Shown here: piece after piece, positions 1 through 39,173 of the stretch
Layout of the letters: the number at the start of each line of letters is the position of its first letter
Position numbering within the stretch: the first letter of the stretch is position 1
Source: Eubacteriales bacterium
GTDB taxonomy: Bacteria; Bacillota; Clostridia; Lachnospirales; Lachnospiraceae
NCBI GenBank assembly: GCA_030524785.1
Contig: JAUNFZ010000020.1
Span: 1-39,173 of the forward strand
Reading direction: 5' to 3'
DNA length: 39,173 bases
Notes under the pieces: model-generated
Databases searched by the model: none
Seen by the model: the letters and a program-made list of their open reading frames with translations, nothing else
Told to the model about the DNA's origin: nothing
Made by a program: the position numbers and the translations under genes

Positions 1-812
1 GGAGCCTCTGTGTAAACCGGGGCTTCTGTATAGGCCGAAGCTTCTGTGTACTGTGCCTGTTCGTCATCGTACTGTTCCCCGGAATCCTCATACGCTTCCT
101 CATTCTGTGACGCTCCATCCTCAGACGCCAAGCTGTCGCCATTATCCGTGGATGAGCCGGAAGCGCCGGCCTTACCGGCATCCCCTGTAATGTATTCTTT
201 GACTGCATATCCGGTTACGCCGTCCGCCTCAATGATGAAATGCGTCGCCGTCTTTCCTGTCGATTTGGCAGAGGCGCCCTTCGTCAGCACCGTCAGTACT
301 TCCGATTCTCCGTCTGCCTTTTCCCGGACATTTACGTCATCCAGCGCATACACCGAAGCCGGCTGTTCAAATTTAATTTCTCCCGTCTGCGACGCCGAAG
401 CGGGCACCTTTAAGTCCACACTGGTATATTTAATCACCGGGGCTTCCCCCTCCAGCGTAATTTCGGCGTCCTTCCAGTCCGTATAATCTGCATTTTTCAG
501 CTCATAAGTCTTTCCATCCTTTGTCGTCAGAGTAATGTCGGCCAGTTTCGTCTGCGCCTGTACATTCGCCCCTGTGGACGCCACGTCAAGCTTCGCCGTA
601 TTCTTTATGGAAATCAGGCTTTTGTCTGTCGTTTCAATCGTAATGCTCTCGGGAACCTCCGCCTTTTCCGTCACAGGCTCCGTAGCCGCCTGCGTCTGCG
701 CCTGTGTCTGCGCCGCGGATGTTTCTGTCTCCGCTTCTTTTCCTTTGCCACAGCCGGACATCCCAACCGCAGCCGCAACTGCAATGATTGCCAATACAAC
801 CTTCTTTTTCAT
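1..812 (-). CDS. Partial SH3-domain lipoprotein
   Basis: The gene starts at the ATG at 812, behind a GAGGAGG ribosome binding site, and runs off the left window edge with 270 codons visible. It opens with a lipoprotein signal: KKK, a hydrophobic stretch, then a lipobox ending MSGC, so Cys21 should be lipidated. A Gln/Thr/Glu-rich linker follows (about 22-55), then an unassigned extracellular segment (about 55-150). Residues 151-209 resemble a bacterial SH3 domain (VYALDDVNVREKADGES and a GYAVKEYI end), which usually binds wall peptide. The visible end is a Ser/Asp/Glu-rich tail with YTEA units. It is the last visible gene of the operon formed with the AlgX-like, MBOAT and transglutaminase genes, 42 bp after the AlgX-like stop. 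It is probably an envelope-anchored accessory protein; no enzyme domain is visible. Confidence 0.85.
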   Translation of the reverse strand, partial: MKKKVVLAIIAVAAAVGMSGCGKGKEAETETSAAQTQAQTQAATEPVTEKAEVPESITIETTDKSLISIKNTAKLDVASTGANVQAQTKLADITLTTKDGKTYELKNADYTDWKDAEITLEGEAPVIKYTSVDLKVPASASQTGEIKFEQPASVYALDDVNVREKADGESEVLTVLTKGASAKSTGKTATHFIIEADGVTGYAVKEYITGDAGKAGASGSSTDNGDSLASEDGASQNEEAYEDSGEQYDDEQAQYTEASAYTEAPVYTEA

Positions 813-854
813 AAACAGCCTCCTCATTCATTATTCTTCATAAAAATATACTTA

Positions 855-2267
855 TCAGCTCTCAACATATCCCTGATACACCTGCTGCATCACGCCTTCT
901 GTAACGGTAAACAGCTCTATCAGATGTTCTCCGCTCTGCATCTGTCCTTCCTCCAGATACAGCACATATCCAAAATCTGTTTCCTGCCCTTCCTGCTCCA
1001 AAGTAACCGGAAAAGCCTCGTAAAGCGCCGCCCCGTCCACGCGGACATAAATCTCGGTTTCCACGCTCATATAGGCTTCATCCACCGTTCCGCTAATTTT
1101 CGTAAACGCGCCTTCCGCCGTGATCTGGCAGTTTGTAAGATTGGCGCTATCCCGTGGAAGAATTTCCGCCCGCAAAGGCGCAAGATGCGCCTCGCCCGTC
1201 TGTACCACCGGAGGATTCTTCCTCATATCCGGCACAAAACGCTCAGCACGCTCCACAATCACCGTATCTGCCTGGCACGCCTGCATATCCCCAAGATAAT
1301 AGGGCACGCCCCTGGAAAATCTGGCGCTTCCAAACTCCTCGGCGACAAAGGGCAGCAGCGCATTTCCGAACGAATCGCGATACATCAGAAGGCTTCCCTG
1401 CTTTGCGTCATTCACCGTCTGAATCAGCGGATCAAAGGTGCTCTCGATCTCCTGCGTATATTCATAGGTAAACTCCGTATCATAATAAATTTCTTCTTCC
1501 GGGGTAACCGCCAGCGGATACAGCATCTTGTCAAGATCGCCCTCAAAATCTTCCTGCACCGTGTAGGAAGCTCCCTCATGGGAGGTGTGCGCCTTTCCCA
1601 GCATATCCAGCAGAAGGTCGGAAACCAGTGCCGCTCCTTTGTTGTTCCAGTGGGAATCCCGCAGATGGTACAGCGTCTCATCCCTTTGTGCAAAGAAAGC
1701 AAACAGATCTGCGTAATTTACGCCCTGCTTTAAAAGCATCTCCGCTATTTTCTCCCGGTTATGTTCATCCGCAATCTTTATCTTATAATAATAGGGCATA
1801 TTCTCCCCGTACAGCGTATTCTTGTTCGGCGCAATGGTAAACAGGAACTGCCCGCCCTGTTCCTCCACATAGGTCTGCATCATTTTCAGCGTATGCGCAA
1901 TATTATACGCCGCCCGGTCGCTCAGCACATTGCCGCCCAGATAGTCCTCCAGGGAATCCTTGTAATACAGCCAGCCGCCGGTGCCTTTTATCACACCCTC
2001 CGCCGTGGAAACACCCAGAAGCTTTCCGCGAAGCAGAGCGTCCGCCGTCACCATTTCCTGGCGGTATGCAAAATGATCCTCAAAATAAGTTCCCGCATCA
2101 GCAAGATAGTTGATGTTTAGCCCTTCCTCTGTGCGAAGCTTCGGCGCTTCCGCCAGCACTCGGTTCTCGCTGGATTCTGCCTCCCTGTACCACAATTTGC
2201 CCGCGAAGGGAAGCGCACAGGCGGATATCGTCAATATCAGATATAAAACCGTCCATAGTTTTTTCAT
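855..2267 (-). CDS. AlgX/DHHW-like SGNH protein for surface polysaccharide O-acetylation
   Basis: This 470-residue protein has an N-terminal signal anchor (about 5-22) followed by an extracellular domain. RDSHWNNKG places Asp204 and His206 as in the DxHW motif of AlgX/AlgJ/DHHW proteins, and MYRDSFG places a candidate nucleophile at Ser299. In that family these residues form an SGNH-type Ser-His-Asp site that moves acetyl groups onto an exported polysaccharide. The C-terminal region (about 360-470) looks beta-rich and may bind substrate. The gene begins 12 bp after the MBOAT stop, the usual partnership in which MBOAT moves the acyl group across the membrane and the SGNH protein transfers it. 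The family-level role is well supported; the acceptor polymer is unknown. Confidence 0.85.
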   Translation of the reverse strand: MKKLWTVLYLILTISACALPFAGKLWYREAESSENRVLAEAPKLRTEEGLNINYLADAGTYFEDHFAYRQEMVTADALLRGKLLGVSTAEGVIKGTGGWLYYKDSLEDYLGGNVLSDRAAYNIAHTLKMMQTYVEEQGGQFLFTIAPNKNTLYGENMPYYYKIKIADEHNREKIAEMLLKQGVNYADLFAFFAQRDETLYHLRDSHWNNKGAALVSDLLLDMLGKAHTSHEGASYTVQEDFEGDLDKMLYPLAVTPEEEIYYDTEFTYEYTQEIESTFDPLIQTVNDAKQGSLLMYRDSFGNALLPFVAEEFGSARFSRGVPYYLGDMQACQADTVIVERAERFVPDMRKNPPVVQTGEAHLAPLRAEILPRDSANLTNCQITAEGAFTKISGTVDEAYMSVETEIYVRVDGAALYEAFPVTLEQEGQETDFGYVLYLEEGQMQSGEHLIELFTVTEGVMQQVYQGYVES

Positions 2268-2279
2268 AAAGCGCCTCCT

Positions 2280-3671
2280 TTAAAAGCGGAAATAAATAAA
2301 GGGATTATACGTGCTGCCGGACAGGCTCAGCATACAGAGCACAAGCCCCGCAATGCTGCACAGCCATGCAGCCGTACGATAACCACGCTTCTTTTCCAGA
2401 TGTACTTTTACCGGCGAAGCCGCAATGCAGGCCGCAATAAACACCGCAATCCACAGCGGTGTCAGCTGCTGCACCGCCAGGCTGAGCCCCGGCGCCGAAA
2501 ATTCAAATCCGGTAAACATCCTGCTCACAAAGAAAAATCCCTGCGCCAGCGTATCCGCCCGAAAGATCACAAATCCCACCGTCACTACGAGAAGCGCATA
2601 AAGATGTCCGAAAAACCGGCCCACGCTGCCTATCTTACGCCGCTTTGGAAGAAATTCCTCCACCATCATAAAGAAACCGTGATAAAGTCCCCAGCACAGG
2701 AACGTTAAATTTGCTCCGTGCCAGATTCCCGTACACGCAAACACAATCCATTTATTTATAATCGTGCGTACGAGCCCTTTTCTGTTTCCGCCCAGCGGAA
2801 AATAGAGGTACTCCCGGAACCATCCTGACAGGGAAATATGCCATCTTCTCCAAAATTCTGTAATACTGCATGACACATAAGGATAGCAGAAATTCTCTTT
2901 GAACTCAAATCCAAACATCCTTCCCAGTCCCAGTGCCATATCGCTGTAGCCGCTGAAATCAAAATAAATCTGCAGCAGATAAGATACCGCCGCAATCCAT
3001 GCACTTAATATATTTATGTTTTCCGGCGCCGCTGCAAAAAGCGTGTCCACCGTAAGTCCCATAACGTTTGATATCAGTACTTTTTTGGATAATCCCGCAA
3101 TAAATCTGCGCATACCGAGAGCCGCGTTTTCCGCCGTCAGCCTGCGGCCGCCAATCTGCTCCTCAATATCGTGATACTTTACAATCGGCCCTGCAATAAG
3201 CTGCGGGAAAAAGGAGATATAGAGCAGCACTTTGCCCGGATTCTTCTGTGGGTTTGCATTGCCCCGGTACACGTCGATTACGTAGGACAGCGCCTGAAAG
3301 GTAAAGAACGAAATTCCTATGGGCAGAGCAATCTGCACGGCGGGAAGCGTTACCCATCCGGTACTGTTGACAAGCTCCACCAGAAATCCCGCATATTTGA
3401 ATACCACCAAAAGGCCGATATTTACGATAACAGCAAGAATAAGGGCCCATTTTCGTTTTCGGCCCTTATTGTTTACAGTTAATCCAAAAATATAATTCAG
3501 AAGAACGGAGGCCAGCATCAGCAATACATATACCGGCTCTCCGTAGGCATAAAACAAAAGACTTGCTATAATCAGCAGAATATTTTTTGTTCTGATGCCT
3601 GGCAAAATCCAGTGCAGTACAAACGTAATCGGAAGAAATACACATAAAAATGTGATTGAACTGAAAACCAC
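2280..3671 (-). CDS. MBOAT-family membrane O-acyltransferase (AlgI/DltB-like)
   Basis: This 463-residue protein has multiple hydrophobic segments. It carries the MBOAT signature EFWRRWHISLS, followed by WFREYLYFPLGGNRKG and then GIWHGA, which contains the conserved histidine at residue 318. Length and motif order match AlgI/PatA-type acyltransferases, which pass an acyl group, usually acetyl from acetyl-CoA, across the cytoplasmic membrane to an extracellular transferase. It lies between the wall-binding transglutaminase-like gene (24 bp upstream) and the AlgX-like gene (12 bp downstream), so the three are very probably one transcript. DltB is the closest alternative, but no dltA, dltC or dltD is present and the partner here is of AlgX type. 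Confidence 0.92.
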   Translation of the reverse strand: MVFSSITFLCVFLPITFVLHWILPGIRTKNILLIIASLLFYAYGEPVYVLLMLASVLLNYIFGLTVNNKGRKRKWALILAVIVNIGLLVVFKYAGFLVELVNSTGWVTLPAVQIALPIGISFFTFQALSYVIDVYRGNANPQKNPGKVLLYISFFPQLIAGPIVKYHDIEEQIGGRRLTAENAALGMRRFIAGLSKKVLISNVMGLTVDTLFAAAPENINILSAWIAAVSYLLQIYFDFSGYSDMALGLGRMFGFEFKENFCYPYVSCSITEFWRRWHISLSGWFREYLYFPLGGNRKGLVRTIINKWIVFACTGIWHGANLTFLCWGLYHGFFMMVEEFLPKRRKIGSVGRFFGHLYALLVVTVGFVIFRADTLAQGFFFVSRMFTGFEFSAPGLSLAVQQLTPLWIAVFIAACIAASPVKVHLEKKRGYRTAAWLCSIAGLVLCMLSLSGSTYNPFIYFRF

Positions 3672-3695
3672 TTGTTTTCCTCCCCTGCCAGCCGT

Positions 3696-5081
3696 TTACA
3701 GGCTGGTTACCGTATCATATTTTATATTTGCATAAAGCCAGCCGTAATAGGAGCTTGCCGGCTTGTAATAACATGTGCCGTTTCCATTATATACTTCCCG
3801 CTCCAGATCCGGGTCAAACACATACCATGTGCCGTTTATCTTCACCTCGCACCATCCGTGGGGCGTCCATGCGACATACGCTCCGGGTGTAGAACCCCAG
3901 CAAACGCGCACCGGGAGGTTCGTGGCCTTTTTCACCAGGCAGGCAAACGCCGCCGCATAGCTGTAGCAGTTGCCGCTTCCGCTGGTAAGCATATTGTAGC
4001 CCATCGTCTTATACCAGCCCGTATTTCCTGAGAAAGCCACCGTCCGGTAGGAGAACTGCCATGTGACATACTGGAATATTTTCTGCAGCTTCACATCCCT
4101 GCTGGAATTTGTGATTCCAAGCTGCTTGATGATGCTCGCGCACTTCTGATCCAGTGCGGAGGTCGCATTTTTCGTCTTGCTGGCGTCCAATACGCCTGTC
4201 GATTTAAAATAGTACTGCTTTGTGCCGATCGTTACCCATCCTGTCGCCATAACGCCGTTGGAGGCAAGATAGTACTTCTTTGATCCAATCGTCAGCCAGC
4301 CGGTATGCATCACGCCCTTTTTCGTCCCGCTGGGCGTAAAGTAGTACTTCTTTTTGCTGATCGTCTGCCAGCCGGTAAGCATCTGTCCTTTATTCTTTTT
4401 CGCTGTGCTGAAGTAGTATTTTTTCGTGCCGACGGTTTTCCAGCCGCTGTGCATTGTGCCGCCCTTATTGAAATAATAAGTAGCGCCGTTGATGGTCTTC
4501 ATCCCCGTCTGCATCACGCCTTTGCTGTTGAAATAATACTTCTTGCTTCCAATCTGCGTCAGGCCTGTGCGCATAATGCCCTGCTTGGAGCCGGTCTTTA
4601 CAAAATAATACTTTTTATTTCCCTGCGTCAGCCAGCCAATATACATCGCGCCGCTTTTCTTGTTGAAATAATACGTATTGCCGTTGACCTTCTGAAATCC
4701 GGTCTTCATCACGCCGTTTTTGTCAAAATAGTACTTCTTTTTGGAAATCGTCTGCAGGCCTGTATACATCACGCCTTTATTCTTTCCGCTCTTTGTGAAG
4801 TAATACTTTTTGCCGTTTTTCGTAAGCCATCCGGTGTACATTACACCTTTGCTTGCAAAGTAGTAACGCTTGCCCCCGATCGTCTTAAAAGTACTCGTAA
4901 GCTTTTTGCCATTTACATAATAGTACTTTTTCCCGCTTACCGTCTTCCAGCCCGTATATCCTGCTTTCTGGGCAGTCGCTGCTGCAGTCGTCTGCGCCGC
5001 AGCCGCCTGAATCGGCGCCCCGAGAGCAAGGCACAAAACCAACGCTGCCAACATACCTTTTATGCACTTCTTACCTCGCAT
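3696..5081 (-). CDS. Secreted wall-binding protein with C-terminal transglutaminase-like domain
   Basis: This protein of about 461 residues has a Sec signal peptide (RGKK, then a hydrophobic core ending AAAAQ). Twelve tandem repeats of about 20 residues follow, each carrying a KKYYF-type core and a G-W/L/M-x-T turn (about 40-300). They resemble the CW_binding_1 repeats that attach clostridial and streptococcal proteins to wall polymers. The C-terminal 150 residues form a transglutaminase-like domain with Cys372 (GNCYSYA), His408 (PHGWCEV) and Asp423 (VFDPD) in triad order, so a protease or amide-bond role is possible. A GTG at 5087 is in frame, but GGGAGG is only about 2-3 nt from it and about 8 nt from the ATG at 5081, so I chose 5081. 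It leads the surface operon. Confidence 0.88.
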   Translation of the reverse strand: MRGKKCIKGMLAALVLCLALGAPIQAAAAQTTAAATAQKAGYTGWKTVSGKKYYYVNGKKLTSTFKTIGGKRYYFASKGVMYTGWLTKNGKKYYFTKSGKNKGVMYTGLQTISKKKYYFDKNGVMKTGFQKVNGNTYYFNKKSGAMYIGWLTQGNKKYYFVKTGSKQGIMRTGLTQIGSKKYYFNSKGVMQTGMKTINGATYYFNKGGTMHSGWKTVGTKKYYFSTAKKNKGQMLTGWQTISKKKYYFTPSGTKKGVMHTGWLTIGSKKYYLASNGVMATGWVTIGTKQYYFKSTGVLDASKTKNATSALDQKCASIIKQLGITNSSRDVKLQKIFQYVTWQFSYRTVAFSGNTGWYKTMGYNMLTSGSGNCYSYAAAFACLVKKATNLPVRVCWGSTPGAYVAWTPHGWCEVKINGTWYVFDPDLEREVYNGNGTCYYKPASSYYGWLYANIKYDTVTSL

Positions 5082-5142
5082 ACTCACGTTCCCTCCCGCT
5101 TTCCTGATGCTTCAGTTTACCTCTGTTTTCATTCCCGGAACG

Positions 5143-5173
5143 CAAATACCCCCCCCCGAAATATTTTGCTCAA
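5143..5173 (-). promoter_or_regulatory. Possible promoter with a nine-G spacer tract
   Basis: On the minus strand, TTGAGC (5168-5173) and TATTTG (5143-5148) are separated by 19 bp, and that spacer contains nine consecutive G (5149-5157). The -35 matches four of six consensus bases and the -10 only three, so this is a weak promoter call. Another candidate lies further upstream near 5250-5280 (ATGACA, 17 bp, TAAGAA). The homopolymer is directly visible; its role in expression is inferred. Confidence 0.35.
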
Positions 5174-5332
5174 CGCATATTTTCCGGAAGGGATATTCAG
5201 TCCGTTTTTAAATTCTTTCATTTTTCGTAAACTTTTTGCATTACTTTCTTAATATTTTGTAAATATATTGTCATTGGTATTTTATCACTCCTCCATGCGC
5301 AATGCAAGCATTTTCATTAAATCAAATGGAAA

Positions 5333-5385
5333 AAACAAGCAAAAAGCGCCAGGGCAAGCGTTCTTTGTTTACCCCGGCACTTTTT
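5333..5385 (-). terminator. Intrinsic terminator after the Amt-PII gene
   Basis: On the minus strand AAAAAGTGCCGGGG pairs, with G-U wobbles, with CCCTGGCGCTTTTT. GCTTGTTTTTT follows. It lies about 40 bp after the amt stop. T-rich sequence on the other side could also allow some plus-strand termination. Confidence 0.75.
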
Positions 5386-5423
5386 GTTTTCTTTTATCGT
5401 TTTATGGAGTGTGATAGCGTCTG

Positions 5424-7220
5424 TTATTCTACATCCTGCAGAGCGTCAAAGTTTTCTTCGCCCGTTCTGATCTTTACAACCTTATCCACATTGTATACGA
5501 AGATCTTGCCGTCTCCGATATGACCTGTGTAAAGGGCTTTCTTTGCGGATTCGATGACAGCTTCCACAGAAATCTTGCTGATAACCACTTCCATCTTTAC
5601 CTTTGGAAGCAGCGTCACATCCATCTCTACTCCACGGTACATCTCTCCGGCGCCTTTCTGCACGCCGCAGCCCATTACCTGCGTTACCGTCATTCCGGTA
5701 ACTCCCAGATCGTTCATTGCTTTCTTCACTTTCTCGTAGCGGGAGAGCTTGGTAATGATTACCACCTTGTAAATACCCGTAGGCGATACCGCAGTCTCCG
5801 GTGCCTTTACAACCTTGACCGCCGCGTCTTTCTGTACTTCAGAAGCCGTGCTGTAGTCATCATTTCCAAGATTCGTGTTCTCATTCACATCCATTGTCAT
5901 GGTATTGGCAATATCCATGATGCTGAATCCGGCATATGCAGAGGGAAGACCATGTTCGCAGGAATCCAGACCTACAATTTCTTCTTCCTCCGTTACACGA
6001 AGACCGAAAATCGCTTTGATAATCAGGAACGCAATCGTAATCGTTACCGCTGTCCAGGCAATCGTCGCAAACATACCTACAAACTGAATACCGAGCTGCT
6101 TAAAGCCGCCTCCGTAAAAGAGTCCTGCGCCTGCAATCTGGTTTGCGCCAAAATTCACGCCGTCTCCGATTCCTCTTGCAAAAGCCGGAGCCGTTTCTGT
6201 TGCGAACAGTCCGACAGCGATGGTTCCCCAGATACCGTTCAGGCAGTGTACCGCAACCGCACCCACCGGGTCGTCAATATGCAGCTTATTATCCAGGAAC
6301 CATACGCCGAATACTACCAGTACGCCGGCAACCGCACCGATGACAATCGCACCGAAGGCGTCGCATACGTCGCAGGGAGCAGTAATCGCTACCAGACCTG
6401 CCAGCGAAGCGTTCAGACACATGGACACATCGGGCTTGCCGTATTTAATCCAGGTGAATACCATACATACCACTGTTGCCACGGAGGGAGCAATCGTAGT
6501 GGTTAAAAATACTGAGCCAAGCTCCGCAATAGAGGTCGCCGCAGCGCCGTTAAATCCGTACCAGCCCAGCCACAGGATAAACACGCCGAGGCATCCCAGC
6601 GGAAGGTTGTGTCCGGGAAATGCGTTTACTTTCACAATCTTTCCTGATTTGTCTTTCGTAAATTTTCCGATACGGGGCCCAAGGAGATAAGCTCCGATCA
6701 GGGCGCTGATACCGCCTACCATGTGGATACAGTTGGAACCTGCAAAATCATGGAAGCCCATCTGCGCCAGCCAGCCTCCGCCCCAGGTCCAGTGCGCCTC
6801 TATCGGATAGATCACCGCAGAGATGATTGCAGAGTACACACAGTAAGAAAGGAACTTTGTTCTCTCTGCCATAGCACCGGACACGATGGTCGCGGTAGTT
6901 GCACAGAATACCAGGTTGAATACAAAATTGGACCAGTCAAAATTTGCATAGTCGGTAAAAATGTCAAAACCTGGTTTTCCGATCAGGCCCACCATATCTT
7001 CTCCCAGAAGAAGGCTGAAGCCAATCAGAATGAACACAACCGTACCGATACAGAAGTCCATCAGGTTTTTCATTAGAATGTTTCCTGTGTTTTTTGCTCT
7101 GGTAAATCCTGCCTCTACCATAGCGAACCCTGCCTGCATCCAGAACACCAGGGCTGCTCCGATCAGGAACCAGACACCATACACTTCGCCGTTGATGGCA
7201 TTGATAATTTCCTGCGTCAT
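5424..7220 (-). CDS. amt: Ammonium channel fused to a C-terminal P-II domain
   Basis: This 598-residue protein joins an Amt/MEP/Rh ammonium channel (about 1-430, eleven hydrophobic segments expected) to a GlnB/GlnK-like domain (about 490-598). The twin pore histidines are His166 (NCIHMVGG) and His325 (VAVHCLNG). The P-II part keeps GITGM-like (GVTGMTVTQV), a T-loop QKGAGEMYRG, LPKVKMEVV and GHIGDGKIFV. The position equivalent to the uridylylated Tyr51 of E. coli GlnB is Met533, so control by uridylylation is unlikely; 2-oxoglutarate/ATP binding is still possible. The start at 7220 has GAGGAGG about 9 nt upstream; an in-frame ATG at 7283 lies inside the leader terminator and lacks a binding site. 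The gene lies downstream of glutamine synthetase, so ammonium uptake and assimilation sit together. Confidence 0.93.
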   Translation of the reverse strand: MTQEIINAINGEVYGVWFLIGAALVFWMQAGFAMVEAGFTRAKNTGNILMKNLMDFCIGTVVFILIGFSLLLGEDMVGLIGKPGFDIFTDYANFDWSNFVFNLVFCATTATIVSGAMAERTKFLSYCVYSAIISAVIYPIEAHWTWGGGWLAQMGFHDFAGSNCIHMVGGISALIGAYLLGPRIGKFTKDKSGKIVKVNAFPGHNLPLGCLGVFILWLGWYGFNGAAATSIAELGSVFLTTTIAPSVATVVCMVFTWIKYGKPDVSMCLNASLAGLVAITAPCDVCDAFGAIVIGAVAGVLVVFGVWFLDNKLHIDDPVGAVAVHCLNGIWGTIAVGLFATETAPAFARGIGDGVNFGANQIAGAGLFYGGGFKQLGIQFVGMFATIAWTAVTITIAFLIIKAIFGLRVTEEEEIVGLDSCEHGLPSAYAGFSIMDIANTMTMDVNENTNLGNDDYSTASEVQKDAAVKVVKAPETAVSPTGIYKVVIITKLSRYEKVKKAMNDLGVTGMTVTQVMGCGVQKGAGEMYRGVEMDVTLLPKVKMEVVISKISVEAVIESAKKALYTGHIGDGKIFVYNVDKVVKIRTGEENFDALQDVE

Positions 7221-7244
7221 AAATTTTCTCCTCCTCTTTCGGCT

Positions 7245-7294
7245 CATATAAAAAAGAAGATAACCGCCGCTCCTCATCGGCAATTATCTTCTTT
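7245..7294 (-). terminator. Terminator-like hairpin in the amt leader
   Basis: On the minus strand AAAGAAGATAATTGCCG pairs with CGGCGGTTATCTTCTTT, giving 17 pairs including two G-T pairs, around the loop ATGAGGAG. A run of six T ends the hairpin. It sits after the amt promoter and before the amt ribosome binding site. It could therefore act as an attenuator, or as the terminator of transcripts arriving from glutamine synthetase. Confidence 0.7.
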
Positions 7295-7323
7295 GATAAC
7301 TGAACCTTTTTTGTTTCATATCA

Positions 7324-7360
7324 CAAAAGGCGCTCCTGCTTTTTTGCAGGAACGCCTTTG
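7324..7360 (-). promoter_or_regulatory. Upstream hairpin in the amt leader
   Basis: On the minus strand CAAAGGCG(T)TCCTGC pairs with GCAGGA(G)CGCCTTTTG around a loop of six A. No clean T tract follows, so it looks more like a leader structure, or a weak terminator after glutamine synthetase, than a strong terminator. Confidence 0.55.
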
Positions 7361-7374
7361 TTCTTACGCATCTA

Positions 7375-7402
7375 ATTATAATGCAATTTTTAGATTTGTC
7401 AA
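7375..7402 (-). promoter_or_regulatory. Sigma-A type promoter of amt
   Basis: The minus strand has a perfect TTGACA (7397-7402) and a perfect TATAAT (7375-7380) separated by 16 bp. Transcription would start near 7368 and give a leader of about 150 nt holding two hairpins. Confidence 0.8.
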
Positions 7403-7489
7403 ATAATTTTTATCGTTTTTTTAGATTTTGGTCCAATTGACTATTTTTCCATGCTCTTTGAAAAATATATCGGCACATTTAACAATATC

Positions 7490-9601
7490 TTACACTTCAA
7501 ACAAAAGATCTCCGTAGGAGGGCATGGGCCATTCTTCTTTGTCTACAATCATTTCCAGTTGATCCACCGGCGCCCTCAGTTCATCCATCGCTCTGGAAAC
7601 GGCCTCGTGATAATAAACTGCCTGCTCCCGGCCCGGCTCCATACGGGCGGCTCTGTCCGTCACTTCCTCAAGGTGGGTCAGAGACGTCTTGGCGGCCGCC
7701 AGCAGACGGCTGGACTGGCGCAGCATCTCCAGAGGCACATGTACTTCCACCCCTGCTTCCTTCATGGTATTTACCGTATCTGAAAGGCTGCGGTTAAAGC
7801 GAAGAACTGCCGGAATCACATGCTTGCTGGCAATATCGATCATCGCCCGCGCTTCGATATTCAGCGCTTTGGCATAGCCCTCATACTGAATCTCTGCCCG
7901 GGATCTAAGCTCCGCTTCCGTAAAGACGCCGAATTTTCCAAACAGCCTGACGGCTTTCTCTGTCACCAGCGCCGGAATGGCATCCACCATAGATTTGATG
8001 TTGGGCAGGCCGCGGCGCTCTGCCTCCTCTACCCACTCCTGGGAATACCCGTTTCCGTTAAATACAATTCTCTGATGTTCGCTTGCATACTGTTTAATCA
8101 GATCGTGCACTGCCATGGGCTTATCTTCCGCCGCCTCCAGGACATCGCAGGCGTCGGAAAAAGCTTCAGCTACAATCGTATTGATCACCACATTACATTC
8201 CGCCACAGAATCCCTGGACCCCACCATACGAAATTCAAACTTATTGCCGGTGAAGGCAAAGGGCGAGGTACGGTTGCGGTCTGTGGCATCCTTTGCAAAA
8301 TCCGGGAGCGTTTTCACTCCGGTGTGAAGCCTTCCGCCCTTGATGCTGTGGGTTGCCTCTCCGGTGCTGATCAACTGCGACAGTACATCCTCCAGCTGTT
8401 CTCCCAAAAACACAGAGATGATTGCCGGCGGAGCCTCGTTCGCTCCCAGCCTGTGGTCATTTCCCACATCCGCCGCAGATTCCCGCAGAAGATCAGCATG
8501 ACGGTCCACTGCCCGGAGGATACATGTCAGAATCAGCAGAAACTGAATGTTTTCGTGGGGCGTCTTTCCGGGATCCAGAAGATTGATGCCGTCGTCCGTT
8601 GTCAGGGACCAGTTGTTGTGTTTTCCGGAGCCGTTTACCCCCGCAAAGGGCTTTTCGTGCAGCAGGCACTGCAGTCCATGCTGCTCTGCCACCCGTTTCA
8701 GGGTCTCCATAATAATCTGATTGTGGTCCGCCGCCACATTGCACTCCGCATAGATCGGAGCCAGCTCGTGCTGTGCCGGAGCCACCTCGTTGTGCTGCGT
8801 CTTGGCGGAAACGCCAAGCTTCCACAGTTCCTCATTGACATCATGCATAAACGCTGCGATCCTCGGACGGATAACGCCAAAATAGTGATCGTCCAGCTCC
8901 TGGCCCTTGGGCGGCATCGCCCCGAAAAGGGTGCGGCCCGTAAAGATCAGATCCTTGCGTTTTAAATACTTTTCTCTGTCTACAATAAAGTATTCCTGTT
9001 CCACGCCCACGGAAGGCTTTACCTTTCTGGAGGTCGTATTTCCCAGCAGGCGCAGCAGGCGCAGGGTCTGGGTCTGTATCGCCTCCATAGAGCGCAGAAG
9101 GGGCGTTTTCTGATCCAGCGCCTCGCCGGTATAGGAGCAAAAGGCCGTGGGAATACAGAGTATCGCCCCCGCCTCGTCCTGGCGTACAAAGGCCGGGGAA
9201 GTGCAGTCCCAGGCGGTATAGCCTCTGGCCTCAAAAGTAGCCCGAAGTCCGCCGGAGGGGAAAGAGGACGCATCCGGCTCTCCCTTAATCAGCTCTTTTC
9301 CCGAAAACTCCAACTGCACAGAACCGTCCGCCAGCGGCGCTGTAATAAACGCATCATGTTTTTCCGCCGTAAAGCCCGTCAGCGGCTGAAACCAATGCGT
9401 ATAGTGGGTAGCTCCTTTTTCAATCGCCCATTCCTTCATGGCTCCCGCCACAACCTCCGCGATCATGGGATCAAGTTCTTTTCCGTCATCAATCGTTTTG
9501 TGAAGCTCCTTATACACCTTTTTGGGAAGCTTCTCCAGCATTACCTTGTCGTTAAAGACATTTTCGCCAAAAATATCGGCTACATTCACATATTCGCTCA
9601 T
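7490..9601 (-). CDS. glnN: Type III glutamine synthetase
   Basis: This 703-residue enzyme makes glutamine from glutamate, ammonium and ATP in the cytoplasm. Its length fits the GSIII class rather than GSI or GSII (about 350-470 residues). Recognisable segments are the N-terminal GSIII region with [44 protein letters not shown], the ATP/ammonium-site stretch [10 protein letters not shown], and FEFRMVGS. It has its own promoter just after the preceding terminator, with a leader of only about 25 nt. The amt-PII gene follows in the same direction with no strong terminator between the two apart from the amt leader hairpins, so readthrough into amt is possible. Confidence 0.96.
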
Positions 9602-9631
9602 ATATCCTCCACACCTGTAAATCTATTACAG

Positions 9632-9660
9632 ATCATATCTTATTTGCTGTAAAAATGCAA
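9632..9660 (-). promoter_or_regulatory. Promoter of glutamine synthetase III
   Basis: The minus strand has TTGCAT (9655-9660), a 17-bp spacer and TATGAT (9632-9637), about 30 bp before the start codon. Each box matches five of six consensus bases. Confidence 0.75.
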
Positions 9661-9692
9661 GGAAAAAGCCGCTGCAAAACGCAGCGGCCCTT
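9661..9692 (-). terminator. Intrinsic terminator after the NlpC/P60 gene
   Basis: On the minus strand GCCGCTGC and GCAGCGGC form an eight-pair stem with a TTTT loop, followed at once by TTTTTCC. It separates the wall hydrolase from glutamine synthetase. Confidence 0.9.
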
Positions 9693-9710
9693 CCTTATGT
9701 ATGTAATAAA

Positions 9711-11228
9711 TTAGTCCAGATAGCTTTTTGCTGATACCGGAGTTCTATAATCAACATCCGATACGATAATGCCGTCGGTGGAATTGCTTGCGTGTACCAC
9801 CTGGCCGTTTCCAATGTACATAGACACATGGCCGATTCCGTAATCTCCGCTTCCTTCATAGAATAACAGATCGCCCGGCTGGATGCTGTTCAGGTCTACG
9901 GATGTACCGCCCTGAGACTGCTGTCCTGCTGTACGGCTGACGTCAACGCCATTGTCGTGAAGTACTGACTGTGTAAATCCTGAGCAGTCCGCACCGTTCG
10001 TCAGGCTGGTGCCGCCCCATACATAGGGGTTGCCCACAAACTGCAGTGCGTAGTCTACTACCTGCTGTCTCAGTGAGGACGTTCCGTCGGTGCTCACCTG
10101 AGAAGCGTCAATTCCCGACTCGCTGATTACCTGCTGAGCCGCCGCATCTGCCTCTGCCTGAGCCGCCGCTGCTGCGTCTGCCGCTGCCTGCGCGTCGGCT
10201 GCCGCCTGATCTGCTGCTGCCTGCGCCTGTGCTGCCGCGTCTGCGTCGCCTGAAGAATAAGCGTCGTTTGCTGCCGCCTGCGCATCGGCCGCTACCTGAT
10301 CGAGATATGCCTGATCTGCCGCCGCCTGATCCGCCGTTGCCTGCGCATCATCAGCGTACTGTCCCTGGCTTTCCAGATATTCTATCCATGCCTGATTCTG
10401 TGCTTCCCATGCAGCCTGTTCCTCAGCAACGGCTGCAAGATAAGCTGCTTCCTGTTCTGCAAGATACTGCTGGTAAGCCGCCTCCTGCTCTGCAACATAA
10501 GCTTCCCATGCAGCATTTTCCGCTTCAATTCTGGCTGCTTCCTCCTCTACGGATTCCGCCTGCGGAAGGTAGGTCGCATAGCTTACATAATCTGCGCTTA
10601 CATATCCTGTCGCATTATTCGTAGATACCTTTGCCCAGCCGCCCAGATCTTCTTCCAGATATACGATCTGATCTGCCGTTACCATATCCACTACTTCCGC
10701 ATCCTCTGATGCATCCGCACGAACCATCAGCGCCTCAGCGTTCACCTGTGCTACCGGAGTACCGACATTTGCCACAACTTCCTGTGCCGCAGAGCCCGTG
10801 GTCATCAGGTATTTTGCTACATAGCCCTGGCAATTGCCGGACTGTACGAGATACCACTCGCCATCCTCTCCGATAATGGTTGCCGCATTATTATTGTACA
10901 GCTTTCCAACAATATCAGACTCCGTATCCGGAGCTGTTCTGATATTTATATATGAATCCTCCCCAGTCTGTGCAACTGCAACTGTATTGATTACATTCTC
11001 CTGTGCAGATGCCGCCTCTGTTTCCTCTGCAGCATCCTCAGAAGTCTGTGCATCTGAAGCTGAATCCGTTTCCTCTGTCTGTGCGCTTCCCTGTACGCTG
11101 TCGTGACTTACGCCAACCAGAGATGTTCCCGCTGCCATTGTCGTCATACTGCATGCAATCGTCATGCTTCCCGCCAGGAAACAAGCCGCTGCCCTTCTCA
11201 CATGATCTTTCATACCCCTGTTACTCAT
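9711..11228 (-). CDS. Secreted NlpC/P60 peptidoglycan endopeptidase with two SH3 domains
   Basis: This 505-residue protein is predicted to cut stem peptides in the wall. It has a signal peptide (about 1-33), an acidic linker, two bacterial SH3 domains (about 80-140 and 150-215; SYINIRTAPDTESD and ALMVRADASEDAE), a long Ala/Gln/Glu-rich helical stretch (about 225-375) and a C-terminal NlpC/P60 domain. The catalytic set is Cys415 (ADCSGF), His467 (GIGHVSMYIG) and His479 (VVHASN). I chose the ATG at 11228; GGAGG lies about 11 nt before it, while a TTG six codons upstream overlaps that site. It is a single gene with its own promoter and terminator, typical of a cell separation or wall-turnover hydrolase. 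Confidence 0.93.
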   Translation of the reverse strand: MSNRGMKDHVRRAAACFLAGSMTIACSMTTMAAGTSLVGVSHDSVQGSAQTEETDSASDAQTSEDAAEETEAASAQENVINTVAVAQTGEDSYINIRTAPDTESDIVGKLYNNNAATIIGEDGEWYLVQSGNCQGYVAKYLMTTGSAAQEVVANVGTPVAQVNAEALMVRADASEDAEVVDMVTADQIVYLEEDLGGWAKVSTNNATGYVSADYVSYATYLPQAESVEEEAARIEAENAAWEAYVAEQEAAYQQYLAEQEAAYLAAVAEEQAAWEAQNQAWIEYLESQGQYADDAQATADQAAADQAYLDQVAADAQAAANDAYSSGDADAAAQAQAAADQAAADAQAAADAAAAAQAEADAAAQQVISESGIDASQVSTDGTSSLRQQVVDYALQFVGNPYVWGGTSLTNGADCSGFTQSVLHDNGVDVSRTAGQQSQGGTSVDLNSIQPGDLLFYEGSGDYGIGHVSMYIGNGQVVHASNSTDGIIVSDVDYRTPVSAKSYLD

Positions 11229-11297
11229 TCCTAAATCAACCTCCAAAATATCGTCTCGAACTAATTATTACAAAAATATTAAATTTATTACGGTCAC

Positions 11298-11326
11298 ATC
11301 TTAACATATCTAAGAAATCATGTCAA
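11298..11326 (-). promoter_or_regulatory. Promoter of the NlpC/P60 gene
   Basis: The minus strand has TTGACA (11321-11326), a 17-bp spacer and TAAGAT (11298-11303). The leader is about 65 nt. Confidence 0.75.
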
Positions 11327-11354
11327 CAGTAAATAAAGACTTTTTTCAACTTTT

Positions 11355-11413
11355 TCCAAAAAAAGACAAAAATACAGGAATTATACAGCTTTTTCAGTTG
11401 TATAATTCCTGTA
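11355..11413 (-). terminator. Intrinsic terminator after the VWA gene
   Basis: On the minus strand TACAGGAATTATACA and TGTATAATTCCTGTA form a perfect 15-pair stem with an 11-nt loop. TTTTTGTCTTTTTTT follows. It marks the end of the ftsH-MoxR-VWA run. Confidence 0.92.
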
Positions 11414-11438
11414 ATACTTTTTACAGCAAATGTAATAT

Positions 11439-13199
11439 TTACCAGTCAAGCAGTCTTTGAAGATACCGGCTGACGACCGCCGAAAAATTTTTGATATCTC
11501 TGATATAGGCAAAATCTTTTCCAAAAATCTTCTTCTCCGCCGCCAGATCCTTTTCTCTCCCCGCAAATACCCCGAGCACAAATATCCCGGCATTGCGCAG
11601 CCTTCTCACTTCCTCTGCGGTGTCCTGCACTGCATAATCTCCGCAGTAGATCTTTGGATTGCGGCTGTTGGGGCGGTTGACAATCACATCATTGGGCCTG
11701 CCGTCGCTCAGCACAATCAGAATCTTATTCTCCTCCGGCCGCTGGATAAGGGAATCCGCCGCCGCCCTTATGGCAAGGCCGTCCCGGTTGTTGGCCGCGG
11801 TCGTATAGCCGAATATTTTCTCATCCGCCTGCGCCCCGGCGTCATATTCCCGGTAGCGCTGCATCACCGTATAATCCCAGAACGTGCAGAACCCCATCAC
11901 GCGGTGGGGGATCGCCGTATTGCTGAGCGCCCGGCTGATAATATACGCCTGCAGCGCCACCTGACTCTGGCGGTCCCGCTGGGAACCGCTGGAATCAATC
12001 AAAACATCCACCACAAAATCAGAATTGTTCTGCCGGATAACCCGGTCAAACAGCTTTCCTCCTTCTGTTCTGCCCACTCTCCACAGGCGGTTCGGCACAA
12101 TCTCCCCAAACTCCGAGGGTATGCGGTCGTTCTCCGACCGCAGCAGCAGCGCCCGGCGCAGGCTGGAAGTCATCACATCAATGTTATGTCTCACCACACT
12201 TTTGCTGTTGTGGTACAGCAGCCGGTTCCTGTCGGCCTGCTTTTTCGCGTTGACGTACTGAGCATTTACCAGCACAGGATTTTCCAGAATACCGTCTGTA
12301 TAATACAGGCTGCAGTCCGCATGGGCGCCGGTGCAGAGCCTGCGGTTCAGCCTCTGCTGCCGGGCGCTGTCCAGATAAGATCTGCCAAAATTCAATTCCA
12401 TGTAACTGTACATTTTTGCAATGGCCTTTTCATCCAGCACCACAAGATTCCTGCCGCCGCCAGAATTCTTTTCGTCACGGTCCTGCAGCTCCTCCAGGGT
12501 CGTCACCTGGCGGTTTACCTGCTCCAGAAATCGTTCCATCACAGACTCGCGCATATCCTCGTCCAATAGCTCCTGCCATCCTTCGTCTGCAATCTCCTGG
12601 GTTTCCACTGCCAGTACATGTGAAAGATCCCCATGCTTTCGCTCAAAGGTGGGATCGATCACCGTATTGTAAAGCCGGTCGACCGTGCGTATGATATCCA
12701 TGGTGTCCTCCGCCCGCTCCAGCTCATACAGCTGTTCCTTAACGTTCTGGATTCTCTTTTCATCCCGTCCCCTGCCATTTAAAAAATCACGGATCACAGA
12801 TATCTTCACCCGACCGGTAAAGGACTGGTTCATGCGGTGAAAGTCATGTTCCAGGAGGGCTTCAAAGGCTTTTTTTCGCACACCGCAGACGCCGGGCCGC
12901 TCCTTTGCGGCAGCCGGATAGGCCGCCGCGTCCATACAGAGCTGCGCCAGGCTCATCAGAGGCGCTTCCTCCGCGCCGTAATACCGCTTCTTTATCAGGT
13001 ACATTGCCAGCTCATCCATCTGAAACTGCTTTGCAAAGGCGCCCTGCTTCACCGCGTCGTAAAGCGCGATATATTTGTTTCTCACAAAGGCCTCCGCATC
13101 CGGCTTTACGTCCAGCGTGTAGTCTCCGCTGACCGTCCACATCAGATTTCGGATTCGGTTTTCAATTTCTACCCGATATTCTTCTATATTATAATTCAT
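11439..13199 (-). CDS. VWA-domain protein paired with a MoxR ATPase
   Basis: This protein of about 586 residues has a C-terminal von Willebrand A domain. Its metal-site motif is DSSGS (Asp402, Ser404, Ser406) and it has the later LSDGRPND segment. The N-terminal 390 residues are mainly helical and unassigned; the layout recalls CobT/NorD-type VWA partners of MoxR ATPases. I chose the ATG at 13199, with GAGG six nt upstream, which overlaps the AAA gene's stop by 11 bp and implies coupled translation. The open frame continues 30 codons upstream but lies within the AAA gene. MoxR-VWA pairs commonly act as chaperones that insert metals or remodel protein complexes. The client here is unknown. Confidence 0.85.
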   Translation of the reverse strand: MNYNIEEYRVEIENRIRNLMWTVSGDYTLDVKPDAEAFVRNKYIALYDAVKQGAFAKQFQMDELAMYLIKKRYYGAEEAPLMSLAQLCMDAAAYPAAAKERPGVCGVRKKAFEALLEHDFHRMNQSFTGRVKISVIRDFLNGRGRDEKRIQNVKEQLYELERAEDTMDIIRTVDRLYNTVIDPTFERKHGDLSHVLAVETQEIADEGWQELLDEDMRESVMERFLEQVNRQVTTLEELQDRDEKNSGGGRNLVVLDEKAIAKMYSYMELNFGRSYLDSARQQRLNRRLCTGAHADCSLYYTDGILENPVLVNAQYVNAKKQADRNRLLYHNSKSVVRHNIDVMTSSLRRALLLRSENDRIPSEFGEIVPNRLWRVGRTEGGKLFDRVIRQNNSDFVVDVLIDSSGSQRDRQSQVALQAYIISRALSNTAIPHRVMGFCTFWDYTVMQRYREYDAGAQADEKIFGYTTAANNRDGLAIRAAADSLIQRPEENKILIVLSDGRPNDVIVNRPNSRNPKIYCGDYAVQDTAEEVRRLRNAGIFVLGVFAGREKDLAAEKKIFGKDFAYIRDIKNFSAVVSRYLQRLLDW

Positions 13200-14124
13200 G
13201 GACGTCCTCAAAAATCTCTCTGCTGCTCCAGCCCTCCGGAATACGGGTTTCTGCAATATCCTCAATAATTTCCCGTTCAAACACGTCAAAGCTCTTATTG
13301 ATGATTCCCATACGCAACGCCCTGGCCGGAGTAAGCCCCGCCTGAATGGTCTTCAGCGCCCCGATCAGTCCGCGCAGGTCAAGGGCTTTCGTCGATATCT
13401 CATTATGGGAAGCTTTCAGCTGCAGATCCATGAAAAAGCCTCCCAGCTGCAAAAGCCCTTCGTCCTTGGCTTCGGGAAACAGATCCTTTAAAATCTTAAA
13501 AAGTGTGTCTTCCTCTATGGGCGGCATATCAATCACCATAAACCGCGAGACAAGCGCTTCGTTCAGCTCCTTGGTGCCCGCATAGCCATAATTCATCGTC
13601 CCGATAAAGCGGGCCGCGCTGTCCAATTCAATCCTTTCATAGCCGGGCACGTCCAGGACGCGCCGGTAATCCAGCACTGCATGAAGCACCGACACCGCGT
13701 CGTTTTTTGCCATATTAATCTCGTCGAAAATGCCGAAGCCCCCGTAAACCGCGCAGTCATACACTGGTCCTCTGCGCAGGCAGACCTCGTTGTTGCGGAA
13801 AGTATCCGTTCCTATTAAGGAAGCGCTGTCTGTATTGATATTAAAGGAAATATTGTAGACCGGCCGTCCGAACACCCAGGCCAGGTTCTCCGCGAGCACA
13901 TTTTTTCCCGTAGCCTTTGTGCCGGACAGAAGAATATTTTCTCCCTGCAGAAGCGCCGCGGCCGCCATCTCAAAAATTTCTTTTCCGTAAAAGCTGATCT
14001 GGGGAGGCATAACCCTGTTTTTTGCCTCTTTCGCCACGGGATGGCTGCTCCGAAACTTTTCGATATCCTTTAAAAGACCTTCGCTGACGCCCTGGTTCCG
14101 GTAAAATTCCAGTATAGTTTCCAT
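13189..14124 (-). CDS. MoxR-family AAA ATPase
   Basis: This protein of about 311 residues has a Walker A-like GTKATGKN at about residue 70 and a Walker B FGIFDEIN. A sensor segment reading FIGTMNYG and arginine-containing ALVSRFMVID follow, as in MoxR ATPases. The last P-loop residue is Asn rather than Ser/Thr, which is uncommon. I preferred the ATG at 14124 because GGAGG lies 5 nt before it; an in-frame ATG at 14136 overlaps that site. It overlaps the VWA gene by 11 bp and follows the 75-residue gene by about 20 bp. It probably remodels a substrate recruited by the VWA protein. Confidence 0.9.
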   Translation of the reverse strand: METILEFYRNQGVSEGLLKDIEKFRSSHPVAKEAKNRVMPPQISFYGKEIFEMAAAALLQGENILLSGTKATGKNVLAENLAWVFGRPVYNISFNINTDSASLIGTDTFRNNEVCLRRGPVYDCAVYGGFGIFDEINMAKNDAVSVLHAVLDYRRVLDVPGYERIELDSAARFIGTMNYGYAGTKELNEALVSRFMVIDMPPIEEDTLFKILKDLFPEAKDEGLLQLGGFFMDLQLKASHNEISTKALDLRGLIGALKTIQAGLTPARALRMGIINKSFDVFEREIIEDIAETRIPEGWSSREIFEDVHEL

Positions 14125-14144
14125 TGTCTCCTCCATCTTTGTTT

Positions 14145-14372
14145 CTATATTTCTGTAAACGACATGCGCTGCCGGATGCCCGACGTCATAATATCGTAGA
14201 CGATGGTACCATTTTCCAGGACGCTCTTTTCGTAGGTGACGTCCTTTCCGGCAAATTTTTGCTCTACATAAGCCTGCGTATCCGCAATTTCCGCTTCTTC
14301 AATAAAAACATCCCTCATTTGATTGTTGGAGCATAAGTTAAAAATCTCCCATACCACCTCATATTCTTTCAT
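14145..14372 (-). CDS. Small conserved-looking protein of unknown function
   Basis: This 75-residue protein has a clear GGAGGAG ribosome binding site 8-10 nt before ATG. It is acidic, has no signal peptide or membrane segment, and predicted helix/strand patches surround AEIADTQAYVEQKFAG and GTIVYDIMTSGIRQRM. I do not recognise a family. It lies between ftsH and the MoxR ATPase and about 20 bp before the latter, so it is probably translated from the same transcript. A role as an adaptor or substrate of the AAA machinery is speculative. Confidence 0.7.
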   Translation of the reverse strand: MKEYEVVWEIFNLCSNNQMRDVFIEEAEIADTQAYVEQKFAGKDVTYEKSVLENGTIVYDIMTSGIRQRMSFTEI

Positions 14373-14419
14373 CAGCTTTTCTCCTCCCTGCTTCTTCGCT
14401 GCTGTATTCAGGTCAACGA

Positions 14420-14448
14420 AAGGGCGAAAAGTATACCTTCCCGCCCTT
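14420..14448 (-). terminator. Weak hairpin between ftsH and the 75-residue gene
   Basis: On the minus strand AAGGGCG pairs with CGCCCTT around a 15-nt loop. No T tract follows, so this may only be a processing or partial termination site. Confidence 0.3.
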
Positions 14449-14492
14449 CCTTCTGTGTCCTTTTCTTAATCTTTCTTACGTCTCGCTTGATT

Positions 14493-16646
14493 TTACTCTG
14501 CCTCGCCTGAGCTTTCCTCCGCCGTGTTTTCGTCTGGCGTCTCGCCTTGGCTGCCTGGCATATCGCTCTGGCCGCCTGATGTTTCGTCCTGGCTGCCTGG
14601 CATTTCATCCTGACTGTTTGGCGTCTCGCTCTGGCCGTCTGCGGCCTGCGCATCCTCCTGCACCGGGCCGCCCAGTGTAATCACGCTGCCATCTGCCGTG
14701 CTGACCTGCGCGTCCTCCGTGCTGGCCGGCATACTCTCTGCGCCGGTCTGTGCGTCCTCTGTGCTGTTCTGAGAGCCCTCTACCTGACGGAAAATCTCCA
14801 TAAATTCTTTGCCGGTAATCGTTTCCTTCTCGATCAGGAAGTCCGCTATCTTATCCAACGCTTCCCTGTGCTCGCCGAGCAGGCGCAGGGCTTCCTGATA
14901 AGCTTCTTTGATGACCCGCATCACTTCACGGTCAATCTCCGCCGCCGTCTCATCGCTGCAGTTTAAGATATTTCTTCCATCCAGGTACTGGTTTGCCGGC
15001 GACTCCAGCCCCACCATGCCAAATTTTTCAGACATGCCGTACTGGGTAATCATTGCCCGCGCCAGCTTTGTGGCCTGTTCGATATCATTGGCAGCTCCCG
15101 TAGTAACGCTGTGGAACACAATTTCTTCCGCCGCGCGGCCGCCTACAAATTCCACGATTCTTGCCCGGATCTCTGCCTCGGAGTTCAGATACTTCTCCTC
15201 CTCGGGCACGTTCATAACGTAACCCAGAGCTCCCATGGTACGCGGCACAATCGTAATCTTCTGCACCGGTTCCGAATCCTTCTGAAGGGCGCTCACAAGA
15301 GCATGACCCACTTCATGGTAAGAAACGATCCTTCTTTCTTCTTTGCTCAGGATCTTATTCTTCTTTTCTTTTCCTACCAGCACAACCTCCACGGATTCAA
15401 ACAGATCCTTCTGGCTGACGGCGTTTCTTCCATTCTTTACCGCAAGAATCGCCGCTTCGTTAATCATATTTGCAAGGTCTGATCCCACAGCGCCGGAGGT
15501 TGCCAGCGCAATTGCTTCCAGATCCACCGTTTCATCCAGATTGACATTTTTGGCGTGTACCTTGAGCACGTCAATTCGTCCCTGCAGATCCGGCTTGTCT
15601 ACAATGACCCGGCGGTCAAAACGTCCCGGACGAAGCAGCGCCTGGTCAAGCACCTCCGGACGGTTGGTAGCCGCCAGAATCAAAAGCCCCGACGCGGTAT
15701 CAAAACCGTCCATTTCCGCAAGAAGCTGGTTCAGCGTCTGCTCGCGCTCGTCATTTCCGCCGCCGTAACGGCTGTCGCGGCTTTTTCCAATCGCATCGAT
15801 CTCGTCGATAAAGATAATACAGGGAGCGTTTTTCTTTGCTTCCTCAAACAGTTCCCTGACGCGGGAAGCGCCGACGCCCACAAACATCTCCACGAAATCG
15901 GAACCTGAAAGGGAGAAAAACGGCGCGTGGGCTTCTCCTGCCACAGCTTTTGCCAGCAGCGTCTTTCCGGTACCGGGAGGCCCCACCAGCAGAGCGCCTT
16001 TGGGAAGCTTTGCTCCTATTTTGGAATAGCGTCCGGGATTTTCCAGGAAATCCACAACCTCCTGGAGAGATTCCTTGGCCTCGTCCTGTCCTGCAACGTC
16101 TTTAAAGGTAACGCCAGTTTCTTTCTGGGCGTATACTCTGGCTTTGTTTTTGCCAATGCCCATCACGCCGCTGCCGCCGCCCATTTTGCGCATAGCAAAG
16201 CCCAGAATAATCCATATAAATACCAGAGGCATCAGCGTCCACAGCATAGCCGAAATAAATTCCGACGTGCTGTCGGGGATTTCTCTCTTAAAATCAACCC
16301 CGGCCTCCAGCAGTTTATCCGCCAGCTTCGGATCGTTTACAATTCCCGTATAATAAGTAAAGCTTAAGCCATACTGCGCCTGATAGGGCTGGGATTTCGG
16401 CGTAATCACATACTGGCCGGACTCGATCTCCACGCTGGCGACCTCGCCGTTTTCCACCATTTCCATAAATCTGTTATATGTGATCTCCTGATTCGTGGAA
16501 CCGCTCATCAGCCCCCGGAACAGCGCCATGATAATCAGCGCAATGACCGTGACAATCAAAAAAACAACGATTGTCTGGCTGTTTTTCGACGGTTTATTAT
16601 TAGGGCCGTTTCCCGGTCCCTGACCGCGATTCTGATTATTACTCAT
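14493..16646 (-). CDS. ftsH: ATP-dependent membrane zinc protease FtsH
   Basis: This protein of about 717 residues degrades membrane and unstable cytosolic proteins. It has an N-terminal membrane segment (about 22-43), an extracytoplasmic part, a second membrane segment (about 130-150), the AAA module ([19 protein letters not shown], and the second region of homology ending RPGRFDRRV), and the zinc site HEVGH at 444-448. I used the ATG at 16646 with an AAGGAGG site 6 nt upstream rather than an open-frame ATG at 16679. The last roughly 95 residues are an unusual Gln/Ser/Asp/Glu/Pro tail with repeated GSQDE/GSQGE units, beyond the usual FtsH end. Its promoter faces that of the DUF1846 gene. Confidence 0.97.
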
Positions 16647-16696
16647 TCTTGTCCTCCTTGTGCAGGCATACGGGCACAAAGCCCAATGCTTCCTTT

Positions 16697-16725
16697 AGTA
16701 TAAGGATTCTCCGTCCAGAAATCAA
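16697..16725 (-). promoter_or_regulatory. Promoter of ftsH
   Basis: The minus strand has TTGATT (16720-16725), a 17-bp spacer and TATACT (16697-16702), about 50 bp before the start. On the opposite strand a weaker TATGAT near 16814 could serve the divergent gene. Confidence 0.65.
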
Positions 16726-16856
16726 TATGCACTTTCAAAAAAGATTCTGGTTTTTCTAAAATATTTCTAAAAATCCGACAAAAACAACTGGAAAAACACA
16801 GGCGTATGAGATATGATATTCAGGTAAACATACTACAATTTTAAGGATAAACGGAC

Positions 16857-18353
16857 ATGAAAATTGGATTTGACAACAACAAATATCTTACAATGCAATC
16901 GGAGCATATCCGGGAGCGCATCAGCCAGTTCGGCAACAAGCTGTACCTGGAATTTGGAGGAAAATTGTACGACGATTACCATGCTTCCCGGGTACTTCCC
17001 GGATTTGAGCCGGACAGCAAGCTGCGCATGCTGATGCAGCTTTCAGATCATGCGGAAATCGTCATTGTGATCAGCGCCGGCGATATCGAGAAAAATAAAA
17101 TACGCGGCGATCTCGGCATCACTTACGACACGGACGTTCTCAGGCTGATCGACGTGTTTGAGCAGCGCGGCCTGTATGTGGGCAGCGTTGTGATTACCCA
17201 GTATACCGGGCAAACCGGCGCAGATCTGTTTCGCAGCCGGCTGCAGAAGCTGGGCATCAGGGTATACACACATTATGTGATTCCCGGATATCCCAGCAAT
17301 ATCCCGCTGATTGTCAGCGACGAAGGTTACGGCAAAAATGATTATATAGAGACCTCCCGCCCCCTTGTGGTAATCACCGCCCCGGGACCCGGCAGCGGAA
17401 AGATGGCGACCTGTCTCTCTCAGCTTTACCACGAACACAAGCGCGGTATCCGGGCCGGGTATGCAAAATTTGAAACGTTTCCGATCTGGAATATTCCGCT
17501 GAAGCATCCGGTGAACCTGGCTTATGAGGCGGCCACCGCAGATTTAAACGACATCAATATGATTGACCCCTTCCATCTGGAAGCCTACGGGAAAACCACC
17601 GTCAATTACAACCGCGACGTCGAAATTTTTCCGGTGCTGAACGCTATTTTTGAAAAAATTTCCGGTGAAAGTCCCTACAAATCTCCCACTGACATGGGCG
17701 TAAATATGGCGGGAAACTGTATCTGTGATGATGAGGTCTGCCGGGAGGCGTCAAAGCAGGAAATCATCCGCCGCTATTATCAGGCGCTGAACGCCCAGGC
17801 CGCAGGGACGGGCACAGAAGCCGAAGTCCTGAAAATAGAGCTGATTATGAACCAGGCAGGCATCACAACACAAGACCGCAAAGTGGTGCCGGCCGCCCTT
17901 GCGCGCAGCGAGGAAACAGGCGCTCCCGCCGCCGCCATGGAACTGCCCGGCGGCAACATTATCACTGGAAAGACCTCGGAGCTTTTAGGCGCTTCCGCTG
18001 CCCTGCTCTTAAATGCGCTGAAGGAACTGGCCGGCATCGACCACAAAGAGCACGTAATTTCTCCTTCTGCCATTGAGCCTATACAGCGGCTGAAAACGGC
18101 GTATCTGGGGAGCAAAAATCCCCGTCTGCACACGGACGAGGTGCTGATCGCCCTTTCCACCAGCGCAGCAGACAACCCCTCCGCGCAGAAAGCACTGGAG
18201 CAGATTCCAAAGCTTTCCGGCTGTCAGGTTCACACCACTGTCATGCTCTCGCCTGTGGACATCGGAACCTTTAAGCGCCTTTCCGTGCAGCTTACCTCCG
18301 AGCCTGTCTATGAGAACAAGCGCGGATATCTGAGAGGAATATCGAAAAAATAA
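16857..18353 (+). CDS. DUF1846 family protein
   Basis: This 498-residue cytoplasmic protein matches the DUF1846 family in length and in features such as the start MKIGFDNNKYL, an RERI segment and a nucleotide-loop-like PGPGSGKMAT at about residue 175. The family is common in Firmicutes and its function is not established. AAGGATAAACGGAC before the ATG is a modest ribosome binding site. It is the first plus-strand gene, divergent from ftsH, and is followed by a terminator before pyrG. The late part (about 330-490) is Ala-rich and probably forms a second domain. A nucleotide-dependent role is possible but unproven. Confidence 0.88.
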   Translation: MKIGFDNNKYLTMQSEHIRERISQFGNKLYLEFGGKLYDDYHASRVLPGFEPDSKLRMLMQLSDHAEIVIVISAGDIEKNKIRGDLGITYDTDVLRLIDVFEQRGLYVGSVVITQYTGQTGADLFRSRLQKLGIRVYTHYVIPGYPSNIPLIVSDEGYGKNDYIETSRPLVVITAPGPGSGKMATCLSQLYHEHKRGIRAGYAKFETFPIWNIPLKHPVNLAYEAATADLNDINMIDPFHLEAYGKTTVNYNRDVEIFPVLNAIFEKISGESPYKSPTDMGVNMAGNCICDDEVCREASKQEIIRRYYQALNAQAAGTGTEAEVLKIELIMNQAGITTQDRKVVPAALARSEETGAPAAAMELPGGNIITGKTSELLGASAALLLNALKELAGIDHKEHVISPSAIEPIQRLKTAYLGSKNPRLHTDEVLIALSTSAADNPSAQKALEQIPKLSGCQVHTTVMLSPVDIGTFKRLSVQLTSEPVYENKRGYLRGISKK

Positions 18354-18378
18354 ATTGTTTTAATCAGAACTGCTCATT

Positions 18379-18407
18379 TTACTTTTTCATGGCTGTTCGG
18401 GTATACT
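18379..18407 (+). promoter_or_regulatory. Candidate promoter upstream of pyrG
   Basis: TTTACT near 18379 and TATACT near 18402 are about 18 bp apart, with GGG before the -10. It lies after the DUF1846 stop but before the terminator at 18432. If active, it would place that terminator in the pyrG leader. Confidence 0.5.
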
Positions 18408-18431
18408 GAAACCGAATAGTAAGTACACAAT

Positions 18432-18476
18432 GGGGTGTATCTTTTTCTGTTTTGGGGAAAGATACACCCTTTTTTA
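18432..18476 (+). terminator. Intrinsic terminator between DUF1846 and pyrG
   Basis: GGGTGTATCTTT pairs with AAAGATACACCC around a short loop, and TTTTTT follows. It is about 80 bp after the DUF1846 stop. It is either that gene's terminator or an attenuator for pyrG. Confidence 0.88.
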
Positions 18477-18590
18477 TATCATAGGAAACTGCGTTTCCAT
18501 GATATAAAGGATGCGCACCTCGCGGAGAAGAAATTAGCTGTAGACAGCACCGCTCGGGCGCGAAAGTGTGCGGCAAGCGCACACTTTGTT
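18476..18590 (+). repeat. Structured intergenic element before pyrG
   Basis: Three structures follow one another. ATATCAT(A)GGAAA pairs with TTTCCATGATAT (18476-18505). GCGC and CGCGG (18513-18525) can pair with CCGC and GCGC (18550-18561), enclosing a small GCTG/CAGC hairpin. AAAGTGTGCG pairs with CGCACACTTT (18563-18587). I see this as a candidate structured RNA or a dispersed intergenic repeat. Its copy number elsewhere in the genome cannot be seen from this window. Confidence 0.5.
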
Positions 18591-18624
18591 TAATACTTTC
18601 ACATTGCTTAAGGAGGAAACCACC

Positions 18625-20235
18625 ATGCCGGTAAAATATGTATTTGTCACGGGAGGCGTTGTGTCCGGTCTCGGAAAGGGAATCACCGCCGCTTCTCTGG
18701 GGCGTCTCTTAAAGGCCCGGGGCTACAAAGTCACCATGCAGAAATTTGATCCCTATATCAACATTGACCCCGGAACCATGAACCCGATTCAGCACGGCGA
18801 AGTGTTCGTCACCGACGACGGCGCGGAAACCGACCTTGATCTTGGCCACTACGAGCGCTTTATCGATGAGAGCCTTACCAAAAATTCTAACGTCACCACG
18901 GGAAAAATCTACTGGTCGGTTCTTCAGAAGGAGCGCCGGGGAGATTTCGGCGGCGGCACCGTTCAGGTCATCCCTCATATTACAAACGAAATCAAAAGCC
19001 GCTTCTACCGCAATTATACTTCGGAAGATATGCACATTGCCATCATCGAAGTGGGCGGTACTGTGGGCGACATTGAAAGCCAGCCGTTTCTCGAAGCCAT
19101 CCGCCAGTTTCAGCACGACGTAGGCCGGGAGAACGCCATTTTGATCCACGTATCTTTAATTCCTTATATTAAAGCCTCCGGCGAAATGAAGACAAAACCC
19201 ACCCAGACAAGTGTAAAACAGCTGCAGGGCATGGGCATCTGGCCGGACATTCTTGTATGCCGTTCGGAGCTTCCCCTGGAACCGGGCATCAAAGAAAAAA
19301 TTGCCCTGTTCTGCAACGTACCGGTAAGCCATGTACTGCAGAATCTCGACGTGGAATACCTCTATGAGGCGCCTCTTGCCATGGAACAGGAGCAGCTTGC
19401 GCAGGTGGCCTGCGAATGTCTGAATCTGCCCTGCCCCGAGCCGGATCTGAGCGACTGGATCTCCATGGTTGACGCTCTGCGCAGCCCCACAAAGGACGTC
19501 ACCGTCGCCCTTGTGGGAAAATATACCCAGCTTCACGACGCTTATATCAGCGTTGTGGAAGCATTAAAACACGGCGGCATCGCCGAGCGGTCCACCGTCC
19601 ACATTAAATGGATTGATTCTGAGCTTGTCACGGAAGAAAACGCAGAAGAAATGCTGGGGGACGTCAGCGGTATCCTGGTGCCCGGAGGATTTGGCGACCG
19701 CGGCATCGACGGAAAGATTATTGCCATTCACTATGCCCGCACGCACCAGGTTCCGTTTCTTGGACTTTGCCTGGGCATGCAGCTTGCCATTGTGGAATAT
19801 GCCCGCTGTAAAGCCGGGCTTCAGGACGCCCACAGCATTGAGCTGAATCCTGCCACCACCCATCCCGTGATTGCGCTGATGCCGGATCAAAACGGCGTTG
19901 AGGATATCGGCGGCACCCTGCGCCTTGGTTCCTATCCCTGCGTGCTGGATAAACACAGCCGCGCCTACCAATTATACGGCACAGAGACAATCCACGAACG
20001 CCACCGCCATCGCTACGAGGTTAATAACGATTACCGGAAAGTGCTGACGGACAGCGGCATGGTTCTCTCCGGCCTCTCCCCGGACGGCCGCATTGTGGAA
20101 ATGATTGAGCTTCCGGATCATCCGTTTTTTATTGCCACCCAGGCGCACCCAGAGCTGAAATCCAGGCCAAACCGTCCTCATCCCCTGTTCCGGGGCTTTG
20201 TGGAGGCGGCCCTGAATTATCAGGCAGAGCAGTGA
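18625..20235 (+). CDS. pyrG: CTP synthase
   Basis: This 536-residue enzyme makes CTP from UTP, ATP and glutamine. The start [19 protein letters not shown] has an AGGAGG site about 8 nt upstream; 19 in-frame codons before it come from the leader hairpin and are rejected. The synthetase half has [27 protein letters not shown] and the ammonia-channel region (GGTVGDIES). The class I glutaminase half has Cys382 in LGLCLGMQ and a C-terminal His/Glu pair near AQAHPELKS. Length and motif order are standard. It is followed after 30 bp by a methyltransferase gene on the same strand. Confidence 0.97.
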
Positions 20236-20265
20236 TGCAGAGCACAGAAAAAGGAGTTCTCTATT

Positions 20266-20835
20266 ATGAAACAGCAGGACTATCAGATTACCTCATGGTG
20301 CCGCCGGATGATGAGCGGCCATGTATCGCCCGGCGCCTTTTGTATTGACGCCACCATGGGAAACGGCAGCGACACACAGCATCTGTGCTCTCTGGCAGGT
20401 CCCAGGGGGCGCGTGCTGGCCTTCGACATCCAGCCCGCAGCCCTTAAGCATACCCGGGCACGGCTGGAAAAGGCGCTGCCCTTCTGCAATTACGAGCTGA
20501 TTCTGGATTCCCATGTCCATTTAAAACAGTATGCAGCCCCGGACTCCGTGGACTGCATTACCTTTAATCTTGGATATCTCCCGGGAGGCGACCATCTTCT
20601 TGCTACCCGGGCGGAAACCACCCTGGAAGCGCTTTCCCAAAGCCTGAAGCTTCTGAAAAAGGGCGGCCTTTTGAGCGTCTGCATCTACAGCGGCGGCGAC
20701 ACGGGATATGAAGAAAAAAATGCAGTGCTTTCATGGCTGAAAACACTACATTCAAAAGAATATCTCGTTCTTGTCACAGAGTACTACAACCGTCCCAACG
20801 ATCCGCCAATTCCCGCGCAGATCATCAAATTGTAA
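20266..20835 (+). CDS. mnmM: SAM-dependent methyltransferase, MnmM/YtqB-like
   Basis: This 189-residue class I methyltransferase has a SAM loop IDATMGNGSDT (about residues 27-38), an acidic FDIQ at the end of strand 2, and NLGYLPGGD, the hallmark of the YtqB family. YtqB-type enzymes (MnmM) have been linked to making mnm5 at the tRNA wobble uridine. AAGGAG lies about 9 nt before the ATG. It follows pyrG by 30 bp and is probably cotranscribed. It ends 15 bp from the stop of the convergent DegV gene, with no room for a terminator between them. Confidence 0.85.
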   Translation: MKQQDYQITSWCRRMMSGHVSPGAFCIDATMGNGSDTQHLCSLAGPRGRVLAFDIQPAALKHTRARLEKALPFCNYELILDSHVHLKQYAAPDSVDCITFNLGYLPGGDHLLATRAETTLEALSQSLKLLKKGGLLSVCIYSGGDTGYEEKNAVLSWLKTLHSKEYLVLVTEYYNRPNDPPIPAQIIKL

Positions 20836-20850
20836 GATTTGCCATCAGTC

Positions 20851-21717
20851 TCAGACCACCTTTTTGGCGCATGCGATGGCCAGAGAACCCGGGCCTATAT
20901 GACAGGCCACACTCAAAGACAGCGGGTTCATGGTACATTCCATTCCCGGAAAGCTCTCTTTTATTTCTTTTAACCACTCCTGGGCTTCCTCTGTGTTTCC
21001 ACCGTAAGCCGCCCAGAGCGTCATGGCTCCCGCGGCAACCTCCTCCGGGAAACGTTCCTCAAAATCCCTGTGCATAGCCTGAAGCATAATTTTCCTGGCC
21101 TTCGCTTTTCCTCTGGCCTTGGAAAATGCATCCAGTTTTTCTCCCTGAATCTGCAGCACCGGCTTCAAATTCAGAATCGTGCCCAGCGCTGCGGCGGCCG
21201 GAGTGATTCTTCCGCCCTTCTTCAGATACTTTAATGTCTCCAGCGTAATATAAATACTGGATTCCATCTTCATTTTCTCCAGCGTTTCTTTAATTTCTGC
21301 CCCGCTTTCTCCCCTCTCTGCGAGGACAAGCGCATCCCGCACAGACTGGCGCTGGGTCACTGAAATTCTCTGATTATTGACTACAAAGACCCGGCCTTCG
21401 TAATCCCTCGCCAGAGCCATGGCCGATTCACAGGAGGCGGAAAGCCCGCTGGACATTGGGATATGCACCAGCTCATCATATTCCTTTAGCACCCTGTCCC
21501 ACAATTCTGTCACAGCTCCCGGGGAAGGCTGAGAGGTACTGATATCGGCGTCTCCCTGAAGCTTTTCATAAAATTCTTCCTGTGTGAGCGTAATTCCCTC
21601 CAGATAGAGCTCCTCGTGAATAAAAAACGGCATCGGCAATACAAAAATCCCCGCTTTTTCCGCTTCCTGCTGTGTTATGCCGCTGTTGCTGTCCGTTACA
21701 ATTGCTACCTTCTTCAT
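20851..21717 (-). CDS. DegV family fatty-acid-binding protein
   Basis: This 288-residue protein begins KKVAIVTDSNSGI, the usual DegV start. It has ISTSQPSPG and IPMSSGLSASCESA, which line the fatty-acid head-group site in this family. LKYLKKGGRI and LKPVLQIQGEKL are further family segments. Some members act as FakB, presenting fatty acids to the FakA kinase, but no fakA is nearby so I leave the symbol empty. It is expressed alone, in the opposite direction to pyrG-mnmM. Confidence 0.93.
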   Translation of the reverse strand: MKKVAIVTDSNSGITQQEAEKAGIFVLPMPFFIHEELYLEGITLTQEEFYEKLQGDADISTSQPSPGAVTELWDRVLKEYDELVHIPMSSGLSASCESAMALARDYEGRVFVVNNQRISVTQRQSVRDALVLAERGESGAEIKETLEKMKMESSIYITLETLKYLKKGGRITPAAAALGTILNLKPVLQIQGEKLDAFSKARGKAKARKIMLQAMHRDFEERFPEEVAAGAMTLWAAYGGNTEEAQEWLKEIKESFPGMECTMNPLSLSVACHIGPGSLAIACAKKVV

Positions 21718-21774
21718 ATCATTACATTCCTTGCCTTCCGATTATGTTCTTATAGCTTCATTCTAAAACATGTG

Positions 21775-21814
21775 AAGCAAAAGTACAAGCGGAATGTGCA
21801 AAACCACATTCCGC
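21775..21814 (-). terminator. Terminator after the repeat lipoprotein gene
   Basis: On the minus strand GCGGAATGTG and CACATTCCGC form a ten-pair stem with a six-base loop. TTGTACTTTTGCTT follows. The T tract is broken but the stem is strong. Confidence 0.65.
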
Positions 21815-21860
21815 CGTCTTTCCAGAAATTTCTGTTTTCCTAAACTGCTGTCCGGAAAAA

Positions 21861-23009
21861 TTATGCCTGCGCTCCGTCAGAACCCATATCTGCCTGTCCG
21901 TCTCCCGCATCAGCAGCCGCACCGTCGTCAGCCATGCTGACTCCATCATCCATGCCGGCTCCATCGTCCACGGCGCCCTCATCAGCCGCGCCGCCGTCTT
22001 CTGCATCAGCAACCGCGCCGTCTTCTGCTCCTTCAGCGCCGTCTCCGGTGTCTGCACCGCTCTCCGTATAATCGTAAACGGCAGCGGCTGTCACGCCCGT
22101 CGTATTCACGCCGTCCAGCGTTCCTGTGTACTCAACCGTAATATAGCTGCCTGCCATGATGCCGTTTGAATAGTAATACGTGGCATTGGAAGTATCAAAG
22201 GACAGTTCCGTGCCGTCGTCCGCCAGAATCGTGATGGTAGTCATGCTGCAGTCTTCCACCGTACCGTTCACATAAGAATATTCTCCCTGGGCAGAGGGAC
22301 CCGGCTTTACCGTGGCGTCGCCGCTGGCGGGATCATTGTCCGTAACCGACGTCGCCGGAACCAGATCCGGTCCGTAAATATCGCCTACGTAGTCGACCGT
22401 CACATAATTGCCCTGCTTCATTCCATTGACAAGATTTACGCTGGCCTCATACAGCGAGAAATAATAGGATTCGCCGTCGTCCGCCACAATCACGATTCTG
22501 TCGGTATTTAAGTCTTCAATCGTTCCTCCGATAGAGCCGGCTCCCGCATCGGGATCTGCCACTTCATTTTCTGTCTGAAGTTCTCCCTCCGTCACCGGGG
22601 TTTCTCCCGCATCCAGATCTTTTACCATCAAAACCCGGGCTGCCGAAGTATCTGTGCCGCTGATCGTTCCCTTATAAAGAATCGTAACGTTATTGCCTGT
22701 CTGAATACCGCTTGAAAGCTGTATGTCTGCACCCGCAATCGAAAATTCCAGTTCCTTGCCCCGCTCCGTCTGAATCGTAAGCGTATCTGTTCCCGAAGCC
22801 TTCACGAGTCCCTTAAGACTTCTTGTCCGATTCATGCTGTCCTCTTTTTCCGTCTCTGTGGGCGCCTCTGTAACCGGTTCTGTCTGCTCTGTGACTGCCT
22901 CCGTTGTGGGCGGCTCCGTAGGAGCTTCCGTCTCTTTTTGCGCCCCCTTACAGCCCGACAGCATTGCTGCGGCTGACAGTACCAGCAAACATAATGTGAA
23001 TTTTTTCAT
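21861..23009 (-). CDS. Lipoprotein with three internal beta-rich repeats
   Basis: This 382-residue protein has a lipoprotein signal with lipobox LSGC, giving Cys20. A Thr/Glu/Pro linker (21-60) follows, then three homologous units at about 65-130, 160-224 and 246-312. Each unit has G-T/L-V-x-D/A, a strand pair with D-D-G-x-x-x-x-F, a hydrophobic-G-I/M-x-x-G-x-x-V/I-T-V core and a final Y-x-G-T/D. The C-terminal 65 residues are almost wholly Ala, Asp, Gly and Glu. I do not recognise the family. The start at 23009 has TAGGAGG about 8 nt upstream; the open frame begins 38 codons earlier, inside the promoter. It is a single gene after dapB with its own promoter. Confidence 0.85.
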   Translation of the reverse strand: MKKFTLCLLVLSAAAMLSGCKGAQKETEAPTEPPTTEAVTEQTEPVTEAPTETEKEDSMNRTRSLKGLVKASGTDTLTIQTERGKELEFSIAGADIQLSSGIQTGNNVTILYKGTISGTDTSAARVLMVKDLDAGETPVTEGELQTENEVADPDAGAGSIGGTIEDLNTDRIVIVADDGESYYFSLYEASVNLVNGMKQGNYVTVDYVGDIYGPDLVPATSVTDNDPASGDATVKPGPSAQGEYSYVNGTVEDCSMTTITILADDGTELSFDTSNATYYYSNGIMAGSYITVEYTGTLDGVNTTGVTAAAVYDYTESGADTGDGAEGAEDGAVADAEDGGAADEGAVDDGAGMDDGVSMADDGAAADAGDGQADMGSDGAQA

Positions 23010-23048
23010 CTTTTTTCCTCCTATTTTTCTATATCCCCTTTTGCGCAT

Positions 23049-23078
23049 AGTATATCTTTTTTTCACCGGAAAAGTCAA
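23049..23078 (-). promoter_or_regulatory. Promoter of the repeat lipoprotein gene
   Basis: The minus strand has TTGACT (23073-23078), an 18-bp spacer and TATACT (23049-23054), about 40 bp before the start codon. Confidence 0.7.
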
Positions 23079-23126
23079 CGAATTTCCATAAATATTCAGA
23101 TATACCCTGAAAAAATTAAGCAATTG

Positions 23127-23885
23127 CTAAGGATTTATTACATCCTGCATGTCATAAAGACCCGGGGCTTTTCCGGCAAGATACTTTGCCGCCTCCACCG
23201 CGCCTTTTCCAAACACTGTCTTGGAATATGCTCTGTGACTGAATGTAACTACCTCGTCCGGCCCTGCAAAAATCACATCATGGTCTCCCACAATCGTACC
23301 TCCCCGCACTGCCGAAATGCCGATCTCCAGGTCTTCTCTCTGCTGGTGTACCTGGCTTCTGTCGTATACATAATGGTATTTTCCGTCCATAGCCTCGTTG
23401 AGAGAATCTGCCAGCGCCAGCGCCGTCCCGCTGGGGGCGTCGCATTTCAGACGGTGATGCTTTTCCACAATCTCCATATCAAATCCGGCCTCCGCCAGCA
23501 CTTTCGCCGCATCCCTAAGAAGCTTCATCAGCGTATTGATGCCAAGAGACATATTTGCCGATCGCAGAATGGCCGTCTTTTTGCTGCTCTCTTTTATATG
23601 CTCCAACTGCTCCTCTTTAAGCCCCGTGGTACACAGCACCAGAGGCAGCTTCTTTGCGGCGCAGTAGTCCAGGACACCGTCCGCCGCCCGAAAAGAGGAA
23701 AAATCAATCATTACATCCGCTTCTATGCCGCAGTCCTCCAGTTTCGTAAATACCGGATAACTGTTGGCTCTGTTATCCGCCACATCAATCCCGGCCACGA
23801 TCTGCGCGCCCGCGTCCTGCTCCACCAGCCCGGAAATCACCTGTCCCATATGGCCGTTGCAGCCGTGCATTATTATTCTTACCAT
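23127..23885 (-). CDS. dapB: 4-hydroxy-tetrahydrodipicolinate reductase
   Basis: This 252-residue enzyme reduces the DapA product to tetrahydrodipicolinate with NAD(P)H, for lysine and diaminopimelate. It begins VRIIMHGCNGHMG, a dinucleotide-binding loop, has FSSFRAADG in the middle, and carries the signature EKHHRLKCDAPSGTA with the catalytic His pair and Lys. AAGGAG lies 6 nt before the ATG. It starts 12 bp after dapA stops, so both are under the lysine riboswitch. The protein is slightly shorter than the E. coli enzyme, as is common in Firmicutes. Confidence 0.96.
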   Translation of the reverse strand: MVRIIMHGCNGHMGQVISGLVEQDAGAQIVAGIDVADNRANSYPVFTKLEDCGIEADVMIDFSSFRAADGVLDYCAAKKLPLVLCTTGLKEEQLEHIKESSKKTAILRSANMSLGINTLMKLLRDAAKVLAEAGFDMEIVEKHHRLKCDAPSGTALALADSLNEAMDGKYHYVYDRSQVHQQREDLEIGISAVRGGTIVGDHDVIFAGPDEVVTFSHRAYSKTVFGKGAVEAAKYLAGKAPGLYDMQDVINP

Positions 23886-23897
23886 TTTCTTCTCCTT

Positions 23898-24788
23898 TTA
23901 CGCCAGTTCAATTCCAAAATCTATCATAGCTTTTTTCAGCTTTTCCACATTTGCTTCTTCCATCTCACAGAGAGGGCCGCGCAGCGGTCCTACTTCCATT
24001 CCCATCAGATTCAGCGCGGTTTTTACAGGAATCGGGTTCACCTCACAGAACAGCGCATCCACCAGGGGAATCGCTTTCAGCTGGATATCGCAGCTCTCCT
24101 TTGTCTTTCCCTCCAGGTAAAGCGCCACCATATCGTGCGTCTCGCGGGGGGCAATGTTTGACAGAACGGAGATCACGCCCTTGCCGCCCAGAGAAAGCGC
24201 CGGAACTACCTGCCCGTCTTCTCCCGAGTACAGGTCGATGCATCCCTTCGCAAGGCTCATCAGCTTCGCCACCTGCGCGATGTTTCCGGATGCCTCTTTG
24301 ATCGCCACAATATTTTTCACATTTTTCGCCAGCGTCACCGCTGTTTCCGGGAGAATATTGCAGCCGGTTCTTCCGGGAACATTATAAAGAATAATGGGAA
24401 GCTTTACAGAATCTGCAATCCGGGTATAATGCTGGATTAATCCTTTCTGGGTAGCCTTATTGTAGTAGGGCGTTACCAGAAGAAGCGCATCCGCCCCCGC
24501 CTTCTGGGCCTCCTGGGACAGATAAATCGCCGTCTCCGTGCAGTTGGAGCCGGTGCCTGCAATGACAGGAACGCGTTTTGCCACCTTATCAATCGCGTAC
24601 TTTATCACATCCAGATGCTCCTCGTGGGTCAGTGTGGAGGATTCCCCCGTTGTCCCGCAGATAATGACCGCATCCGTATGGTTCGCAATCTGATACTCCA
24701 AAAGTTCTCCCAGTTTTTCATAATTTACGTCTCCGTTTTCTTTCATCGGCGTAACAATTGCAACGCCTGCACCCTCAAAAATAGCCAT
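23898..24788 (-). CDS. dapA: 4-hydroxy-tetrahydrodipicolinate synthase
   Basis: This 296-residue TIM-barrel lyase condenses pyruvate with aspartate semialdehyde, the first step of the lysine branch. GTTGESSTLTHEEH, the YNVPGRTG segment with the catalytic tyrosine, and the Schiff-base lysine in IVAIKEASG are all present. AAGGAGG precedes the ATG by about 7 nt. The leader holds a lysine riboswitch and terminator, so high lysine should stop transcription before this gene. dapB follows. Confidence 0.97.
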   Translation of the reverse strand: MAIFEGAGVAIVTPMKENGDVNYEKLGELLEYQIANHTDAVIICGTTGESSTLTHEEHLDVIKYAIDKVAKRVPVIAGTGSNCTETAIYLSQEAQKAGADALLLVTPYYNKATQKGLIQHYTRIADSVKLPIILYNVPGRTGCNILPETAVTLAKNVKNIVAIKEASGNIAQVAKLMSLAKGCIDLYSGEDGQVVPALSLGGKGVISVLSNIAPRETHDMVALYLEGKTKESCDIQLKAIPLVDALFCEVNPIPVKTALNLMGMEVGPLRGPLCEMEEANVEKLKKAMIDFGIELA

Positions 24789-24813
24789 TATACTTCCTCC
24801 TTTTCAGTAATCA

Positions 24814-24846
24814 CAAAAACAGGGCAGAACCAAAGGAGTCTGCCCC
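24814..24846 (-). terminator. Expression-platform terminator of the lysine riboswitch
   Basis: On the minus strand GGGCAGA pairs with TCTGCCC, followed by TGTTTTTG. It ends about 25 bp before the dapA start codon and is the expected off-state terminator. Confidence 0.88.
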
Positions 24847-24878
24847 AAAATCTCTGTAATCATGCACAATTACCGCTT

Positions 24879-25046
24879 TTAGATAGCTCCCCATCAATTC
24901 TGATGACAGTCATATGGTTGTTCACCCTATGCCCAAGTATACAGCTCCAGGTACTGTACCTTTCGGCGTCTTCCCCTTTTGACAGTCTTCCCCTGAGCCT
25001 GAACACATCCGGCTGCCTACTCTTGAAAAACGCGACCTCTACTAAA
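24879..25046 (-). promoter_or_regulatory. Lysine riboswitch (L box) upstream of dapA
   Basis: On the minus strand the conserved L-box blocks appear in order: TAGAGGTCGCG, TCAAGAGTA, GGGGAAGACGCCGAAAGG, a GGGTGAACAACC region, TGACTGTCA and the closing GGGGAGCTATCT. This matches known lysC-type aptamers. It is followed by a terminator and then dapA. Confidence 0.93.
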
Positions 25047-25064
25047 ACCTGTTTAATTATTTCC

Positions 25065-25093
25065 ATAATATCATTATTAAAAAACCTTGTCAA
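25065..25093 (-). promoter_or_regulatory. Promoter of the lysine riboswitch-dapAB unit
   Basis: The minus strand has TTGACA (25088-25093), a 17-bp spacer and TATTAT (25065-25070). Transcription would begin about 12 bases before the aptamer. Confidence 0.8.
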
Positions 25094-25140
25094 TCACCGA
25101 TTTGACGGGTTATCGCACGATTTGACCCTGCACGATTTGG
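25094..25140. repeat. Short direct repeats upstream of the dapA promoter
   Basis: CGATTTG followed by A/G and C occurs at 25098, 25118 and 25133, at spacings of 20 and 15 bp. The copies lie between the CobA/CobO-like stop and the -35 box. They could be operator half-sites or chance. Confidence 0.35.
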
Positions 25141-25162
25141 CGGTCCGGTTTCATCCGCACCT

Positions 25163-25660
25163 TCACTGGTTTGATGATTTCATCATCTGCATTACCGTCA
25201 CCTCGTCGGCCATCTCCCACAATTCCTCGCACTTATAAACTCCCGTGAGGATCAAATCCATTGCACCGCTTCTGGCGGCTATCAGATTCCTGATTTCCTC
25301 CGCGTCTATGATCCCCGCCGACACAAGCCCCAACACTTCGTCAAGAATCAGCACGTCGCATCCCTGCGTCGTAATCACTTTACGTGCAAAATTCAGGCCG
25401 TTTCTTATGTTGGCACATTCCTCTTTTCTTTCCTCCTCAGAAAGATTTGCATAGGAATTTTCGGAACGCTCGAATCGGAACAGCTTAATTTCCGGCTCCA
25501 GGCGCTGTATAAAGCCGATCCCGTCGCTTTGGCGTTTTTTCAGGAATTGTATAATCATAACCGTTTTTCCTACGCTCGCGGCCTGAATCCCTTTACCGAT
25601 TGCAGCTGTAGTTTTGCCTTTTCCCTCTCCGCAGAATATGCATACCAACCCTTTTTCCAT
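25163..25660 (-). CDS. CobA/CobO/BtuR-like P-loop ATPase (corrinoid adenosyltransferase family)
   Basis: This 165-residue protein begins KGLVCIFCGEGKGKTTAAIG, the P-loop of ATP:corrinoid adenosyltransferases. VLILDEVLG gives the Walker B segment and DLILTG a conserved later strand. The family attaches the adenosyl group of ATP to cob(I)alamin. The C-terminus ends in VMQMMKSSNQ, shorter than the usual TEM...HPF tail, so the corrinoid-binding edge may differ. No other cobalamin gene is in the window. GGGAGG lies 7 nt before ATG, and a promoter is present in the gap after the SSB-like gene. Confidence 0.82.
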   Translation of the reverse strand: MEKGLVCIFCGEGKGKTTAAIGKGIQAASVGKTVMIIQFLKKRQSDGIGFIQRLEPEIKLFRFERSENSYANLSEEERKEECANIRNGLNFARKVITTQGCDVLILDEVLGLVSAGIIDAEEIRNLIAARSGAMDLILTGVYKCEELWEMADEVTVMQMMKSSNQ

Positions 25661-25727
25661 CTCGTACCCTCCCGGCTATCCGCCGCCTGCACGTTTTCCT
25701 TTGGCTTACACCGTGCCTTGTTTCATA

Positions 25728-25756
25728 AGCATACCATATTTGCGCAGAAAATGCAA
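25728..25756 (-). promoter_or_regulatory. Promoter of the CobA/CobO-like gene
   Basis: The minus strand has TTGCAT (25751-25756), a 17-bp spacer and TATGCT (25728-25733). Confidence 0.6.
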
Positions 25757-25765
25757 ATGGACCAA

Positions 25766-26392
25766 TCAGCCCAGCCACTCCAGTTTGCTGACAGAAACTT
25801 CGTACGCCGTCCGCTTCTCCGCAATATCACCGTCTATTTTTTTCACATACTCGCGGCTCTGGATTCTCCCCCAGATCTGCACGCGTCCGCCCACCTCAAA
25901 ATTTGACGTAAAGCGGGCGTTTCTGCCCCAGCAGATGCAGGGAATGTAGTCCGATTTCCCATAGGGGCGGTTGACCGCCACCAACATGTCGGAAATTTCT
26001 CTCCCCAGGGGCGTTTTTCGGTAAACAGGGCTCTTACAGATATATCCGTCCAGAAATATCTGATTTGTCTTTACTTTGTCCGTTTCTTCCTCCGTAAATA
26101 CGGCCTCCCTGGCAAACACCGACAATACCAGCCGGTTCTTCTTTTCTTCGTGACGGTTATAGGAACGGAACTGCCCTGTCACCCGGATATAAGAGCCCCG
26201 GTAATCCTGCGTCACGTCGATCAGCCGCTCGGATATCATTACCGGAATACGATCCGACGACTCGCTCAGGCGTTTCACCAGCACCTCCACCAGGTAAAAG
26301 CCCTCCCCAAACACCTCATGGCTGAACAAAAATTCGGAGACAATCTCCCCTATAATAGACACCTGATTATTCTCAATAATTTTGTCTGACAT
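25766..26392 (-). CDS. Single-stranded-DNA-binding-like protein with two OB folds
   Basis: This 208-residue protein appears to contain two OB-type beta barrels: one at about 8-100 (VSIIGEIVSEF to RLVLSVFAREAVF) and one at about 110-205 (NQIFLDGYICKSPVYRKTPLG, then SDYIPCICWGRNARFTSNFEVGGRVQIWGRIQSREY). The second is typical SSB/PriB-like sequence. It lacks the acidic DDDIPF tail of the replicative SSB, so it is probably a paralogue. AAGGGAGAACGC is a loose ribosome binding site. It is divergent from typA and followed by the CobA/CobO-like gene. Confidence 0.82.
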   Translation of the reverse strand: MSDKIIENNQVSIIGEIVSEFLFSHEVFGEGFYLVEVLVKRLSESSDRIPVMISERLIDVTQDYRGSYIRVTGQFRSYNRHEEKKNRLVLSVFAREAVFTEEETDKVKTNQIFLDGYICKSPVYRKTPLGREISDMLVAVNRPYGKSDYIPCICWGRNARFTSNFEVGGRVQIWGRIQSREYVKKIDGDIAEKRTAYEVSVSKLEWLG

Positions 26393-26569
26393 ATGTATGC
26401 GTTCTCCCTTCTTCGTTACAACGTATTTCTTTTGATGTCACAGAACACCTTTCTTCAATTTCGCTATATACATATGTCTATTCCGGAGGCAGAAAATTTA
26501 TTCCTAAAATCTTTAAAAATTTGTCTCCAGGATTCGTCATAATTCGAGCATCATTTCGTCACAATCCCC

Positions 26570-26597
26570 TTGTCAATTCAAAAAATTCTGGTATACT
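26570..26597 (+). promoter_or_regulatory. Promoter of typA
   Basis: TTGTCA (26570-26575), a 16-bp spacer and TATACT (26592-26597) lie 35 bp before the start codon. Confidence 0.72.
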
Positions 26598-26631
26598 GAA
26601 ATGCAGTGAAATAACAGAAAGAGGGAAATTT

Positions 26632-28467
26632 ATGAATCGGGAAAATATAAGAAATATTGCAATTATCGCCCATGTAGACCATGGTAAGACGACGCTGGTA
26701 GACGAGCTTTTAAAACAGAGCGGCGTATTCCGCGAAAATCAGGAAGTAGCGGAGCGTGTGATGGACTCCAACGATATCGAGCGGGAGCGCGGTATTACCA
26801 TCCTCTCCAAGAATACAGCCGTATATTATAAAGATTACAAAATCAACATTGTAGATACGCCGGGCCACGCCGATTTCGGAGGCGAGGTAGAGCGCGTCCT
26901 GAAGATGGTGGACGGCGTAATCCTCGTGGTAGACGCCTTTGAGGGTTCCATGCCCCAGACAAAATTTGTTCTCCGCAAAGCCCTGGATCTTGATCTTCCG
27001 GTCATTGTCTGCATCAACAAGATCGACCGCCCGGAGGCAAGGCCCGCCGAGGTAATTGACGAAATTCTGGAACTGTTTATTGATCTGGACGCTTCCGACG
27101 AACAGCTCGACTGCCCCTTTGTGTACGCTTCTGCAAAGGCAGGCTACGCTGTTCTTGAGCTCTCCGACGAACACCTCGATATGACGCCGCTGTTTGAGAC
27201 GATCATCAACTATATTCCTGCCCCCACGGGAGATGAAAGCGCTCCCCTGCAGGTATTGATCAGCACCATCGACTATAACGAATATGTGGGCCGCATCGGC
27301 GTGGGCAAGGTGGACAACGGCTCCATCCGGGTAAATCAGGAAGTTGTGCTGGTAAACCACCACGAACCGGATAAGCAGAAAAAAGTAAAAATCAGCAAGC
27401 TCTATGAGTTTGACGGCCTGAATAAAGTAGATGTGACGGAGGCCGGCACAGGCTCCATCGTAGCCATCTCCGGCATTGCGGACCTTCATATCGGCGATAC
27501 GCTGTGCTCCCCGGAGCACGTGGAGGCGATTCCCTTCCAGAAAATCTCCGAGCCCACCATCGCCATGCATTTTATGGTAAACGACAGCCCCCTGGCCGGC
27601 CAGGAAGGCAAGTACGTGACCTCGCGCCATCTGCGGGAACGCCTGATGCGCGAACTGAATACGGACGTCAGTCTCCGGGTAGAAGAAACAGAGGATATGG
27701 ATACCTTTAAGGTTTCCGGCCGCGGAGAACTTCATCTGTCCGTTTTGATTGAAAATATGCGCCGGGAGGGCTATGAATTTGCCGTCAGCAAGGCGGAAGT
27801 AATCTATAAAACAGACGACCGCGGCAGAAAGCTGGAGCCGATGGAGCTGGCCTACGTGGACGTCCCGGAGGAATTTTCCGGAACTGTGATCAACAAACTC
27901 AGCACCAGAAAAGGCGAACTGCAGGGTATGAGCCAGGCAAGCGGCGGCTACACCCGGCTGGAATTTTCAATCCCCTCCAGGGGCCTTATCGGCTACCGCG
28001 GAGAATTTCTGACAGACACAAAGGGAAACGGTATCCTGAATACCGTCTACGACGGTTATGCCCCCTACAAGGGAGAAATCCAGTACCGCAAACAGGGTTC
28101 CCTGATCGCTTTTGAATCCGGCGAGTCTGTAACCTACGGTCTGTTTTCCGCTCAGGAGCGCGGCACGCTGTTTATCGGCCCCGGCGAAAAAGTATATTCC
28201 GGTATGGTAATCGGACAAAATGGAAAAACAGACGATATCGAACTGAACGTCTGCAAGACAAAACATCTGACAAACACCAGGGCTTCCGGCTCCGACGACG
28301 CCCTGAAGCTGACGACGCCAAAGATTTTAAGCCTGGAGGAGGCCCTGGAGTTTATTGATACTGATGAACTTCTGGAAGTGACGCCGAAAAGCCTGCGCAT
28401 CCGCAAAAAGATCCTTGATCCCACCATGCGCAAACGGGCGGCGTTTAACAAAAAGAACAATCCGTAA
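26632..28467 (+). CDS. typA: Translational GTPase TypA/BipA
   Basis: This 611-residue GTPase binds the ribosome and acts in stress response and 50S assembly. G motifs are HVDHGKTT, RERGITI, DTPGHADF, NKIDRP and SAKAG. The EF-G-like domains III and V and the TypA C-terminal domain (GTLFIGPGEKVYSGM, KHLTNTRASGSD) follow. I chose the ATG at 26632 with an AGAGGG site; an open frame 37 codons longer runs through the promoter. Its 3' end overlaps the 3' end of the opposing ATP-grasp gene by 23 bp, so transcripts of both strands should collide there. Confidence 0.97.
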   Translation: MNRENIRNIAIIAHVDHGKTTLVDELLKQSGVFRENQEVAERVMDSNDIERERGITILSKNTAVYYKDYKINIVDTPGHADFGGEVERVLKMVDGVILVVDAFEGSMPQTKFVLRKALDLDLPVIVCINKIDRPEARPAEVIDEILELFIDLDASDEQLDCPFVYASAKAGYAVLELSDEHLDMTPLFETIINYIPAPTGDESAPLQVLISTIDYNEYVGRIGVGKVDNGSIRVNQEVVLVNHHEPDKQKKVKISKLYEFDGLNKVDVTEAGTGSIVAISGIADLHIGDTLCSPEHVEAIPFQKISEPTIAMHFMVNDSPLAGQEGKYVTSRHLRERLMRELNTDVSLRVEETEDMDTFKVSGRGELHLSVLIENMRREGYEFAVSKAEVIYKTDDRGRKLEPMELAYVDVPEEFSGTVINKLSTRKGELQGMSQASGGYTRLEFSIPSRGLIGYRGEFLTDTKGNGILNTVYDGYAPYKGEIQYRKQGSLIAFESGESVTYGLFSAQERGTLFIGPGEKVYSGMVIGQNGKTDDIELNVCKTKHLTNTRASGSDDALKLTTPKILSLEEALEFIDTDELLEVTPKSLRIRKKILDPTMRKRAAFNKKNNP

Positions 28468-29617
28468 AAAGACCGCTGTCCTCAGCGAGAATCTCTTTCA
28501 TCTCCTGCATCGTATCCGTCTGCAGGATATAATATCCGAACCGGCTGCCGCTGTCCACCACGGCGTGGCTGCCGGGGATATCTGTAAGCCTTGTCTCCCG
28601 CAGGCAGTCCGGGTAATTCTTCTTTACTTTTTCAAGATAATCCATATCACGTTTTTCCATGATAAAGCGAATCGCCGAGCATTTATGAAGGGGTTCGGAA
28701 CAAAAAACAGGGCTGTGCCCAAAGGCCGTGTCGATTACCATCCTCACATAGTCCTCCCCGGCAGAGAGCGAAACCAGATGAGAGCCGATACAGTCGCCCC
28801 CCATGCGGGAGCCGATCTCGATAATCCGCACCCTTCCCCGGCCGTCAATCCGAAATTCCGCGTGGGAAGCGCCGCTTTTCACCCCAAGGGCGTCCAGCCC
28901 GCGAAAGACCATATCCACCGCGCTCTCCCGCTGTTTTTCCGAAATGGGCGCCGGTTCCAGATGGCCCACTTCGATAAAATGAGGCTCGCCGGTGGTAAAC
29001 TTTTTTGTGACCGCCAGGCAGGTGTGTCTCCCCTCAAAGCTGATAGTCTCCATGCTGTACTCCTGCCCCTCAATATATCCTTCCACGATTGCCTGCTTTT
29101 CAAAGGACTGTTCTATCGCCTCGCGAATTGCCGACGCCAGTTGAGAAGGCCTCTCCACCTTGGTAATCGCCCTGCTGCCGGAACGGTCCGTAGGCTTTAC
29201 AATCACAGGATAAGCCAGTTCCTCCCGGGAAATATCTTCCGCGCACGCCACCTTCTTAAAAAACGGCACCGGAATCCCCGCCTGCAAAAAAGCGCTGCGC
29301 ATGGCCGCTTTATTGGTGGAGCGAAACACACACTCCGGGCTGTTTCCCGGAAGCCCAAGCTCCTTTGCCAGATAAGCTACGGTCACATTTGCAAGGTCAG
29401 AACCGATTGTCGCCACCGCATCCGGACAGATTTCCCTGCATTTTTCCAAAATCCTTTCCTTTTCCGTGATACTGATCTCATAAAAGGCGTCTGCCTTCGC
29501 CGCTCCTGCATCTTTTCTGCTCCAGGAAAACACATGGGTCTCATATCCCATCTCGCGTGCTTTTACAATCAGCGGAAGCTGAAATTCATTCGCGCCGATA
29601 ATCACTAATTTCTTCAT
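28445..29617 (-). CDS. ATP-grasp ligase, last gene of the Sir2/SMR/GT operon
   Basis: This 390-residue protein begins KKLVIIGANEFQLPLI, a preATP-grasp nucleotide-type fold. An ATP-grasp core follows (VIVKPTDRSGSR, IVEGYIEGQEYSME and the metal-binding end RIIEIGSRMGGD). The family joins a carboxylate to an amine or other nucleophile through an acyl phosphate; PurK, PurT and PylC are distant relatives. Its substrate cannot be read from the sequence. It starts 32 bp inside the glycosyltransferase gene, implying coupled translation, and converges on typA with a 23-bp overlap. It is only distantly related to the ATP-grasp protein at 31271, so the two probably act on different substrates. Confidence 0.88.
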   Translation of the reverse strand: MKKLVIIGANEFQLPLIVKAREMGYETHVFSWSRKDAGAAKADAFYEISITEKERILEKCREICPDAVATIGSDLANVTVAYLAKELGLPGNSPECVFRSTNKAAMRSAFLQAGIPVPFFKKVACAEDISREELAYPVIVKPTDRSGSRAITKVERPSQLASAIREAIEQSFEKQAIVEGYIEGQEYSMETISFEGRHTCLAVTKKFTTGEPHFIEVGHLEPAPISEKQRESAVDMVFRGLDALGVKSGASHAEFRIDGRGRVRIIEIGSRMGGDCIGSHLVSLSAGEDYVRMVIDTAFGHSPVFCSEPLHKCSAIRFIMEKRDMDYLEKVKKNYPDCLRETRLTDIPGSHAVVDSGSRFGYYILQTDTMQEMKEILAEDSGLFTDCSFC

Positions 29618-30560
29618 ACGTTTCTTTGCCTTCCGTCTCTTTTATATTGATAGTATCACGCACGACATACTGAGGCGTCTTGCTGATGTTTAAAATACAT
29701 TTTCCTATATACTCCCCGATAATTCCAAGCATCAGGAACAAAAATCCAAACAGAATCAGCATGGTGCACATCAATGAAGGCCAGCCGATAGCCACATCAG
29801 GCAGCACGATTTTCTGCGCAATCACAACCACCGCCCCGATAAATCCCGCAATAGAACACAGCGCTCCCAGACAAGTCGCCAGCCGCAGAGGAATTACAGT
29901 GTAATTCATAAAAGCCATAAACAGACGCAGGGATTTCTTGAAGTTATAATTGGACTGCCCCACTTCCCTGGAAAAATGCTCAATCTCGATATTGGCAATA
30001 TTTCCCGTGGTGCGGTAAAAGAGCACCTGCAGGTACAGGTTGTAGCTGTCGTACCGGATCATTTCATCCCGGACATACTTTCTGCAGCACCAGTAATTGC
30101 TCGCCTCCAGCCCTTTGGGCCGTTCTACCATATGCCACATAATAAAAGCCGCAATCTTGCTGACCAGATTCTTCATAAAATTAAACTTTCGCTTCCGGTA
30201 CACGCCGAACACCACGTCGTAGCCTTCGTTCATCTTCTCAATAAACGCCGGTATCTGGGAAGGATGCGTCTGCATATCGTCGTCCATTCCCATAATATAA
30301 TCTCCCTCTGCCGCCCGCAGGCCCGCCATAATCGCATTGTGCTGTCCAAAGTTTTTTGCCAGATTAATCCCCTTCACATTCGGGTATTTCTCCGCCAGTT
30401 TCCAGATTTCCTGGCATGTCTTGTCCCTGGAGAAATCGTTCACCAGCACAAACTCACATTCCATCCCCTCAATTTTGTCAATGACTTCCATGCTTGTTTC
30501 CACGACCTTGCCGATCGTCTGCTCTGAGTTATAACAGGGAATCACAATAGACAAAAGCAT
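29586..30560 (-). CDS. ArnC/GtrB/DPM1-like glycosyltransferase, family GT2
   Basis: This 324-residue protein has an N-terminal GT-A domain (LSIVIPCYNSE, VNDFSRDKT, metal site GMDDDMQTHP, and YWCCRKYVRDE) and two C-terminal membrane segments (about 228-250 and 262-285). This layout matches enzymes that move a sugar from a nucleotide sugar to undecaprenyl phosphate, such as ArnC and GtrB. It sits between two SMR-like transporters and an ATP-grasp ligase, starting 21 bp after the second transporter. It probably makes a membrane-bound sugar phosphate for export. The sugar is unknown. Confidence 0.9.
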   Translation of the reverse strand: MLLSIVIPCYNSEQTIGKVVETSMEVIDKIEGMECEFVLVNDFSRDKTCQEIWKLAEKYPNVKGINLAKNFGQHNAIMAGLRAAEGDYIMGMDDDMQTHPSQIPAFIEKMNEGYDVVFGVYRKRKFNFMKNLVSKIAAFIMWHMVERPKGLEASNYWCCRKYVRDEMIRYDSYNLYLQVLFYRTTGNIANIEIEHFSREVGQSNYNFKKSLRLFMAFMNYTVIPLRLATCLGALCSIAGFIGAVVVIAQKIVLPDVAIGWPSLMCTMLILFGFLFLMLGIIGEYIGKCILNISKTPQYVVRDTINIKETEGKETYEEISDYRRE

Positions 30561-30581
30561 ACTTTTTTCCTCTTTTCTCCT

Positions 30582-30926
30582 TTAAATCAGGTAAATAACG
30601 ACTCCGGCAAAAATTACCGCAATCCCCAGAATTTTTCTTTTGGAGGCCTTCTCCTTCAAAAACACACAGCCCATGACGAACACAAAAAAATACCCGATGG
30701 ACTCGATCACAGTTGACCAGGACAGCGGAATCTTCTTCAGTGCAATCATGGTAACCAGCGTGGACAATAGAAGCAATCCGTAGCCGGCGATCACGTAGCC
30801 GTTCATATATTCTCTTATTTTTGAAGGATATGTTTTATTTGCCGATATCTTCAGAAGCATCTGCGCCAGAGAAGCCATAAATACCGAGCATACCATAATT
30901 CCAGCGTAAAGCCATACACTATTCAT
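30582..30926 (-). CDS. SMR/EamA-like four-helix transporter subunit, second of a pair
   Basis: This 114-residue protein has about four hydrophobic segments and typical small multidrug resistance/ArnF-like sequence (SLAQMLLKIS, KKIPLSWSTVIESIGYFFV, FLKEKASKRKILGIAVIFAGVVIYL). It overlaps the first transporter gene by 8 bp, as expected for a heterodimer made together. By position next to an ArnC-like glycosyltransferase, the pair may flip a polyprenyl-linked sugar, as ArnE/ArnF do. Drug efflux is the alternative. Confidence 0.82.
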   Translation of the reverse strand: MNSVWLYAGIMVCSVFMASLAQMLLKISANKTYPSKIREYMNGYVIAGYGLLLLSTLVTMIALKKIPLSWSTVIESIGYFFVFVMGCVFLKEKASKRKILGIAVIFAGVVIYLI

Positions 30927-31281
30927 CTGCCGTCACCACCATATAAATGCCAATAAAAATAACAATCGCCCCCAAAATCATATTCCAGGTAATTTTTTCC
31001 TGGAAGAAAATGGCTCCCCAGATCATCCCCCAGGCCAGTCCCACGGGTTTATTGGAATAAGCTACGGACAGAGGCAGATACTTTAAAATCTGCTGCCACA
31101 CAACGGCGTACAGAAGCATAATCAGCAAAACCCCCGCATAGTAGACCATCCAGGGCACAGACAGAAATTCCTCCGCTGCGGCTTTCTTTGAAAGCACGCC
31201 GCTTATAGAGCTCACCATCAGGCTTAAATGCAGCACAAAAAGCACCCAGGGCAGCTTTTTCTTTTTTTCGTTACTGTTCAT
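30919..31281 (-). CDS. SMR/EamA-like four-helix transporter subunit, first of a pair
   Basis: This 120-residue protein has a short basic N-terminus (NEKKKKLP) and four hydrophobic segments. The family-like core is LSVAYSNKPVGLAWGMIWGAIFFQEKITW. It overlaps both neighbours: 11 bp with the ATP-grasp gene upstream and 8 bp with the second transporter. Its sequence differs clearly from its partner, consistent with an asymmetric heterodimer. GAGGT lies about 11 nt before the ATG. Confidence 0.82.
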   Translation of the reverse strand: MNSNEKKKKLPWVLFVLHLSLMVSSISGVLSKKAAAEEFLSVPWMVYYAGVLLIMLLYAVVWQQILKYLPLSVAYSNKPVGLAWGMIWGAIFFQEKITWNMILGAIVIFIGIYMVVTADE

Positions 31282-32461
31282 CTTTGGTCTTTACCTCAAT
31301 TCTTTCCAGCACTTCTTTCAGAAAACGCCCGCAGTTTTCGGGGCTATTGCCCTTTACAATTACCTGGCCAATCCGGTCCCTGCCATTTGTCATGGGGCAC
31401 ACAGTATCCCCCGGCGCTATGTTAAAGGACAAATCCACCAGATTTTCTCCCACTGCCGTACCGGGAATAATTTCTTCCACAATTCCTTCTTTTTTCGCCT
31501 CCAGAAGACGCACTTCGCTGCACACCCGGGGCGGCTGCTGAAAATATGAAGATACTTCCTCCCCCATGCTCAGGCGCACGATCATCTCGTAGTAATTCAC
31601 TCCAAAGTACATTCCCACCTGCTGGGACAGTCCGGTGGCACCGGCTCTGGCCGTGCCTTCGATTATGTAAATCTCTCCGTCTTTCAGCATCATATCAAAA
31701 TTCATGGGGCAATTGTCTGTGCCAAGCGCCTGCACTGCAAGCTCCACCTGTTTTCGCACCTTTTCCGCAAAGGGCTGGCCTTTCACCCAGGGCACCGCAT
31801 GGCCCATCGGAAACGGCGGATTTCCCTCATGCAAAAGGGTGCTCACCGGAAGCACGTACACCAGACGTCCGTTTTCCACCATGGCTTCCACACCAAAAAT
31901 TGTCCCCTCCAGAAATTCTTCTACAATACAGTAATCCTGCTTTGTGGCAACCATCGTCTGCGGGTAAAAACGCAGCGCGTCTTCCCGCGTATCACACCGG
32001 AAAATACCCCGGCTTCCCATCTGGTCCACCGCTTTGATCATCACCGGAAAACACATCTTCTCAAGGACTTCCTTCAGCTCCTCCAGACTACGGACCTGAA
32101 CAAAAGCCGCCGTGTTCACTCCCGCTTTCACAAAGGCTTTCTTCATCTCATACTTATTTGTACATTTCTGCACCGCTTCCCAGGATGGGCCGCAAAGCCC
32201 CATCTGCGTGGCTGTATAGCCCTGGCTGCGAAGCCCCACATCCATACTGCAGGTTGCAATACCCGACACCTGATGCTTCCTGGCGGCCTCCAAAACCTCC
32301 GCCGGATTCGTAATGTCTGCATAGCACACTTCGTCCGCAACAGAAAAACCCGGATAATTTCCGGGAATACTCGTCACCACCGTACTATAGCCCAAACGCT
32401 TTGCCGCGTCAATCAGCGGCAAAAGCGAATAGGAAGCTCCTAAAATCATAATCTTTTTCAT
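31271..32461 (-). CDS. ATP-grasp ligase, second gene of the Sir2/SMR/GT operon
   Basis: This 396-residue protein starts KKIMILGASYSLLPLI and resembles carbamoyl-phosphate-synthase-type ATP-grasp proteins. MIKAVDQMGSRGI is the nucleotide loop, YCIVEEFLEGTIFG the hinge, and NFDMMLKDGEIYIIEGTARAGATG the metal-binding end. An extra C-terminal domain (about 325-390) follows, typical of amino-acid-ligase-like members. It starts 17 bp after the Sir2-like gene with a GAGAGGAA ribosome binding site. Its substrate is unknown; ligation of an amino acid or peptide to a sugar or lipid precursor is a reasonable guess from the neighbours. Confidence 0.86.
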   Translation of the reverse strand: MKKIMILGASYSLLPLIDAAKRLGYSTVVTSIPGNYPGFSVADEVCYADITNPAEVLEAARKHQVSGIATCSMDVGLRSQGYTATQMGLCGPSWEAVQKCTNKYEMKKAFVKAGVNTAAFVQVRSLEELKEVLEKMCFPVMIKAVDQMGSRGIFRCDTREDALRFYPQTMVATKQDYCIVEEFLEGTIFGVEAMVENGRLVYVLPVSTLLHEGNPPFPMGHAVPWVKGQPFAEKVRKQVELAVQALGTDNCPMNFDMMLKDGEIYIIEGTARAGATGLSQQVGMYFGVNYYEMIVRLSMGEEVSSYFQQPPRVCSEVRLLEAKKEGIVEEIIPGTAVGENLVDLSFNIAPGDTVCPMTNGRDRIGQVIVKGNSPENCGRFLKEVLERIEVKTKDEQ

Positions 32462-32478
32462 TGACCGTAATTCCTCTC

Positions 32479-33210
32479 TTATAAAAGCTGCGGCACCAGC
32501 TCATTCAAATCCCCGTGAATCACATAATCCGCATTTTCATCGCCGTGCTCCTGCCGGTCGGTGATGAGAATCAGCTTATCGCCCGTATAATATGACAGAT
32601 TATTCTCGCAAAATTCCTGGTCAAGGCGCACGCCCAGCACCAGAAGCACATCCGCCTTTGAAATCTCATTCGCCACCTTTGTCATCACCGCATTGTCGAT
32701 CATTTCTCCGTACAGACGGATGCCCGGGCGAATGGGAACCATGCATTTTTCACAGATCGGCACTTTCTTTGCGTCTTTTAAATACTGCTTGGAATATTCT
32801 CTGCCGCATCTGGGACAGTGATTTTTTTCCACAGAGCCGTGGGGCTGAATGATATTTTTGCATCCCGCCTCCGCGCAGAGGCCGTAGATTTCTCTGGAAA
32901 TAATGGCCTTCAGCACGCCCTTTTCCTCCAGCCGCGCCAGCGTTTTATAGGCCGGCCCCGGTTTCATATCCTGGGACAGCACTTCTTTTTTATAAAATTT
33001 GTAAAAGGGCTCCGTCCGGGTATTATAAAATGCGCTGCTGAACATTTCCTCCGGAGAATAGCCGTATTCCGCCTCAATGTCGTACGCCCTCTCCTGATCC
33101 CGCAGGCTCATATGTCCGCATCCCCGCTGCATACCGCTGCCGCTGATGGCGACAAGGTACTTGCTTTTCTCAACGATTTCCTTTACCGTACTTATCCTCG
33201 CTTCCGCCAT
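32479..33210 (-). CDS. Divergent Sir2-family protein, first gene of the operon
   Basis: This 243-residue protein keeps sirtuin landmarks: a histidine in QPHGS (His124), a zinc ribbon CPRC...CEKC (Cys132, 135, 153, 156), and a C-terminal Rossmann end (LLVLGVRLD, LILITDRQ). The usual GAG-x-S loop reads SGSGMQRG. The usual NID-GLH segment reads EIYGLC, so the Asn and Asp that hold NAD in deacetylases are absent. The ATG at 33210 has an AAGGGG site; a GTG ten codons upstream lacks one. It has a promoter of its own and is followed after 17 bp by an ATP-grasp gene. Normal deacetylase activity is doubtful. Confidence 0.85.
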   Translation of the reverse strand: MAEARISTVKEIVEKSKYLVAISGSGMQRGCGHMSLRDQERAYDIEAEYGYSPEEMFSSAFYNTRTEPFYKFYKKEVLSQDMKPGPAYKTLARLEEKGVLKAIISREIYGLCAEAGCKNIIQPHGSVEKNHCPRCGREYSKQYLKDAKKVPICEKCMVPIRPGIRLYGEMIDNAVMTKVANEISKADVLLVLGVRLDQEFCENNLSYYTGDKLILITDRQEHGDENADYVIHGDLNELVPQLL

Positions 33211-33259
33211 ATGAAACACCCCTTTTTTGCACCCAATCACCGTTAATATTTATACAACT

Positions 33260-33288
33260 AATGTACCATCCGGCGCGTTTTTCGTCAA
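33260..33288 (-). promoter_or_regulatory. Candidate promoter of the Sir2/ATP-grasp/SMR/GT operon
   Basis: The minus strand has TTGACG (33283-33288), a 17-bp spacer and TACATT (33260-33265), about 55 bp before the Sir2-like start. The -10 is moderate. Confidence 0.5.
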
Positions 33289-33515
33289 TGATTTTGCGCA
33301 AATTTCCACGCTATCTTAAAGTTGCTCTCCGATACGCGAAATAATTTTATGCAGTCCTCCGGCGTCAGTATGCCTTCGATTTCTTTTTGCCGTTCCTCGG
33401 GGATGACCGCCTTTACGCTGTCCTCAAAAGCGATCTGCGGAAAAAACCACGAAAACGCCGCCGCACCCGCCAGCGCCGCCAGGCAGCAGCGCAGATATCT
33501 CTTATATTTCTCCAA
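33285..33515 (-). CDS. Small membrane-anchored protein of unknown function
   Basis: This protein of about 76 residues starts at a TTG at 33515, with GGGAGG about 7 nt upstream; the open frame continues to a GTG at 33533 that overlaps this site. It has one N-terminal hydrophobic segment (RCCLAALAGAAAFSWFF) and a charged C-terminal part with PEERQKEIEGIL and an ITPEDC-like stretch. I do not recognise it. It follows the response regulator by about 60 bp on the same strand, so it may be part of that signalling operon or controlled by it. Confidence 0.6.
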   Translation of the reverse strand: MEKYKRYLRCCLAALAGAAAFSWFFPQIAFEDSVKAVIPEERQKEIEGILTPEDCIKLFRVSESNFKIAWKFAQNH

Positions 33516-33575
33516 TAAAAAACCTCCCAACACCCGGTTGATGTATAGAGTGTTGACAGGTTTTCTTTTTCCTAT

Positions 33576-34265
33576 TCAGACTTTGAACCGATATCCCACT
33601 CCCCAGATTGTTTCGATATACTGGGGCTTTGAAGTATTCGTCTCCACTTTTTCGCGGATCTTTTTGATATGGACGGTCACCGTAGCGATATCGCCAATCG
33701 ACTCCATATCCCAGATTTCCCGAAACAGTTCTTCCTTGGTAAACACCCGGTTCGGATTTTCCGCCAGAAACGTCAGCAGGTCAAATTCTTTTGTGGTAAA
33801 AGGCTTTTCCTCGCCGTTAATCCAGACGCGGCGGGCCGTTTTGTCGATCTTGATTCCCCGGATTTCCACAATGTCGTTTTCTTTTACGTTGGAGTGTACC
33901 AGCCTTTCATAACGGGCGAGATGCGCCTTCACGCGGGCCACCAGTTCGCTGGGGCTGAAGGGCTTCGTCATGTAGTCGTCGGCGCCCAGGCCCAGGCCCC
34001 GGATTTTGTCAATATCATCCTTTTTTGCAGAAACCATCAGCACCGGGATATCCTTCTTCTCCCGGATCTTGCGGCAGATTTCAAAGCCGTCCATCTCCGG
34101 CAGCATCAGATCAAGAATCACCAGGTTAAAGTCTTCCTGCAGCGCGCACTGCAACCCCGCATCGCCGCGCCGCTCTGTCTGCACCTCAAATCCGCTCAGC
34201 TCCAGGTAGTCCTTCTCTAATTCTGCGATACTCTCCTCATCCTCGATAATCAGTATCTTACTCAT
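33576..34265 (-). CDS. OmpR/PhoB-family response regulator
   Basis: This 229-residue DNA-binding regulator has a receiver domain with the acidic pair in IEDEES, phosphoryl site Asp52 (VILDLMLP) and conserved Lys in MTKPF. A C-terminal winged-helix domain follows (TKEFDLLTFLAENPNRVFTKEEL, then VTVHIKKIREK). AGGAGG lies about 10 nt before the ATG. It starts 25 bp after the sensor kinase, its obvious partner. Targets cannot be told from this window. Confidence 0.96.
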   Translation of the reverse strand: MSKILIIEDEESIAELEKDYLELSGFEVQTERRGDAGLQCALQEDFNLVILDLMLPEMDGFEICRKIREKKDIPVLMVSAKKDDIDKIRGLGLGADDYMTKPFSPSELVARVKAHLARYERLVHSNVKENDIVEIRGIKIDKTARRVWINGEEKPFTTKEFDLLTFLAENPNRVFTKEELFREIWDMESIGDIATVTVHIKKIREKVETNTSKPQYIETIWGVGYRFKV

Positions 34266-34290
34266 TTGCTGCTTCCTCCTGCTACTATTT

Positions 34291-35472
34291 TTACGCTGGC
34301 TGCGCCACCGTTACTTTTCTCAGAACAAAATACATCACTGTGCCTGTGCCCGGCTTGCTGCTGGCCCAGATCTTTCCTCCGTGGTCCTCCACGATCTTGC
34401 GCACGATGGAAAGCCCTATGCCGCTGCCGCCCATAGAAGAATTTCGTGATGCGTCCGTGCGGTAAAAGCGGTCGAAAATATAAGGCAGCTCCTTGGGACC
34501 GATTCCCTTGCCGTTGTCCTCGATCTCCACCTGGATAAAATCACCCACATCCTTCACGCGAATATTGATGCGGCCCTTCGGTTTGTCCATATATTTCACA
34601 GAATTTCCGATAATGTTGTTGATTACCCGCTTCATCTGCTCTGCGTCGGCAATAACCTCCACGTCCTCATCCACATAATTCGAATAAGAGAAATCAATAT
34701 TTTTCGATTCCAGATCAAGCCCGACCTCCTCAAAGCAGTCTTCAAAATAACTGCTGACATTGATCTTGTCAAAGGTATAGGGAATACGGTTCGTATCGAT
34801 TTTCGAGTAAAACGTCAGCTCGTTAATCAGCCGGTCCATATCGTTAGCTTTATTATAAATTGTGCGGATATAGCGGTCCATTTTCTCCGGCGTATCCGCC
34901 ACCCCGTCCATAATTCCCTCCACATAGCCTTTGATGGCGGTGATCGGCGTTTTCAGGTCGTGGGAAATATTGCTGATCAGCTCCTTGCTCTCCTTATCGT
35001 ACTCCAGCTTTTCCTCCGAGCTCTCTCTCAGTTTGAGGCGCATTTCCTCAAAATCCCGGCACAGATCGCTGATCTCGTCATCACCCGACACCTCCAGGGT
35101 AAAGTCGAGATTTCCCTCCGCAATATTGTGCGTCGCTTTTTTCAGCTTCATCAGCGGCACATTGATCCCCGTATAAATCCATCCAATCAAAAGAAGTGCC
35201 GTCAGGAAAAGAATCAAAACCGCGGCAATCATCATATCTTTCAGGAAGCTTCGTATTTCCGGCACCATTCCCCCGGGCGTCACCGCATGGGACTGACCGT
35301 CGGCAGACGCCTGTCCTTCGGTTTCCTGCTCATACATCTGAAGCTGATTCGCATATTCTTCGAGATACTGCAGCTGACGGTTTCCGTTGATCATCATAAT
35401 GCCCAGAAACATCACGATCGGCATAATGACAATGATGCAAAATGAAATCACCAGCTTTGTTTTCAGCTTCAT
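34291..35472 (-). CDS. Membrane sensor histidine kinase
   Basis: This 393-residue kinase has membrane segments at about 7-28 and 87-110, with a short extracytoplasmic loop of about 58 residues. A HAMP domain follows (about 110-163), then the dimerisation helix with His171 (SNISHDLKTP), the N box (NNIIGNSVKYM), the DNGKGIG and IFDRFYR motifs, and GGSGIGLSIV. The small outer loop suggests sensing at or in the membrane, as in envelope-stress kinases. The kinase gene precedes the regulator, the reverse of the more common order. AAGGAG precedes the ATG. Confidence 0.95.
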   Translation of the reverse strand: MKLKTKLVISFCIIVIMPIVMFLGIMMINGNRQLQYLEEYANQLQMYEQETEGQASADGQSHAVTPGGMVPEIRSFLKDMMIAAVLILFLTALLLIGWIYTGINVPLMKLKKATHNIAEGNLDFTLEVSGDDEISDLCRDFEEMRLKLRESSEEKLEYDKESKELISNISHDLKTPITAIKGYVEGIMDGVADTPEKMDRYIRTIYNKANDMDRLINELTFYSKIDTNRIPYTFDKINVSSYFEDCFEEVGLDLESKNIDFSYSNYVDEDVEVIADAEQMKRVINNIIGNSVKYMDKPKGRINIRVKDVGDFIQVEIEDNGKGIGPKELPYIFDRFYRTDASRNSSMGGSGIGLSIVRKIVEDHGGKIWASSKPGTGTVMYFVLRKVTVAQPA

Positions 35473-35535
35473 AAAAACAGCTCCTTCATGTGAAAGTAAA
35501 ACATAAGCGCCGTCTATGCGGCAGCTTTCATTTTT

Positions 35536-35541
35536 ACTATA
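35536..35541 (-). promoter_or_regulatory. Extended -10 promoter of the kinase-regulator operon
   Basis: The minus strand has TGGTATAGT, an extended -10 element, about 65 bp before the kinase start. No good -35 box is visible. Confidence 0.5.
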
Positions 35542-35589
35542 CCATAAAAGAGCTGCTTTTGCACCTAAACAAACATGTGCTTTTCTAAA

Positions 35590-35626
35590 TTTTTTATAAA
35601 ACGCCGCTGTCTTCTGCTCACAGGCG
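35590..35626 (-). terminator. Probable terminator after metK
   Basis: On the minus strand CGCCTGT pairs with ACA(GC)GGCG, with a two-base bulge, followed by TTTTATAAAAAATTT. The stem is imperfect. Confidence 0.5.
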
Positions 35627-35632
35627 CACGTC

Positions 35633-36820
35633 TCATAAGTACTTCTTCAGCGCCTCCGCGCGGTCCAGTTTCTCCCAGGGGAGATCCAGGTCGCTCCTGC
35701 CGAAATGGCCGTAGGAAGCTGTCTGCTTATAAATCGGCCTGCGAAGGTCAAGCATCTTGATGATGCCCGCCGGCCGGAAGTCAAAATTCTCTCTGAGAAT
35801 CTCGGTGATTTTCTCGTCGGACACTTTGCCCGTTCCAAAGGTGTCCACCATAATGGAGGTGGGCTGCGCCACGCCGATGGCGTAGGAGAGCTGTATCTCG
35901 CACTTCTCCGCCAGTCCCGCAGCCACGATGTTCTTCGCTGCATAGCGGGCTGCGTAAGCTCCCGAGCGGTCTACTTTCGTGCAGTCCTTGCCCGAAAAGG
36001 CGCCGCCGCCGTGCCTTGCATATCCGCCGTACGTATCCACGATAATCTTGCGTCCCGTCAGTCCGCTGTCGCCGTGGGGTCCGCCAATCACAAAGCGTCC
36101 CGTAGGATTGACAAAGAATTTTGTATGCTCATCCACCATTTCTTTTGGCAGAATCGCGTCAAACACATACTTTTTGATGTCTTCATGTATCTGCTCCTGG
36201 GTCACTTCGGGATCATGCTGGGTAGACAGCACAACCGCGTCCAGGCGCACCGGCCTGTCGTTCTCATCATATTCCACCGTCACCTGCGTTTTTCCGTCCG
36301 GGCGCAGATAGGGCAGCGTGCCGTTCTTGCGCACCTCTGTAAGGCGCCGCGCCAGCTTGTGTGCCAGCCAGATCGGGTATGGCATATATTCTTCCGTCTC
36401 GTTGGTGGCATATCCGAACATCATGCCCTGGTCGCCTGCGCCAATTGCCTCAATCTCGCGGTCGGACAGCGTATTTTCCTTTGCCTCCAGCGCTTTGTCC
36501 ACACCAAGAGCGATGTCCTTTGACTGTTCGTCGATTGCGGTAATCACGCCGCAGGTATCAGCGTCAAACCCATACTTTCCTCTCGTATAGCCGATCTCCC
36601 GCACCGTATCGCGCACAATTTTCTGAATATCTACATAGGCTTTTGTGGTAATTTCTCCCATCACCAACACCATGCCTGTGGTCGTCGCCGTCTCGCAGGC
36701 CACACGGCTCATGGGATCCTGCGACAGCAGTGCGTCCAAAATAGCATCGGAAATCGCATCGCACATCTTATCGGGATGGCCTTCTGTTACAGATTCTGAA
36801 GTAAATAGTCTTTTTTCCAT
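35633..36820 (-). CDS. metK: S-adenosylmethionine synthetase
   Basis: This 395-residue enzyme makes SAM from methionine and [45 protein letters not shown] and [16 protein letters not shown] are the family signatures, with ATP and methionine residues in place. AAGGAGG precedes the ATG by about 7 nt. The leader holds a SAM-I riboswitch and terminator, so the gene should be shut off when SAM is plentiful. It is transcribed separately from murA upstream. Confidence 0.98.
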
Positions 36821-36852
36821 GTTGATTCCTCCTTATGTGATATATGAGGGCC

Positions 36853-36882
36853 ATAAAAAACAGCCCGAATAATCGGACTGTT
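36853..36882 (-). terminator. Expression-platform terminator of the SAM riboswitch
   Basis: On the minus strand AACAGTCCG pairs with CGGGCTGTT around a short loop, followed by TTTTTT. It lies just before the metK ribosome binding site. Confidence 0.9.
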
Positions 36883-36898
36883 TCATTTCTTTCACAAT

Positions 36899-36999
36899 CC
36901 TCTTATTGTTCGAGTAACTCGCTCAGGTTGGCACCTTCCGTCTCCGGGGTTGCCGTGGCTTCACAGATCCTTTGTATCTCCACCACTCTGAATAAAAGG
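36899..36999 (-). promoter_or_regulatory. SAM-I (S-box) riboswitch upstream of metK
   Basis: On the minus strand the S-box blocks are clear: TTCAGAGTGGTGGAG, GTGAAGCCACGGCAACC and GGTGCCAACCTGAGCGAG. P1 is closed by CCTTTTATT (36991-36999) and AATAAGAGG (36899-36907). A TATAAT at 37004-37009 would start transcription almost at the first base of P1. Confidence 0.9.
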
Positions 37000-37003
37000 T
37001 AAT

Positions 37004-37009
37004 ATTATA
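37004..37009 (-). promoter_or_regulatory. -10 element of the metK riboswitch promoter
   Basis: The minus strand has TATAAT just before the riboswitch P1 stem, overlapping the region right after the murA stop. The -35 is not obvious. Confidence 0.5.
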
Positions 37010-37017
37010 TAAAATTT

Positions 37018-38310
37018 TTAACCGACACGAAGCTTGAATTTCTGAATTTCTTTCTCGCTGGAAACCTTTTCAATCTCCGCTCCCAGGCCGCGCAGCTTTT
37101 CTTCGAAATACTCGTAGCCCCGCTGAATATAGACAATGTCGTCCACAATCGTAATTCCCTCGGCCGCCAGACCGGCAATCACAAGCGCCGCGCCTGCACG
37201 AAGATCCGGAGCGCTTACTCTTGCTCCCGTCAGCTTTTCCATACCATAGATAATGGCTGTATTTCCCTCTACTTTAATATCCGCTCCCATGCGCACAAGC
37301 TCGTCCACATATTTGAAGCGATTTTCAAAAATACTTTCCGTTACCAGGCTGGTTCCACTGGCCAGCGCCAGCGCCACTCCGATCTGCGGCTGCATATCCG
37401 TGGGATACCCGGGATAAGGCAATGTCTTCACATTCGTATTTTTCAGGCGTTTCGTCGCAACCACGCGAACGGCGTCATCAAATTCCTCCACCTGGCACCC
37501 TATCTCAACCAGCTTGGCCGACGTAGCCTCCAGATGCTTTGGAATCACATTTTTTACGATAACGTCTCCTCTGGTAGCCGCTGCGGCAAACATAAAGGTT
37601 CCCGCTTCTATCTGATCCGGGATAATCGAATATTCCGTAGAGTGGAGGCGTTCCACGCCCCGGATACGGATCACATCCGTACCTGCGCCCTTGATATTCG
37701 CACCCATACTGTTCAGGAAATTTGCCACGTCCACCACATGAGGTTCTTTTGCGGAGTTTTCAATGATCGTGCGTCCCTCCGCCATGGACGCCGCCATCAT
37801 AATATTGATGGTCGCTCCCACAGAAACCGTATCCAGGTAAATATGAGCTCCTCTCAGATGCTCTGCTTCCGCAATGATTGCTCCGTTGCGAATCTTTGTC
37901 TTGGCTCCCAGAGCTTTGAATCCCTTCAGGTGAAGATCTATCGGACGGCTGCCGATATTGCAGCCTCCCGGAAGCGGAACTTCCGCTCTTTTATATTTTC
38001 CAAGAAGCGCTCCCAGTAAATAATAAGAGGCTCTGATTTTCTTTATATATTCATAATCTACGCTGATGCTTCCGATACCGGAACCGTTAATTAATGCTGA
38101 TGTTCTGCTGATTCTGTCGATTTTCGCACCGATCTGGCCAATTGCCTCCAGCAAGACGTTGATATCCTGAACGTCAGGCAAATTGTCAATGCGAACTGTT
38201 TCGTCTGTCATAATGGCCGCGGCAAGAATACCCAGCGCGGCATTCTTAGCTCCGCCAATTTCTACCTCGCCGACGAGAGGATTCCCGCCTTTGATAATAT
38301 ACTGTTCCAT
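37018..38310 (-). CDS. murA: UDP-N-acetylglucosamine 1-carboxyvinyltransferase
   Basis: This 430-residue enzyme adds enolpyruvate to UDP-GlcNAc, the first committed step of peptidoglycan synthesis. The catalytic and fosfomycin-target cysteine is present at Cys117 in PGGCNIGSRPIDLHL. GGAKNAALGILAA at the start and YPTDMQPQ near the middle are family marks. CGAGGTG lies about 6 nt before the ATG. It is preceded by a promoter and a short leader hairpin, and followed directly by the metK riboswitch without a clear terminator of its own. Confidence 0.97.
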   Translation of the reverse strand: MEQYIIKGGNPLVGEVEIGGAKNAALGILAAAIMTDETVRIDNLPDVQDINVLLEAIGQIGAKIDRISRTSALINGSGIGSISVDYEYIKKIRASYYLLGALLGKYKRAEVPLPGGCNIGSRPIDLHLKGFKALGAKTKIRNGAIIAEAEHLRGAHIYLDTVSVGATINIMMAASMAEGRTIIENSAKEPHVVDVANFLNSMGANIKGAGTDVIRIRGVERLHSTEYSIIPDQIEAGTFMFAAAATRGDVIVKNVIPKHLEATSAKLVEIGCQVEEFDDAVRVVATKRLKNTNVKTLPYPGYPTDMQPQIGVALALASGTSLVTESIFENRFKYVDELVRMGADIKVEGNTAIIYGMEKLTGARVSAPDLRAGAALVIAGLAAEGITIVDDIVYIQRGYEYFEEKLRGLGAEIEKVSSEKEIQKFKLRVG

Positions 38311-38365
38311 TGGACACCTCGAAATATTTTATTATTTACACTTTTCCCCGGTACTACATTCCCCT

Positions 38366-38391
38366 AAAAGGTCTTCGTCGCCAAAGACCTT
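38366..38391 (-). promoter_or_regulatory. Hairpin at the 5' end of the murA transcript
   Basis: On the minus strand AAGGTCTT pairs with AAGACCTT around TGGCGACG, followed by TTAGGGG. Given the -10 at 38399, it would form at the very start of the mRNA. It might stabilise the transcript or act as a weak terminator. Confidence 0.5.
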
Positions 38392-38398
38392 ACCGTAA

Positions 38399-38404
38399 AT
38401 TATA
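38399..38404 (-). promoter_or_regulatory. Extended -10 promoter of murA
   Basis: The minus strand has TGGTATAAT, a perfect extended -10, with TTGTTT 19 bp upstream as a loose -35. Confidence 0.65.
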
Positions 38405-38539
38405 CCACATTCTCGTGATTTGTAAACAAAAATTAATTTATCGACATATTTCTCTCACATTTTGAAATTTATTTGAAACAATATCTGGTAGTGATTTTCC
38501 AAAATCCTTTGCTTCTCCCTACCATATCTTGATTTTTTC

Positions 38540-39109
38540 TTAAGATTTCTTTTTTTTCACCGAATATCCGAAAGTTCCCAAAAGCCGGCCCAAAGCCCGG
38601 TACTCTCCATGGGAATATGCCGCCAGAGCAGTATCGTTTAAATGAAATTTTCCTTTGCTGTCAATGTAACGCTCATCCACATGCACTGCCAGCACGTCAG
38701 CCAAAAACATGTGATGAGATCCAAGCTCTATGACCTGGCTTACGCGACATTCAATGTTTACCGGGCTCTCGGCAATCCCCGGCGCCTGAATGAACTTCGA
38801 AGGCTGTGCGGTCAGATGAAGCCTCGAAAACTTGTCCATCTCCCTGCCGGAACGGACTCCGCAGGTATCCGCCGCCTTTACCAGTTTTTCCGTTGTCAAA
38901 TTCACCACAAATTCGCCCGTTTCCCGTATCACCGGATACGAGTGGCGTTCCGGGCGCACCGAAATATACAGCATAGCCGGATTTGTACAAACGGTTCCCG
39001 TCCATGCCACGGTGATAATATTTGCCTTCTCTCCCGGCCGCTGGCAGCTCACCATCACGGCCGGAAGCGGATAAAGCATATTTCCGGCCTTCCATATCTG
39101 TTTTCCCAC
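38540..39109 (-). CDS. Flavin reductase-like FMN-binding protein (flavoredoxin type)
   Basis: This 189-residue protein has the split-barrel FMN-binding fold: PLPAVMVSC, NIITVAWTGTVCTNPAMLYISVRPERHSY, GEFVVNLTT and GSHHMFLADV. Members reduce flavins or carry electrons, often with a cysteine near NPAMLYIS or CGVRSGREMDKF. The start is a GTG at 39109 with GGCGGAG a few nt upstream, which is weak; the reading frame stays open to the window edge, so a start outside the window is possible. No clear terminator is visible between it and murA. Confidence 0.82.
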   Translation of the reverse strand: MGKQIWKAGNMLYPLPAVMVSCQRPGEKANIITVAWTGTVCTNPAMLYISVRPERHSYPVIRETGEFVVNLTTEKLVKAADTCGVRSGREMDKFSRLHLTAQPSKFIQAPGIAESPVNIECRVSQVIELGSHHMFLADVLAVHVDERYIDSKGKFHLNDTALAAYSHGEYRALGRLLGTFGYSVKKKKS

Positions 39110-39173
39110 TGTTCTCCGCCTTTCCTGCAGCTTCTGCTTCTTGCCGCATTTTCTGTTTATCCTGCGGCTTCTG
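39110..39173. other. Window-edge sequence upstream of the flavin reductase
   Basis: The minus strand has two near-copies of CAGAAGC(C/T)GCAGG about 37 bp apart, and two open reading frames reach the edge. It may be the end of an upstream gene rich in Gln, Lys and Glu, but too little is visible to call it. Confidence 0.3.

Follow-up and report, generated by a model that had tools for sequence, protein, structure and literature searches.

What might a compact run of genes produce that joins a lipid-carrier type glycosyltransferase and two small membrane transporters to two ATP-grasp ligases and a sirtuin-like protein, and do all six genes serve one pathway? The window analyzed here is a stretch of 39,173 nucleotides, in which a sequence-only reading had placed a single operon for the synthesis and export of a modified polyprenyl-linked sugar. 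From the comparisons below, the five genes AG1, SMRa, SMRb, GT and AG2 (Table 1) are probably one set, with the sirtuin gene outside it. The reading we favor, and consider likely with considerable room for error, is that these five genes would form a lipid-carrier sugar module like ArnC-ArnE/F, acting within multi-component wall glycosylation by an acylated 4-amino-sugar, and that the sirtuin is a resident neighbor.

Table 1. Features of the operon and its upstream region, in window coordinates
Feature	Description	Position	Strand	Remark
SIR	Sirtuin-like protein, 243 aa, first ORF of operon	32479..33210	-	SIR2 97 bits
AG1	ATP-grasp ligase with LAL_C2 domain, 396 aa	31271..32461	-	
SMRa	Small SMR/EamA-like membrane protein, 120 aa	30919..31281	-	
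SMRb	Small SMR/EamA-like membrane protein, 114 aa	30582..30926	-	Nearest NCBIfam model ArnF, below cut-off
GT	ArnC/GtrB-like polyprenyl-phosphate glycosyltransferase, 324 aa	29586..30560	-	
AG2	Second ATP-grasp ligase (ATP-grasp_4), 390 aa	28445..29617	-	
sm82	Small ORF adjoining SIR in the window's genus	33285..33533	-	
Promoter-like site	TTGACG-17-TACATT, TG preceding second hexamer	33260..33288	-	Consensus match only

All six reading frames were found on one strand in the order SIR, AG1, SMRa, SMRb, GT, AG2, so that the coordinates bear out the compact operon proposed earlier; the family labels given to its genes are upheld by Pfam and NCBIfam profile matches. SIR and AG1 are separated by 17 bp and SMRb and GT by 21 bp, while AG1/SMRa, SMRa/SMRb and GT/AG2 overlap by 11, 8 and 32 bp, respectively; at its 3′ end AG2 runs 23 bp into TypA, a convergent gene. 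The promoter-like site lies 50 nt upstream of the sirtuin ATG, and from the sequence a single promoter common to all six genes is plausible. The promoter scan gave 17 sites against 8.1 expected in shuffles; promoter and terminator scans, at about twice the shuffled count, are not taken as proof.

GT carries a Glycos_transf_2 domain (Pfam), and its best NCBIfam models are ArnC (NF007986; 164.9 bits) and PgfS (162 bits), scores far under the respective cut-offs of 529 and 500. Searched as a profile against PDB, it matches ArnC 9hwj at 1.8e-62 and the GtrB-type sll0501 structure 5ekp at 1e-58, and by this homology it would be a GT-A-type polyprenyl-phosphate sugar synthase. The SMR proteins match EamA (Pfam) barely above the cut-off of 28.2 bits (SMRa 29.5, SMRb 28.7). 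Against the NCBIfam models for ArnF and ArnE, SMRb scores 35.4 and 22.4 bits and SMRa 20.2 and 19.3 bits; neither reaches the equivalog cut-offs for ArnE and ArnF (92 and 99 bits). SMRa residue 75, which we take to correspond to the tyrosine switch of SMR helix 3, is a tyrosine in 12 of 17 aligned rows and a phenylalanine in the other five. Within the first-helix stretch, its limits set by eye, glutamate is found in none of the 17 SMRa and none of the 17 SMRb aligned rows; aspartate appears in one SMRa and five SMRb rows, at the edge of the stretch in all except the SMRb of locus L126. According to the accessible part of PMC9574504, a central glutamate is conserved and essential in the drug, guanidinium and polyamine subtypes of SMR, and ArnE/F is a glycolipid flippase. 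The pair thus does not group firmly with drug-efflux SMR proteins, and with GT nearest ArnC/GtrB the earlier charge-and-flip idea is supported: the module probably serves to make a polyprenyl-phosphate sugar and to flip it.

Both ligases match ATP-grasp families. Apart from 4dim, the PDB entries nearest to their profiles are L-amino acid ligases (for AG2, 3vot at 1.1e-43); AG1 has the fold of these ligases as well as the profile similarity, with 17-19% identity in structural alignments. In relatives, a PALP domain resembling D-cysteine desulfhydrase/ACC deaminase is joined to ATP-grasp genes. A search of the window's own genome for a PALP enzyme gave no match at E 1e-3, a weak negative from a search run without a positive control. 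AG1 and GT distances correlate (Mantel r 0.87, n = 54, reached in 0 of 2000 permutations), which partly reflects common ancestry.

We collected 65 AG1 loci, made non-redundant at 97% AG1 identity, and counted neighbors within 6 kb with BLAST thresholds of 150 bits for GT, 300 for RffA, 45 for SMR and 110 for AG2-like proteins. GT was present in 56 loci, an RffA-like 4-aminosugar transaminase in 27, SMRa and SMRb in 26 each (both together in all 26), YfhO-type GT-C in 21, PALP in 15 and AG2-like in 12. In the other 38 no RffA turned up at that distance. Because 31 of the 65 loci have <6 kb on one side, the counts of neighbors are lower bounds. AG1, AG2-like, the SMR pair and GT occur all together in six loci, the window included (GT at 100 bits here and in the counts that follow). 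When AG2 serves as its own anchor, in the 24 of 299 family genomes with a match at 1e-85, GT is nearby in 19, RffA in 14 and the SMR pair in 12; the corresponding figures for 40 more distant ATP-grasp comparison loci are 3, 1 and 2. For RffA the Fisher p against the comparison loci is 5e-7 with AG2 anchors and 3e-6 with AG1 anchors, to be read knowing that most of the comparison loci belong to different genera and phyla, in which RffA could be less common, and that they take in L071, L077, L078 and L079, three of which carry GT-type genes.

Some details of scoring bear on these counts. At the AG2 locus L231 a truncated RffA (203 aa, 68%) fell under the threshold and was counted as absent. L219 looks like the same contig as L051 (both 16,939 long, with gene order alike), and L051 alone is among the 65. 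Proteins typed as ‘GTC’, such as L038 9859-11556 and L221 6100-7860, have no Pfam match and are not claimed as GT-C enzymes. Among the literature matches listed, no paper was found that places ATP-grasp ligases beside an SMR pair and a GT of the ArnC kind; most subscription papers lay outside the search.

Co-occurrence in other genomes was the check proposed for the operon. For AG1, GT, the SMR pair and AG2 it holds: they are linked above the level of distant ATP-grasp loci and recur together in other genera rather than being scattered. It fails for the sirtuin, which is near AG1 in two of the 65 loci. The sequence-only reading knew of no system that the two ATP-grasps and the sirtuin would fit; both ATP-grasp families now prove to be recurrent partners of glycan genes and probably go with the polyprenyl-phosphate sugar pathway, though only six of the 65 loci unite the two with GT and the SMR pair; the sirtuin shows no conserved link to the module. 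The RffA linkage supplies the pathway proposed before with a probable sugar and a probable acceptor amine.

The window itself contains neither RffA nor YfhO, no GT-C was recognized within it, and in the window's genus RffA lies elsewhere. At locus L116 the genes run AG2-like (30%), AG1 fused to PALP, SMRa, SMRb, GT, RffA, two GT2-type genes and WbaP. In the gut commensal Anaerobutyricum hallii DSM 3353, locus L045 has homologues of RffA, GT and AG1. The RffA-to-WbaP block of L116 recurs in the genome from which the window comes, on contig C75, where a YfhO gene, one of five in the genome, adjoins RffA and where RmlB is also encoded. The match of this RffA to 4piw, a WecE-type transaminase of solved structure, has an E value of 2e-154 (517 bits). 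Its link to the window's operon in this genus is drawn from relatives.

Under the favored reading, RmlB and RffA, encoded elsewhere in the genome, would first make a dTDP-4-amino-4,6-dideoxyhexose, probably dTDP-Fuc4N to judge from the WecE homology. AG1 and AG2, as ligases of the L-amino-acid-ligase type, would then attach a single amino acid, a pair of them or some similar acid to the 4-amine at the expense of ATP; the sugar amine is the predicted acceptor because the partner genes are glycan genes. The amide bond and the identity of the attached group we infer. GT would move the sugar to undecaprenyl phosphate, as its family strongly suggests, and a SMRa/SMRb heterodimer could flip the lipid-linked product. 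Finally, a YfhO-type GT-C may transfer the sugar to an exported wall polysaccharide, a step suggested by linkage in relatives.

The alternative that survives best keeps the undecaprenyl-phosphate sugar and makes the ATP-grasps mere neighbors, producing a free dipeptide or modified amino acid for other use. Their nearest named relatives are indeed L-amino acid ligases, including the dipeptide ligase BacD, and the PALP fusions suggest amino acid metabolism. Against this, RffA, SMR pairs and GT turn up around both ligase families when AG1 and AG2 are used separately as anchors, and we regard the alternative as unlikely. Slightly less probable again is that the ligases furnish the amino-sugar with an acid other than an amino acid, for instance a hydroxy acid or a dicarboxylic one. 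Anthrose-like sugars carry attached acyl groups, and within 6 kb of AG1 there are PaaK-like genes in 17, WbqC-family genes in 6 and hexapeptide acyltransferase-like genes in 4 of the 65 loci. The first of these labels is presumptive, given to genes that have no Pfam match, and among the literature matches listed none gave a function for WbqC. The window operon contains none of these acyl genes, and the sequence and structural neighbors of the ligases are amino acid ligases.

ArnD performs the deacylase step of the Arn pathway, and the sirtuin could be imagined in its place, making all six genes one pathway. The gene heads the operon and stands beside a glycosylation cassette in five of the five genus genomes that have it. 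The two loci with the sirtuin near AG1, the window and L051, are of the same genus, and in L051 it is on the strand opposite GT and AG1; among the matches listed, inspected by eye, no further genome has it close to an AG1 orthologue, the nearest being ~66 kb off (G250). The sirtuin's cassette neighbors differ between species: the sirtuin stays and the adjoining cassette changes. Sirtuins usually have NAD-site motifs of the GAG and TQNID type. The window protein has the SIR2 domain and fold, with these motifs altered to GSG and SREIY; among 31 aligned relatives TQNID is kept in none, GAG in 1, the His of HG in 27 and all four Zn cysteines in 31. As a pathway enzyme the sirtuin was rejected on linkage, so its place in the single pathway first proposed falls away, and a deacylase role seems very improbable. 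Most improbable of all is an ordinary drug or guanidinium exporter, in the operon by chance: the SMR pair has weak profile matches to EmrE and EbrA/EbrB models, but it lacks the glutamate essential in those subtypes (PMC9574504, accessible part), and of the 26 SMR pairs that accompany AG1, 24 have GT close by.

The sirtuin looks like a resident of a variable chromosomal place where related species carry different glycosylation cassettes. Between the window and L051, the proteins TypA, SSB, DapA, RR, HK and MetK are 81-95% identical and the cassette proteins 30-52%. In a quick tree the AG1 proteins of the window, G299 and G303, all from this site, do not form one clade (p-AU 0.0004), a test of three rows in which the window and G299 do group and G303 alone falls elsewhere. 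The small ORF sm82, with no Pfam match at E 0.01, has counterparts of 36-50% identity in four other genomes of the genus. The order TypA-cassette-SIR was absent from 20 RR-HK regions (G121 of the window's genus plus 19 regions of other genera, several being short), and the RR-HK flank was rejected as a family-wide site; the TypA-SIR-RR exchange site is known from the window's genus only. Beyond the HK of L192, a region from another genus, lies a 38% identical sirtuin accompanied by an ORF of 75 residues.

The Arn pathway (ArnB, ArnA, ArnC, ArnD, ArnE/F, ArnT) makes a 4-amino-sugar, puts an acyl group on the amine, charges the lipid through ArnC and ends with GT-C transfer. The predicted module resembles it in the 4-amino-sugar, the ArnC-kind GT, the two-subunit SMR flippase, the final GT-C transferase and, as we propose, acylation of the amine ahead of lipid charging. 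It differs in having a WecE-kind dTDP-hexose transaminase instead of ArnB, ATP-grasp ligases instead of the Arn formyltransferase and, as predicted, a Gram-positive wall glycan instead of lipid A as its target; the cut-offs for ArnC, ArnE and ArnF are not reached. From the Gram-positive side, multi-component transmembrane glycosylation of the CsbB-GtcA-YfhO type, as described in the accessible part of PMC8035078, likewise combines a GT-A polyprenyl-phosphate sugar synthase, a flippase and a YfhO GT-C; there the flippase is GtrA/GtcA or Wzx, whereas the module has an SMR/EamA pair as predicted flippase, adds an amino-sugar and ATP-grasps, and would draw on a GT-C outside the window. The L-amino acid ligases BacD/YwfE, BL00235 and RizA share the full-length fold, and LAL_C2 with AG1, at the low identity given above; the module differs in its glycan partner genes and in the sugar amine predicted from them as acceptor. 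A precedent is the ATP-grasp aminoacyl ligase CA_C2189, near CA_C2195, predicted in a modified surface-polysaccharide cluster for which peptide or glutamine transacylation to an amino sugar was proposed for a neighboring protein; like the module it sets an ATP-grasp within a surface glycan cluster, but that cluster has an N-acetylneuraminic acid synthase, and the accessible part of the source names no SMR pair or ArnC-like GT (PMC4000134). The Anaerococcus prevotii structure 4DIM is named ‘phosphoribosylglycinamide synthetase’, a purine enzyme, and the linkage data suggest that this name may not fit its family.

More tentatively, and as a reading less likely than not, gut Lachnospiraceae may have a widespread Gram-positive counterpart of Arn. 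ATP-grasps would load amino acids or dipeptides on Fuc4N before lipid charging and flipping, and whole ligase-flippase-GT cassettes would swap at one site, with the sugar genes fixed elsewhere, changing the amino acid that related species display. If true, two ATP-grasp families, among them the one to which 4DIM belongs, would gain a functional assignment, and common gut bacteria would be expected to bear an aminoacylated sugar on their surface. Charge, phage adsorption and immune recognition might all be affected by such groups. Cassettes would be exchanged at the sirtuin's place, and related species could therefore differ in how their surface is modified; within one genus, differing cassettes between similar flanks allow a natural comparison.

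All six genes of the operon proposed by the sequence-only reading were located on one strand, bearing out that proposal, and the families named there are consistent with Pfam and NCBIfam: a sirtuin-like protein (SIR), an ATP-grasp ligase (AG1), an SMR/EamA pair (SMRa and SMRb), an ArnC/GtrB-like glycosyltransferase (GT) and a second ATP-grasp (AG2). Gene junctions are overlaps of 8-32 bp or gaps of 17 and 21 bp. The window's source, contig C100 (bases 1-39173), belongs to a draft genome of 2.75 Mb in 114 contigs. On one flank TypA runs convergently into the 3′ terminus of AG2; the other flank carries a small ORF, sm82, and genes encoding RR (response regulator), HK (histidine kinase) and MetK.

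Features of the window and its genome, and cassettes at the same site in other genomes (identities are to the window's proteins unless stated)
Feature	Location	Strand	Observation
AlgX-like, MBOAT and choline-binding/transglutaminase genes	855-5087	minus	Consecutive; resemble a surface O-acylation set
Ammonium transporter	5424-7283	minus	One ORF also encoding a P-II regulatory domain (fusion)
420-residue ORF	21861-23123	minus	62% identity in syntenic locus L051; nothing matched in Pfam at E 0.001
Six-gene operon	33210 to 28445	minus	SIR, AG1, SMRa, SMRb, GT, AG2
SIR	32479-33210	minus	With L151-L180, sirtuin-like proteins of this bacterial family; NAD-site motifs altered, zinc cysteines kept
sm82	33285-33533	minus	No Pfam match; one membrane helix and short tail, judged by eye
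L131, window's own genome	C54, 2420-7326		Second AG1 (37%), GT (44%), YfhO; Wzx-like gene adjoins
G299 cassette			AG1 64%, GT 81%, SMRs 70-73%; WbqC added
G303 cassette	Same contig as L051		AG1 37%, GT 52%, SMRs 30-38%; other order and orientation
G304 cassette	RR side of sm82		Distant ATP-grasp (24.2 bits, below Pfam cut-off 27), GT2, two EamA proteins
G302 genes	Between sm82 and sirtuin		GT2, protein without Pfam match, short-chain dehydrogenase; neither ATP-grasp nor SMR pair recognised at the site

Compared with L051, the window's flanking TypA, SSB, DapA, RR, HK and MetK share 81-95% identity; the values are 62% for a further ORF of the flank, 45% for sm82 and 69% for the sirtuin, whereas the cassette proteins reach 30-52%. 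A quick tree of AG1 clusters the window with G299 and L031 and places G303 elsewhere; constraining the window, G299 and G303 to one group was rejected (p-AU 0.0004). The cassette's history is one of replacement at a site rather than vertical divergence. TypA was present there in three cases (window, G302 and G303); the flanks retrieved for G299 and G304 did not include it.

Since the cassette is replaced beside it while the site flanks stay similar, the sirtuin looks like a resident of this variable place. Orthologues (63-77% identity) occur in four of the seven other genus genomes, the remaining three having only 34-36% matches, and sm82 adjoins the sirtuin in four other genus genomes at 36-50% identity. 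All five genus genomes with the sirtuin have it and sm82 beside a glycosylation cassette; the cassettes differ, and given this constant neighbourhood the sirtuin could still have a regulatory or accessory function. SIR has the SIR2 fold; among 31 aligned relatives selected by score, the TQNID motif is found in none and GAG in one, the HG histidine is kept in 27 and the four zinc cysteines in all.

The AG1 query was run against 299 family genomes and the contigs of named genomes (80 loci kept from the latter); removing near-identical AG1 at 97% and requiring BLAST scores of at least 200 bits gave 65 loci including the window. Within 6 kb of AG1 lie GT (56/65), RffA, a WecE-like 4-aminosugar transaminase (27/65), SMRa and SMRb (26/65 each), YfhO, of a GT-C-type family (21/65), the PLP enzyme domain PALP (15/65), an AG2-like gene (12/65), WbqC (6/65) and the sirtuin (2/65). 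Because AG1, AG2-like, GT and both SMR genes occur together at only six of the 65 loci, AG1 plus GT form the core of the module, often accompanied by the SMR pair and by AG2. Pairwise distances of AG1 and GT are correlated (r 0.87, 54 loci), as are those of pairs with SMR genes (r 0.80-0.91, 23 loci), shared ancestry contributing to both. With AG2 as a separate anchor (match at 1e-85 in 24/299 genomes), 19 of the 24 have a GT-type gene of at least 100 bits nearby, 14 have RffA and 12 the SMR pair, against 3, 1 and 2, respectively, around 40 more distant ATP-grasp loci (Fisher p 5e-7 for RffA). The distant loci are largely from other lineages, whose gene content may explain part of the contrast. 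In L002, L007, L008 and L033 one reading frame joins the ATP-grasp ligase to a PALP enzyme resembling D-cysteine desulfhydrase/ACC deaminase. Two Bacteroidota loci, L060 and L066 (Parabacteroides, Butyricimonas), have an AG1-AG2-like pair, with neither ArnC-like GT nor SMR pair found within 6 kb (L060 ends close to AG1 on one side).

In relatives, the transaminase found near the module belongs to the DegT family and is WecE/RffA-like. A single close copy is present in the window's own genome, on contig C75 (65% identity to the L050 protein; 2e-154 to the solved WecE-type transaminase 4piw), plus one weak partial match. C75 also bears RmlB, and a YfhO-family gene adjoins RffA. Downstream of RffA are two further GT2-type genes, then WbaP, an order identical in L116, which reads AG2-like (30%), AG1 fused to PALP, SMRa, SMRb, GT, RffA, two GT2-type genes and WbaP. 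At 1e-80 RffA matches once per genome in all eight genus genomes, and in the single-contig G299 it lies ~1 Mb from the sirtuin site; sugar synthesis is thus separate from the module in this genus, and in other genera is often within 6 kb.

Directly established are which genes are present, how they are linked, their families and folds, the occurrence of RffA and RmlB in the genome, and the replacement at the site. We infer a donor sugar to whose amine an ATP-grasp would ligate a group; the product would be charged onto lipid and flipped, and a YfhO-type enzyme would transfer the sugar to a presumed final acceptor. Formylation precedes ArnC in the Arn pathway, so by analogy ligation is provisionally placed before lipid charging. 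The module works like Arn and is not filed as Arn because it scores below the Arn equivalog cut-offs. Its overall layout matches that of multi-component wall glycosylation systems (PMC8035078), with the flippase role falling to an SMR pair and with ATP-grasps added. ATP-grasp ligases within surface glycan clusters have already been noted (PMC4000134), with a general statement in PMC4431377. Among the papers listed by searches of a literature library of limited coverage, no description of the recurrent set was found; what seems new is RffA, ATP-grasp, ArnC-like GT, SMR pair and YfhO recurring together and exchanged at one place.
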